The notes under the pieces: model-generated
Databases searched by the model: none
Seen by the model: the letters and a program-made list of their open reading frames with translations, nothing else
What the model was told of the DNA's origin: nothing
Translations under genes and position numbers: made by a program
Assembly (NCBI GenBank): GCA_002989075.1
Contig: PSQN01000016.1
Span: 2,496,336-2,560,335 of the forward strand
From: Arthonia radiata
Lineage: Eukaryota; Ascomycota; Arthoniomycetes; Arthoniales; Arthoniaceae
Length of the DNA stretch: 64,000 bases
Direction of reading: 5' to 3'
Shown: positions 1-64,000 of the stretch, piece by piece
Layout of the letters: each line of letters opens with the position of its first letter
Numbering within the stretch: position 1 is the stretch's first letter

Positions 1-284
1 AGATGGATACAGCTGCATTGGGACCTGATTCGGGACCAAAGGATCGCTGCTTCTGCACGACGACGACTATGCGGTCGCCTGGACGCCGAGTCAGCCTGAC
101 TGCTGTGTATAGTGAAAAGTGACCTTGTGCTGACCAATTTTAGCTGCTCGCTTCATTTTGAGGACTTTGGCGCATTCGACAATAGCTGCGCCGGAGTTAT
201 CGATGCAGTTGAGCATCGTCTGCATGACCTGTTAGTCTTGTGCGCGCAATGATGCCTCGGGCAAATCACCTTCAGTTGTATCAT
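1..284 (-). CDS. MRPL38: Mitochondrial large-subunit ribosomal protein uL14m, 5' part only
   Basis: The protein would bind 23S-like rRNA at the subunit interface of the mitochondrial ribosome. Three exons can be read: 284-270 (MIQLK), 219-135 and 78-1; the gene runs off the left edge. Introns are 220-269 (GTGATT to TGCAG, with CTAAC) and 79-134 (GTCAGC to CCAG). The joined product opens MIQLKTMLNCIDNSG and continues through a GDRIVVVVQKQRSFGPES segment, matching the start of bacterial and mitochondrial L14 (MIQxxTMLNxxDNSG, then GD...). Using the TGCAG acceptor at 220-221 instead of an earlier CAG restores the family's spacing and decides the model. The first coding exon is only five codons. 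The gene is divergent from SET9. Confidence 0.86.
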
Positions 285-788
285 CTTGCCGGCGGTGGGC
301 AGCAGCTCTCACAGTGGAGGGGGCACCAATACGACAATCCATGCGAGGGCGTCGACATCCGACCGGAGAAGCGCGCTAGTGGAGTTTGCACGGACAACAT
401 TGCCAAGGCATCACCCAGCCATGTAGGCCCAGAAGGCGCTCCGACACTCTCACCCATTCATCCCATTCGGATCCTTTGCGTTTGCTTGCCGCTCTCCTCC
501 TTTTGATTGCTTCTGCGAGCCCTGCTCTTTGCTTGCGCACTGTTGTTTCATACCGATTGCAAAATTTCGCATAGCGACGGTCGAGCTGACTGACGATCCT
601 TTGCCTAGTTCGTGTACCGTGCACCAGCTCGCTCTCACGAGCACGGCCATCCAGCCCCCCACAAACTCGCTTATGGGCGCATCCGGCACCGTGCGGGCTG
701 TCGTCGCCGCTCTCATGTATTGAAGGCGCTCTCCTCTTCTTCCTGAGCGGCCGCGCCCCGAACTTGACCTCGACCTCGAGTCGCAGTC
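285..788. promoter_or_regulatory. Divergent intergenic region between uL14m and SET9
   Basis: About 500 bp shared as upstream sequence by the two divergent genes. It contains short open frames on both strands with no family resemblance. I see no distinct TATA box or repeat. Confidence 0.5.
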
Positions 789-3700
789 ATGGGTACCGCC
801 GAGGAGAAGCGAACCAAACATGCGCTCACACTCACGCAGCTCGCGGAGTATGACGATCTCCTCACTGATGTTCTAGTGGACAAGGTCAGGCAATACCTGA
901 GAACGTTTGCGCACTCTTGGGTATGCTAACATAAGCAATTCTAGGTCTACTTCTGGTCCGCTATCAGAAAGAATCGAGGTCGCTATTTTCCATGTCGAGG
1001 CTTGGGCGAAGAGACAGTTCCCAAAATCTTGCAGCAACATGTCATCCTCGAGAAGGACATCATCGCTGCCGAGGATGAGATGCTGGCCCTCAAACCGGTC
1101 AAAGTTTTCTATGACAGGCTGAAGACGGATGTCGAGCGGGAACACTTTGAGAGGCATTTGCGTCGGTATACTCGGATGTACCTCCCAGATGCACCCTTCG
1201 AAGTGTCTACAACAAACAGGTATACCATTGATACCCACGAGGCTTCCATCACCGCGAGGTCGGAGCTCACTCGAGGGGAGCCTGTGAGGCATCTCACTGG
1301 TGTACAGATTCCTATTACCAAGGACGAGGAAAAGAAGCTCGACCTGACGAGACGTGATTTCAGCATCGTTATATCGAGCCGCAAGCGCATGCCTTCGCTG
1401 TTCCTTGGTCCTGCTCGATTTGCGAACCATGACTGTGACGCCAATGCAAGATTGAGGACCTCCCATGATACAGGTATTGAGGTGGTTGCGCAGAAGGAAA
1501 TAGATGTCGGCGAGGAGATCACCGTCTCATACGGTGAAGACTATTTCGGCCCTGACAACCGAGATTGCCTCTGTGCAACCTGTGAACGCTACGCGCGAAA
1601 CGGCTGGGCTGAAGATAGAGAGTCAAGAGAGTCAACTGAAGAGGTCGATCAGGGGCAGGCGGAGACCAGCAGCATTCCTCAACAATTCTCTTCAAGAAGA
1701 AGTGCTTCCGGAGCCTCCGCCGGTCGACAAAATGGGACCTCGACGCCTTCAAAGAAGCGTAAATTCAGCAGTGCTGACCTCGATGCTGGCGAGAGCTCTC
1801 CCAAGCGGCCGGATTTGAACCGAGTTGCAGCCTCGCAGTCTCGTCGCGGCTCGTCGAGCCTGAGCAGAGAAGTCAAACCAAGCGACATTTCTGAACTGGG
1901 TACAGCTGCAGCAGCACCTGCTCCGAATGTGTCATCTCCTCCTGGTCATACCCTATCTGCATCCTCGAACTCGTCGAACACGGATGGTACGATCGCCTCG
2001 ACCGCACCGACATCGATATCGGATCGAGACCGAGACCAAAATGCCAATGCCATGAATCAGGGTTTAAACGGGCGCTTGTCAGTGAACGGTGCGGGCGAGA
2101 GTCCACGAGGACGGAACATGGCTCGACGTCAAAATCAGCTCGGTACGGCAACCGGCCCTTATCATGCAGATGCCTCGCCTGCCTCCGGTCACCTTTCTGC
2201 CTCAACAGACGGTACAATTGTTGCAGGACGATCAGAACATTCGACGTTTCAGCTGCAGCATGCCTCTTCTGAGATGGGCATGCCAGTGATCGCTGCTCCG
2301 CCAGCTGACGTAGCGGACTCGGAGACCTCTTCAACAAGGCACGCGAAAGGGCCAAGCACGGAAGGGAGAAGGCCGGGAGATTACACCCTGACACCACGGC
2401 TTCTCGCATTCTCGCATCACCGATGGGTTCAATGTCGCGTTTGTGACGAATTCTTCGTGCAAAGCAATGCTTATCAAACAAAATTCGCTTGCCCACGTTG
2501 CGAGCGTCATTCTAAGCTCTATGGTTATCGTTGGCCGAAGACCGACAAGGAAGGCAAGTTTGATAAGGAGGAGCGTGTTCTTGATCACCGCCAGATCAAT
2601 CGTTTTGTTGGACCAGATGAGGAAAAGGAGATTAAGAAGGGTAAGGAGAAGGCTCTGAAGAGGCTGTTGAAGCAGATCGACGATGGCACTGCATCACCAG
2701 CGCAAGCTGAAGACGACTGGGAGGATGAGACGCCTGACCGAGGGCGCGTCTTCCGTAAGTCCTTGGGGAAGCGGAACTTCTTTGGACACGAGGATGACTA
2801 TGATGACCACTATGTGCATAAGAGACGGAAAGTCAGTACTAAGGAGGACCGTAATGCTGGCAAAGTCTCGAGCTCATCGCGGAGGATGAAATCGTCCGGC
2901 GCGACTAGGACAGCTCGAACACAAATGAGGTTCGGACGACAAAAGCGCAGCTACATTCGCAGCGGTATGTATACACGGGAGAACAAGGCGAAGAGGAGAG
3001 AAGCTCGAGAGGCAGAGCGCGAGCGGCTGAAGCGTGAGAAGAAAGAACGAAAGAAGAAAGCGGCCATCGCGTCCAAAGCTGCGGCAGCCAAGCTGAACGC
3101 AACGCCAAAGCCCGCTAAGAAAGTCGAACAACCGAAGAAAAAGGAGAAGCCTGTATTGCCAGAAGGTGTCAAGGCATCAAAGTGGAAGGGTTGGGTTCTT
3201 GTACCGGATGTTGGAGAAGCCGAAAAGCCCAGAAAGGCATATGATGCGTCCGGTTCGAGAATCAAAGACAAGGATTCTTCTCCAGATGCGGAGTCTCAAG
3301 CAGATTCTGACTCCGAGTCACAGTCGGATTCAGACACTGGGTCAGAATCGGGTTCAGAATCCGGGGCAGAGTCTGATTCAGAGTCCGCACAGTCGGTAAC
3401 ACCACAGCCTGCAAGGAAGTCTCAACCCACCTCTGCATCGAGACCAAAGAGATCCACTGCACCGAAGCGAGCATCCACTCGTCCCAACAAGAGAAAGTAC
3501 GTCCGCTCGGGGCGGTATGTCGGTGTAGCAGCACGACGCAAGGGGGTCCCTCCGCCACACGACAAACCCTCCACCACCGCGAAGCAAGGTAAAACGAAGG
3601 CACAGGCAAGGCCGAAATACAGCGATGTGATACAGTATGAGTCGTCAAAAGCAAAAGCGGTTAATGTCGCCAAATCAACGACTACGCAACCCTCTCCAAG

Positions 3701-4238
3701 CCCTGAACAGGAACCAGAAGAGGTGGAATCGGTCGATGAGTCAGTCGAGGAGGTTGAAGATTCTGAGGAGTCTGGCGATAGTGCTTCAGAGAGGTCCGCT
3801 GATTATGAGACCGCTTCGGACCTCGAGGATTCTGAGGAATCTAGCTCGGAGGACTCAGAGTCCGGATCTGATTACGAGGGTCAGAACAAGGCCTACCTGC
3901 GCTCCATGAACAGGTATGAGAATGTGAAGAAGAAGCCAGAGGCGAAGGTTCCTTTGACGCCAAAGGAGACTCGCAGCGCTCGTCGTGTGTCGATGCCGTC
4001 AGAGCCTGATCTGAACGCACCGGCCAAACCATCCATCACTCCCGTTACAACGGGAAAGTTGAAGCGTCCGCCGCCCACTGACGACCGACCGCAGCTGCCC
4101 CGGGGTTGGGCATACGTTGATCCCGAGCCAGTGACGAAGGCACTTGACTTCTCCTCCCGGGAGGAACCTTGGGAGGCGGATGCTCTTGCGAGCGCCAGGG
4201 CGCGTGCGTCGTCCAGACGCAGCCGGAAGACTATGTGA
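789..4238 (+). CDS. SET9: Histone H4-K20 methyltransferase SET9 (Suv4-20/KMT5 type)
   Basis: The enzyme methylates lysine 20 of histone H4 in chromatin. Two exons, 789-884 and 945-4238, are joined by a 60-nt intron (GTCAGG, branch TGCTAAC, CTAG) and give 1129 aa. The start was chosen because exon 1 encodes the conserved LTQLAEYDDLLTDVLVD head, which continues in frame into VYFWSAIRKNRG. The SET domain spans roughly residues 125-235, with the NHDC motif near 193-196 and EEITVSYGEDYFG near 221-234. A post-SET cysteine group CLCATC follows near 240. A CxxC...CPRC pair lies mid-protein. The rest is long, low-complexity and rich in Ser, Glu and Lys/Arg, with acidic DSDSES-type runs. The C-terminal extension is long but usual for filamentous fungi. 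Confidence 0.93.
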
Positions 4239-5053
4239 ATGTCGAAAAGTGAAGGAAAAGAGCTGTCATGAACATTACGGTGGAACATGTAAGTCGCGGA
4301 GCTAACGGCGCCCCACATGAAGGACTGTGAGATTGAAGATAGGAGCGTGATGCGTTTCTGAATATTTTGGCTGTCTTGCGTGAGAGGTGAGCAGCATCTG
4401 CGTGATGTATACAGTACCACAGCGAAACATTGTACCTGCAAGAAGTAATGCATATATGTATTTAGTATAACGCGAACAGTTTGTCATGGTCTTTCTACCT
4501 TTTCTACCATAGAGACGACAATGAGTATTCTCACTCCGTATAAGTGTATGCAAACGTACAGTATATACTACGCTACGCCCGCGCGGAAGTATGCACAAGC
4601 CTGCATATGTAGATCAGTCGCACACCATCCTCTCACAAGACGATTCTTGCACTACACCTACCTCAGCCCCGTCTCTTTACGTATACAATCCATTTGCCTT
4701 GACTTCTCAGCGCGCCAACCGCCAAGTTACTCTCGCTCGCGCATTCAATCCCTACGTTGACCTAACTTGCTCACTCCCGTTCGAAACGCTCAATGCCAAT
4801 ATCAAACAACCCTACCTTCAGCCCGTTTGATAGACAGAATAGCGCAAGCTTGAGACATGAGACGGAGTCCGTGCCTTTTTCAATTTAGACCTTATACGAA
4901 AGCTACGTCTGGCTAGTACCCTAAAGCTGCTGAAGCCTCAAGTCAGCCTCGTAACCCTCGTTCACGCTCTCGCGAGCGAGTTGTCACCTCACCGAAGTCT
5001 AACCAGTTCCCGTGGTCCTCGTCACACCCAGTATTTGAAGTTGCGGCTGTTTT

Positions 5054-5129
5054 GGCGAGCTGTGGATGGTCTGGCGAGCTGTGGATGGTCTGGCGAGCTG
5101 TGGATGGTCTGGCGAGCTGTGGATGGCCT
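5054..5129. repeat. 19-bp minisatellite, four copies
   Basis: The unit GGCGAGCTGTGGATGGTCT is repeated head to tail four times, with units starting at 5054, 5073, 5092 and 5111. The first three are identical and the last has a T-to-C change. It lies outside any recognised gene. Confidence 0.93.
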
Positions 5130-5672
5130 GCTTCAGGATTCGCCATTCAAGATCTTTGTTGATATTCTTGTCTACATTCAGATCATTCAGATCATAGTAG
5201 GATGAAAGCCTGGACTGTTGTCGAGTTTCACTAGGCACCGTCGCACCGTGAACTGTCTCTTGCCCTGGTAAGTGGAGAGATTCGTCAACGCAAGATCTGT
5301 CCCCGAAGGCTGCCTCCGGTGAACTTGTCGCCGTAATCTTGTGAGGTTTAGGTAAACTAGACGTCTCGACAATTACGCCCTCTTGCGATGTGAATGGTCG
5401 ACCTTAGCCCCCTCTGCTTGCTGACCTCCTGCAACATGAGTCCTGACAGCATGCGACAAAGCTTTACTGCAACGTAGGCTTCTAGCGATCCTGATCCCGC
5501 CCTAGTCTATTTGTGTCGTAGTTGTACTGGAAGAAGGACCTAGTAGAATCCCATCCCTCTTGACTTGTTCCATTGACATCACTGATGTATAATCCAGCGA
5601 GCCTTGACCATATGCATCCAGATGGATCGTCTCAGGTCTGTGTAACCACCTGGCGGACTTGTCAACGGTGCC

Positions 5673-5679
5673 TATAAAT
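5673..5679 (+). promoter_or_regulatory. TATA box of the small gene at 5818
   Basis: TATAAAT in the context GCCTATAAATGCAAG, about 140 nt before the ATG at 5818. An A-rich leader free of ATG near the start codon follows. This supports 5818 as a transcribed gene. Confidence 0.5.
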
Positions 5680-5817
5680 GCAAGTCGATACTGCTGCCGT
5701 CTGGCATTAGAGAAAGAGAAACTACAAGATCTGCTTATCTTTCTATCGAGCCCACAGTAGACATATCACACCAACTCCAGCTTTCTGCAATCTTCACCCT
5801 AAACAAGTTCATCCAAG

Positions 5818-5988
5818 ATGACCACAAACGCGGCGTACTACCACCACATCGCCAGTGAGCTGAGCGCCCAAGGTGTGCCTGAGACCGAGCATCACCATTA
5901 TTTTACGTTCTTCCGTTACTTCCGCCAGCAGAACCACGAGATGATAACGAACCATACGGAAGGGCCCGAAGTCGGCGCCAAACTCTAA
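5818..5988 (+). CDS. Small orphan protein, 56 aa, with in-frame continuation after the stop
   Basis: I do not recognise this family. The frame encodes 56 aa, rich in His and aromatics (AAYYHHIASELSAQG, HHHYFTFFRYFRQQNHEM), with no signal peptide or membrane segment. It ends at TAA 5986-5988. The same frame then stays open for 41 more codons, a Lys/Ala/Pro-rich tail ending KAKIWF, before TAA at 6112-6114. The native protein may therefore be about 97 aa and this copy cut short, or the stop may be read through. No splice pair of normal length removes the stop in frame. A TATA box and a leader precede it. Its real status is uncertain. Confidence 0.45.
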   Translation: MTTNAAYYHHIASELSAQGVPETEHHHYFTFFRYFRQQNHEMITNHTEGPEVGAKL

Positions 5989-6114
5989 GCCCAGAAGGCC
6001 GTTGCGGTTGGAGGAAAGGATCCCAAGTCCAATCCAGTTATAACTCACCCGGCGCCTGCCTCGGCGCCTGCCCAACAGGCGCCAGACCCAAGCAAGGCTA
6101 AAATATGGTTTTAA

Positions 6115-7820
6115 GGTGGTATCACGCGAAGAGGAAGAGGAAGAGGATCATATTCGCGAAGGAATGCGGATTGGGTTAAGGAGGGAGGATCGCCAGCTGG
6201 TCTTCCAGTCGCTCGTTAGAAGTGTTGCAATCTGTCCCTTGTTCAAGCGCACTGTGAGGGGTTCATTTCTTGCATTACGGACCCTGCTCCTGTTATGCGA
6301 GACATGCTTCTGTGCTGAGTAATTGGAGTTCGAGTAGGGTCTACACATAGGCGAAGGCTGAGAGCACCAGGGTACGTGAGTATGGTCTTGACAAAAGTAA
6401 CTGGAACGGTAAAGTACCTAATAGTGCAGGCAGCAAGCGTGTACCAGCCGAATACAATTCTCATTGTCAGGAATTTTCTCCACCAACTTGGAGACCGTGG
6501 TGTCGGCGGGCCTGAAACTAGATTTAAGAAACGTGTTCAACATGAGTAGCACCGTCAAAGCTGAGCGGTGGTGCAGAATCGACGTTGAACCACTTCCGTA
6601 CGACTCATGCATAGAATGGAACGGGAGGAGCGATTTAGAGTGCCGGTTGATAGAGACAAGAAGAGAGTGAAGGCGAGTTGGAATAGCTGAATCCAGCATC
6701 GCCACAGTTCTGGCTTACCATGCGTGCCAATAATACAAAGAGCAATCTATTGCTATTGATAAATTATGCTTTTGACACAAAGGTTGAATATGGTATCCTG
6801 GAAGGCAAATGCTGTCTTCGTCGGCCACGACAGCGTAATTGAGGGTCTGCAGCCCGTAAACATGGGAGCGAAACCAGTGCGCGATGCCGGCATGCCTTCT
6901 GTACTGCCTATACAATGTAAAATTGAGCCGTGTCCATCGCGGCGAGCGCCTCACTTGAAAATCTGTTCGGCTGCGGGTGTCTTTCTCAGATGCCTACTTT
7001 CAAACTACGCTTACTGCTCCAGATTGCCAGATGAGGTCATAGGATTGAATGTGGTCAATACTGACGCGCTGGAGAGGTGAAACACGAGCTGACGGGAACG
7101 CGTGGACTGAAGCGCTATTTGTGTTGCTGACGGGGGAAACGAGTTGTGGGGGTAAGAGATGCCTCATCGGCTTCTGGCTGAGACGACACACCATGGGGCG
7201 ACAATCGAGTTGATCGACCTGGAGACCGATGAATATCGTAGCTAGTGGTCTGCAGGTAAAGATACCGACCACTTCGGCTACGTCTTAACCCCGGAGAACA
7301 GTCCTTTAGGCGATTCATCCGAGGCGTGGGAATGGATCGGGTTGAGCTCGAGAGGGGGGGGCGGCGAACGACCCTGCGGTCCAGAGCAGGGTAGATGCCA
7401 ACTTGCGCCCAAGCCCAAAGTGTGGCATTTAGTGAGTTTCATGTTGGCTTCCGTACTCGAAATCTATCCTTGTCACCTCCTCCAACACTCTAATTTGACC
7501 TGATCTGCTCCGCACCGTCCTCTATCCACTCTAATCGCTGCCTTCTCTGTCCTTTCTCCAGACTCAAGCCATCCACAGGCGCCCGAGTGCTGTCTATCTC
7601 CCACTATCTGTATATTCCTCATCCAAGCTCTTGCTTCGATATCCACTCCTTTGACCCTTCTCCGGTCTGCTTGCGCGGCCGCTATTACTGAGCCTCTGTC
7701 CGGTAACAGGCCTCGAATCAAGCTTTCAGTCATCCCATCGGACTTCCATATCAGCCTTTCCATCTACCCTATTGCGATACACCATTCCCACTAGTCGTAA
7801 TTCGTGTTCCTCGATGAAAG
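6115..7820. other. Gene-free stretch and PUF gene leader
   Basis: About 1.7 kb with no recognisable protein or RNA gene. Open frames are short and lack domains. The last 350 nt (about 7470-7820) are pyrimidine-rich, as expected for the 5' leader of the PUF gene that starts at 7821. Confidence 0.45.
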
Positions 7821-10800
7821 ATGCCACCATCATCTTCGACCAAGCCCCAGTATCATCTCGACCTCGGAGGCTTGCCACAGATGAATCAGACGCCAAATCG
7901 CTCAGGCGCTTCTTCTGCCGCCTCGTCACCCATCGAGCAGCCGCCCACAGCACGGATGCCGCAGTCAGAGGGAGGCGCTTTGGCCGGACTCAGTGGCCCT
8001 GCGGCCGGCAGAAGAGGGTCTCCCTCCAACGAGCAACATGGCGGGAGCAGATTCTACCCTAGGAGGTATGTCCATGCAAAGCAGAATTACTCGCCGTTGA
8101 GAATTGAGGCTGACCGCTGAATAGGGCACGTGAATTACAATCAGAGGGGTCGACGAGGACCATGTGGGGTCCCCCTACTGCCAGTGGTCTTTCAACCCCA
8201 TTGAGAGAAACCATTCCCGAATCGCCAGGAGACGACACGTTTCCCGACCTAGGAAATACGAACACTGACGCGGCGGGCCGTGAAAGAGCTGGAAGCATGC
8301 GCCGAGGTCGAGCTGGGACGCTGCCCTCACAATTTCCTGGCATAGGAGGTCCTGCGTCAGGCTCCTCAACAGCAGCTCAGCAGAGCTCAGCACGTTCTTC
8401 AACGAGACCAACTCCGTCCACAAGTCCGTTCAGACCCGCAAGTAACTCGATTACTGGCGGCGTGAGCCGGTCCAACAGCGGTGCGTCTGCAGCCGCCAAC
8501 AAGTCGGCTCTTCTATCAAGAATCCGAGCCGGCTCCATGCCGCAACGACCCAGCCTCCTTTCGAACCCCACGAACCCGTTCGGATCCTCTCTGTTCTCTA
8601 CAAATTGGATCGCCAACCGTGACCGAGCGTTCACACACACTGGAACACAGCAGTCCAAAGATCCCAACTCACCAAACTCAGCTTTCCAGAGGGACTTCTC
8701 AGACACCGACGTCAAGACCCTGGACTACTTGGGTCTCGTTGATCCTCCGCAGAACAAGCTTTCCGATCAATACAGTCCGATCACCTATATGCCCCCCGCG
8801 CAACCAGTGTCCGGCATTCCGCAGCCTTTGCTTGCTAACTTCGCCAACGTGAACCGGAGCAATCGATTCAGATCATACTCAGTCAATGCGAAGGAAAAGT
8901 ACGCCGCCGAGGAAGAAGAAGGCCTCGAATACGGAGCGGGCGGCTATTACAGCGGGACCATGACTCCCTCTGCTGAGTACGCTGCAGCTGCTTTGGCGGC
9001 AACGCAAGCGGAAATTCACCAGCATAACCTCGATGTGCAGGCTTTTGCTAACCAGGCATCATCAAGCCGCCCTCGAGCTAGGACAGCTGGGGTTTTGGAC
9101 AAGCCTTCAGCACGAATGTGGCGAAGCGTGGGTGCACCATTCGGACAAATGAATGAGCGTGACTACTCAGGACTTTCAGACGCCGTCCAAGCAATGCAGC
9201 TTGGGCGCGGCGGCAAGCCCTCTATCTTGGGCGATTATGATGGAGACACTGTAGCGGAAGCTACTCGCGCACTCTGGCTTGGCGGTATTCCAACATCGAC
9301 CACTCCAAGCTCGCTCAAGGCCATATTTGACCCCTTCGGCAAGATTGAGTCTGCTCGAGTACTCACCCACAAAAGTTGCGGCTTCGTCAATTTTGAAAAC
9401 GTTGAGAGCGCCAGCAGGGCCAGGCTGCACTTCAACGGCAAGGAAATCTTCCCTGGAGCCGGACCAGTTCGAATTGGGTACGCAAAAGCGCCCAGCGCAG
9501 CCGGAACACCGAGCCACAACAGTCACTACCCATCACCAAGTCCGGATCCGTTCACGCATAGTAGCGCAACAAGATCTGGAGTATTGAGTCACGATCACCT
9601 TGGTGCCGGTCACACTGGAGCCTTAAACTTCAGCGTTCCTGAGCTCAGCGCGATTAAGTCCGACATTCTAAACATCGTTCTCGACCTTGGTGCCAGCGAC
9701 GAAGATCAGGCGAAGATTGCTGCAATGCTGAATGATGCTTCCAATTTCAACGCGTACGAGCCTGAGATCCCACCTGTTGCCGAAGGCAATCACAACCGGA
9801 TGTTCGATGCCCCTCGCCTCCGGGAGATCCGCAAGAAGATCGACAATAGCTCAATGAGCCAGATGGAGATTGAAGAGACTGCCATGGCCATGTTGCCCGA
9901 AATTGGCGAGCTGGCTTCCGATTACCTTGGAAACACGGTGGTCCAGAAGCTGTTCGAGTTCTCTTCCGAGCAAGTCAAAGAGGCGATGCTCATGGAGGTC
10001 GCTCCTAAACTGGCTGAGATTGGCGTCCACAAGAACGGAACTTGGGCCGCACAGAAGATCATCGATGTGGCACGAGAGCCCAATCAAATGAGCATGATCA
10101 TCGAATACCTAAGACCATACACCATGGCGGCATTTTTGGATCAGTATGGCAACTACGTTATGCAATGCTGCCTTCGATTCGGCGCGCCGTGGAACGAGTT
10201 CATCTTTGATGTCATGCTTAACCGTCTCTGGACGATTGCTCAGGGAAGATTCGGAGCCCGCGCTATGCGAGCCTGTCTTGAGAGTCATCATGCGACGAAA
10301 GAGCAACAGCGAATGCTCGCTGCTACCGTTGCGATTCACAGCGTTCACCTCGCCACCAATGCAAATGGCGCCCTGTTGTTGACTTGGTTCTTGGACACTT
10401 GCAACTTTCCTCACCGCAGAAAGGTGCTTGCCCCTCGACTGGTCCCGCATCTCGTTCATCTTTGCACTCATAAGGTTGCTTACCTGACCGTACTCAAACT
10501 CATCAACCAGCGCAATGAGCCCGAAGCAAGGGACATCATCTTGCAAGCACTGTTTTTCTCTCCTGATGACGAGGTGCTGGAAGACATTTTGCAAGATCAG
10601 GCGTGCGGCGCAATGCTCATCTTCAAGATCATTACAACCCCGTTCCTTGAAGACAACCTTCGCAACAGTATCTCTGACAACGTCCAAAAGATACTGATCA
10701 AGATCAAAGCTCAGCCCAACCAAGGCTACAAGCGTTTAATGGATGAGGTGGGAATGCCTACAAGGGGCTCGCTGGGTCGCGACTCATCGCGTGGACCTTC

Positions 10801-11346
10801 CAACGACCCTTCCACCCAGGCTGGCGCCAATGCCAGCTTTATGCCTCATCAACCGTTCCCTTTGAATACCTCGATGGGTGGTCAGCGCGCTTCGTCAGTG
10901 GACTCAAACATGGGATATGATCCCATGAGCGCCAACAGTCCGGGTGGCATGAACGGCTCTATGTACCCTTCGAACATGTCCATGCCTACGAACTCGCCCA
11001 TGACTCCGCAGAATGCGATGCAGTACCAGCAAGCAATGATGGCGACCGGACGCTCACCTGTCGGGTACAACATGAACGGGTCAGGGGCGCCTACGTACCC
11101 ACCACCAGGACTGCCTCCTATGGGGATGGGTCGAGGTGCCATGCCTAACCAGAACTCATTCCCGAGTAATGGTGGCGGCTACAGATCAAACAGTGGGTTC
11201 AACGGTGGTGGCAACGGAATGGGTGCTTTCCAGTACTCAGGTGGGTACGGCAACGTCCCACAAATGCAGGGTAACCAACGTGGACGAGTAAGTCAACCGT
11301 GATGCTAGCATGCCGAGCGAGACTGACCATCAAGTAGCAGCGATGA
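7821..11346 (+). CDS. RRM + Pumilio (PUF) RNA-binding protein, Jsn1/Puf2 type
   Basis: Proteins of this type bind mRNA 3' UTRs and control stability or localisation. Three exons: 7821-8065, 8125-11287 and a final three-codon exon ending 11346, giving about 1138 aa. Intron 1 is GTATGT...TAG, joining AG|G to complete an Arg codon. Intron 2 begins GTAAGT at 11288 and ends TAG or CAG, so the protein ends RGR(Q)R rather than running on to 11302. After a disordered Ser/Pro/Asn-rich N-terminus, an RRM lies near residues 458-540 (LWLGGIPTSTT, KSCGFVNFENVESA). Pumilio repeats lie near 650-940 (ASDYLGNTVVQKLFE, HKNGTWAAQKIID, QYGNYVMQCCLR). The tail is Gly/Met/Asn-rich. The RRM-plus-PUF order is typical of the Jsn1/Puf2 branch rather than Puf3. 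Confidence 0.9.
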
Positions 11347-12034
11347 GCGTTCCATACCGTGTATGTTACAAGCAAAGACGTGCATGCGAGAGCTTGTAAG
11401 AATGTGCGATAGACGATACCACGGCAGCGAAAGAGCCTGCCTGCGTGTTCTGGCAACACACCATTGACGAGGTACGAACATCCGCGATTAGCTTCTTCTG
11501 TGTACATTGGATCTACGACCATGTGCACTGGTACCACTCGACCTGGTCGCACGCAGAGCGGTGCCACTGGTGCATACCTTTTGAGGCGTGGACCATTGAG
11601 CGCATATGTACAATCTTGAGAGCATGCGGCCACTGGCGGCTGCCTCTCTTCTGCCGGCCAGATTTACAATCAGCAGAGAAATTTCTCCGACTATCTCTCA
11701 AGTACTAGAGTCTCTGTCTGCTATTCGAGGGAATTCTAAGCGTGGTTGCGCCCACCGCAGTGCTTTCGACGCCGTTGACCTCGCGACCAGATACGCTAAG
11801 AAGACACTAATGGGGGCTAAAGCTAAGCTCTTTTTGGAGGGGACAATCTAGTAGATTCTATCCAAGCGTCTTTAATTTTCGGACTCTCTGCCTGCAATTG
11901 TTTGCTCCTCATCCAACCTTCTTGTCCCCGTCTCATCTGCCCAGATCTCTGAGCACTCTTTGGCATTGCAAAGACTCCGCAATCACCTTCGTCACTCAAC
12001 TTGTCTAATACGCAGCACAAAGTCAACCGCAATC
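11347..12034 (+). promoter_or_regulatory. PUF 3' region and Hsp90 promoter
   Basis: About 690 bp with no gene. It contains one good heat-shock-element dimer (listed separately) and a pyrimidine-rich leader just before the Hsp90 ATG. No other element stands out. Confidence 0.45.
11677..11686. promoter_or_regulatory. Candidate heat shock element
   Basis: AGAAATTTCT fits the inverted nGAAnnTTCn dimer bound by heat shock factor. It lies about 350 nt upstream of the Hsp90 start. A third adjacent unit is not clear, so it would be a minimal site. Function is inferred from position. Confidence 0.4.
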
Positions 12035-14203
12035 ATGAGCGCAGAAACGGTACGGCTCATCCAACCCCAAAAATTTGTACGTGTTTACTAATCCGTTGTT
12101 TAGTTCGAGTTTCAAGCGGAGATCTCCCAGCTCCTGTCACTCATCATCAACACCGTCTACTCAAACAAGGAGATCTTCTTGCGAGAAATCATCTCCAACT
12201 CCTCAGACGCTCTCGACAAAATTCGATATGAGGCCCTCTCAGATCCCTCAAAATTGGAGTCGGGCAAGGATCTGCGCATCGACATCATTCCTGACAAGGA
12301 GAACAAGACTTTGACCATCCAGGATACTGGCATTGGCATGACCAAAGCTGATCTCATCAACAACTTGGGCACGATCGCACGGTCAGGCACCAAGCAGTTC
12401 ATGGAAGCACTCAGCGCTGGTGCCGATATTTCCATGATCGGTCAATTCGGTGTTGGTTTCTACTCGGCATACCTCGTCGCTGACAAAGTCACCGTGATTT
12501 CGAAGAACAACGATGACGAACAGTACATCTGGGAGTCCAGCGCAGGTGGCACATTCAAGATCACAGAGGACACTGGCAAGGATATCGGCCGTGGCACTAA
12601 GATCATTCTCTACCTCAAGGACGAGCAGACTGACTACCTGAATGAGAGCAAGATCAAGGAGGTCGTCAAGAAGCACTCCGAGTTCATCTCCTATCCTATC
12701 TACCTGCACGTCCTGAAGGAGACCGAGAAGGAGGTTCCCGATGAGGATGCGCAGGAAGAGGAGAAGGAAGAAGATGACGAAAAGAAGCCCAAGGTAGAAG
12801 AGGTTGATGATGAGGAAGAGGAGAAGAAGGAGAAAGAAAAGAAGACCAAGAAGGTGAAGGAGTCCAAGGTTGAGGAAGAAGAGCTCAACAAGACCAAGCC
12901 CATCTGGACTCGAAACCCACAAGACATCACACAAGAGGAGTACGGTTCATTCTACAAGTCGCTCTCCAACGACTGGGAGGACCACCTCGCCGTCAAGCAC
13001 TTCTCTGTCGAAGGCCAGCTCGAGTTCCGTGCTGTTCTCTTCATCCCCAAGCGTGCACCCTTCGATCTCTTCGAGACCAAGAAGACCAAGAACAACATTA
13101 AGCTGTACGTGCGACGTGTGTTCATCACGGACGACGCAACAGATCTCATCCCAGAGTGGCTCGGCTTTATCAAGGGCGTGGTCGACTCTGAGGATCTGCC
13201 ACTCAACTTATCTCGTGAGACTCTCCAGCAGAACAAGATCATGAAGGTCATCAAGAAGAACATTGTCAAGAAGACCCTGGAGCTCTTCAATGAGATCTCT
13301 GAGGACAAGGAGCAATTCGACAAGTTCTACACCGCCTTCAGCAAGAACATCAAACTCGGTATCCACGAGGACTCTCAGAACCGCCACTCCCTCGCCAAGC
13401 TTCTGCGCTACCACTCCTCCAAGTCTGGCGACGAGATCACGTCCCTTGCGGACTACATCACCCGCATGCCCGAGCACCAGAAGCAGATGTACTACATCAC
13501 TGGCGAGTCGCTCAAAGCTGTGCAGAAGTCGCCCTTCCTCGACACACTCAAGGACAAGGGTTTCGAGGTTCTCTTCTTGGTCGACCCCATCGATGAGTAT
13601 GCATTCACTCAGCTCAAAGAATACGACGGCAAGAAGCTTGTCGACATCACCAAGGACTTTGAGCTCGAGGAGACCGAGGATGAGAAGAAGGCCCGCGAGG
13701 CTGAGGAGAAGGAGTACGAGTCGCTGGCCAAGAGCCTCAAGAATGTGCTTGGCGACAAGGTCGAGAAGGTCGTTGTCAGCCACAAGCTCACCGGCGGTGC
13801 TCCGTGCGCAATTCGTACCGGCCAATTTGGTTGGTCCGCCAACATGGAGCGCATCATGAAAGCACAGGCTCTTCGCGACACCTCCATGTCCTCATACATG
13901 TCCAGCAAAAAGACCTTCGAGATCAGCCCGAAGAGCGCCATCGTTAAGGAGCTCAAGAAAAAGGTCGAGTCTGACGGCGAGAACGACCGCACTGTCAAGT
14001 CCATCACTCAGCTGCTCTTCGAGACCTCCCTGTTGGTGTCCGGCTTCACCATCGATGAGCCATCTGGCTTCGCTGAGCGCATTCACCGCCTTGTGTCTCT
14101 CGGCTTGAACATTGATGAAGAGGCCACGACTTCGGAGGAGCAGGCTGCCGAAGAGACCCCCGCCGCTGCTGCTGGCGAGTCTGCCATGGAGGAGGTCGAC
14201 TAG
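12035..14203 (+). CDS. HSP90: Cytosolic Hsp90 chaperone
   Basis: This ATP-dependent dimeric chaperone matures kinases, receptors and other clients in the cytosol. Exon 1 (12035-12049, MSAET) and exon 2 (12104-14203) are joined across a 54-nt intron (GTACGG...TTTAG), giving 704 aa. The N-terminal GHKL ATPase shows [18 protein letters not shown], the DTGIGMT loop and [16 protein letters not shown] long acidic/lysine linker spans roughly residues 215-270. The middle domain has [12 protein letters not shown] with its catalytic-loop Arg. The C-terminus ends MEEVD, the TPR co-chaperone docking motif that marks the cytosolic form. Codon use is strongly biased (CTC, AAG, GAG), as expected for an abundant protein. 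Confidence 0.97.
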
Positions 14204-14629
14204 ACGCGTGCAATTCGATGTCTAGCGCCTCTCTTGCATGATACCCTGGCGCAGATATGGATGGTCACGGCTCGAACATAGAAAAGTGTACTGTGGAGTA
14301 TTCAAGCATGACGGATGCATTATGTAGCGTGTTTTAATTGGTTTCTGATCACCAAATCCACCGATTTTGTCTCTCCTCGTAGATGAATTTGTTCAACAAC
14401 CGCACTTTTTGATGGGGTTTACACTCGGGAGTCCGGCCGATTCATGATCAATCTGCCAATGCCGGCCTTGCCATTGAGGTATGCATCTTCTCCTCGAGGC
14501 CTAGGTTTTCCCTATGGCTCACCCAGCTTCCCCACACGCACACTGACGGCGGAGAGTCCATCCCGCTTTGGTTGTGTCATGGCACTGCCCTCGCAAAACT
14601 TTTGATATACTTCCCCCAAATTCAAGCCA
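14204..14629. other. Convergent 3' regions of Hsp90 and DPM2
   Basis: About 430 bp between two stop codons facing each other. No gene, repeat or RNA recognised. Confidence 0.5.
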
Positions 14630-15049
14630 TCACGACTTCACCTTCCCGCCTCCATTCTGCGCCTCCGCCGCCTTGGCCTTTGCCTTTGCCGCTTTCTTCC
14701 GATTCGACTGGATCATAACCACGGAAAGGAACGTGCCAACAACGGTGGACCCTAGCAGTATGAGGATGACGGGTATTCGGATCGCCCAGACGCGAGGAGG
14801 GAAGAAGCTTTGCAGGGGGTGGTCTTCGTCGACGAAAGGCTGCACGGGGGTTGTTAGCAGGCTGTGGTAAATACTCATGGTCCGTATTTTAGAGGTTCAA
14901 GATTTCGATTCACCATTAGCAGCGTCCATATTGTGTAGTAGGTGAAGACGGCGGTCGCTACGGCGAGCATGGCCAGGCCGATGAGGCGGTCGAGCTGTGG
15001 GCTTGGGGTTAGCTGGTGCTTTGACCTGGAAGATATCTATTTGTACCAT
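14630..15049 (-). CDS. DPM2: Dolichol-phosphate mannose synthase subunit 2
   Basis: This is a small ER membrane subunit that stabilises dolichol-phosphate mannose synthase, needed for N-glycans, O-mannosylation and GPI anchors. Three exons: 15049-15047 (the ATG alone), 14994-14914 and 14839-14630, giving 97 aa. Introns are 14995-15046 (GTACAA, branch GCTAAC, CACAG) and 14840-14913 (GTGAAT, branch TGCTAAC, TGCAG). The product reads MLDRLIGLAMLAVATAVF, then a TIWTLLMPFVDEDHPLQ loop and a second helix RIPVILILLGSTVVGTFL. It ends with a Lys/Ala-rich cytosolic tail. Two membrane spans and the VDEDHPLQ loop are diagnostic of DPM2. It is divergent from CWC22, with 215 bp between starts. Confidence 0.92.
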
Positions 15050-15264
15050 AGTTGCTTGGAAATGGGTGTATGGCGCTTGATCTTGGTGTTCACGCTACCT
15101 CGTCAAAGCACTCATTGAAGTCGGGTTGGAATCGCGCTCTAGGGTAGTATTACCCTAAAATATCGAGTTTCATGTGACTTCTGCCTCCGCTCTTTCTGAT
15201 TCTCTCGACGCAATCCCATACCCACTTTCTTCAAATAAGGTTGAAGTTGCAACACGCGGCAAAT

Positions 15265-17538
15265 ATGGCGGAGGTCGAGTCAGCTGTGCGCATCCCAACA
15301 CCGCCGCCCCAGTCTCCAACTCCGCCAGGATCACCGACGCACTATGCATCGACCGGTCTCAAGCGCAAACAGCCACCTTCACGCTCGCCATCACGGGAGC
15401 GACACAGGTCTGCACGGCGCCACGAAGACTACGACGATGAGCGCGATCTCATTCGCGCCCAGAAGCAGGCGCATGCAAAGGACACCAAACCAATGACGGA
15501 AGAAGAGAAAGCCGCACAGGCCAAGAAGGACTTCCTTTCTCTGCGCTCTGGCGGTGCTTACATACCACCGGCCCGACTGCGGGCTATGCAAGCCAGCATT
15601 CCGCAGGATAAGAAGAGCGAAGACTTCCAAAAATTAGCGCACGACGCAAGGAAGAAGTCGATCAATGGCCTGGTAAACAAGTTGAATACGGGCAACATCA
15701 AGTCCATTTGCGAGGAAAGCTTCAACGAGGATCTAATCAAGGCACGAGGCCTTCTATGCCAGTCACTGTTGAAAGCGCAAGCGGCGAGCTTGTCGTTCAC
15801 GCCCGTGTACGCAGCGTATGCCACGGTTATCAACTCGAAACTGCCCATGATTGGGGAGCTTCTGCAGAACAGATTGGTCAATCGATGGGCAAAAGGTTTC
15901 AAAAGGAACGAAAAGGCCGTCTGTGTGTCTGCGACGCAGTTTTTGGCGCACCTATGCAACCAGGACGTGGTGTCTTATATCGTGCTCGCGAACATGCTAC
16001 AGATGCTGTTGGAGAAACCGACGGATGACTCAGTTGAGATTGCAGTCAACCTGATGAGGGAGCTTGGACAACATCTGGAGGAGTCGAATATGCCCATTGC
16101 AACGCTGCTTTATGATCGACTGCGACAGATTCTGCAGGAGTCAAATTTGGAGAAGCGGACCCTCTACGCCATCGAGGTGCTTTTCCAGGTCAGGCGAGAT
16201 AAATACTCCAACAACCCAGCTATACCCGAGGGACTCGACATCGTGCCAGACGATGACAAGGTTACTTTGGAAGCGCTGCAGCCTGATCAATTTCTCAAGG
16301 CCGATCCTCAGAACGCGTTGAACGTCTTCAAGTTCGACCCCGACTACGAGGAGAACGAAGCGGCTTGGAAGAAGATGCGTGATGAGATCTTCGGCGAGGG
16401 CAGCGACGAAGAAGAGGGATCTGGGTCAGAGGGAGGCTCAGAGTCGGAATCTGAAGACGAATCAGACGCCGAAGCTCATGCCCAGGATGTCAAAGATCTT
16501 ACGGCGGACGAGCTTGTGCAGCTGCGTCGGCGCATTTACTTGACCATCACCTCGTCATCCGCGTTCGAAGAAGCAACTCACAAACTCATGAAGATCCAAC
16601 TACCCGCTGGTAAAGAACAAGAGCTGTCACTCATGCTCGTGGAGACTTGCAGCCAGCGTCCGACCTACGAAAAATTCTTTGGCTTCATCGGACAGCGCCT
16701 GTGCGAGATACGCAGGGACGTGCGCGAGCAATTCGAACAGGCTTTTACGCACTACTATGAAGGCATCCACCGCTACGACAGCAACCGTCTCCGTGCTATC
16801 GCTCAATTCTTCGCTCACCTCCTCGGCACAGAAGCCATCGGCTGGTACGTCTTCCAGAACGTCATACTCACCGAAGAGGATACTACATCTTCATCCCGTA
16901 TCTTCATCATGATCCTCTTCCAGGGCTTGGTCGAGGAGATGGGCATCAAGAAGCTGCAAGCAAAGTTCAGAGACGCCACATTACGCCCTTACTACACAAG
17001 TCTATTCCCTACCGACAACCAGAAGAACACACGCTTCGCCATCAACTATTTCACCTCCATCCATATGGGTGCGCTGACGGAAGACATGCGCGAGGCTCTC
17101 GCCAACATGCCCAAAGCACCTGCACCAGTACTACCTGCCATTAATAGACGCTCGCCTAGCCCCTCCGAACGCTCGTTCTCAAGCAGCTACTACAGCTACT
17201 CCGGCTCCAGCCGCTCACGCTCACGCTCCGTCTCCGACAGACGATCACGATCACGCTCACGTTCCTTCTCCGACAGACGATCACGATCACGCTCACGTTC
17301 CGTCTCCGACAGACGATCAAGATCACGCTCACGCTCCGTCTCCGACAGACGATCACGATCACGCTCACGCTCACGAGCAAGATCTTACGACTCGCGATCT
17401 CCAGCTCACGGTAGTCGTGGCCGTCCATCAGCCAGAGGACGACGAAGAAGCTACACTCGCTCGAGGTCGCCACCGCGAAGGAGGAGGTCGCCCAGTTACT
17501 CGAGGAGCAGGACGCCGCCGAGGCGGGGCGGACGTTGA
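15265..17538 (+). CDS. CWC22: Pre-mRNA-splicing factor CWC22
   Basis: CWC22 is a spliceosome component; in animals it also recruits eIF4A3 for exon-junction-complex deposition. It is a single exon of 757 aa. The start is the ATG giving MAEVESAVRIPTPPP, as no upstream in-frame ATG exists. A MIF4G domain spans about residues 125-330 (SINGLVNKLNTGNIK, RWAKGFKRNEKAVC). An acidic GSDEEEGSGSEGGSESESED linker is followed by an MA3 domain at about 410-530 (LRRRIYLTITSSSAFEEATHKL). A C-terminal RS region from about 630 contains a 12-residue tandem repeat. The RS tail is longer than in yeast but usual for filamentous fungi. Confidence 0.94.
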   Translation: MAEVESAVRIPTPPPQSPTPPGSPTHYASTGLKRKQPPSRSPSRERHRSARRHEDYDDERDLIRAQKQAHAKDTKPMTEEEKAAQAKKDFLSLRSGGAYIPPARLRAMQASIPQDKKSEDFQKLAHDARKKSINGLVNKLNTGNIKSICEESFNEDLIKARGLLCQSLLKAQAASLSFTPVYAAYATVINSKLPMIGELLQNRLVNRWAKGFKRNEKAVCVSATQFLAHLCNQDVVSYIVLANMLQMLLEKPTDDSVEIAVNLMRELGQHLEESNMPIATLLYDRLRQILQESNLEKRTLYAIEVLFQVRRDKYSNNPAIPEGLDIVPDDDKVTLEALQPDQFLKADPQNALNVFKFDPDYEENEAAWKKMRDEIFGEGSDEEEGSGSEGGSESESEDESDAEAHAQDVKDLTADELVQLRRRIYLTITSSSAFEEATHKLMKIQLPAGKEQELSLMLVETCSQRPTYEKFFGFIGQRLCEIRRDVREQFEQAFTHYYEGIHRYDSNRLRAIAQFFAHLLGTEAIGWYVFQNVILTEEDTTSSSRIFIMILFQGLVEEMGIKKLQAKFRDATLRPYYTSLFPTDNQKNTRFAINYFTSIHMGALTEDMREALANMPKAPAPVLPAINRRSPSPSERSFSSSYYSYSGSSRSRSRSVSDRRSRSRSRSFSDRRSRSRSRSVSDRRSRSRSRSVSDRRSRSRSRSRARSYDSRSPAHGSRGRPSARGRRRSYTRSRSPPRRRRSPSYSRSRTPPRRGGR
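17231..17374 (+). repeat. 36-bp coding tandem repeat in the CWC22 RS domain
   Basis: Four near-identical 36-bp units start at 17231, 17267, 17303 and 17339. Each encodes a 12-residue S(V/F)SDRRSRSRSR block. Differences are few single bases, so the array is probably young and may vary in copy number. Confidence 0.9.
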
Positions 17539-17678
17539 GAAGTTGAAACGATTATTGATCGAGAGTAATACATAGCCCACGAATAGCAATTCAGGTATCC
17601 GTAACTCATCTCTCGTTCTGACATCTATGCACCAAAACACCCAACCCCAACCCACAGATGCCAGAGCGCACTGACATC

Positions 17679-19439
17679 TCACGCCCTCATCGGCGTCCCA
17701 CATCCCCCAATCACCTCCTTCCCCACCCGTCTCACCCTCATCTCCACCCACGCCCTCTCCCCCACCATGACCTCAAACTCCACCTCCCGCATAATCTGCA
17801 CCTCCTCCCGCATCCCGCCCACCAGATCCGCCGCGGTGTCCACCAGCACCTTCGGCGTCGGCACTGATCCCACACCTGGCATCTCCACCTCGCGGTCCTC
17901 TTCTGACTGTGGGAACGGCACGGGCACACCGGGGTTGCGCAGGTCCTCCAGACGCGCGCCCAGTCGGTCGAGTGTGGCCGTGGTACTTCGTAATGAGGCT
18001 TTGACGCCGTCGCCCAGCCCTTCCAGTTTCGTGTCCGCTAGTTTCTGCGTGTCTTCACTTGCCTCTTCCGTTGTGGTTCTGGCTTTGAGCGTGCCCCGAC
18101 GTGCCGTGAAATCCAAGTCCGGGCTCTCTCTGCCGTCACTGCCTCTATTGACGGCTAACCCGCGCACAATATCGCGAGCAGTCCACACCTCTTCCACCCA
18201 GGCTACCCAAGCCTCAAACGCTCTTGCAAGTCTTGTGTACTCGCCCATCCTCTGCTCTCCTAAGCCATCAATGTCGTCGCTCCACCATCCCTGCGCAGCC
18301 GCCTCTTCACAACCAGCCCACGCGGGATCACCAGCTGTTAAATCACACAGCTCGTTCAGAACTGCACATAGTAGTCCGACCTTTCTTACGGCGCTGGCTT
18401 CGTTACCGTTGATCCACTGATGTATACTCAACAGATTTCTTGCCTGCCTCGTATTCCGCGCTGTCCGGAGCGAGTGCGTGTATGTCGATTGTAAGTCTTC
18501 GAACTGCCGGCGCAGTTTCGTGTACGCAGAGTCAGTCCAGGATTTGTAGGATACCTCAAACTCGGTGTAGAGGATGTAGAGGTGCAGGAGGTGGGCTTGT
18601 TGTTTGAGCGTGGAGAGGGTGCGGATGGTGGGGGATTGTAAAGGCTTTTGAGGCGAGTAGATTGAAGGGGGTGGGACGCGTTTGGGGGGTGTGAATTGTT
18701 GTTGATTTGTGGTGAAGGAGGGGCGGGTGTCTTGATTCGGTGGTGCTAAGGTCTGAGGTGGGATGGTGGTGATGGGTTGGGTGGGCGGTTGAGGCGAGCG
18801 CGTGGACGCTGTGCGTGTTGAGGCTGAGCGTGGGAGTTGCTTTGTAGGACTTGGACGGCGGAGGAGCGATACTTTGCTGGTAGGTGCCGTGACGCTCGCT
18901 CTGCGCGTATGCTCCGACGCAGGATCCTTGACGACGGACGATCGTCTTCGGCTTGAATTCGCCTCTTCATTCGTGCGTCCCCGGCTCAGACTCGCTGCTC
19001 TTGTCACCCTCACACCATTATCCCCCTCTACTGTCTTCACACCATTATCCCTTTCTGCTGTCTTCACAACACTCTCCCGCCTCCCACCCTCAGCCTGCCT
19101 CGTCCCACTACTACTCCGCACGGGTCTAACGGGCGTCTTGAACGAGGTGGGCGGCGGGCCCGATGGCTTACGATCGACGAGCGCATGGCGCTTCTCGGCG
19201 TCTTGAGTGGCGAGGGAGAGACGGCGCTGGCGGGCGGCTTCGATGCGGTCGTTTGTGCTTTTCGCTGGGGCTTGGGGATTGGTGAAGGTGGGTTTGGCGT
19301 GGGAAGATGTGGTGGGGCTAGGTTGGAGTTGGTCGGTAGTGCTGTTGGGGAGTTAAAAGGATGGATAGGGGCTGGGAACGGTGGTACATACTGACCGGTT
19401 GCTGACGTGGAGTGAGCGCGAGCGCACGGGGAGGGGCAT
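17679..19439 (-). CDS. Hypothetical protein, 568 aa, low-complexity N-terminus
   Basis: I do not recognise this family. Two exons, 19439-19396 (MPLPVRSRSLHVSNR) and 19341-17679, are joined by a 54-nt intron (GTCAGT...CAACAG). The upstream frame is closed by a stop inside the intron, which supports the splice. The first 200 residues are Ser/Thr/Pro/Arg-rich and probably disordered, with many basic SP/TP-like sites. From about 270 an all-helical region follows (FEVSYKSWTDSAYTKLRRQF, ARNLLSIHQWINGNEASAVR), with Trp-rich segments (WVAWVEEVWTARDIVRG). A second helical part ends near the C-terminus. There are no membrane helices. It could be a cytoskeletal or spindle protein by general look only; that is a guess. 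It converges on CWC22 with 140 bp between the stops. Confidence 0.75.
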
Positions 19440-20060
19440 GGCTGTGACTTGTGGGAGGAGGGGTGATACTATACTGGTTGGTGTGGGGTGTTTGTAAACA
19501 GTAGTGTCTGCAGCAACGAAGCCTTGCTGCGATACAGTAATCTCAGGCTTTTTATAGCATCACTTGCGGATGCATCTCTTGAGGTTGGAGAAAGTGAAAT
19601 GCACTGAAAAGAGGTGATGTCAAATTACGTGGGGTATTTACAAACAATGCTCTTTATACAGCAACCACGCTAGACAGCTCTGATCGCGAACAATCTCACT
19701 TTGACAGCGCCGGAGACTTGACCGGCAAAATTGGAAAGGACGACAATTCGCAGAACAGCGTAGAAGCTATTGGTTTCGAGCAATTGCAGTCCGACAACTA
19801 CACGAAGGCATGTTGACGCTAATCAAAGCAGTGTCGGCGTACCAGCGCCGCAGGAGACTATATACCGTATCATGAAAAGGCTCTGATACAGTCAATGCAG
19901 CGACAGTGGAGACAGACATTCGGACACGCTTCGATTCAGAATCGACATAAATATACACAGTAGCTGGTGCAGTAGCACAGCTCAGAACAACATGATCAAA
20001 AACAATTTCGAATCACCACCGCCGCTCCTTTAACGCCTCGTCTTATACCAATCCTCGCAA
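19440..20060. other. Gene-free stretch between the 568-aa gene and eIF3a
   Basis: About 620 bp covering the promoter of the minus-strand gene at 19439 and the 3' region of eIF3a. Nothing further recognised. Confidence 0.5.
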
Positions 20061-23000
20061 CTACTGGCCCTGCTGACGCTGCTTGAACATGCCCGGCCTA
20101 TACCTCGCCGGTCCACCACTTTGAGCAGCATCCGCTGGCGGCGTCTCGGTGCGCTCGAACGGCGAGCTGGTCCGCTCTGGCGTGTCACGGCGGGCTGGCG
20201 GCGCGGGGCGAGCAGCAGGGGGTGCTGCTTCTCGAGACTCACTGCGCGCGCCCATACCTGCACCAGCGCTATCCGCTTTGTTGCGCAGATGTGGAGGCAG
20301 GTAGCCGCTACGCTGCGGCGGCGGGGCGGCGGCGGGTGCTGGCGTAGGCTCTGGCGAGGACGCAGCTGGTGCCGCACCGTCCGCGCCGCCCGCCTTCTTC
20401 GCAGCTTCGCGCTCTCGCCATCCACCCCTCGCGCCTGCGATGACTGGTTTGCGCGGCTCCTCTGGCGTTGCTGTGCGGTCTGGTACTCGCTCCGGTGCTC
20501 TAGGTGCGGCTGCGGGGGCACGCGCGCGCTCGGCACGACGTGCTTCGACCTCAGCTTCGCGTTGACGTTGGCGCTCAGCAATTTCGTCCTGCTTCTTGCG
20601 GTACGCTTCTTGCTCTTCCTTCCTCTTCGCTGAGGCGGCCTTTTTCTCTTCCTCGCGCTTGGCTTCCTCCTCGGCTTCACGCGCCTTGCGCTCTTCCTCT
20701 TCTTGGGCTTTGCGCTCCCTCTCCTCAGCTTCGCGGCGTTCGCGTGCTTTACGTTCCCTGAACTCCTGAACTCTGGCTTGCTTCTTCTGCTCGAGCTCCT
20801 TCTGAGCCTGACCTCGACGCTTGTCGAACTCGGCGCGTCGCTCAGACTGCTTGCGGTCTCTGAACGTTTCGTACGGCTCTACGAGACGCGTTAGACGACG
20901 CTTGAGAGCGACATCAGATTTGTGCTTCTCTTTGGCTTCGCGCTCTTGATCGGCGGTAACGGTGTCGTACTCTTCCCTGTCACGCTGCTTCTGAGCCTCG
21001 AAGTCGTCTGGAAGCTTACCGATCTCTTCCTTTCGAAGTGCCCGCTCGAGGTGATCGATGCGTCTGCCGGTGGTGCGAAGTCGCTCGCCAAGATCGGTCT
21101 TTTCTTTCTCCAGCTGAGCAAGCTTGAGGGCTCGGATACGACCAGTGTCCATCTCATCAATATTGAGCTCGTTGATGTCGACACCACGCATGCCGTGCTT
21201 AAGTTCTTTGAGTTGACGCTCGGCCTCTTCTCGTTGGACTTTGAGTTGTTGCTCTCGCAGGCGCTTCTGATCTCTCTCACGCTGCTCTTGCTCAAGACGT
21301 GAGATCTCAGCCTGTTGCTGTTCTTGAGCTTTGAGTCGCTTTCGGGTCTCTTCTTCCTTCGTCTTTTGAGCTAAAGCGGTGGCGGCACTCTGCTTTTTCT
21401 TTTCGATGATTGCTCGGCGTTCTAGTGTCTCCATGTGCTCCTTGTTTGCGCCTTGCTCGGCCCTCTGAAGAGCTGCTGCACGAGCTTTGACCTGGTCTTC
21501 GTTGAAAGTCGGATCGACATATTGGCAGGTGACGAACAAGGTCTTTGCAAGGCGTGTCAGCTGTGAGCGGACAATCTCGGCAGGCGTGCTCTGCAGTCGC
21601 TGCACAGAAGCGGTTTCACTCTCAGCGGAGCCTCCACTTGAGCCTGGGTGTAAGGCTTTTGCCGAAGAAAAGACATCCGAGTCGAAAGTGATGATACCAG
21701 AGGAGTGGTCGATGCGGATGGCCAAGTCAACCTTCTTGCAACCATTCATGATGAACTTTTCCACAGTACTGCGAGAGACCTGGAATGGCTCCGGGAATTT
21801 GGCGAGGCTGAGCACATACTCTAACTCAACTGACTCGTAGACTTGTGATAGTTGCTGAAAGAGCCTCGTCAAGATGACTTGTTGTAAGGGCAAAACATAC
21901 TTGCCAAGCTCGGGGTCAGCGCCGATTTGAGCGAGGATGGGTGAGATCTTTTGACAAATAGACAGCGGGTGGAAGTCGACTTCGAGGATGTTGTACAGGT
22001 CACGGATCTCAGGTCGCGCTCGCTTCAGTAAGCCTTTGCCCAATGCGTCTTTGAGGATGGAAGCCCGACTCGGCGGTGTTGTCATGCCCAGCAGATTGGT
22101 CAGGCGGGAGTTCTTGTTTTTTCTTGCTTCATCCACATCAACGAGAGCACCTCGAGATCGTTGAGTGCTAATGACCGGGATGGACAAAGCTGACAACATG
22201 ACGAAGGAGGCACAATTAGAAATCTCGGCATCAGTAACCGTAGGGTTGTCCTTCTTCGTCCCTTGGCCAGTTGCGAGCATGTGCTGTGATGTCCGTAGCA
22301 AATTGTAGTATCTGCTAAAGGAGGCAGCATGGAACAGGTAGTTCTCAGACACCAAGAAGATGGTGGAAAGCTTCTCAAAATAATTGGCCATCATGATGTT
22401 GCGTGCAGGCCGCTTGCTGAGATTGAGAAGCATGTGAATATCTTCGATGCTCCTGAAAGCCTCTTGCCATAGCTCGAGCTCAACTGCAACGTTCAGCTGC
22501 TGGAAACGGGTATCAAGGTGTCGTTGAAGAGTGTCCGGGTTGCTAAGATCAATGGCATGTGGTTGACCATGATATTTGGCGGCGTTTGTCAAGTGATTCC
22601 GAAGAAGCTCGCAAAGTCTTCGGAATTCGGTCTTGCGTGCATATTTGGAGCAAAACTGGAATGCTCGGTGTGCCGTGGATTGATATTTCTCCTCAAGACG
22701 AGCATTGTTCTTGAGGATTTCTAACACGGTTCTGTAAGTTTCCCACAGGAATTTGAGCCACGGGGTGACGATAGCACGATCTGTACGGTCTTTTGATTGT
22801 TCACCCGACACGGTCGACAGGAGAATCGATTCGGGTGTTTCAGAAGCCTCCAGATCTTCAACGCCTGCTGATGATTCCTTGGTGTCCAGAGTCGATTGTA
22901 CTTCCTCGGCTTTAGATTGAGCGTCGGTGACCTTGCCTTCTGCAAGCTCGATGAACTTTGAGAGGACAAGCTCGATCGTGCCGATGTTAGTGTTCTGAGC

Positions 23001-23237
23001 GGTGTTTTTGTAGGAGTAGAGGCCATCTTTGGCGGCTTTGCCTTTCTTCAGATCTACCGATAGCTCTACAAAAAGTAGAACCACGGGTTCGATGGATGCG
23101 ATGGGGTTGTTGCGTGTGCGTTTGCTGGTGACATGTTCATGTAAGAGCGCATGGGCGGCTTGGGGCTGGCCGACGCCGACCAGCTCCTGAGCGCGCTTTA
23201 GCACGTTTTCGGGCTTGGTGTGCGGTGGTGGTGGCAT
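20061..23237 (-). CDS. TIF32: Translation initiation factor eIF3 subunit a
   Basis: This is the scaffold subunit of eIF3, binding the 40S subunit and other initiation factors. It is a single exon of 1058 aa. I chose the ATG at 23237 ([20 protein letters not shown]) because the family starts there; the frame is open upstream to 23354 but that part is Thr/His-rich and unlike eIF3a. The N-terminal TPR-like helical part ([15 protein letters not shown]) is followed by a PCI domain ending near [20 protein letters not shown] long charged coiled coil (about residues 560-880, [20 protein letters not shown]) and an Arg/Ala/Pro tail with GGWRERE follow. It is divergent from the G-gamma gene. Confidence 0.95.
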
Positions 23238-23786
23238 GGTTGCGGATGTGATGCGGGGAGAAGATCGAAGAGGAAGATGGTGAGGAAGGAAGAGGAAGGA
23301 CGCCTTGGTGTAGATTTCACCCGCGTTAGTGTGAGTGTGCTCAGACGCATTCATGCATACTCAGCTGCCTGATTGAGATCGGGCAGATGCCGGCGCTAGA
23401 TCTCTTGGCTCAGCCCTATGGAACTGGAGGGACGTTCTCCTCTTTCTCCGTTGGTGCCAAATGAGACGGGCCCGTTCAGCGCTGATCTCCCCCGTTCGTT
23501 GCCTCGACCTTCAAGATCCCATCTGTCGCCTTTCCTACCCTCACGACGACGGCAGAGCGAAGGTGCCTGCTGCGCTCTTTAGCTTCTCAAAGTTCAGCTA
23601 TTTGACAACTTCGACTTGAGCGCTTTCCCTCGAAACCAACTCGTTTCTTAGACGCCTCCAGACCGACCACTCAGCAACCATTCTGACTCGCCCATTGCTC
23701 TCCTGCCTCCCGAACCGCACGTTCTCCACGCCCCTCCTTCAGATTGAAACGTCCAAGTCAAGACCTCTGCGCGCTCGGTCTCGATC
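23238..23786. promoter_or_regulatory. Divergent promoter region, eIF3a and G-gamma
   Basis: About 550 bp between the two ATGs, pyrimidine-rich on the plus strand from 23480 toward the G-gamma start. No clear TATA. Confidence 0.45.
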
Positions 23787-24194
23787 ATGAACGCCTACGG
23801 CTCTGCGGCGTCGCCGTACGATGCGCGCCCGCCCGGGGACAGCAAGACGAAGCAGAAAAGCATGGCTGAACTCAAGCTGCGCCGTTTGACCGAGCTGAAC
23901 GTTCGTCTTCGTGAAGACCTCGATCGCAGGCGTATTCCGGTGTCAGACGCCGCTCAAGAGTGTGTAAAGCATCGCGCATGGCGAATTGAATTAGCGACCG
24001 GGCTGACGTATTCTAGTCTCATCGCGTTCACCGACCGAGAGCCCAAAGACTATATGGTGCCTTCGAAATGGGGCACGGTAAGCAGCAGACACCACGCAGA
24101 CCTCTGAATATACATGCTAATACCACGACAGCCGCCGAAGAACGAAGATCCATATGCGCCGCCAACGAAGAACGGATGCTGCTCTGTCATGTAA
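23787..24194 (+). CDS. Heterotrimeric G-protein gamma subunit
   Basis: It partners G-beta at the plasma membrane in pheromone and nutrient signalling (Ste18 relative). Three exons, 23787-23959, 24017-24077 and 24132-24194, give 98 aa. The introns are 57 and 54 nt; the second has GTAAGC, branch TGCTAAT and ACAG. The product carries SMAELKLRRLTELNVRLRED, then DLIAFTDREPKDYMVPSKWG and a PPKNEDPYAPPTKNG segment. It ends CCSVM: CSVM is a prenylation CaaX box preceded by a palmitoylatable Cys. Every hallmark of a fungal G-gamma is present at normal length. Confidence 0.95.
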
Positions 24195-24926
24195 AAGCGC
24201 TCGAAACATACGATCTGACCTCCACTTTTATCTCATTCGCCCGGCAACGAAGCCGTTCAAGCCGCCATCAAAGACAGAGCTTCCCGTCTTCATCCAAATA
24301 CTCGAAGCGATTGTGTCAACCTCCTTTCCATTCCGACCGCATCAAAATATCATGCAGAAATAATACCTACGACTGGATATGCCACGTCCGACACGCCATT
24401 GCGTTTGTTTTGCCACACATCCTGAACCGCAGCTGTGCCATCTCTTTAGGCCATTTGAATGCCACAACGTCGTTGAGAGACGTGCTGGACCGGGTGTTTC
24501 TGGGAGAGCTGCAGGTGACCGGGAATCTCTACGGATGAGGTCCTGATTGGCCAGCAGACTAATTGTAAAGCATCATTGAATGTCAAAGATTATGTAAACT
24601 TCCTTACTTCACTTCCCACAACCTGCTGAGGTATGGCGTACGTTACTCAAACAATAACCTAGTGCACGCCCATTATCATACCGCGATCAGAACATCAGGT
24701 CAAAGCTTTTCGAGACAAAATCAAGTATTCTTAATACCATCATAACACTTGCAGGATCCGAAATTCGTTAATGTTGGATTTTAAACATGTCATCGTTGCA
24801 ATGATCAATTCGAGAGTACATGAACTGTCATCTGTCCGTCTGCTGAGCTATGAGCTTCCGCAACTGCTCAAGCAAGTCTGAATGTTCCGTCAAAGACAGG
24901 TACCATGCGCCTCCAGGTCGTTTGTC
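24195..24926. other. Convergent 3' regions of G-gamma and the NmrA-type gene
   Basis: About 730 bp. Several short open frames overlap the G-gamma introns and 3' end, but none has a domain or splice support. Nothing else recognised. Confidence 0.5.
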
Positions 24927-25850
24927 TCAATTCTTCTTCTCAAACGAGCTCCTCTCCTCAAGCCACGTCTCGAAATCCATCAACGCCGGGTTCTGCGCCT
25001 TTAAAGCCTTGATATCAACGCCATACCCATCCGTGCTAAACCAGTTCATCATTTTCCCCATGTCCGACACAGCCCATAGGAAGGCCTTTCCCAGAAACCC
25101 AAACGTAGGCGGCATGCCATACCCCTTGATCTTCGTGAGCTTCTCCTGAAGCTGGGTCTGGTTCAACTCATCCCCCGCAATCCCAATGGCCTGCCCATTG
25201 TACTTCTCGGGATTGACAAAAGACTGCGCAGCATAGAATCCAATGTCCGACGTGCTGACCAACTGTAGCGGCTTCTCCATTCCCAGGCTCTCTTTCCACG
25301 CCGCCATGAACACCTTCATGCCGAAGCCCGGGGTGAAGTTGTCCATGAAGGCGACGGGCCGGAGGACGGTCCACGTCATGTCTGTGTTCGCCGTCTTCTG
25401 CTTGAGGTGCTGCTCGATGTTGTACTTGCTCTTGAAGTGCGGTACACCAGTTTCGTTATCCCAGCTCTTCTCATTCCCGCCGCGGTCGACGCTCGTGTAG
25501 ACGAAGTGCTTGACCCCATTTTCCAGAGCTGCGTCGATGAGCCCTGTTCCTTGCTGTTCTTCTCGCTCGGGCTTCTCGGGCGTTTGCACAGAGAAGACGC
25601 CCCAAACAGGTTGAGAGGTGGCGGCAGTAGCGGACTTGAAGAGAGCAGGCAGGTCGGCGTAGTCTCCTTGGACAACTTTGACGAGGGGAGACTTGGACGC
25701 GAGTTTCTGAGCGGATGGTGAGGTGGGGTTCCGGGTTACGCCAAGGATAGTGTAGTCGGAGGCGTTAGGCTGGGCGAGGAGGGCATCAACGACCGAGCCG
25801 CCTTGCTTGCCAGTTGCGCCAGTGACGAGTATGGATTTAGTGGTAGACAT
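24927..25850 (-). CDS. NmrA-like NAD(P)-binding protein
   Basis: This is an atypical short-chain dehydrogenase, single exon, 307 aa. The N-terminal Rossmann motif GATGKQGGSV (about residues 10-19) is in the form favoured by NmrA and HSCARG-like redox sensors. NGVKHFVYTSVDRGG carries the strand following the dinucleotide site, and an SKYNIEQHLK segment lies where other members have their catalytic or modified Tyr/Lys. The middle LRPVAFMDNFTPGF segment is typical of the family. Some members reduce substrates and others only sense NADP(H), so the activity cannot be assigned. It is divergent from the cystathionine beta-lyase gene. Confidence 0.88.
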   Translation of the reverse strand: MSTTKSILVTGATGKQGGSVVDALLAQPNASDYTILGVTRNPTSPSAQKLASKSPLVKVVQGDYADLPALFKSATAATSQPVWGVFSVQTPEKPEREEQQGTGLIDAALENGVKHFVYTSVDRGGNEKSWDNETGVPHFKSKYNIEQHLKQKTANTDMTWTVLRPVAFMDNFTPGFGMKVFMAAWKESLGMEKPLQLVSTSDIGFYAAQSFVNPEKYNGQAIGIAGDELNQTQLQEKLTKIKGYGMPPTFGFLGKAFLWAVSDMGKMMNWFSTDGYGVDIKALKAQNPALMDFETWLEERSSFEKKN

Positions 25851-26488
25851 TGCTTTCGATGCTCTTTTTGTTGCAGTTAGATAGAGCGAATCTCGATCAG
25901 CAATTCTGCGAGAAGGTAGATAATGTTTTTGCTGTGTTTACCTTTCTGTCCGGCGGTTACCAATGGACAACCTTTTGAGGATGAAGGCAGAGCAGCAAAG
26001 CAAGCGCACAAGCAGAGGCTTTAAGTATCCATCACGGAGCTTAGTTTACCGACAATTGCTTTGTACTACGAGACGTGCCGTGCATCTGCTGACTTCTACG
26101 AGCGTTTCACGGCCAAATCGATAAGTCCTTCATGCAATCAGAGCGAGTTGGAGATCCAGAGTATCAAAGGCCGCTCCGCAGAAGTGACATAATCATCGGT
26201 GAATGCTCTCCGACAAACTAGCAGCCCTATGAGACTGCTTCTTAGGGTTATGGAGGCCTGACGCCATCGGGACGTCCCCAGATTTTATATGGACGAAGAA
26301 GCCGAAGTCGGCTTTTGCTTTTCATTCCACACGGTGATGCATCGCTCGTGATTGATCCTTTCTCACGATACGCGACAATAGCCTCGAATCTCAGATGCAT
26401 GACTTTTAAATGATCCCATCCAATCTCAATTGAGCTGCATCCACTAAAGTGACTGGACCTGCATAGCAGCAGAAGACACTTTTATACA
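25851..26488. promoter_or_regulatory. Divergent promoter region, NmrA-type gene and STR3-type gene
   Basis: About 640 bp between two start codons. A TTATAT stretch near 26285 could serve the plus-strand gene. No repeats seen. Confidence 0.4.
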
Positions 26489-27814
26489 ATGGATCAACCT
26501 CCCAAACCCACTGGTCTTCCCTCACACATCGCTCCAAAGACTGTGCAAAACGCTGACCTCGATGGCAACGCTCTGCCCCCATCACCCGCACCCTCCTCTC
26601 CACACACCGGCCGCAAGTACGCTTTAGCCACAGAGCTAGTCTACACCAATTCCACAGATCAGTATGGGGCTTCCAGTGTGCCGATATATCAGTCAGCGAC
26701 ATTCTACACTTCCGCAACGGGCCAGGGCGAGTATGACTACACGCGTTCAGGTAATCCTACGAGGACGCACCTCGAAAGACACCTTGCGAAGATCATGAAT
26801 GCAGCGCGATGCTTGGCTGTGACGAGTGGTATGGGCGCGCTGGATGTGATTACACGCATGCTCAAGCCTGGTGATGAGGTAGTGACGGGCGACGACCTTT
26901 ATGGCGGCACGAATCGTCTACTCAAGTACCTGTCAACCAACCAAGAGATCAAGGTCCGCCACGTCGATACAACCTCCGTAGCTTCTGTCACAAGCGCAAT
27001 CACCCCGAAGACAACTATGGTACTCCTCGAAACTCCGACCAACCCTCTCATCAAAGTTGTCGACATCGCCGCGATCGCTAACGCCGCGCACAATGCGAAC
27101 CCAGACGCAGTCGTCGCAGTGGACAACACCATGCTTTCTCCTCTTTTACAATCCCCGCTTGAGCTCGGCGCAGATATCAGCTACGAGAGTGGCACGAAAT
27201 ATCTTTGCGGGCATCACGACGTCATGGCAGGCGTGATCGCTGTGTCAGATCCGAACCTCGGCAATAAGCTGTTCTTCACAATCAACTCCACAGGGTGTGG
27301 CTTGTCACCACAAGACAGCTGGTTGCTACTACGGGGTATCAAGACCTTATCAGTACGCATGGAAACACAGCAGCGTAATGCTCAACGAATAGCCGACTAC
27401 CTGGACTCTTTGGGGTTCAAGGTCGCATATCCAGGCCTGAAGAGCCATCCGCAGTATGATCTGCATTGGAAACAGGCAAGCGGCGCAGGCGCCGTGCTGT
27501 CCTTTAAGACTGGTGACACGAAGTTGAGCGAGCGGATTGTAGGCAGCGTGAGGTTGTGGGCGATTAGTGTGAGTTTCGGCTGCGTGAACAGTCTAATCAG
27601 CATGCCTTGCAAGATGAGCCATGCGAGTATCGATGAGGCCACGAGGCGAGAAAGGGGATTAGCAGAGGATGTGATCCGGCTCTGTGTGGGCATTGAAGAT
27701 ATTGACGACCTGATCGAAGATCTACGACGAGCTTTGGTGGAAGCAGGAGCAGTAAAGGTGTCGCTGGAAGGTCTAGAAGGACCGAGTGGCAGCACCAATG
27801 GATCTTCGACCTAG
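26489..27814 (+). CDS. STR3: Cystathionine beta-lyase (PLP enzyme of methionine synthesis)
   Basis: The enzyme cleaves cystathionine to homocysteine, pyruvate and ammonia. It is a single exon of 441 aa from the ATG at 26489. The gamma-family PLP fold is clear: YTRSGNPTRTHLERHLA, a SGMGALDVI nucleotide-cofactor region, GDDLYGGTNRLL, ETPTNPLIKVVDI and VVAVDNTMLSPLLQ. The PLP lysine is K237 in SGTKYLCGHHDV. The C-terminal SFGCVNSLISMPCKMSHAS replaces the usual SLGGxESL...PxxMTHA with conserved positions. Length is usual. Family form favours beta-lyase over gamma-lyase or gamma-synthase, but the distinction rests on similarity alone. Confidence 0.9.
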   Translation: MDQPPKPTGLPSHIAPKTVQNADLDGNALPPSPAPSSPHTGRKYALATELVYTNSTDQYGASSVPIYQSATFYTSATGQGEYDYTRSGNPTRTHLERHLAKIMNAARCLAVTSGMGALDVITRMLKPGDEVVTGDDLYGGTNRLLKYLSTNQEIKVRHVDTTSVASVTSAITPKTTMVLLETPTNPLIKVVDIAAIANAAHNANPDAVVAVDNTMLSPLLQSPLELGADISYESGTKYLCGHHDVMAGVIAVSDPNLGNKLFFTINSTGCGLSPQDSWLLLRGIKTLSVRMETQQRNAQRIADYLDSLGFKVAYPGLKSHPQYDLHWKQASGAGAVLSFKTGDTKLSERIVGSVRLWAISVSFGCVNSLISMPCKMSHASIDEATRRERGLAEDVIRLCVGIEDIDDLIEDLRRALVEAGAVKVSLEGLEGPSGSTNGSST

Positions 27815-28006
27815 GATTGAGATCTGAAACCGCGTTTGGAGCGTACAAATACCCAAACTCGAATTGAGAACTATGACTGCATACTGTTTCTAATTCAGTA
27901 CAGCCACGCGTGAGATGAGAGGCCTCTCTTTTTGACTAACAGGTTCGCAGCGTCTTCCTCGTTCGTTTGATTGCTGCTACGCCGCTATTGCGACAGCCGT
28001 GACCGA

Positions 28007-28560
28007 TCACGGCTTCGTCACGCATGCCTCTCCAATGGGAAAGGTTGTGAAAGTCGACAGGTCGAAGAACTTCGCCGCGTCCTCCATCAGCTTCGCTTGC
28101 TTCTCAGGTTCTGCCACTAACAATGCAAGTCAGCACGCATCTGCCGTCATCCATTGAATCTGCTCTCGGCTCAGACGCAATCAGCATAAGGCACCCGCCA
28201 TCCTCAGACGGCTGCACACGGCCCATGGATAGCTGCGCCGCAACTCTTCTGCGCAAACGCAACCAGTGAAAACAAGTAGATGCTTTACTCACATTTGTCA
28301 CTGAACCTCCGAAAATGCTCCAAATCACTAAACACGGCCTCCACGGACACATCAAAATTGACAAGATCTTGTCTACCCTGGAAGACAATAGGTTTGCCTT
28401 GATCATTACGCTGGACGTAGTTGCGCGTGTGATAAATTGGAAATATTTCGCCAACTAGGTCTTTGATCAGCGGTACGTGGACTGTCTCGTAGTGGCTGCG
28501 AAAATCTTCGAGGCTCATGCCGGGCTTGCGGGTGCCGACGCCGAGGAGTGTCCAGGTCAT
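28007..28560 (-). CDS. EthD-domain protein, 125 aa
   Basis: Two exons, 28560-28293 and 28116-28007, are joined by a 176-nt intron (GTGAGT...TTGTTAG). The product starts MTWTLLGVGTRKPGMSLEDF and has the EthD pattern of a dimeric alpha-beta barrel: RKPGMSLEDFRSHYETVHVPL near the N-terminus and LEHFRRFSDK then AKLMEDAAKFFD toward the end. Fungal EthD proteins include polyketide cyclases and decarboxylase-like enzymes, as well as members of unknown role. The intron is about three times longer than most here. The catalytic role is not known. Confidence 0.85.
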
Positions 28561-29562
28561 ACTTTATGGAATGATGTTGCCGGACTGGAGCAAGGGTGCA
28601 GTGTGAATAGGAGTATGAAGGGAGCTATGATGTTGGACTTGTAGTGAAGAGGAGGATGTGCTTGCTGTGATATAGCGTTGACTGGGAGCAGGGGTCGATG
28701 CTCGCCAGAGAAGAGATGGAAGCTGGAGTGCTGGCGCAGTAATACAGAGAGGGAATCTTGAGCGTTTATATAACCTACTTTTGCTCTTACACAGCATTGC
28801 TAGCCTTTGACAAATGCAGGTATGGGGATAGGATGCAAGGAAAAACCAAAGTCCCGCCGGAGTACGGCTGAACCAGGACGGATGCTCAATACAAGTGCGC
28901 GGCTGCTCTACCTTCCATGATACCGAGCTAGTCTTACAAGGAACTCAGTCATCCGAAACACCGGTACATTCGAGAAAATGATGTTGTCGTTGTAGTGTTT
29001 GCATCGTCGTAGGTGTTACCCTTAACGAAGCTTACTGCAAGCGACAATGCCTGCGCAGGTCCCGGCTGCCCTTCGTAAGGTTTGTGTCGTCATTACGGTC
29101 GCGTACACGACTATTACTTATCATTAGGTGTCTCAAGCATCACGGCGTCAATAAGACGAGACCATTTGTACGGAGGCACGGGAGGCACGAGGAAACAGGA
29201 GGAGTACTCCATCGTTCCGAAATAGGCAGGGCCTAACCCAAACTGGCCAAGCGCCATTACCATCGGTGAAGCGAATTTCCTGTGCTGCAAGACAACGACA
29301 TAACATCAACCTTCTACTATCGACCATGGCTCGAGTCCTTGAGTGCCCTTTTCTGCAATTCCAGAATCAAGAGATGCATAAGAGTTAAGGTTTGTTGACG
29401 TAGATGTATCATCCACCGCGAAGTAGCCCCCATCCTTGATGCCAGCTTGCACCGTAAACGCAAACATCCAATCTGTCTTCTTTTCTCAGCGCCCGTGCAT
29501 TCCCTTAGTCAAGATGCAACACGCAATCCCTTGCAATATGCCTTTCATCTACCATTTCAAGC
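28561..29562. other. Intergenic region upstream of two divergent barrel-fold genes
   Basis: About 1 kb between the EthD start and the plus-strand gene at 29563. Apart from the TATA box at 28765 and a possible upstream ATG near 29541 that overlaps the next start out of frame, nothing is recognised. Confidence 0.45.
28765..28772 (-). promoter_or_regulatory. TATA box of the EthD-domain gene
   Basis: TATATAAA on the minus strand, about 205 nt upstream of the ATG at 28560. Consensus match and spacing support a TATA-driven, probably inducible promoter. Confidence 0.5.
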
Positions 29563-30416
29563 ATGACGATGGAGCCCAAGCAGGTCACCACCATCACACG
29601 CTTCTCCCTTGCCCCAGAAGAACCACTACCGACAGAAGCCAACATCAACAGCCCTGCAATCGCAGACCAATGGCTCCCGCACCTCAAAAAACTGCTCACG
29701 GCGAAGGGTCACGTAGCGACCTGGATATCCCGAATTGAAGAGGTGCCAGAAGAAGTCTTAATAACAACAGGTACGCTGCCTGCTCTTCCTCCCTCTACCT
29801 CTATGAACTGACGTGTTCACCAGACTGGTATCCCGACAGCAACCTCATCCGCTACCAACTCTCTCCTGCCGGCCTCGCCTTCACCGACTTCCTAACCTCC
29901 AAATCCGGCGCCGCCCTCGAAACCGAGACCATCGCCTTCACGCACGGCGAGTTCACGCACCCGGACCCCGATGGCTTCTGCGAGCTCGTCAAGGTCTTCT
30001 TCGATCCCAAAGACATCTATCCTCAGGGCTCGCAAGAGCAGCTGTTGAGCACACGCGGTCTCGCCCATTGGCACGCTGTGCGGCATCCACATCTGGAACC
30101 GCGGTTGACCACCGCCGCGTATACCAGTACACCGAACAAGGGCTTCCCGGTGGAGACGGAGAAGTGGCATGATTGTGATGTGAACGCCATGGTGTGGGTG
30201 AATTATTGGCGGAATGCGGAGATGGAGGCGGCGTTCAAGAGGGATGGGAGGGAAGTGTATCAGACGCGAAATCATGGGAAGGTGGTTACGGAGGTGAAGA
30301 AGGTGTATGATATTTGGGCGGATAAGATGGTGGCGTGTGGAGCGCTCGGGTGGCGGAGTGAGCATTTTACGCCGCGGAGGGTGCATGCGCATTGGTTGGG
30401 TATTGCGAAAGACTGA
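29563..30416 (+). CDS. Hypothetical protein, 266 aa, possibly ABM/Dabb-like
   Basis: Two exons, 29563-29770 and 29824-30416, are joined by a 53-nt intron (GTACGC...ACCAG) that restores ...LITTDWYPDSNLIRYQ. The start is MTMEPKQ or the Met two codons later. I see no diagnostic motif. The alternation of short strands and helices, with a first half (TITRFSLAPEEPLPTE, HVATWISRIEEV) and second half (EFTHPDPDGFCELVKVFF, WVNYWRNAEMEAAFKRDG), suggests a double alpha-beta-barrel like ABM or Dabb proteins. That is inference. It sits between an EthD protein and an MBL-fold protein. Confidence 0.78.
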
Positions 30417-30931
30417 TGGGAGTGGTGAGTATTGTTTGATTTTTTTGTTTCAAGCATAGCGTCGGTTATGATGGGATGAAAATGAATAGCGGGCTTAACA
30501 ATTTGAAATAGCATATTCATTGTTTGAAGACGCTGCACCGGGAGGCACCAGGCACATATCATGATTTTGGAGCCGGAGCAGTGACCATGCTTGCTCAAGT
30601 GGGCCCCGTGCTAACACCACGCGATGAGTGTATCTTGCTGCAACGCGGCAGTGCTTAGACTGGGCAGATGCATAAGTGGCCAGCCAGACAAGTGCCAGCT
30701 CACGGCGCTGGTAGCATTCAGCATCTCCACCACGATCAACTAATCCCCCTTTCAGCTGTTCGATACAATCGCTATGCTTGGGCAACACACATTTTTCCTA
30801 TTCATTCACGGGCAGAGCCAAATCAGCAAACCATTTCACAATAACTCTCTCGTCTGGCACAGCTGCATCTCAGCAGACTCTTCATTTCTAAATCGAAGCA
30901 CTCTCCCGCTATTGCTACGCTCACAACACAA
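30417..30931. other. Convergent 3' regions
   Basis: About 515 bp between two facing stop codons. Nothing recognised. Confidence 0.5.
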
Positions 30932-31855
30932 TCACAACCCCTCCCCCAAGACCTCCGCCTCCCTATACCCCTCAGCCCTCACCTGAATCTGCATACTCTC
31001 CAACATCCGCCCCTTCATCTCCCTCGCTTTCTCCTCCACTGTCTCCCCCTTCCCCCTAATATCCATTCCCATAAACGCCCCATGCGTCACCTCCCAATTG
31101 AATCCCTTCACAGCCCTCCACAGCCCCATGACCTCCCCAGGCGGCAACGGAATACTATTAGGAATACTCCACTGGAACACATAGCTGATCTGCCCCTTCG
31201 GCCTCGGATGCGGCGTATGCGCGCTCGGCACCGTCACGATCGTATCCGCGATGAAGAGCTTGCGGTTCCAGTGCAGGAGCAGCGAGCCGGGGAAGTGACC
31301 GCCGGCTTTGATCGCTGTGACGCCTGGTATGATTTCCTTGGTGCTGCCTTGAGGTCCTTCCATGTATGCGTGGGAGGTGGACGTGAGCGGAGGCCGGCAG
31401 AACCACTCCTTGTCATCTGAGGCGACATGAATCGGCACATTGGGGAACGCAGCGCTCCATTCAGCATGCGTAGTGTAGTAATGCGGATGGCTTATAATCA
31501 TCGCTTTAAGCTCGCCCTTGGAGTTGATGAAGTCGACCGTCTCCTGGTCGAGCAGGCAGATCATATCCCAGAGCACATTGCCGTGTTCCGTGACCAGCAG
31601 GAAAGCGCGCTGCCCGATTCCGGCCTTGGGCTCGATGTGGATGGACCAGAGGCGGGGGTCGGCAGCGTCCTGCGTGAAGATGTTGTGGTGGTTTTGGCGG
31701 AGCGAGCGGAGGGTCGTCCAGGTTTGGCCGGACGCGGGGACGAATTGGCGGGGATCGTCGCAGATCTTGCAGTTGCGAGGGATGGTGTTGGGGGTGTGCT
31801 GCGTGCCGCAGGTGGCGCAGATGGGGGCGTCGAGGGTGGGTGTGTTGGTTGTCAT
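30932..31855 (-). CDS. Metallo-beta-lactamase-fold protein with N-terminal zinc ribbon
   Basis: Single exon, 307 aa from the ATG at 31855 (MTTNTPTLDAPICATCG). The frame is open upstream, but this Met gives the usual N-terminus. Two CxxC knuckles (CATC, CKIC followed by DDPRQFV) form a probable zinc ribbon. The MBL part shows AFLLVTEHGNVLWDM, then the metal-site strand ISHPHYYTTHAEW, AGGHFPGSLLLHW (with the next His) and KLFIADTIVTVPS (Asp). The signature is HPHYYTTH instead of HxHxDH, so the usual Asp and following His are shifted or replaced. Fungal homologues with this architecture have no assigned reaction that I know. Confidence 0.87.
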   Translation of the reverse strand: MTTNTPTLDAPICATCGTQHTPNTIPRNCKICDDPRQFVPASGQTWTTLRSLRQNHHNIFTQDAADPRLWSIHIEPKAGIGQRAFLLVTEHGNVLWDMICLLDQETVDFINSKGELKAMIISHPHYYTTHAEWSAAFPNVPIHVASDDKEWFCRPPLTSTSHAYMEGPQGSTKEIIPGVTAIKAGGHFPGSLLLHWNRKLFIADTIVTVPSAHTPHPRPKGQISYVFQWSIPNSIPLPPGEVMGLWRAVKGFNWEVTHGAFMGMDIRGKGETVEEKAREMKGRMLESMQIQVRAEGYREAEVLGEGL

Positions 31856-32761
31856 GGTTGGGGGTTGCGTGCCTGCTTGTTTGGGTGTGGGATACCAGTT
31901 GATGCTCGTGTTGGTACTGATGCAACGAGTGTGTGTGATACCTTCTTCTAACACTTAGTGCAAACAATCTTCTTGAGATACCTGAGCCTGACTCTATGGA
32001 CGCAGTATCGAGCGAGACTTAGATATTCCAGCCACGCGGGACGTAGGTGTAAGCGGAAGGCTTCAAATCCTGGGAATCAATCCTCGTACGCGCTTCTAAT
32101 CTTCTCTAAGTTATGTCGATGCAAAGACTGTGCTCTTGCCTACAGCTACCGTATATATACGTTTAACATCTAGCGATGAAGCTTGGGCTTCCGAAGCCCC
32201 GCTTTGAACGATTACTTAGCTGGTCCTAGCGAGTAAGGAGATGCACTGTAAGCATGATATTATTACTCGAAAACCTAAAGCCTGGGTGGCAAATAGCTTC
32301 CGAGGAGCTTTCATAGCAGAGCAGCCGTGTCCACGTGAGACGTGTTCATCCCTTGAAGGGCTTACTTGGGCCTGCTAGAGGACATTCTCTCAAATAGCAC
32401 AATCAATCCTGTCCACAAAGAATAATCGTGATGAGCACGGAAGCCACATTAGCACTGCTTGACAAGGACAGCATCGATTGTATGAGAGAGACTTCTGGGA
32501 GGTTGCAGCCAGATTTAGACCGCGGGCTGATTTCCAACGCCACTAGTGGATAGCCTTCCCCTAGCAACGCCTTACCGGATAGGAGGCTCATCATCCGCAA
32601 GACCGAGTTTCGGTCCGGAACCTCGGCGGAGACTCGCGTTGGAGCCCGTCCGTCGAGATGAGTAGGAATACTTTATGCTGCTAGAAGCTTTCACTGGCCG
32701 ACGAGCCGAGCGAGCCACGAGTATCTCCTTGAAGCTTTCGGGCAATCAGTAATACAGCGAA
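31856..32761. other. Divergent intergenic region, MBL-fold and dienelactone hydrolase genes
   Basis: About 900 bp. It contains a CACGTG E-box at 32332-32337, an ATATATA stretch near 32153 and a small hairpin GGGCTT/AAGCCC at 32185-32199. No gene recognised. Confidence 0.45.
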
Positions 32762-34245
32762 ATGGCAGCTGGAGGGTATTGCAAGGATTGCGTTAGCGGC
32801 ACCATACGTGGGTACCATCTCTCTTCCTGATACAGCCATCCGTTGGTACTCATCTTTTGACGTGATATCAAGATCATTAGAGTGTGCTGAGCTCAGTAGC
32901 TGACGACACACTATACACCAGATGATGGCGAGCCCACAGGCGAGATCGAATGGGTCCATGGACTCGACACGTACGTCGCGGGGAATACCATCGAGGAACC
33001 CAAGGCCATCATTGTGATCATTGCTGATGCGTTTGGTTGGGACTTTAAGTATGTGCGAGTCTGATGTGGTTCAATCCCTGCTGTCCGGCGCTGCCTGCAC
33101 AAGCTCAACAGAAGCAAGCCCGCTTCTCTGGTGAAGGTATCATACTAATATCCATGCCAAAGCAACAACCGCATCCTTGCAGATAACCTCGCAAAGAAGA
33201 CAGAATGCAAAGTGCTTCTTCCAGACTTCTTCGTTGGGACTGCTATGCCTGGCACCGTATTGGATAGCTTGGATATGATCCAGAATCCGCAGTATTGGTT
33301 CTTTTCTAAAATGTAAGCCAACAAGACGAATGCTGCATCCTCAACACGACAAATGTTCCAAAACGGCCGTCTGAAGGGTTGACGCTCCGTTCACGAGACG
33401 CTGCTGATATCCTCCAGAGGCTCGGTGCTGCATACGTTGTATCACTTCCCATCATGGGCGTACTACAACCGCGAAGCAGCCGCGAAACCTCGCGTCTACG
33501 ATTTCTTCCGAAGTCTGCGTCGGGATAATCCGTCGTTGAAGATTGGCGCCGCTGGGTATTGCTGGGGTGGGAAATGGGTGAGTAGATCGCGCAGCGGCCT
33601 AAAACACATGTTGCAGTGTCCGACAGGCGACTACCACCATATCAAATCACTCGCCACACACGACGTGCTTCCTGCTTGCTTCCTCTTTCTTGCTAATCAA
33701 GGGTCTCCAGGTAACACACCTCTGCGCCAACCGGAACAACCCCACCCTCGACCCCTCGACTCCACCTAATACCCAGGCACTCGCCGACACAGCCAACGAA
33801 GCACCCCTCATCGACGCAGGCTTCACCGCGCACCCCTCCAATCAGACTCTCCCGGCAGACTACGTCACTCTCCAAAAGCCCCTCAGCGTCGCAAACGGGA
33901 CCGCAGACTTCCACCTCACGCCAGACAAGATGGATGTGATAAGAAAGGTGTTCGAGCTGAAGAAGGAGGTAAGTCTCAGAGCATCCACACTGTTTATTCT
34001 ATTGCGTCAAATGCATCGCTCGCCGGCGTTGTCTCTAAATGCTTTGATTGAACCCCATTCAACTTCGTAAGCGGCTGTGCTGACATACCGTTTCTAAGGG
34101 GGCGCCGGAGTGCGAGCTTGCGGCGTATGAAGGTGCGAAGCACGGTTTTGCGGTGCGGTGGGATCCGAAGAATGAGAGGGAGCAGAAGCAGGGGGGGGAG
34201 TCCGAGGATCAGGCTGTGCGGTGGTTTGCGAGGTTTCTGGGGTAG
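32762..34245 (+). CDS. Dienelactone hydrolase family protein
   Basis: An alpha/beta hydrolase of the type that opens dienelactones in catechol degradation, though many fungal members are uncharacterised. Six exons (32762-32807, 32922-33048, 33163-33312, 33418-33577, 33711-33968, 34099-34245) give 295 aa. The introns are 105-133 nt, longer than most here. The product starts MAAGGYCKDCVSGTIHDGEP with a conserved CxxC head and continues TYVAGN and IIVIIADAFGWDFNNNRILAD. The catalytic Cys is in GAAGYCWGGKW, and a catalytic His is in YEGAKHGFAVR. GTADFH probably holds the Asp. All six splices keep the frame, so the gene looks intact. Confidence 0.87.
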
Positions 34246-34521
34246 TGTAGATCGGTCGTTGTCAATACGTATGGATGCGAACCTTGTAGGGTGAAGCTCG
34301 AGGCCTTCTCTCGCGTCTTTTCACGTGCGCAAGTTAAGTTAGTGGAGATTATATAGAGGTGTATAAGTACATACAATTATAATGCAGTTGAAAGTATCAG
34401 GTTAGTTTAAGACAGTCATTGTGAGCTATTGACCCATCAGTCCAGTGTATAACGAACGCTATGATGGATGACCACCGACTAGTAAGAATATATTATTTAT
34501 TGGTGAGGGCTTGGCATTAGC
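34246..34521. other. Intergenic DNA upstream of the tRNA gene
   Basis: About 275 bp, AT-leaning, ending in the TATA-like stretch at 34487. No gene. Confidence 0.45.
34487..34500 (+). promoter_or_regulatory. TATA-like element upstream of the tRNA gene
   Basis: AATATATTATTTAT lies 22-35 nt before the tRNA 5' end, where TFIIIB binds in tRNA genes that use an upstream TATA (well known in fission yeast). The assignment rests on position and composition. Confidence 0.45.
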
Positions 34522-34537
34522 GACGCGGTGGCCGAGT

Positions 34538-34596
34538 GTACGTATCTTGGAAGGAAGATATACCCTGAGCACAGCTATATTAACGCTCAAACGCAG
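34538..34596 (+). other. 59-nt intron-like insertion in the tRNA D-loop
   Basis: It begins GTACGT and ends CGCAG, with ATTAACGC 15-20 nt before the end, matching the signals and length of spliceosomal introns in the neighbouring genes. It interrupts GCCGAGT^GGTTAAGGC, just before the conserved G18-G19. It also contains a hairpin, TATCTT at 34543-34548 with AAGATA at 34555-34560. No target-site duplication is evident. Confidence 0.65.
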
Positions 34597-34617
34597 GGTT
34601 AAGGCGATAGACTTGAA

Positions 34618-34631
34618 TACTACGTTCAGAT
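34618..34631 (+). other. Canonical 14-nt tRNA intron in the anticodon loop
   Basis: It lies between A37 and A38, one base after the anticodon. It contains TTCA, complementary to TGAA of the anticodon loop, which is the usual anticodon-intron pairing recognised by tRNA splicing endonuclease. Confidence 0.7.
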
Positions 34632-34660
34632 ATCTATTGGGTTCGCCCTCGCAAGTTCGA

Positions 34661-34711
34661 GCATGTTATACCACTCTTACTATAACTATGACCTCACTAA
34701 CAGCGATAAAG
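34661..34711 (+). other. 51-nt intron-like insertion in the tRNA T-loop
   Basis: Removing it restores TTCGA+AT between T-stem halves GCAAG and CTTGT. It begins GCATGT, ends AAAG and holds CACTAAC 11-17 nt before the end, so it resembles a GC-AG spliceosomal intron. A shift of one base (CA...GA) is equally possible from sequence and would give loop TTCGAGT. It contains the inverted repeat GTTATA (34665)/TATAAC (34681). Confidence 0.62.
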
Positions 34712-34744
34712 ATCTTGTCCGCGTCGAATACCCCTCTACATTTA

Positions 34745-34751
34745 TTTTTTT
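34745..34751 (+). terminator. Run of seven T after the tRNA gene
   Basis: A T7 tract starts 19 nt after the tRNA's last base, as expected for an RNA polymerase III terminator. No run of four or more T occurs inside the interrupted gene. Confidence 0.5.
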
Positions 34752-35568
34752 AATGCCGCCTAGTTTATAAACGTACCCGCTAAACGGTGAGTATAAAGTT
34801 TTGCTTGTTTTTCATTTGTGTATATTACAACCATTTATTTTGCCGGGTGCTCACGCAGTAGTTGCTATAGTCTATGTGTAGACAGACACAGCTCTGATCA
34901 ATGAGAGCAACCAATGTGAGATGATATCCTGCATCAATAAGGTGATTGGTCCTCCCGTAACCATACTGGATATGGACCCTCATGTCTCTCCCTCTCCTTT
35001 TTCGAGATCTTCAACCTCATATCTCACTCGCAAAATCTACGAAGCCACGAATCGAGAGGAGAAGAGGTTATTCCTACACTTGCGTGACGTCTCACTGCCA
35101 TTGTTTTTGTTACATCTCAAGCTTGGTATATATATGCACGAACAGCTGCTATCGTACATATCAAAGAAAACACCCGTACCATGAAGGCGCGCTTGTGAAT
35201 CGAGACACGAATTTCACCATATCACAGATGTGTGAGATGTTGAGCGCATACGTAGGAATGATCTGTCTGCAGATCGGCCGAAACCCCAGAAAGAATCTGG
35301 CGTAGCAGAGACTTTGTAAAGCTAGAGACATTTCTCAGTCCTAGCGGAGGCTCTGTCAACGGCTCTGAGGACGGGTTGACAAGCTGTCCCGACACGCACG
35401 ATAACGCAACGACTCGGGTTCAGCGTCTTCTCAGCGCCGTTGCTTTCGTTGCATCTCGAGCCTAGGTATGTATGCACAAACGGCTACTCAATGCTTCTAT
35501 ACGCCCACACCCTCTCCCTCGCTCAGTCCTTCCTCCCACCACCACCCCAGCACCACCATCACCACAAC
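34752..35568. other. Gene-free stretch between tRNA and ABM-type gene
   Basis: About 820 bp with short open frames lacking any domain. Nothing recognised. Confidence 0.45.
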
Positions 35569-36724
35569 TCAAACATCCTCCCGTCTCTCAAACTTCGTAC
35601 TCGTCCCATCGCTCCTCGTACTCGGCGGACTCTTCACGCCCGCCTGCGGATTCAGCACCTCCTCCTGCCCCACACCTCCCTTCTGGCCCACCCCCAACTG
35701 CCCCGGCTGCGCCTCCGCCATCTTCAGGTGAAAGCCTTCCAGCCCGATGAGCCCCTTGGTGTCCCGCAGCATCTTCTCGTACTTCTGGTGTGCGTCGGAT
35801 TTGCCGAATTGCTGGACGTGGGCTTCTTGGGAGGACCAGCCGGCGGTGCCGATGTAGGCTTTAAGGGGGCGGGATTGGTGGGTTGTTTGTTCGATTATCC
35901 CTGGGGTGGGTTTGTTAGTCAGGGATTTGTGAGGGGATGGGGGAGATGTGAGTGTTTCGGGATGGGTATTGGAGGTGGCCAAGTGGTTTTGACTGAGGTA
36001 TGGGCGTGGAGGGGACATACAGCCACCAGAAAACCCATTCTGATATCCGTACTTGGCGGCGCCGGGCTCGTCGTCGATGAGCGCCATTTTAACGTGGGAT
36101 TCCCAGGCGGAGGCGTCGTAGGAGTTAGGCTGTCTGTTGTCAGCATTGGGTCGTTGGAAGGTGTCCGCCCCGCTTGGATGGGCGTGCGGCGTGTGAGGCA
36201 AGATGGTATGCATGTTGGTGCTCGAGGAGATGACGCACATCAAAATACGCAATAAACACCTCCGTGCAGGGCGCGAAGCTCGCCGACAGCGCCGGTGCGG
36301 GATGCGGCTTCATCTCCGCGTGGACGAGGGTTGGCGACCCATCGAGGATGGAACCGAAGTTTTTGAGGAAGGGGCCGTAGTCGCTGAGTGTGCGTCAGTA
36401 TGCTTTCTTTCCACGTGCGCGGGCAACCTTGCAAAAGATTGCCCTGTGTCGTTCTCTCCTTCGCAAGATATTGTCATCGCGAGCAAGGGATTAGACGTAC
36501 CTCGCAGCCATGAATTGCTTGTGCGCGTCGAGCGAATCCCAGTCCACAAACAGACGCAGCGAGCTCGGGTTCTCGATCTCAGTAGCATAGTAAACACGCT
36601 GAAGGCCGGGCTGTGCACGCAATGTGTCGAGAACGCCTTCAAGCGTCTTGCCGGTCTCGGTGGTGGGTTCGATCGAGGTGCCGGCTTTGAGGGAGAGAGT
36701 GGCGATCTCTGTGACTGGTGCCAT
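35569..36724 (-). CDS. ABM-domain (antibiotic biosynthesis monooxygenase-type) protein
   Basis: Four exons (36724-36501, 36383-36239, 36129-36021, 35900-35569) give 269 aa; the introns are 109-120 nt. The N-terminal half follows the ABM ferredoxin-like fold: TEIATLSLKAG, an amphipathic helix ending LRAQPGLQRVYYATE, then SSLRLFVDWDSLDAHKQFM. The second half (TEVFIAYFDPNSYDA, GWIIEQTT, LKAYIGTAGWSSQEAHVQQF) looks like a repeat of the same fold. The C-terminus from about 220 is Gln/Gly/Ser-rich. ABM proteins include quinone-forming monooxygenases and heme-degrading enzymes; no substrate can be assigned. Exon phases agree at all joins. Confidence 0.82.
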
Positions 36725-37218
36725 GGTGCGTCAAGTGAATAGTCTAGTTTGTGTTGTAGTGAAGTTTGTATGCAAGCGTTCAATGCTGTGAGAATCTTTC
36801 TTATTCGTAGAACGTAAAAATCGTCAAGCTCAATAATGTATTTGAAGCCCCACTAGTGCGCAAAGTGAGATCATGACGTATGAGGGGTGAGCATCGAAAG
36901 GGACAGTTTAAACGAGTTACCATGCAGTTTCACCTACATGAGAGCGTGCCGTGTATGTATAGTCTTGTATTAATTCGAGGATATCGATCGACTAGAGAGT
37001 ATGGTCGTCCTAGCCTTGATATCGATATACGGAGCTCACCTACGACTGCCCCTTTCAGCGGTTCATACCTGACCACAAGTCGGTATCATCATCCATAGCA
37101 TTCGTTCACCTGCTCTCATAACACTGTGTGTCCTCCATATCGCCGTTTGTGCATCATCTCTGCACAATTCTGCAGGTGTCGTGTCGTAATGTGACCGTAT
37201 GTGGTTCATGAAGCAACT
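36725..37218. other. Intergenic region, ABM-type gene and bHLH gene
   Basis: About 490 bp between the ABM gene start and the bHLH gene stop. Nothing recognised. Confidence 0.5.
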
Positions 37219-39279
37219 TCACTCCTTCGAGCTCCCTTTGAGTATCTCGTTTTCCTCCTGTAACGCCTTGATATACTCAATAGCATTCTCCACAGTCGCC
37301 GCCTTAGAGTTGCCGCTCTGAATGGCCGTCGCTTGCTTCTGATTATTACCTCCACTTCCACTGCCCTCCGCTTCTTTGACCTTGTCAGCAAATTTCGGCG
37401 GAAATAGCGTCTGCAATTCTTTCAATGCATCGTTGATTCTATTGCGTCGTCCCTGCTCGGCAAGCTTGTGTGATGTACGCTTAGAACTCAGGTTGGCGCC
37501 CAGCTCTGGGGGATACGAGACTCCTTCCGGGTGGTTGCCGGAGAGTATGTTCTCGTAGTTGGACTTGGATGCTAGCAGCAGCGCCTGTGTCTGGGCATCA
37601 AACCCGCCTACTCCTTTGTTTAGCCTCTGAAGCATCTAAGACGTTGCATGATCATGACTTACTGCCTCCAGGAAGTAAAGGCTTCATGCCGGGCGATACC
37701 CTGGGCCTGAGCGCCGGACTCACGAGGTTCGACCCGCTGCTGTTTCGCTTCTTGGATCCTCTGCCACCTTTGCTCTCTGATTCTTGCATCCCAACGGGAC
37801 CAACAGGAGATGTCACCGAACTTGCAGGCCTGGGACTTTCACTGTTAGAGTCAACAAGGTGCGGTGGTGGCCTGACTGTAGCATTCTCATTCCGAGATTG
37901 GCTATTGCTGCTCGAACCTGATCCTGATGCGGCTGCTTCTGGAAGACTCAAAAACTCCATATGCGATTCCAACGTAGACGTGGACGGGCTCTGTTGTATT
38001 CTGGTAGGGTCGTCACCAGAGTTGACTCTTCCACTGCCAGTACGCGCGGAGGTCTTGTCCTTCATCATAGACGCTGGTGTGGCTGGGTTTGGAGCATCGT
38101 TTGTACTCTCACCGGATCGACGAGGTGTAGCTTGCGTCGGGGTAGTAACAGTCGACGATGGCTTTGGAGGCGGTGCCATGGAATTCTCAATAGAGAGACG
38201 AGGTGATAGCGAGCTCTCAGCAGAGTCGCTCAATCGAGGAGCGGACGTGGGCCCTGCCAAAATCATTCGGTCCTTACCTTGCAGAGCTTTTGCTGAGGTG
38301 GAACCCGCACCGCCCTTTGGGGGTATGTGGACGTTCAACGAGTCTTTCCGAGTCGTATTGTTCGCGGTAGCCTTCCTTGTGCGCATACCTGATGTAGTCG
38401 ATCTCGTGGCAGGTGCGGCTTTCTTGCGAGATTTGCGCGGCCTTTCCTCAGCCTGACCTGCAATTGCCTCAGGGTCGACTTCCAGTCTCTCGTTGCTTGG
38501 CGATGCACCCAGCGAGCTCCCTGCGGTGCGCGGTGCAGACCGTGGTGTTTGATTTGGACGTATCTGAGGGTTCATTGCAGGCGAAGGAATCGGGCTCAGA
38601 GCGAAAGAGCCAGGAGGGTTGTAGTCAGGGATGTACGACATGGCACTAGGCATACCGTCGGTGCCGGGTGACTCGTACGGGGTGAATATATTCTGCGCCA
38701 AGTTAGTCAGGGCGAGGATGGTTGACATAACAAGGTGAGTCCACTGACCAGGTCGATGCCAGGCCTCTGGAAGCCCTGGTGCATTTGCTGTTGCTGGTGA
38801 TGTCTCGCCTGCTGCATTTGCTGTTGCAAACGCATATACTCGTGATTCTTCCCATACAGTTCTGAGCTGTTTGGCGTCGGGAGCGCACCACGCATGGCAT
38901 TCTCGAGTGCATCGTTGTGGTCCTGCTGAGCGAATTGGCCTGGTGCGAATGTGTCGAAGGCACTTATCGAAGGTGGCCCAAATGGCTGCTGTGGCCCAGA
39001 GTGACCGGACGTCGTGGGCCTCGAGGACTGACCGAAGAATTGTGCAGTCTGATCGAATCCATGATGCTCGGTCGATTGCACCAGACTCTCGCCAAATGGT
39101 GGCTGCGTCACGTTCTGACCGCCGTCGAAGCTCCCGAGGTTAGTGAAGTCCGAGCCCAGGTATTCAGGATTCAAGAAATTCGCAAAGTCGTCGTCGGCAA
39201 TGTCGTGCATGTCGAGGCCCATGCTCGTCGGATCAGAACCAGCCTGGGCCCAAGTGTGATCATTGTTGTGCTGATTCAT
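37219..39279 (-). CDS. bHLH transcription factor, PHO4/NUC-1 type
   Basis: This is the likely regulator of phosphate acquisition. Three exons (39279-38749, 38692-37663, 37607-37219) give 649 aa. Intron 2 is GTAAGT...GTAG, 55 nt, with branch GCTAAAC; it joins KPLLPGGS to GFDAQTQALLLASKSNY and was chosen because other pairs break the frame or are too short. The bHLH at the C-terminus has basic region SSKRTSHKLAEQGRRNRIND and helix 2 AATVENAIEYIKALQEE. The Glu in KLAEQGRR is the E-box-reading residue. The KRTSHKxAEQGRRNRIN wording is close to Neurospora NUC-1. The rest is Gln-rich early and Ser/Pro-rich in the middle. Confidence 0.85.
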
Positions 39280-40443
39280 TTCAGTCCGACCTTAGCAGGT
39301 AAGGCCATGGCTGCCAGCAACGCTCGAAGATGTGGCCGCGTGTGGCCTGTTGGCACACGAGGCGGTGTATCAGAAGCGACGGCGGCGAGACTTCGTATGC
39401 TGTGAGTGAAGTCGTTCTACAGCTGTGTTGGGGGAACGTGGAGGCGCGGGCTCAAAATTGCAAATTGGCGGGCAACACACACGAGTTTGGCCGAAAAGCT
39501 AGATAGGGCTCGGGAGCGCAGGAGATGGGTCGGCACGAGGCACTAGCAAATGGCGTGGAAGTATAAAAATGTGAAAAGACAAGAGAAGAGTAATGGTGAA
39601 GTAGGATAGATGGGCCGTGGAGATGCGCTGTGTGTTGGTGAGGATATTGCCCCTCGAAAAGCTGGCTTGGGCAGTGGAGGAAAGCGAGATGTGCTCACTT
39701 GACGCGCTTGCCCCTCTCCCTCATTGGTCCGCCCAAATCTGCCCGCCTAAAACCTAACTCCACTCCCCACTGTCTCTGACACGGATGTCTTCCGAGTCCA
39801 CGCTGCTGGGTCAGGTCATACACAAATCATGAACACCATACTGCTCACTTCACTGCGTCGGCGCTTCATGTTTGATATCAAGACCACACACTACGTTCTA
39901 ATCCAGACTTTAGAAGAGCATAAAGGAAGCACTCAATGGCGAGCCTTGGACCCCAGAATGATGTCGACACCGCGGCTACGCCCCACACGTTCCTGCACCT
40001 ATCCGCACTGTGGCTGATGCCAGTACAGAGTACGTAACGGGTACATAAATCAAGATGGCAAAGTACGGACACCTTCCACCTTACTGTAGCAGATAGATGA
40101 GTTCGTCAGGATGGGTTTCAAGCCTGGTTACATCGTATGGTTCGCCTCTAACAGCCTCAGAGCATACCTTGTATCCAATCAATAGTGACAATGCGGGAAT
40201 GCCTCAAGCTGCAAGTGCGAGTGGTACTCGTAAGAATGCTGCCCATCAATAATAGGTGTCCTGCCTTGTGTCGTCTTCTCCTCCATAAGCCATCGTCAGA
40301 ATTCGTTCTTGTATCCTTGCTGATAAATGATGTTCGGCTAAGCTGGTTGAGGATATCCTCGTCGTGTTCATCATCGCCCATCCAAGCCTCTCCGCATCAT
40401 AATCGCTGCTTATCCAGCGTTCCGCATCACTTTTCCCTCGACA
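39280..40443. other. Upstream region of the bHLH gene and PKA 3' side
   Basis: About 1.16 kb. Short open frames only, with no domain or RNA gene seen. Confidence 0.45.
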
Positions 40444-41934
40444 TCAGAAGTCGTGGAACAGATGGCCATGTCTGAGTAGGTAGATCGTCAGCTTACGAAC
40501 AACTTGACAAGGCCGAGGATATGGTAACTTACTCGTCCTTACCCTTCTGGCCATACTGCTCAGTCTCCTCAGGGTACCTGTCGAACAGACTGGCATCGCC
40601 CTCGCCCTGCTTGATTGGCGGCACATAAGGCGCATCAATGTCCTTTTTGCCCAACCGCTCCCAGGTGACCTCAACGAACCACGTATGCGACATCACGTCC
40701 TGACTGCCGCCGACCAAGTTGCCCAATCGCTTAGAAAGGTCCTTCGTGATGAGTTTCTCGAGGAGATCTTGAGCATCCGGGTGGATATAAGGAGGGTACT
40801 TAACCTTCCCCTTCAAAATGTTCTCGTAGATTTTCATCGCTGAGCCTTGATCGTAAAACGGTGTGAAGCCGCATAGCATTTCGTAGATCAGGATACCGAG
40901 TGACCACCAGTCGACGGACTTGCCGTAGCCCTTGGAGGCTACGACTTCCGGTGCAAGGTAGTCGGGTGTTCCGCAAAGTGTCCAGGTGATATCTGGTACT
41001 TCCTTTGCGAAGCCAAAATCGGTGATCTTGATGTGGCCGTTCCTGTCCAATAGCAGGTTCTCGGGCTTCAAGTCGCGGTAGATGATGTTCAGGGAATGCA
41101 GGTAGTCAAGCGCTAATGCTACTTCGGCAGCATAGAACTTCGCGACTGGATTGGGGAAGCGCTGACAGCCACGTTAGTCTCGGCTCGACCACAGGACAGT
41201 CTTTTACCAACCTGCGATTTGCGCAACAAGCTGAACAGCTCACCGCCTTCCACAAAGTCCATCACCATGTAGAGATTCTTGCTGTCGTTGAATGTGCCCC
41301 ACAGTGTAATCAAAAACGGATGCTTGACCTTGGCCAGCATCTTCCTCTCATCGTTTGTGTGCTCCACCTGCTTCATCTTGACGACCTGCGCCTTCTTCAA
41401 AACCTTGATGGCATAGTACCGTTGATTGTGTTTGCTCTTCACGAGATGCACGCGTCCAAAGCTGCCCGTGCCCAGCGTCCTCCGAAAGTCAAAGTCCGTC
41501 AACGAGTACTTGCCCTTGGTCGCTTTCGCATCGCGCATCACTGGCCACGAACCGTCAGCCATCTGCCGCACACCTGATCCACCATACTGCGGCGGCTTGC
41601 CTTGCGCCTGAGGTGGCTGCATGGTAGGCAAAGCGCCGTCCGCGCCCATGGGATCACTAGTCTTGACAGCGTGTCCCTGGGACTCTAAAGCATTCTGCTG
41701 CGCCTGGTTGGGGTCAACGGGATGGGGCGAGGTGGGGTCTTGCTCGAGATTGCTTTCGTCGAGTGGCCCCTTTGTCCCTTGAGTGGTGGTCTTTGATAGG
41801 TTGGAAGAGACAGGTGTTGCGGAAGTCGGGGTGCCGCTCTCTTGCGAGGAAGGAGAGGCCGGGGTTTGAGTGTCGCTGCTGGCGTCTTTGTCTCGCGTCC
41901 GTTTCTTCTTCAACAAAGAGCCGAGATGAGGCAT
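40444..41934 (-). CDS. pkaC: cAMP-dependent protein kinase catalytic subunit
   Basis: This Ser/Thr kinase is released from its regulatory subunit by cAMP; it controls growth, morphogenesis and nutrient responses. Three exons (41934-41212, 41161-40533, 40471-40444) give 459 aa. The first intron (50 nt) splits [13 protein letters not shown]. The last (61 nt, GTAAGT...CTCAG) replaces a misleading in-frame stop and adds EHGHLFHDF, the hydrophobic C-terminal motif typical of PKA. The kinase core shows GTGSFGRV near residue 152, [24 protein letters not shown], activation segment [14 protein letters not shown] and the AGC-tail FDRYPEE. The first 135 residues are Ser/Thr/Gln-rich, as in other filamentous fungi. 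Confidence 0.95.
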
Positions 41935-42685
41935 AAGGATGGCAGTCGGCAAGTGTGTGGGAGCTCGACTGCAGCGGTATGTCGGTATGCGCACGTCTCA
42001 AATTCCCCGGGCAAGCATACGCGAGGTTCGGTGATCTGATAGGGCAAGCGAAAGGTGGTGATTGTATTGCTTGCTTCCAGGTACCCGGATTGCGGTTTTG
42101 CGCAGGGCTCTAGAATCGAACAGCAACGATCGCGAGTTAGTACCTCTCTACTGCCTCGCGCTGGAGCTTGCTGTGCTGTGGGATGTATCGAACTGGTGCT
42201 TGCCGCGTCTCAAGCGGGCCAAGCGCTGCACCTCTGCCCCACAAACGAGCCGTCGTCCCGCTTCCGGTATCTGAACACGGTGGAAGCGATTGCTGGACAG
42301 AGCCGACCACAAAGAGCAGGAGCAGGAGAAGGAGAAAAAGAATAGCGGAGTATGAGCAAGATGAGTATGAGAGCTCAGCGATCGGTTGGGGTCAGGACGA
42401 GCAGGGACCGGGGCGGGCTGGAGCATGGCAGAGGGGTCGCCTTGTCACTATTGAACAGGTGGGGGAAAGCGTGATTCTTGCTGGGCTGAACAGTCTCCGT
42501 CATGCTGCCATCATGTTGCAAGTTTGCTGCTCGATGCTACCTGCAGCCCGTTGCCTATCTTGTCAGTGTCACCACGGCCTGGAAACTCGCGCTTAAAGGT
42601 CACATCCGCTGTACTCCGTACAGATACGGACTCATGGAAGCGGGTCGTGCCATGTTTCACATCCTTTCGATTGCCGATATGGCTA
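41935..42685. other. PKA upstream region and lectin 3' side
   Basis: About 750 bp between the PKA start and the stop of the lectin gene on the same strand. A purine-rich tract near 42315-42345 is the pyrimidine-rich leader of PKA read on the other strand. Nothing else seen. Confidence 0.45.
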
Positions 42686-43918
42686 CTAGAACCGTGATGT
42701 CCGTCTTTGAGACCTGTACATCGTAAAGCCCACGTAGCCTCCAGCGGCGACGACCAAGAACAGAATAATCTTCAGGAAGAACCAGCTCCAGGAGCTCCCT
42801 TGTTTCTGCCCTGATTCTCGATACGACCCGCTACTCGACCTGCTGCCAGAAGAGCTTCCCTGCGTTCTCCCTGATGAGCCTCCAGTTGAGTAAAGATTCT
42901 TGGTCTCCACGCTGACAATGTCGAAGTTGTCGCTAAGGTCTCCGGTCGCGGCGGTGAAACCTAGATATGAGACGCTTGGGATCCTCGCGTTGGGTGTATC
43001 GAAGCATTGTGTCCACTCTCCGTCTGATTTGTACATCAAGTCTACTGTTAAATTGCGATCCTGGAAGTAAGTGAGACGAGCTTTTGTTGGAATTTGCGCG
43101 TTGCGGATGCCTCTTGCCTGCATAGCCGCATTAGCTTGGGAAGTGTTGTGGAGGCAACAGCCTGGAGACCTACTGAGCATCCTGCAACCTCATTCTCCTT
43201 GCCATCATGTGCGGAGTCGTACGCAGTCTGACCGTCACCCATCATAGCCATTACGTATGGGAAGACGATGCCGGGTCGATTGTTCTTGTACGTATCGAAG
43301 AAAAGCCCGAGGCCCTCAAATTGGTCTTTGAAGCCGAACACCGGTCCTTTCGTTGCGCGTTCTTTGGTGAGCCACATCGCAAAGCCGTCCCCGTAGAGGT
43401 TGCCGTTGCCTGTGATTTTGAACTCGACTTCGATCTGCCCGCTGTTATGATATGCTTTTAATGCTTGCTATTTGCTGCCAACGTACCTCCCAGTTTGTGG
43501 CAGTCAGCGGTACTCGCGAGAAGATCCATCCTGACTGAGACTGCCTATCGGCGACCAGTCTCACGTATCTATCGAGACGTTAGGCGCGGAGCTTGTGTTA
43601 CGTCCATATTCCCACGCACTGGTCGGTCCTGATCACTGTGTCCCCTCCGAAGTCGAACCAGCGACTTTGCATTTCAGAATCGAGATATGGCTGGGTTCTA
43701 TATCAGTCCTGCGTTCGTCCGGTCTCGTGCTCAGAATCTCGTGCTCATACGGTTTGTAAAGTATGGGTGCGCAACTGTAGAGTGTGGTCAGTCTATGAAT
43801 TAGTCGAAATCCACAGCGGATAGCTCACTGGTATTGCTTTCGTATCGTCTGGTAGTGCCAGTACTTGCCAGCATAGTGCGGCCAGCGACAGCCATACTGC
43901 AGGAAGAGGAGAGAGCAT
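42686..43918 (-). CDS. L-type lectin cargo receptor (Emp46/47, VIP36 type)
   Basis: It binds high-mannose glycoproteins for ER-Golgi transport. Six exons (43918-43829, 43774-43751, 43690-43620, 43568-43487, 43434-43174, 43117-42686) give 319 aa. A signal peptide occupies the first about 22 residues (MLSPLPAVWLSLAALCWQVL). The lectin domain follows: LRTHTLQTPYLDSEM, RWFDFGGDTVIRTDQYVRL, SGWIFSRVPLTATNWE, GNLYGDGFAMWLTKE and LGLFFDTYKNN with the metal/sugar-site Asp and Asn. After a Ser/Gly linker, one membrane helix (FFLKIILFLVVAAGGYVGF) ends in a short basic tail, RRTSRF. The family's introns are numerous, and all phases agree. The tail lacks KKxx and ends in Phe. Confidence 0.92.
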
Positions 43919-44280
43919 CTTCGCAGACTTGAACGTCGTGTTGCGCTTCAATGGCCCGCGAAATTGATGGGCTCTTGCGCCACAATGCTCAAAACATTAA
44001 GGAAAGTAACTAAAGGGTTCGTGTGTTAAGTTGCAGAAGCAGAGCGAGCGTGCAACAGCTGCAGGGAAAGTCTTGACGGCGACTTCCGTGCGGGCTTGGC
44101 ATTTCGAGATTCTGAAAGTTCAAGATGTCATGCCATCCCAGCCGATGACTGACCTGATTTGAATCTGAACTCGATCGCATCACAACAATATCCAAGGCAT
44201 TAATAGTTTCTAGTGACGCAAAAGTACCGCATACCTGTTTACACTTCAACACCACTCCGCCCGCCCGAGCACTCGACAAC
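43919..44280. promoter_or_regulatory. Divergent promoter region, lectin and TIM13
   Basis: About 360 bp between the two start codons. No clear TATA. Nothing else seen. Confidence 0.45.
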
Positions 44281-44611
44281 ATGTCGAACACCAAGCAGGA
44301 GATTATGCAGCAGGTGCAGCAAGCATCCGCTATGCAAAACGCAAGGACTCTGGTCGATGTACGGGCCAACCCTTTTGCGCGATTCCTGAAACATCAGCGT
44401 TGAAACTGACCTGCATACTGCGCAGAGCATCAACGAGAATTGCTTCGCCAAATGCGTACCCAAGCCGGGCGCATCTCTATCGTCAACGGAGTCAACGTGT
44501 ATGACAAGCTGTATGGAGAAGTACATGGCCGCATGGAATACAGTCAGCCGAGACTACGTCCAAAGATTACAGCAAGAGCAAGCGTCTAGAAGAGGCGGCA
44601 TCTCACTCTAA
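44281..44611 (+). CDS. TIM13: Mitochondrial import chaperone Tim13
   Basis: Tim13 works with Tim8 in the intermembrane space, escorting hydrophobic precursors to TIM22. Two exons, 44281-44358 and 44426-44611, flank a 67-nt intron (GTACGG...CGCAG). The 87-aa product is of family length and contains the twin CX3C motif, CFAKC and CMTSC, whose Cys residues are oxidised by Mia40. NARTLVD|SINENCFAKC matches the family across the splice. No presequence is present, as expected. Confidence 0.94.
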
Positions 44612-44742
44612 TAACGATGGCTCAAGAATTCATAGGAGGTTCGCTACAAGACAGAGGCTTTGGATATAGCGCAGTGAGCGACCACATCGGACGCCCCGCG
44701 TGCGCACTGTACGATTACATATGTACAAACAACAACGCATCT

Positions 44743-45966
44743 TCACCACCCATACTTCGACCCAGCGGCTTTCTTATTCGACTTACCACGAGCGAAGCTT
44801 TCATCGAGCGCGTCCTTGTTGGTCTGCGCAGCACTGACCAGCTGCGACAGGCTATGCTTGCCAGGTGCAATGCTCTTGACCGGATTATGCATTGGCGCGG
44901 ACTCTTCGTTCTCTCGAAGCTCTTGATTGTGCTTGTATTCTTGCGCCAGATTGAATTGCGCGACCTGCGCGTTCGTCGACTGCCCTCCTCGACCAAACAA
45001 TCGTCTTCTCTCTGACGTGCTTAGTCCAAGATTGTTGGCAATTTGGTTCAAGTCAGTGCCGGAGTCGTTCTGAGATGGTGCTGGTGCTCGGGGTCTGGCA
45101 GTGTTGGCTTGCTGATACGCATGTTGCTCATCGGCCTCGACCTCATCTTGCTCTTCGAGCATGGGCTCGTAAGCTTGCTCGTGTTCTCGCGATTCGTTGG
45201 CGACGCTATCTTCGGTGCCGCTGCTGAATAGTGACACTTTGGGCTTTGGCGGCGGCGCAGCTGGCGCACTGCTTTTGCCGGGCTGATTAGGTGTGTCGAC
45301 TTCTGATACATCGCCAGCACCTGTCTTTGCACTGGTTGTGCCAGCAGGCGGCTTCTTCTTGGCCGGCTTTCGCGAGACGGATAGCGGCTTGAACATCATT
45401 GGTTTCGATGCGGGCTTATCGTCACCTTTTGGAGTGTTTGATTGTCCATCTTCAGCACTCTTGGGAATCTCGAATCCGTTGACCAGATCATATTCCGCAT
45501 TGCTCTGCGTTATCACTCTTTCGTGCTCAGGCTCATCTTCAAAATCTTCCTGTGGTGCGCGCGAAAACGCCGGCGTGGCGCTGGTCTTCAAAGTGATCCG
45601 CCCTGCAACACGACCGCCCTTATTCTGAGACAGGATACTTCCTCCCGCTGCCGGGGTCTTCACGCTATTTGTAGTCTTGGGCGCTGGCAGCAAGGATCCA
45701 AAGCCACTAAAAGCGCCCGTCGTCTTTGCTCGTTTAGCCGGAGGCTCCTCAGACCCTTGAGCGACACGATTCGTATCTGCGTCATCGTGTCCAAGCGACG
45801 GCAATGGAATCTTGATCTTGTTAGATCCGGAAGTGTCGACTACCTTTTCAAAGGCCGGTTTGCTGGGCTTCGAAGGCTTGGAGGAGACATTAGTAGCCTG
45901 GAGTGGCTGTGGTGCTCTTGATTCTGCGTCCGATCCGTCAGAGTCTGAGTAATCTACTAGACCCAT
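44743..45966 (-). CDS. PRCC-like (MAD2B-interacting domain) protein
   Basis: Single exon, 407 aa. It begins MGLVDYSDSDGSDAES, a short acidic head shared by fungal PRCC homologues. The conserved C-terminal part spans about residues 300-407 (QIANNLGLSTSERRRLFGRGG, QFNLAQEYKHNQELRE, HNPVKSIAPGKHSLSQLVSAA) and ends RGKSNKKAAGSKYGW. Human PRCC associates with the spliceosome and with MAD2B; the fungal role is not established. The middle is Ser/Pro/Lys-rich and likely disordered. It converges with TIM13, with about 130 bp between stops. Confidence 0.88.
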   Translation of the reverse strand: MGLVDYSDSDGSDAESRAPQPLQATNVSSKPSKPSKPAFEKVVDTSGSNKIKIPLPSLGHDDADTNRVAQGSEEPPAKRAKTTGAFSGFGSLLPAPKTTNSVKTPAAGGSILSQNKGGRVAGRITLKTSATPAFSRAPQEDFEDEPEHERVITQSNAEYDLVNGFEIPKSAEDGQSNTPKGDDKPASKPMMFKPLSVSRKPAKKKPPAGTTSAKTGAGDVSEVDTPNQPGKSSAPAAPPPKPKVSLFSSGTEDSVANESREHEQAYEPMLEEQDEVEADEQHAYQQANTARPRAPAPSQNDSGTDLNQIANNLGLSTSERRRLFGRGGQSTNAQVAQFNLAQEYKHNQELRENEESAPMHNPVKSIAPGKHSLSQLVSAAQTNKDALDESFARGKSNKKAAGSKYGW

Positions 45967-46367
45967 TACTGAAATTGTTCGAGCAGGTTGTGAGAGTGCC
46001 GGAGAAGAGAAAACTTTTAACCCACCAGACGACCCTGCCGTCTGAGGACCGTGAGGTCACGCAAGGGCTCACTCGGCCGAAGATCTCCCCATACCCGGAA
46101 TCCGAATCCGAATTTCACGCTTCACAATTTGGTCAATTGACCTGTCTTCACCACATTTCTGAGAGGCATTACAAGCTACCAGAAAGCGAATACTGGACTC
46201 GGACTCTCTCGATTCAATACGTTTGTCACGAGAGAGGGCTCATAGTCTCAAAAAGAGTATTGTAGGATCACATCACTCATCAATTGGTGCTCGTATTCAC
46301 AGCTAGGTTACTCCAAGAGAATCGTCGCTCGTATGCGCACACGCTGAACTCCGAACCTATGCTTGTC
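45967..46367. other. Intergenic region between PRCC-like gene start and coronin stop
   Basis: About 400 bp, promoter side of the PRCC-like gene. Nothing recognised. Confidence 0.5.
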
Positions 46368-48341
46368 CTACTTTTGTTGCGTCTTCAAAGACTCGACCTC
46401 TCTTGTCAGGGTATCAATCTTGTCGCTCTGTGCCTTGATGAAAGAATTTTGTGTTTCCAGCAGAGCCTTGATGTCATCCAATTGACCCTTGAGATTCTGC
46501 GTTGCGCCTGATAGACTTCCTGAGGAGGTCGATCGATGTCCACTAGCGTTTGTATTCGATTGCTCAGGAGCTTTAGGTGCCGACATTGCCGTGCTGGTGG
46601 GCCCCGAGCTTGATGATGTCGGTGATTGCGGCTGCAAGCCAAGAGCGACCGATGGCATTTCTGACGGCATTGCGTTTGCTGTTGTAGGTGTAGACGTCGG
46701 AATCGGCGCGAAAGATGAAGGGTTTGCACGATTCGCTGTTGGTCGTTCTGCAGGTTTCGGTACCTCTTCAAAGCTCGAGGTTTCCTCATCGGATGATTCT
46801 TCAGGCTTGTCATCGTACTTACTGGCGATATCTGCCATGGATGCCTTGTTCTCATTCAGTGATTGCGGTGGGCCACGAGAGGCGCCTATGGTGGCTGGTG
46901 CGGCAGCTGCTTGAGGCGGCTCACGCTCCTTTGACGCAGATGGTTCTTCAACCTTGGGTGGAGGCGAAGTGACAGGAGCAAACGACGGCTGGCTCTCTGC
47001 CGGTACTTCCTTCAGTCCTTCGCCATCGAACACGCTTTCAAGAGAAATCTTAGGGGGAATGCCATCTTTGCCGGCGAACCACTGGCTGGCGGTGACGGCG
47101 GGTTTCGTGCCTTGGCAAGGGGGATAGATGTCGCTTTGGAATGCTTCTGCTCGTCTTGGTGCAATGAAAGAGACAGGCTCGATGTATTGGTCGTTGACGG
47201 TCTTGAAAGCTCGCGTAAGCTCCGTCTCATGCGTGTTGACTCCTCGCTTCGGCATGAAAGCGACCCCTCGCTGCGGATCTCCTGAGGAGTACTGAGAGAG
47301 GTATTCGAACTTGTCGTTCTCATACTCGTAGTACCGGATGTTCCCGTCACCTTTTCCTGCTAGATACAGTACGTTAGTGCCTTCATCCCAGAATGGCATG
47401 CATACGCCAGATATCTGATCCAATATTTGAAAGCCGTCGAGAGGCTCACGTGCGGCGCGTATGTCCCATAAGCCCAGCTGACGGTCCGACATCTTCGAGA
47501 AGCCGGTAGTTGCGACGCGATCATGCTCGCCCATCCAGACCACACGACTGTTCTTTGCACCTGAATGACCAGGTGTCTCAATTGCTGGTCTCTGAGCTCG
47601 CGCATCCCATACTCTCAGCTTCTTATCCCGGCAGGTGGTGACCAATAGCGCGCCGTTCGCACTCCACGAGAGCGACTGGATAATGTCGCCATGGTTCAGT
47701 GTCAATCTTGCCTGGCCATTTTCAAGATCCCATAGCTTCACCGTATAGTCACCAGATGAGCTTGCCAACACGTTCTCTGCAGCCGGGTTGAAGAGCACGT
47801 GTCCAACCTTCCTTGGATGGCCCGGAAGCTTGCTCACAGGACTGACGTCTTGAATCTCGTCAGGCTTTTTCTTTGGTCGTAAGGTGAAATCCTCGGGCAC
47901 CTTCCACAAAGCAATCTTGCCGTCATCAGACGCAGAAGCGAGCAGGTCATCGTGGAACGGGTTCCAATCTGTGTCTAAAACTGCTGCTGTGTGTCCCCGG
48001 AAGAGAGGTATTTGATCAGGGAGCTTTCCGCGCTCATCCAAAGGTATTACTGCAAAAGCACCACCGCCAGACGCTTGCCAATTGACCGAGAGATATTCTG
48101 GGTTGACTTTGATGAGGTTGGTGTCCCACGCGTTTGCCGAGACTCTAATGTTGTCATAGCATTGCTCCTGCAAGTCCGTCAGCTATCGGACTGCGCACTA
48201 CTACCGTTTGCGCTCCGTACCTTCTTGGTCGACCGGCCAAAAACATGCCCTATTTAGCGGGTGGTCAGCTATGAGCTCTCCGTTTTGGTGTTGGTACAAC
48301 AACTCACGGAATTTGGATGCTCTCACGAAGCGACCCGCCAT
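46368..48341 (-). CDS. CRN1: Coronin
   Basis: Coronin binds F-actin and regulates Arp2/3 at cortical patches. Three exons (48341-48308, 48249-48221, 48167-46368) give 620 aa. The two 5' exons encode MAGRFVRASKFRHVFGRSTKK, the conserved coronin head, followed by EQCYDNIRVSANAWDTNLIKVN. A seven-bladed WD40 propeller follows (DTDWNPFHDDLLASASDDG, GDYTVKLWDLENG, DKKLRVWDAR, LGLWDIRAA). The coronin C-terminal extension has VNDQYIEPVSFIAPRR and FQSDIYPPCQGTKPAVTASQW. A Ser/Pro linker leads to a C-terminal coiled coil (QNLKGQLDDIKALLETQNSF) for oligomerisation. Introns are 58 and 53 nt. Confidence 0.95.
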
Positions 48342-49129
48342 CGCGAGCAGTCTCTCGTGAGTGATAAGTCAAACTCAATTTGTTCGAGGTAAAGATTGGA
48401 TGGCTGGATCCAGCCGCACACACGAGGGTCTGCAGCTCAAAGGGTCTCGAAATGGTGCCAAGCGTTGGTTCATTGCCGACTCGCTCAAACCGTTTCACTC
48501 CCGGAGCCAGATTTCTGAGGCAGCCACAATGATCCTCCCTTGCAATCATGGTGATCGCTCCCTGCGCTCCTTATTTTCTCTTTCCTCGGATTCCTCGTTA
48601 TACTCACCTCGTGCAAGCTTATGGCCTCTGAGGTTGTCTATCAAGTGTTCGTTCACACTATATCCGTTGTACACCCGCATATTGGCTCGGACGAGTTTAA
48701 CCGTCGCGAGCACAAGCCACGCAAGCCACCTCGCTGGGTCGTCCTCAACACGCTCTCCTGAAGACCCTTTTCGAGCCGCGACCTCGGACAAATCGGGTTG
48801 TTGAGGGAACAGCCCGCTGAAGACACGTTGCATGATTCTCTTTGCTAAGGAACTCGAGCAGGAACAATGGCGTCGCATGCGCAAAATCTCAAATGTGGGC
48901 TCCGGCCAATATACCTTCTGGGATCTGGTAACATGGGGCGAAAAATCCACCACTGTTATGTTTATATATAGGATAAAATACCTTGTGCGTCGCATGATTT
49001 CAATAGTGCTAAGGATATCCAGCAAATACATTGTTTTGCATACTCTGAGCAGGTCTCATTCTCATCGTTTAGGTCCAACTGTCTTTCACACACACTTAGG
49101 CAAGCACAATATTCCATTCCTTTTCAGCC
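48342..49129. promoter_or_regulatory. Divergent region, coronin and GNAT gene
   Basis: About 790 bp between the starts. AT content rises toward the GNAT start, with a TTTATATATAG stretch near 48961 that could be its TATA. No gene recognised. Confidence 0.45.
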
Positions 49130-49681
49130 ATGTCAGGTCATACAAATACGAGATTCCGCGGTAATTGGCCAGTCCGGGACGGAGAACTAGATGACGTGCA
49201 GAAGATGGCTGAGTGCCATACTGAAGACAAAGATGACAAGCAAGCCATAGGTGCTGTGAAAGAAAACTTGAAGAGCCATCTATCGGATCGAACTAACAGG
49301 CTTTACGTGGCTCGAGACTCGGAAGACTCCAAAAAAATTGTAGGATATGCGAAACTGAGGCCAGACGGCGAGCACGACGATTGGCGAGCCGATAGGAAAG
49401 CCGATGGGAAGGATGATAAGGGGTGGGGTAAGCGATAGTATCTCCTCAGGAACTTTATGCGTTTAGCTGGACATATCTAACATCCATTAGTGTTGCAGTA
49501 CTTACACACTCACGGAGACCACCGAAAGCAAGGTATCGCAACCTGTCTTTTGAAGCATATTTTTAAACAGCACCATAACGAGCCAGTCCGCCTCAAAGCC
49601 CCATCTGATGCATCGCTGGGTGTTTACGAGGCAAACGGGTTTAAGAGGATGAACGGACACTGGAAGAGGGACCCCGAATGA
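49130..49681 (+). CDS. GNAT-family N-acetyltransferase
   Basis: Two exons, 49130-49427 and 49491-49681, are joined by a 63-nt intron (GTAAGC, branch TCTAACAT, TTAG), giving 162 aa. The core shows RLYVARDSEDSKKIVGYAKLRP, then after the join VLQYLHTHGDHRKQGIATCLLKHIF. HRKQGIATCL is the acetyl-CoA pyrophosphate loop (Q/RxxGxA/G). The last part, LKAPSDASLGVYEANGFKRMN, is the standard beta6-alpha4 end of the fold. Substrate unknown; such proteins acetylate small amines or protein N-termini. Confidence 0.87.
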
Positions 49682-50323
49682 GTGCTCGTAAAGTATGCGG
49701 ACATCTTACTGCCTGATAATACTTGGGACCGCAGGCGGTCCTGTGGAGAGGCTTGAGGTGTTCAGTGTTGACAAAAGAGCCAACGTGCAATCTTGCAAAG
49801 TTACAAAAATAATGGACTGCGGGGCAGTCATAGAAGATCAATCATGGTTTGAAACACTTTTCTATCTTGTCCTGGACTGGTGGAGCCGGCCATTATGTTG
49901 CAAAAACACTTCTTCATCAACGTCTCCATTGCTCATTACTAGACTTCACCCCCTATTTTTGACCTATCCTTAAGTGGAACGCGCTCCTCTAGTGCTTACG
50001 CCATAATCTCTTGAACAATCCAGTAGTAAATAGACCCGGAGCCGAGCCGGCCGGTAGGCTACCGGCTCCGCCTGCAGATATCATAGGTGCAGGAGCAGCC
50101 CAAAATAGTATACCCTTGCTGCCGAAGACGTTCTCTTGTCTTTTTCCGCAAAGCCGCTATAATCATCAAGAAGTATAATAGTTGACAGTATAAAGTCTGT
50201 TGTATTTCCATTCGATCCAAGTCTTAGACCTCGACTTTCCAGATAGCCACTGTCTCCCTTCCACAGCACCCCTTCATAACGTCAAAGAACATACAGACAG
50301 CTCGCTACGCCTTACAGGATACC
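49682..50323. other. Intergenic region, GNAT gene and FAD monooxygenase
   Basis: About 640 bp. It contains a GC-rich hairpin at 50044-50068 (listed separately). No gene recognised. Confidence 0.45.
50044..50068. repeat. GC-rich inverted repeat
   Basis: GAGCCGG...GTAG and CTACCGGCTC pair as a 10-bp stem with a three-base bulge around a tight loop. It stands out in otherwise AT-leaning DNA. Purpose unknown. Confidence 0.6.
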
Positions 50324-51550
50324 ATGGCAGAAGCAAAAGGGCAAACAGTAATTATTGGCGCAGGCCTTGGTGGCTTGACGCTAGCACTGTCTCTTCATCG
50401 TCACTCCATCCCTTGCGAAATATACGAGCTTCGCGCTCCATCATACACACATGGCGGCGCTATCATGCTCTCACCCAACGCGCTCCGGATCTTGGACTCC
50501 CTCGACATTTGGAAGCCAGCAAAGCCGCATGGTTTTCAGTTCGAGACCCTCACATTTCTCACAGATTCTCACGACACCACTGGACACTACTATTTTGGAA
50601 GTGAGTCCAAGTATGGGTATCCGGGCTTTCGTATCTACCGCAATGAGCTTGTGCGCATTCTGTCAGAAGCCGTGAAGGATAGAGGGATACCAATCCATTA
50701 CAACCGCAAGTTCACGCACATTGTATCAGAAACTGACAGCGACGTTACCTTCGCTTTCGAAGACGGAGAGACGAAGAAAGCAGCCCGTCTCATCGGCACG
50801 GACGGTACACACTCGAAAGTCCGCAACTATCTCACACCGGATCTCAGCCCTGTATTCTCTGGATCATTAGGTATCACGTCTCCAATTCCCTTTTCGAAGC
50901 TCCGCGTGCCGCACTCGACATACTCATTCCCAGCGTCGATCTCCAGCAAGAATGGGGCGTTCGTTATGGCACCGCAAGACCCAAAAGGAGCTGAGCTGTT
51001 CTCGGGTCGGCAGCTTTTTGTTGAAGGCCGAGACCGCAAAGGCTGGGACGATTTAGCCAATGACCAGGACAAGCTGTTTGAGATGTTATCAGCACAAAAG
51101 TCTGAGTGGTCAGATCTCGTGCAGAGCGCCTTGGAGGCGACAGAGAAGGGTCAGATCAGCATCTGGGCGTTTCATACCTTGCCCAAGCTCGATACGTGGT
51201 TCTCAGATAAGGGTCGCGTTGTGATCATGGGCGACGCTGCGCACGCGATCCCGCCGACAGCAGGGCAAGGCGCAAACCAGGCTTTCGAAGACGGCTTCAC
51301 TTTGGCATGGCTGATTAACAAATGCAACACAACGGAGGGCCTGACGGCTACCGCACTGCGCACTTGGTTCATCTATCGACAGCAACGCATTGCAAAGGTC
51401 ATGGAACTCAATCGAAAGATGATGAATATGCGGCTGCCTCTGGCCGAGCAAGCGCAATTGCAAGACTTCGATGCGAAATTTGGAAATCTTGAAAACTTGC
51501 AGTGGCTGTTTGAGCCAGACTTGGAGACCGAGATGGCCAAATTGTTCTAG
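50324..51550 (+). CDS. FAD-dependent monooxygenase, salicylate-hydroxylase-like
   Basis: A group A flavoprotein hydroxylase, which would hydroxylate an aromatic or related substrate with NAD(P)H and O2. Single exon, 408 aa. The N-terminal dinucleotide motif VIIGAGLGGLTLALSLHRHS binds FAD. A DG-type segment (GTDGTHSKVRNYL) and the second FAD motif GRVVIMGDAAHAIPPTAGQG with NQAFEDGFTLAWL are present. There are no membrane helices or signal peptide. Substrate cannot be told; similar enzymes act in aromatic catabolism or secondary metabolism. Confidence 0.92.
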   Translation: MAEAKGQTVIIGAGLGGLTLALSLHRHSIPCEIYELRAPSYTHGGAIMLSPNALRILDSLDIWKPAKPHGFQFETLTFLTDSHDTTGHYYFGSESKYGYPGFRIYRNELVRILSEAVKDRGIPIHYNRKFTHIVSETDSDVTFAFEDGETKKAARLIGTDGTHSKVRNYLTPDLSPVFSGSLGITSPIPFSKLRVPHSTYSFPASISSKNGAFVMAPQDPKGAELFSGRQLFVEGRDRKGWDDLANDQDKLFEMLSAQKSEWSDLVQSALEATEKGQISIWAFHTLPKLDTWFSDKGRVVIMGDAAHAIPPTAGQGANQAFEDGFTLAWLINKCNTTEGLTATALRTWFIYRQQRIAKVMELNRKMMNMRLPLAEQAQLQDFDAKFGNLENLQWLFEPDLETEMAKLF

Positions 51551-51852
51551 GAGGCTCTGTAGGAACTTATTGCTCTAAAGCAGCAATGTGCTTGGTGGAG
51601 CAAGACTTCAGAGAGTGTTCCGGTAGTTGACACGGCGCATTCAATATCAATAATACCATGCTCTGTTTGACAATTGCTCTCGCCACCTCCTTACCCCTGA
51701 CTGAAGTCAGACACGTTCAGAACAACATAGCGGGGAGCTTGCAGTCAGCCTTGCTCCCTTATGTATCACAAAAGCTCGAAGCGAAGCTCCTCCACTGAAG
51801 CTCTGAGCACCAAGCGGCCTCCATGACACTCAAAATAGATTCAAGAGCCGCG
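51551..51852. other. Intergenic region before the prolidase gene
   Basis: About 300 bp. Nothing recognised. Confidence 0.45.
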
Positions 51853-53593
51853 ATGGATTCAGAAACCGACAAGATATTGCAAAGGAAGTACCCTGCAAGA
51901 ACACATCTGCGCAAGGTCACCGAGTACTTGCGCAAGAATGACCCCTCCTTCGCCACATCCAGCGTGCTGTACGCTGAAGCTGCACATACAAGCTTCTGGT
52001 AAGTACCCCGTGATTGCCCAGGCCGACATCCACGTTTCGCGCCTCCACGCATCTTGCTCCATCAGACTACACGACTTTTTCGAAGGAGCAGAAGCAGCGT
52101 CCAACATACCGCAAGCTCCCCCATCATCTCCCACTAATCACAACCAACCAGGCCAAACTGTGACCAAGAATCCCCCTTCCGCCAATCCCGCTCCTTCTTC
52201 TACCTCACCGGCTGCGACCTCCCCGACTGCAGCATCGCCTACGACGTCGCCACAGACCACAGCACGCTCTTCATCCCGCTCGTCGTCGAGGACGAAGTAA
52301 TCTGGTCTGGCCTCCCCCTCTCCCCGCAGGAAGCCCTCTCCAAATACGACGTCGACACCGTCAAAACCGCCAAAGACATCAACCACGTCCTCAATGGCGC
52401 GGCCAATAGCAGCAAAAGCAAGATCTACGCCATCGACAAGCACGTTTCGGATTCTGTCACCTTTCTCAACTTCGAGGCCACGGATATGGTCAAGCTCAAA
52501 GACGCCATTGACGAGTGCCGCGTCACGAAGGATGAGTACGAGATCGCGCTTCTCCGGAAAGCGAACGCCGTCACGAATATCGCGCACCGCGCGGTGCTGA
52601 AAGCGGCGAAGACCGCGAATAACGAACGCCAGCTTGCTGCGATCTTTGTGGAACGTTGTACTGCACACGGCGCGCATAACCAGGCTTACTCCCCTATCGT
52701 CGCCTCTGGTACCGACGCCGCGACATTGCACTACGTCCGCAACAACAAGGCTATCACCTCTTCGACCCTCAATCTTCTAATAGACGCCGGCGCCGAGTTC
52801 GACGTCTACGCCGCGGACGTCACGCGCACTTTCCCTATCAATGGGAAGTTCTCGCCCGAGTCGCGCGAGATCTATAACCTTGTGCTGGATATGCAGACGC
52901 AATGTATGGCCATGCTGAAACCCGGCGTAGATTGGGATCAGGTACACGCGCTGGCGCACAAGATCGCAGCGGAGGGGCTGGTGAAGCTAGGGATATTGAA
53001 GGGGAAAGTGGAAGATATCCTGGCGGCGCGGACGACGACGCTGTTCTTCCCGCATGGGCTGGGGCATTACCTGGGGATGGATACGCATGACACGGTGAGC
53101 TTGGCTTCCTTTTGTTTGCATGTATCATTGGTCCTTCTCCTTCCTCACTCTTCCTCAGCACCCTCCCTCCCTCAACACCTCACCCTTCCTCAACACATCG
53201 CCCTCCTCAATACCCCACCACCCTCAAAACCTCACACATCCCCAACACCCTCCCCCCGTTCCTCCCACTAACGACCCCCCCCAGGGCGGCCACCCCAACC
53301 CCCACGACACCGATACAATGTACCGCTACCTCCGCAAGCGAGGCACGCTCCCCACGCACGCCGTCATCACCGTCGAGCCCGGCATCTACTTCTGCCGGTT
53401 CATCATCGAGCCGGCGCTGAAGAACCCCGCGCACGCGCAGTACATTGATACAGGGGTGCTGGACCGGTACTGGGCGGCGGGCGGCGTGCGGATCGAGGAC
53501 GATGTGTTGATCACGGAGACGGGGTTTGAGAATCTGACGGAGGGGCTGGTAAGAGATGTGGAGGGACTGGAGAGGGTGATGGCGGAGGGGTGA
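51853..53593 (+). CDS. Xaa-Pro aminopeptidase/prolidase (M24B)
   Basis: A metallopeptidase that cuts Xaa-Pro bonds during peptide recycling in the cytosol. Three exons (51853-51998, 52152-53094, 53285-53593) give 465 aa. The start gives [20 protein letters not shown], the usual head. Intron 1 is 153 nt and restores [22 protein letters not shown]. Intron 2 is 190 nt, very pyrimidine-rich, and joins MDTHDT to GGHPNPHD. The pita-bread metal ligands are visible: Asp in [18 protein letters not shown] (two), His in [16 protein letters not shown], Glu in VEPGIYF and Glu in [10 protein letters not shown]. Codons turn markedly GC-rich in exons 2-3, unlike exon 1. Confidence 0.9.
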
Positions 53594-53875
53594 TGGTAAG
53601 GTGATGGAGAGGATGGAGAACAGGTGGTGCGAAGTGGGATGCTATGGGGGATGGAAAGTGCGAAAAGGTCGACGAAGAAACGCACGAGTCACGATCTGCG
53701 TGTAATCATGCTGACGCCATGCGCGCCGGCTGTATGATTCATCGTCTATGCTGATGCCATGCGTACATGCTTCGTGTGCGCCTTGACCCAGGCTGCAGTA
53801 ACTCCAATAATGCAAGTGACGGTGATCGCTTTCCTTCATTAGCCCTCCTTCGTACTTCATGCATGCAGTACCCCT

Positions 53876-56800
53876 CTAACCACCCATCTTCAGGTCCTCC
53901 TCGCTCAAGTGAATGTTATGCACAGGCGGGTCGCTGTCGCTGGGCGGCATGTGCTCCATCTGCCCACCGCCAAGGTACGCCTCGTCCGCGAAGTCCTCCA
54001 TCTTCGCGTCGCGATCGCTGCCATACCCAGCTTGGTCTGAGGCATTATCGTCACGAAGCGTGTCGCTATCATCGTTCGCGCCGTTGACACTGTTGCTGGG
54101 TGCGGTAGCTCCTTCGTCAATGCCGTTGAAGCTCCAGATGGAACCAAGGTATGCAGGCTTCTTGGATCGATCTTCGATACTGGGTAGCGGATTGTCGACT
54201 TCATCATCCTCGTCCAGCCCTAGCCCTTCGTCGACGGGTGGCACGACGTAGCCAGTAGATCCGCCGAGCACGCCTTTGCTACCGCCGCTCTTCACTGGCT
54301 GCTTGCTGGGAATCGTGTCCGATGCTGAGCCACCGTCTGAAGAAGCTTCACTTTTCCTGCGCTCGTCATCAGACGGTGAAGACGGTCGAGACTCCGCGTG
54401 AGCCTTCATCACAAGCTCTTGTAGCAGAGGCGGTCCAAGGGGCTTATCTGAGCGTCGACGGTAGAACAGCAGGTACGCAGATCGTGTGATAGCGGCTTCT
54501 GGGCTAGCCTTGCTAACGAAAGAGTCGTTGTACTCGTACCACAGCTTATCCACGAAGTTCTTCGCATACGCTGTGTAGTGACCACCGCCGAGGCCTCCCA
54601 TATGGTTGTCAACAGCAAAGAGATCATAGACGAGATCCTTATGCTCGCCTGAGCCAACGCGACTGTTCAGATTGAGTCCCTCGGTCGGAAAGTCGACAAG
54701 CACATCGACCTTGTCTCTGCCAAAGCGACCGCCGGAAGTAAATCTCTTGAGGTGCACAACAAGGATATCGGGCAATGACCAAAGCTCGAGGGTCTTCGTG
54801 GCTCTGCGCAGCTCCTTACAGCGGCTGCAATACCATGCATTGTCTTCTGATAGTATCTCACTTTTGGCGCTCTCGTCGAAGCAGTCATCGAGGCTCACGC
54901 CAGCCTTCTTACGTGCCGCGCGGCGTTCACGACGCTTATCAGCCTCCGGATCTGGAACGGTGGGAATGTCCACTTCAGTGCTCATGCCTCGAAAGTCGTT
55001 TGCGCTGTCGCCGCCAAAAAGCTGATCATATCCCTCTTGCGTGAAGTCGAGAACCAGTGTCTCGCCAAGCTTGAACACGTATTCTTCGCCTCGCGACTTC
55101 GACCTCTTCTTGGTCAAATCCTTGAACTTGTCTTTAAGACCTTGTGCTTTGGTAGGTTTCGGAGCGGGAAGGAGGCCATTTTGCATAGGGATGTCAGCGT
55201 CGTCCTCAGATTCAGGCTGGGATTGCGCAACAAGATCTGGTAGGCTATGCTGGCTTTGCGTGAGCTCGTCATCGCTGGCAATGTCGCTGGTATTCTCAAA
55301 TGATATTCTGCTGCTTCTGGCGCTCGGACTTCGCGTTCGCGAATCTGGAGACGACCGTCGCTGAGGCGGCCTTGACATGCGATCATCGAGTTTAGGGTAC
55401 TTCGTAGTTTCATTAATACTAGAGTATCCGCTTGCAATGAGCTCAGTGCCGCTGTGGACGCAAACTTCGAACATTCTTCGCAGATCCGCATCAATGAAGT
55501 ATGACTGATCAAGAAGTTTGGACTTCGGTCTCGTGGCAGCTGACGAGACTGGTTCGGCGTTGCCCTGCTGTTTTGTAAGTGATACATCAACAAACCCATC
55601 TTCATCATCCGCAGAATGCATTTCGACCTTTCGCTCGTCACTTTTCCCTGCGCTTTGACCACGCGTAGCATCATCGTCAGGCGGACTGACAGAGACCTCA
55701 GAGTCGCTGCAAAGATCCCTGGTGGTCATATTGTCCAATCGTGCCAGAACCTTTCGAAAGATCAAGTCCGAGTCTTTGGCTTCCCTTCTTGTAATCATGA
55801 TGAAGAATGGCTGAACGTTCGGAAACTGGAAGCGAGCGCCTTTCATCACTCGTGGTATGACAGGAACAGCCATCTTGTCAGCAAATGGCTCTGCCATGGT
55901 GGGCAGTTTATCGTGGGTGATGTGCATCGAAGTGAGAAAATGATTTCGTTTCGAATGCTTTTTGTCTAGCGGCGGCCAATTTGTAGGCGAGTCGTCAAGT
56001 TCGTAGACATTGATCTTGTCATTTGAGGCCAATGATTCAGCGAAGACGTCACCGTCTGAGAATATTCTAAAAAACTTTCCATTGTAGGTCTCGGCCATGA
56101 CAAGGCGCTCAGCTTTGACGCCTTTCAAACGTTTGGCGCAGTATTCCTTGACGGCCTTGATAGAAGCATTCTTGTCGATGTCGAGGCGAATGTTGCGGGG
56201 TGTATCTCCCACCGGATAGACTGTGACTGTGAACTGCAAGTGGTTCTCGATTGGAAGCTGCAGAGTCACCTGAGAGAAGGGATCGAAAGTAATGCTGACC
56301 TTATCACAAGACGGGCAAACGAGAGTACTTTTGTACCATCCGTTGAACAGGTCGATGACCACCGATTTGTTCCGCTTGCGGAAGTTTTGCTGATACTGCT
56401 CTCCAAGTGCCTGGATGAGTTTTGGGTTGCCAACGGTCTTTTCGTTCGAGTCAGGGTTCTCGATATACGGCTTTTCATAAATGCGATTGAGATCTTCATG
56501 CAACCCGTCAAGAAGGGAGCTCACAAACTCTTGCGAGTCTTGCTGTCCGTAACCCGAGAAGATAGGGTAAAGCCTACTCATGGTCTGCTTGAAATTTCGA
56601 GGTGCGAAGCCAGAGTCCGTGTTGTACAAAGTGTGTATTAGCCCACCGTATGCTTTTGCGACTTGACCCTTACTACCGAGTGGATTTGAGGCGTTGATCT
56701 CGTCAAAGTATGCCTGCTGAAGAAAGTACTCAGTAAGCTCCTCTACACTGCGGAGGCACTGTAAAGCTGAGTTCATATAGCACGTATTGCCAAGGTTGGT

Positions 56801-58471
56801 CAGACCAACGCTGCCACGGCTTTTCTGCTTCTTTCTTAGGCGTCCTCGATTGTGGGCAGTTTCCGATATCCCGTGGGATACTTTTGATAGCACGTTGGAC
56901 TTTGAAGGCCCCTGTCCACTGTCATTCGAGGCATTTGTGGGAACAGCCACGGAAGACGTAGCATGGCTGCTTGCGATCCGATTCTTGTCGACATTAGTTG
57001 TTTTGGGCTGCTCCTCTAACACAATCGTCTGAACCTGATTGAAACCGATTGAAGACACGGTCAGGCTCCCGTTGTAATTGTCGTTCGCAGTTTCGTCGTT
57101 GAATCTCAGCTCTTCCCTGTGCGTGCCCTCTGGCATGGCGTCGAGAGTGTCCTGACCCAGCACGAGCTTGAGGGTGTTAGCCACTGGTGCCACTTGAGGA
57201 GCTGGAGATGAGCCGCGTGAAGGTTGAGGAGTAGGCATGGCATTTGGCTCCGGCTCGAGGATCTTCCAAGCTCGCACTTTGATCTGCGGATCGATACCGG
57301 CGGCTTGCTTTGCTCGCCTGAGGAATTGTTGGTATTTTTCAGATCGACTGACAACAATTCGCGCAGCCATCTTGCCAGCGTCTCCGATAGTCTCCAGCCC
57401 TCTCTGCTGTTCTCGTACTATTTTCTGCACTGTCACAATGGGTGGATACAGCTCGTATTGATGATTTGAAGCCTCGCCGCCTGAGGTTGTGTCCCGAACG
57501 AAACGCGTTATTATAGGTGCGCCTTCTGCAAGGCCATACCAGTCCATTACGAGATCCCAGATATCTTGAGTAAAGAACTCGTAGTCTTCGTTAGGTTGCA
57601 GTCCTAGCTTCAAGGGCACGACATCGTTTCCAAACCCGTCCTTGAGGTTGCGAAGATCGGAAGAAGCTGACGAAGGTACCAACACGCGTGTGTCAATGGG
57701 ACCGATTTCACCCTCTCTTGCCTCTTTGCTGAATTCATGACTCTCGCGGCCCTCAGTGGTCCTTGACCGGAGTCTGTCAAGCCAGGACATGGGCACTAGG
57801 TAAGCTTTTCCGCTCTCGAGCAGTTCGTGATACTGAATTGCCGGAAGTATCTTTTGCACTTGCTCGTCAACGGAAGGAATACCTCGAGCATTGCCATTGA
57901 CGCTTGGGCCATCGTGTCCCAGTGGAGACGGCTTAGTTCTGCTCGGCAGTGGAGACGTAAGGGAGGAACTTGGCTGTTTGCCTGTTTCGGAAGCTCGCTG
58001 TTGTGAGTCGTGAGCCTCGCCATCTATTTCTGCAGCAGATCGCTTGGCTGGCGATGCTGGTCGTGGGCCGCCATCAAGTGTCATATCACGCAGGTCGGAC
58101 GCCCCAACGGAATCATTGGAGGCTTCGCTGCCATTTTGGGTGGCAGATCCATCGTGTGACCCAGACATGCTTTTCCCGTGCGGACGACCGCGACCGAACG
58201 ACGGTGAGCTCTCACGAGTGGATGAGTCTGGTCGGTGCACGGGACTTCTGGACGAGTTGATTTCTTGCTGAAGGTGCGGGGGTATGTAGCGTGGTGTTGA
58301 TGGCGTAGAACCCCCAGTGCTGCGAGGCGAAGGGGATGTGGGCTGAGAGTACTGCGGACTGGCTAGACTCTGCTCGTTCTCATCGGCAAAGATCTCATGC
58401 CTGTTCGTGTTTGAAGAAGAGGATCCGCGGCGCCCATATGTCGTAAGCTTTCGCTTCTTGTATTGAGACGT
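53876..58471 (-). CDS. UBP12: Ubiquitin carboxyl-terminal hydrolase, UBP12/USP15 type (start unresolved)
   Basis: A cysteine protease that removes ubiquitin from proteins. The frame gives about 1530 aa. A DUSP domain comes first (QYHELLESGKAYLVPMSWLDRL), then the split USP catalytic domain. The Cys box GLTNLGNTCYMNSALQCL lies near 56760-56815. A long insert holds a Ub-like segment and acidic stretches, and the CPSC and CSRC zinc pairs are present. The His box GGLGGGHYTAYAKNF lies near 54560-54605, followed by YNDSFVS. The 5' end is a problem: coding-like sequence (KRKLTTYGRRGSSSS) continues to 58471, after a possible acceptor (CTGAC...TAAAG), but I see no in-frame ATG. A further first exon probably lies in 58480-58700. 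Confidence 0.9.
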   Translation of the reverse strand, partial: TSQYKKRKLTTYGRRGSSSSNTNRHEIFADENEQSLASPQYSQPTSPSPRSTGGSTPSTPRYIPPHLQQEINSSRSPVHRPDSSTRESSPSFGRGRPHGKSMSGSHDGSATQNGSEASNDSVGASDLRDMTLDGGPRPASPAKRSAAEIDGEAHDSQQRASETGKQPSSSLTSPLPSRTKPSPLGHDGPSVNGNARGIPSVDEQVQKILPAIQYHELLESGKAYLVPMSWLDRLRSRTTEGRESHEFSKEAREGEIGPIDTRVLVPSSASSDLRNLKDGFGNDVVPLKLGLQPNEDYEFFTQDIWDLVMDWYGLAEGAPIITRFVRDTTSGGEASNHQYELYPPIVTVQKIVREQQRGLETIGDAGKMAARIVVSRSEKYQQFLRRAKQAAGIDPQIKVRAWKILEPEPNAMPTPQPSRGSSPAPQVAPVANTLKLVLGQDTLDAMPEGTHREELRFNDETANDNYNGSLTVSSIGFNQVQTIVLEEQPKTTNVDKNRIASSHATSSVAVPTNASNDSGQGPSKSNVLSKVSHGISETAHNRGRLRKKQKSRGSVGLTNLGNTCYMNSALQCLRSVEELTEYFLQQAYFDEINASNPLGSKGQVAKAYGGLIHTLYNTDSGFAPRNFKQTMSRLYPIFSGYGQQDSQEFVSSLLDGLHEDLNRIYEKPYIENPDSNEKTVGNPKLIQALGEQYQQNFRKRNKSVVIDLFNGWYKSTLVCPSCDKVSITFDPFSQVTLQLPIENHLQFTVTVYPVGDTPRNIRLDIDKNASIKAVKEYCAKRLKGVKAERLVMAETYNGKFFRIFSDGDVFAESLASNDKINVYELDDSPTNWPPLDKKHSKRNHFLTSMHITHDKLPTMAEPFADKMAVPVIPRVMKGARFQFPNVQPFFIMITRREAKDSDLIFRKVLARLDNMTTRDLCSDSEVSVSPPDDDATRGQSAGKSDERKVEMHSADDEDGFVDVSLTKQQGNAEPVSSAATRPKSKLLDQSYFIDADLRRMFEVCVHSGTELIASGYSSINETTKYPKLDDRMSRPPQRRSSPDSRTRSPSARSSRISFENTSDIASDDELTQSQHSLPDLVAQSQPESEDDADIPMQNGLLPAPKPTKAQGLKDKFKDLTKKRSKSRGEEYVFKLGETLVLDFTQEGYDQLFGGDSANDFRGMSTEVDIPTVPDPEADKRRERRAARKKAGVSLDDCFDESAKSEILSEDNAWYCSRCKELRRATKTLELWSLPDILVVHLKRFTSGGRFGRDKVDVLVDFPTEGLNLNSRVGSGEHKDLVYDLFAVDNHMGGLGGGHYTAYAKNFVDKLWYEYNDSFVSKASPEAAITRSAYLLFYRRRSDKPLGPPLLQELVMKAHAESRPSSPSDDERRKSEASSDGGSASDTIPSKQPVKSGGSKGVLGGSTGYVVPPVDEGLGLDEDDEVDNPLPSIEDRSKKPAYLGSIWSFNGIDEGATAPSNSVNGANDDSDTLRDDNASDQAGYGSDRDAKMEDFADEAYLGGGQMEHMPPSDSDPPVHNIHLSEEDLKMGG

Positions 58472-59120
58472 CTTTAGAAATGAATGTCAGCAAAAGCGTT
58501 CGGTGGAAATCGTAGGGTCAGGGATTGCAAGCTGGAGAAGAAGGAAGGCGTGACTGGGCGCTTGGTGATTGTACGGTCTCATGACGCGTGCAAACGGCCA
58601 GAGGAGTTGTGCACAAGACACAAACGTGAAGACGAACCTTGCAGACAAGCTGCCTGACAAAGGCAGCTCTGACAGCGCGAATTAGGAAGTTATTGGCGGT
58701 GCCAAATGTCGGAGACGAAAAGCGCAGGAAAAGGTGCCGTTCAAGCCTCAGGACAGATTAGGTTGCGGGCTGCAAAAGGTGTCATGAACATTGAGCGCAT
58801 AGCTAAGAGGGCGTTTATTGGTGGTTTGTCAAGGTGTAAGCTGATGAAATTGCGTAAGAACCTCGCAAGTCTGTCGACGAGGCTTTGTGAGATTGACAAT
58901 AGCAGGCGAAATATTTTGAATACTATCCTCACACTTCGCGATGTTGTTGTTGTTGTTGTTGTATTCATACGCCGACCCAACCCTGGCAGGGTTATGCGGG
59001 AGCAGATATATCGCTATACTACATCAAGAAATTTTGTACCTGCCGGTCCCCGCTTTCGGGCAGGGTACGCGCGGGCAGGGCGCCTAGAACTACGTGCAGC
59101 ACAGACCACTGCATCAGACT
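58472..59120. other. Transition zone between core genes and the AT-rich block
   Basis: About 650 bp, probably including the unresolved first exon or leader of the deubiquitinase gene. It holds a TTG microsatellite. GC-rich hairpin-forming sequence lies at about 59041-59085, just before base composition collapses. Confidence 0.45.
58942..58962. repeat. Trinucleotide microsatellite (TGT)7
   Basis: An uninterrupted TGT repeat of 21 nt. It lies 170 bp left of the AT-rich block and could belong to a degraded element end, which I cannot show. Confidence 0.85.
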
Positions 59121-59130
59121 TTATACTATT

Positions 59131-62100
59131 CTAAATTAACCCTATATAAGCTAAACTACGTCCAAATATACCCTAAATTGCTAAATCGTAAGCCTAACTA
59201 TAAGCTCTACTAATTTATAAAGTCCTCTCTGGAGCCTACTAAAAAGCCTCTATTCTCTATTTTATCTCTTTCTTGCTTATATTCCTTCTAAGATACTAAA
59301 GAGCCCTCTTGCTATAGAGTATACTTAAGTAAAGTTTATTATTAACTATAGAATAGTATAAAAGTAAAGGTATTCTATTATTTATTTAAAAAAGGCTAGA
59401 GAAAGATAAACTATATACCTTTATATCTCTCTAAAATACTAAAAAGCCTTCTTACTATAGAGTACGCCTAAGTAAAGTTTAATATTAAGTACTTATTATT
59501 ACAGAGTAAAGGTACTCTATCGATATTTAATAAAAGCTAAAAGAAGAAGAGATAATATTAATAAATATATTCTACTTCTTAATTATTTTATTAATATAGA
59601 TTATTATAAGTATAGTTATATAGTAAATATAATTGTATAGCAAATCTTATATATAGTTATATAACCGCTTAGTTGTTATATAGGCTCTAGTAGAGAGCTT
59701 AGTACTAGCCTACTAGCATACTTAATAGTTATTAATATTAAATACTTTTAGTAATAGCGATAGTAGTAAAGTAAGCTCTATTAGAAGAGAAGCCGCTACT
59801 ACTCTATAATACAGTCTTAACGGCTCTTTCTCTCTATTTCTCTAAGTAAGACGGCTTATAGTAAGATATAGAGGGGTTAGGTAGTATAGTTAGAAAGTTA
59901 ATAGTTGCTATATATTTATAAGTATCTATACTATAGATAGTTCTTCTAGCGTTATAAAGTCTTCTATTAGAATTATTTTAACAGTATTTATAACGCCGGT
60001 TGCTAGAAGAACTAAACTAAGGCTTATATATCTTATATACTTATTAACCTTAGTAATAAGTATCTTGTATACTAGAGACTAAAATATAGGAGAGATAAAA
60101 TAGATTATAAAGAATAAAAGAGGCTTAATTAAGTAAATAAAAGATAAAGTACGTTACTTAAATATAGTTAAGAAACTTAAATTTAAGTATTAAGTTAATA
60201 AACTAAAGTCTCTTAAAGATCGGCTATTAGTTTAGCTATATAGTTTAAGGTATATAAGTATATTTCTTTATATTTAACGGTTTTAGTAATCTCTTTATTA
60301 TATTATTAAGTTTTTATTACAATATAGTAACGTTACTAACGTTGCTATATTAAAGTTATTAGATATCCTATATAACGCTCTAATAAGGCTAGTTATACTT
60401 AGTCTTGTACTAGCTTAATATAGTAAGCTTGTAATATAAGGTCTTTTTTTTAAAGTTAGTGGTTTTTATAAGCTTTAAAGATATTAAAACTTTATTATTA
60501 CTTAGTAATAGATTTAATTCTATAAGTCGTTATACTTAAAATTAAGAAGGCCTTTAACGCTAATAAAGCGCTTAAGATTAATACTATTCTTACTAAAGTT
60601 TGTAGTTAAAAGATATCTCTGTATTCCTGTTACTCTTATTTAAGCAAAAAGTGTGTCTTAAAGCTTAGAAAGATATTGTATTTTGTGTATATTTATAATA
60701 AAAAGTTGTATAACGTACGTTTATCGTTAAAAGATAGTTAGTCTCTATCTTACTATTGTTTACTAGTTCTAAATTATTTCTAGCTTAGAGTATCTATTCT
60801 TAGTACTTATAGGTATTTAATACTCTTTAAAAGTAGTATAAGCGTTTAGCAAAAGAAAAGAAAGTTGTTTGTATAGCAAAATAGTAGCATAAAGTTATTA
60901 AGACAGCAGTTATTAATTTAAAAAAGAAGCTTAAAAGGTTGTATATTTAGACGCAGAACAAAATAAATTAAAATAATATATTGTTTAAGGAAAAACAGCT
61001 AACGGCTATATTTAAGGATAATATTATAGATATACTAAGTAAATTAAGTATAGATTTTTATAAGAATCTATATCTAAAGTTAGGTAGTAGACCTATAACG
61101 TAGTAAGCTAGTTTATTTATAGATAGTTTTTGTACGCTGAACATATATTAGATAGTAAATTAGAATATTAACAATATAGATACCAGTTAATATCTATTAA
61201 ATTAAACTGGCTGTTTTAAAGATTAAGAATACTCCTTTAGCCTAGTTTAATTTTAATATTGTTAGATCTTTTCTTTATAGTTAGCAAGGTTTTATTCTAG
61301 TTTCTACTAGTTTTTATATTTAAAATATTCTTTTTATTTAATAAGGTACTGTTATTTATCTCGGTATTGTTTATAAACATAAACTATTTTAACCTTACAT
61401 TCGGATTCTTAGTTTTTATATAGAATCTCTAGATTAGGTCGCTCTGCCTTTTATATATAGACTAGTTTTAGTAGCGTTATATAGAATATAGAGTATATTC
61501 TTATAGTTCTTAGAAGTTTAAGTTTAAACGTTATAGGTCTTAGTTACTATAAGTTTTTAAATAGTCTTGTCTTTATATAGTCAAGTTTTTTACTTAGTTT
61601 AGTAGTTTTTAAGTTTCTTATAAGTAAGTAAGCTCTTCTCTCCTCTTTAATACTTATATTTAGGGTAGTTCTTATTTTGTTATACTATCTTTTTGTACGT
61701 TTATTAATATACTCGCTATTTAACTTTAACTACTAGTATAGGGCTTTTATATTTGTAGCTATTTATATAGCTGTTTTGTTGTCTATTGTATTTTAGAGTT
61801 ATTTATCTTAAAGAGAATAATAGCTATATAAGACGTAAAACGGAGTTATCTTAGTTATATCGTTCTTTATATTATTATACGCGGCTTATATAACTAGTAG
61901 TAACTATACTTAATTATTTTACTAGTAGTTAATATATACTTAGAGGGTATTGTTTTAAGGTTTAATTTGTTCTTTTAGTCTATCTGTCTGTTTACAGGTA
62001 AAATAAAGTTAATATTTTTTATTTAGTTTCTAATTATTGTATTAGAGATATCTAAAATTGTAAGACAAATTTTTAATTTCTATTAGAGATAATCTTTTAC

Positions 62101-64000
62101 GGTTAACCGTAGTTAGCTAAGATAATTCTAAAGAACGTATATATTAGTTATTCTAAGTTACTAGCTCTTCTATAGAGTATAAAGTATACGTACTTAATTA
62201 GTTTATTGTAAATAACGAGAATAGTATTGTAAGCTACTCTTATTAGTAAGTCCCTAAATAGCGGTAATTTAGTAATAAAGTCTAATAAGATCGTATACTA
62301 TAGTCTATTAGATATCTTAAGTAATTGTAATTCGCTATAAGATAAATATTTTAGATATTTTATTCTTACGCATATATTGTATTTTTAGATATAATTCTCG
62401 ATGTAGTGTTGGATTTTTGGAATATAATATATTTGAGTAATTTTTTTAATTAGATTGTCTATATTTTTATATTCTTTTGTTAAATTATCGTAAAAGTTGC
62501 TAATAATATATCGAATTAGGTTTATTAGAATATATATTTTTTATTAAACTAGAATATTGCTTTTCATCTTCTTAATAGGTTTTAGAGTCGTTTAGAATGT
62601 CTAGTATTTAACTATTTAGTTTAATAATAAATTCTGTTGTTATAGCTAATTAATTGTACTTAATTTTATTATTATATTCTTAAAATACAGTATATTCGAT
62701 ATATTCTTTGTTATTTAAGTAATTTAGTCTTTAACTTAAAGTATCTACTCTGTCGTTCTTTAAACTCTTTTGATAAATAATAATAAAGTTGTATAAAGCT
62801 ATAGTTTTTAATTATTAAACCTATCTTTAGTTAAGTTTCTTTACTATTATAAAATAAGTTAGGTTTTTATAGTCGATATATACTATAATTATATATTGTA
62901 CTTCTTTTAAGTAAACTCGCTATATCTTAAATACTGCTATAATAGCTAAAAGCTCTTTATTATAAATATTATAGTTCTACTTTATAAGTAATATTTTTTT
63001 AAGTAAAAAGCTACTAGTTTAAGCTTTCTTTCGTTATTATTTTAACTATATATACTTTAATAATATATTTTAACGCGTTTATATCTATAATAATTAGTAA
63101 GTTAGGGTTAAATATTACTAATACTAGTTTAATCTTAAAAGCTTTTTTAAGCTCTTTAAATATTAATTATTCTTTTTATATCTAAAAGATTTCTATTAAA
63201 TATTTTGTTTATTAAGATAGTGACGCTATAATTTAAGCTAAAGTTAAATATTTATCACTTATAATAGTTAATAAAACTAAAAAACTATTATAGTCATTTT
63301 ATATTCTTTAGTATAGGCTATATTAAGATAGATTAAATCTTTAAATTTTCTATTTAAAGCTTATACTTAGTAATTATAAATCTAAGAAATTTAATAGATT
63401 GTTAGTAAAACTAGATATTCTTAATATTAATTTATAAATTAGTACGTATTAATCTTTTTAATATCTTTTTAATATCTTTTTTATATTCTTTTAGTATATA
63501 GCTATATACTAGAATATCGTTTAAATAAATAGTTATAAATATATCTAGATAGTCGCTAAGTATATTATTAATTAGTTCTTAAAATAATATAGATACGTTT
63601 ATTAGCTTAAAGAGTATAATACAATACTTAAAAAGTTTATATCTTATATAGAAAATAGTTTTCTATTCTTTATCTTTCTTTATATAAATTAAGTTATAGG
63701 CTTTTTATAGGTTAAACTTAGTAAACTATTATATATTATATAATTAGTCTATAATTTTGTTAATATATAGTAACAAATATCGATTTTTAATAGTTATTCT
63801 ATTTAATTATCTATAGTTTATATAAAGTTATAGTTTACTATTCTTTTTTAGTATAAAGAGTATTAAATATTTAGTTAGTAATATTAATTTTTAAATAAAA
63901 CCTTTCTTCAAGTTTTTATTTAAATAATTGCAGAGTATTTAATTTTCTACTTCTAATAAAAAGTATATTAAACCGAATATTAATATTTTATCTATTTATA
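59131..64000 (-). mobile_element. Decayed Ty3/Gypsy LTR retrotransposon in an AT-rich, RIP-like block
   Basis: Base composition changes abruptly near 59.12 kb to very AT-rich, TA-dense sequence running off the right edge. Minus-strand remnants of pol in the order reverse transcriptase, RNase H, integrase read toward lower coordinates: an RT active-site signature of the YLxDILVYS kind at 63501-63540, an RNase H-like start near 63.05-63.10 kb, and an integrase-core-like stretch near 62.15-62.40 kb. This order and wording indicate Ty3/Gypsy. The element is broken throughout, with dozens of disruptions. Its 5' part lies beyond the window and I could not define the LTRs. The left 2 kb may be another element. 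Age cannot be read from divergence because RIP inflates it. Confidence 0.8.
59288..59573. repeat. Imperfect tandem repeat of about 143 bp inside the AT-rich block
   Basis: The segment starting CTAAGATACTAAAGAGCC at 59288 recurs as CTAAAATACTAAAAAGCC at 59431. They stay alignable (CTATAGAGTA, TAAGTAAAGTTTA, GTAAAGGTA). Differences are mostly transitions. Confidence 0.6.

Follow-up and report, generated by a model that had tools for sequence, protein, structure and literature searches.

A tRNA-Ser(UGA) gene in four exons, separated by three inserts, lies at positions 34522-34726 on the forward strand of the 64,000-nt stretch of Arthonia radiata DNA that we analysed (referred to here as the window). 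Exon 1 (34522-34537) holds the 5' strand of the acceptor stem, the 5' strand of the D stem and the start of the D loop, which is followed by insert 1 (59 nt, 34538-34596), a candidate GT-AG spliceosomal intron. Exon 2 (34597-34617) continues with the rest of the D arm, the 5' strand of the anticodon stem, the anticodon TGA and A37, and is separated by the 14-nt insert 2 (34618-34631) from exon 3 (34632-34660), which comprises the 3' strand of the anticodon stem, the variable arm, the 5' strand of the T stem and the T-loop bases TTCGA. Insert 3 (51 nt, 34661-34711) interrupts the T loop and reads as a putative GC-AG spliceosomal intron whose ends possibly lie 1-2 nt further on, and exon 4 (34712-34726) supplies the end of the T loop, the 3' strands of the T and acceptor stems and the discriminator G. 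The exon assignments rest on ARAGORN, which calls the exons joined after removal of 59, 14 and 51 nt as an 81-nt tRNA-Ser(tga), a class II cloverleaf with anticodon TGA, seven acceptor pairs, five anticodon-stem pairs and a T stem of five pairs, one of which is G-T. An initial annotation of this DNA had proposed an 81-nt tRNA-Ser(UGA) split by inserts of exactly these sizes, with 7/7 acceptor pairs, a 5/5 anticodon stem, a single G-T pair in the T stem and the same anticodon, and the ARAGORN model confirms it throughout. No tRNA was called by ARAGORN in the uncut 205 nt of 34522-34726 or in the whole raw window, and Rfam returned no match at gathering scores across the whole window and none at E values up to 10 in 34400-34850.

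The recovery of a tRNA was also examined by systematic excision of all pairs of GT...AG or GC...AG cuts of at least 26 nt, 41 of which fall in 34522-34617 and 12 in 34632-34726, giving 492 combinations in which the 14-nt insert was left in place. Products of 78-110 nt were obtained from 220 of the 492 pairs, and ARAGORN called a tRNA in six of these: four tRNA-Ser(tga), one tRNA-Asn and one tRNA-Pro. In all six, the 3' cut was exactly 34661-34711, making insert 3 the sole 3' excision of the 12 ever to yield a tRNA, and among the four Ser(tga) products only the one bounded by GTACGT and CGCAG gives an 81-nt tRNA. Single excisions of the same GT...AG or GC...AG type did not produce a tRNA in any of 53 cases. 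Recovery of the tRNA by paired excision is beyond chance.

Insert 2 is an ordinary 37/38 tRNA intron. When it alone is kept in the sequence, ARAGORN sets the insertion at 37-38, and, as read from the sequence, its TTCA is complementary to TGAA in the anticodon loop, allowing a pairing like that of other pre-tRNA introns. We scored all three inserts for a bulge-helix-bulge, defined as a central helix of 4 bp flanked at the junctions by bulges of 3 nt, with the intron-side helix added to the score; insert 2 forms three of four central pairs, and its total was reached by 315 of 5000 shuffles.

A reference for inserts 1 and 3 was provided by a scoring model built from seven protein-gene introns in the window, read by hand from genes with recognisable proteins. 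Alignment confirms two of the seven, an Hsp90 intron (12050-12103, forward strand) and a PKA intron (41162-41211, reverse strand), in each of which the joined protein aligns through the junction with a solved structure; for PKA the best solved match is 1fot (502.7 bits), which we take to be the S. cerevisiae enzyme, followed by 4dfy (370.4 bits), presumably the mammalian enzyme. The other five, namely two coronin introns (48250-48307 and 48168-48220, reverse strand), two introns of a bHLH gene (38693-38748 and 37614-37662, reverse strand) and one of an M24 peptidase gene (53095-53284, forward strand), are supported by reading frame and by the sequences expected for their protein families. The second bHLH intron (37614-37662) is doubtful, as it starts with GTAAGT but the frame demands that it end in AAAG or, three bases on, in GGAG, neither of which is the usual YAG. 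An attempt to learn introns from codon usage had given 12 candidates and no clear set, and was replaced by the hand-read introns. The training introns measure 49, 50, 53, 54, 56, 58 and 190 nt, a host range into which inserts 1 and 3 fall at 59 and 51 nt, and matches to CAGGTAAGT number five of nine in both inserts and five to seven of nine in the seven protein-gene introns. Neither insert has a match longer than 15 nt elsewhere in the window.

Insert 1, which has the form GTACGT...ATTAACG...CGCAG, looks like a GT-AG spliceosomal intron, and its excision gives back GAGTGGTTAAGG exactly. By our reading of the sequence, a 59-nt excision gives back the tRNA in just two placements, one of which is exactly GT-AG. 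Its score in the seven-intron model, 17.6 bits, is lower than that of every training intron (18.6-21.1 bits). Among 127,872 placements of this length on both strands of the window, two attain that value, both of them insert 1 itself, and 6 of 20,000 shuffles do so; the placement result is the same when the doubtful bHLH intron is dropped from the model. Its branch site, ATTAACG, scores 5.3 bits against 7.7-10.1 bits in the training introns and carries a T at the position where all seven have the C of the host-type CTRAY. A hairpin of 7 bp with a 6-nt loop and one G-U pair is predicted at 34542-34561, immediately downstream of the 5' splice site in insert 1, and the minimum folding energies, which are given as computed and without a shuffle control, are -10.7 kcal/mol for insert 1 and -3.5 kcal/mol for insert 3.

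Insert 3 is probably a spliceosomal intron as well, on evidence weaker than that for insert 1. Read as GC-AG, it takes the form GCATGT...CACTAACA...TAAAG and leaves the T loop TTCGAAT, with the qualification that its end is ambiguous, a 7-nt T loop being kept by three placements (TTCGAAT, TTCGAGT and TTCGAGC). The branch-like site CACTAACA (CTAAC) is good and well placed, lying 12 nt ahead of the acceptor and matching the host-type CTRAY, and the weak points are its two ends, a GC donor, which is rare, and an AAG acceptor, both of them poor. The resulting 9.0 bits fall far under the range of the training introns and are reached by 589 of 127,888 window placements (0.46%) in the seven-intron model, by 1551 of 127,888 (1.2%) in a six-intron model from which the second bHLH intron was left out, and by 177 of 20,000 shuffles.

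We also examined signals for transcription by RNA polymerase III, for which the internal consensus sequences are TRGYNNARNNG for the A box and GWTCRANNC for the B box. On the forward strand, an A box, TGGCCGAGTGT, agrees with the consensus at 10 of 11 positions and spans the join of exon 1 and insert 1 (34529-34539), and a B box, GTTCGAGCA, agrees at eight of nine and spans the join of exon 3 and insert 3 (34655-34663). Some 20-35 bp upstream of the tRNA lies an A/T-only stretch, AATATATTATTTATT (34487-34501), which may serve as a TATA-like element for Pol III, and downstream a run of seven T (T7, 34745-34751) could act as a terminator; from a point 100 bp before the tRNA up to this run, the sequence has no stretch of four or more consecutive T. 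Since a loose pattern of A box, B box and T5 occurs in 53 combinations in the window, the boxes and T run are not usable as statistical evidence, and the arrangement is best described as compatible with Pol III transcription, without amounting to proof of it.

Around the gene, the nearest ORFs of at least 200 aa are one ending at 31954 and one beginning at 35440; the former (30932-31954, reverse strand, 340 aa) has no Pfam match at E values up to 0.001. The spliceosome factor CWC22/cwf22 has a relative in an ORF at 15241-17538 on the forward strand, whose best match among solved structures is 9esh at 606 bits; this ORF lies 17 kb from the tRNA, and we claim no link between the two. At the far end of the window (59001-64000), GC content falls sharply to 16-34% beside gene-rich DNA of about 50-58% GC, and in 500-bp steps from about 59 kb the ratio TpA/ApT is 1.35-2.04 and (CpA+TpG)/(ApC+GpT) is 0.14-0.45, a pattern suggesting that repeat-induced point mutation has acted on an AT-rich block. 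Taken with the PKA match to 1fot, it would make a filamentous ascomycete the likely source.

What the locus presents directly are four exons, an exact tRNA product and splice-site-like signals. We consider it probable, from the sequence, that these belong to a working tRNA-Ser(UGA) gene that carries two spliceosomal introns, a GT-AG intron in the D loop and a GC-AG intron in the T loop, together with a 37/38 tRNA intron. Pol III would initiate on the near-intact A and B boxes, which overlap the exon/insert joins, and would terminate at the T7 run. The spliceosome would then excise inserts 1 and 3, using predicted branch points in ATTAACG and CACTAACA, a step to which the splice signals and the exact restoration of the tRNA point, and tRNA endonuclease and ligase would remove the 14-nt insert, as both its location and its ability to pair with the anticodon loop suggest. 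End trimming followed by CCA addition, with which tRNA maturation ends, would complete the tRNA. Inserts 1 and 3 themselves may have arisen by intron gain such as reverse splicing. On balance we also favour the more specific proposal that maturation would need both the spliceosome, for the D- and T-loop introns, and the tRNA endonuclease, and that the spliceosomal introns sit just behind the Pol III boxes in a way that would preserve transcription.

The main alternative, an unlikely one, is that the locus is a dead or dispensable copy, in which two recent insertions have occurred while an uninterrupted second tRNA-Ser(UGA) gene does the work and the stems have not yet decayed. Our tRNA survey covers the 64,000-nt window, and such a second gene could stand elsewhere in the genome; moreover, according to a review, D- and T-arm insertions in eukaryotic tRNA genes mostly affect a single member of a set of many synonymous genes and are taken for marks of pseudogenes (PMC4090602). 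Against this, chance DNA would not be expected to bring GT-AG ends and a branch-like site exactly where their removal restores the tRNA, as is the case for insert 1, whose score is matched among the 127,872 window placements by the insert itself alone. All stems are intact, although genuine introns could also sit in a gene copy that has become superfluous. The initial annotation had offered a choice between a living gene and a recently interrupted copy; the balance now leans toward the living gene because a machine present in every such fungus could remove the inserts exactly.

With respect to insert 3, there is a small chance that the route is mixed, with insert 1 removed by the spliceosome and insert 3 released by tRNA endonuclease acting on a fold at 59/60 that resembles a bulge-helix-bulge, which would leave the T loop TTCGAGT. 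In one of its three placements, that taken one base further, insert 3 forms three of four central pairs (one of them G-T) and three of four intron-side pairs, which 153 of 5000 shuffles equal, and 59/60 is among the archaeal sites listed in PMC4090602. The yeast tRNA endonuclease, according to a review, cleaves strictly at 37/38 (PMC4033280), which is evidence against an endonuclease route for insert 3, and the spliceosomal reading of this insert has the lower chance rate in both the seven-intron model and the smaller one. The spliceosomal reading of insert 3 is the one that we prefer. As for self-splicing, group I introns follow an end rule by which a U precedes the 5' splice site and a G ends the intron, and in this minimal form the rule holds for insert 1 (T/G...G/) and for none of the three placements of insert 3. 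Group I introns as small as 56-81 nt are described in fungal rRNA genes (PMC3160393), and our search of 34400-34850 matched no Rfam family at E values up to 10, a search that so small a form might escape.

Two further explanations fare worse. Splice signals have Pol II transcripts as their normal substrate, so the locus might instead give rise to a Pol II noncoding transcript spliced like an mRNA, in which the tRNA is only resembled or is a by-product. This we regard as very improbable, given that the intact 37/38 intron, the near-intact A and B boxes and the T7 run suggest Pol III, even if the boxes alone carry no statistical weight, and that the flanking ORFs of at least 200 aa end as far away as 31954 and begin only at 35440. 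It is hardly credible that a tRNA endonuclease accounts for the removal of all three inserts, on the model of the red alga Cyanidioschyzon merolae, whose tRNA-Ile(UAU) has introns at 12/13, 37/38 and 53/54 in its D, anticodon and T arms (PMC9602550), since insert 1 forms two of four central pairs in either placement, with a best total reached by 1907 of 5000 shuffles and thus at chance level, and yet has GT-AG signals; with pairing no better than that of shuffles, an endonuclease route for this insert is unsupported.

A working gene with two spliceosomal introns and one tRNA intron, as we propose, has partial counterparts. Fungal U6 snRNA genes, which are transcribed by Pol III, can carry mRNA-type introns; they are alike in combining spliceosomal introns with a Pol III gene in fungi, but encode an snRNA and are not known to have internal A and B boxes in coding stems or to involve a second splicing machine. 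The ordinary fungal 37/38 pre-tRNA intron is matched by insert 2, whereas inserts 1 and 3 lie elsewhere and are by their look of another kind. In lichen-fungal rRNA genes, PMC8527467 describes spliceosomal introns that are removed there, and yeast removed one such intron from its own rRNA. These resemble our inserts, as we read them, in being small (57 bp in the one moved to yeast), spliceosomal and situated in a gene that encodes a structural RNA and is transcribed by a polymerase other than Pol II, and they differ in belonging to Pol I-transcribed rRNA, in the lack of an endonuclease intron in the same gene and in that removal was shown there and is inferred here. The multi-intron tRNA genes of C. 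merolae differ in being described with bulge-helix-bulge motifs and in their positions, 12/13, 37/38 and 53/54 (PMC9602550), compared with spliceosomal-looking inserts that here follow T16 of the D loop and lie at 58/59 in our own numbering. The earlier comparison with archaeal and red-algal introns of the D and T arms finds no support in insert 1, which pairs at the level of shuffles and fits GT-AG, and insert 3 is compatible with either reading.

The initial annotation was right to regard insertions away from 37/38 as out of the ordinary in a fungus: in the tRNAscan-SE 2.0 paper eukaryotic tRNA genes are described as limited to one intron (PMC8450103), and the strictness ascribed to the yeast enzyme (PMC4033280) agrees. 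Among the matches listed from the openly licensed PMC literature, preprints excluded, none described a tRNA gene with spliceosomal introns. A pattern for the D-loop intron had no match in the viral contigs and none in the genome contigs searched, but a pattern for an uninterrupted tRNA-Ser(UGA) of fungal type likewise had none in either, and these collections therefore offer no fungal comparison. A looser T-loop pattern hit 14 viral loci, which we took as chance; ARAGORN called a tRNA in two of the 14 (L001 and L011), away from the pattern in each.

If this interpretation is correct, the spliceosome would reach into the making of tRNA, and the maturation of a single small RNA would depend on two splicing machineries unrelated to each other. 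Together with the rRNA introns of lichen fungi (PMC8527467) and those of U6, spliceosomal introns would then be present in structural RNA genes of both Pol I and Pol III. Spliceosome action on the precursor of a tRNA would become directly testable, as would the gain of introns by a non-coding gene. It would also follow that eukaryotic tRNA annotation that expects a single 37/38 intron may overlook entire genes, this one having escaped both ARAGORN and Rfam, and that some fungi apparently without a given tRNA may carry that tRNA in multi-intron form.
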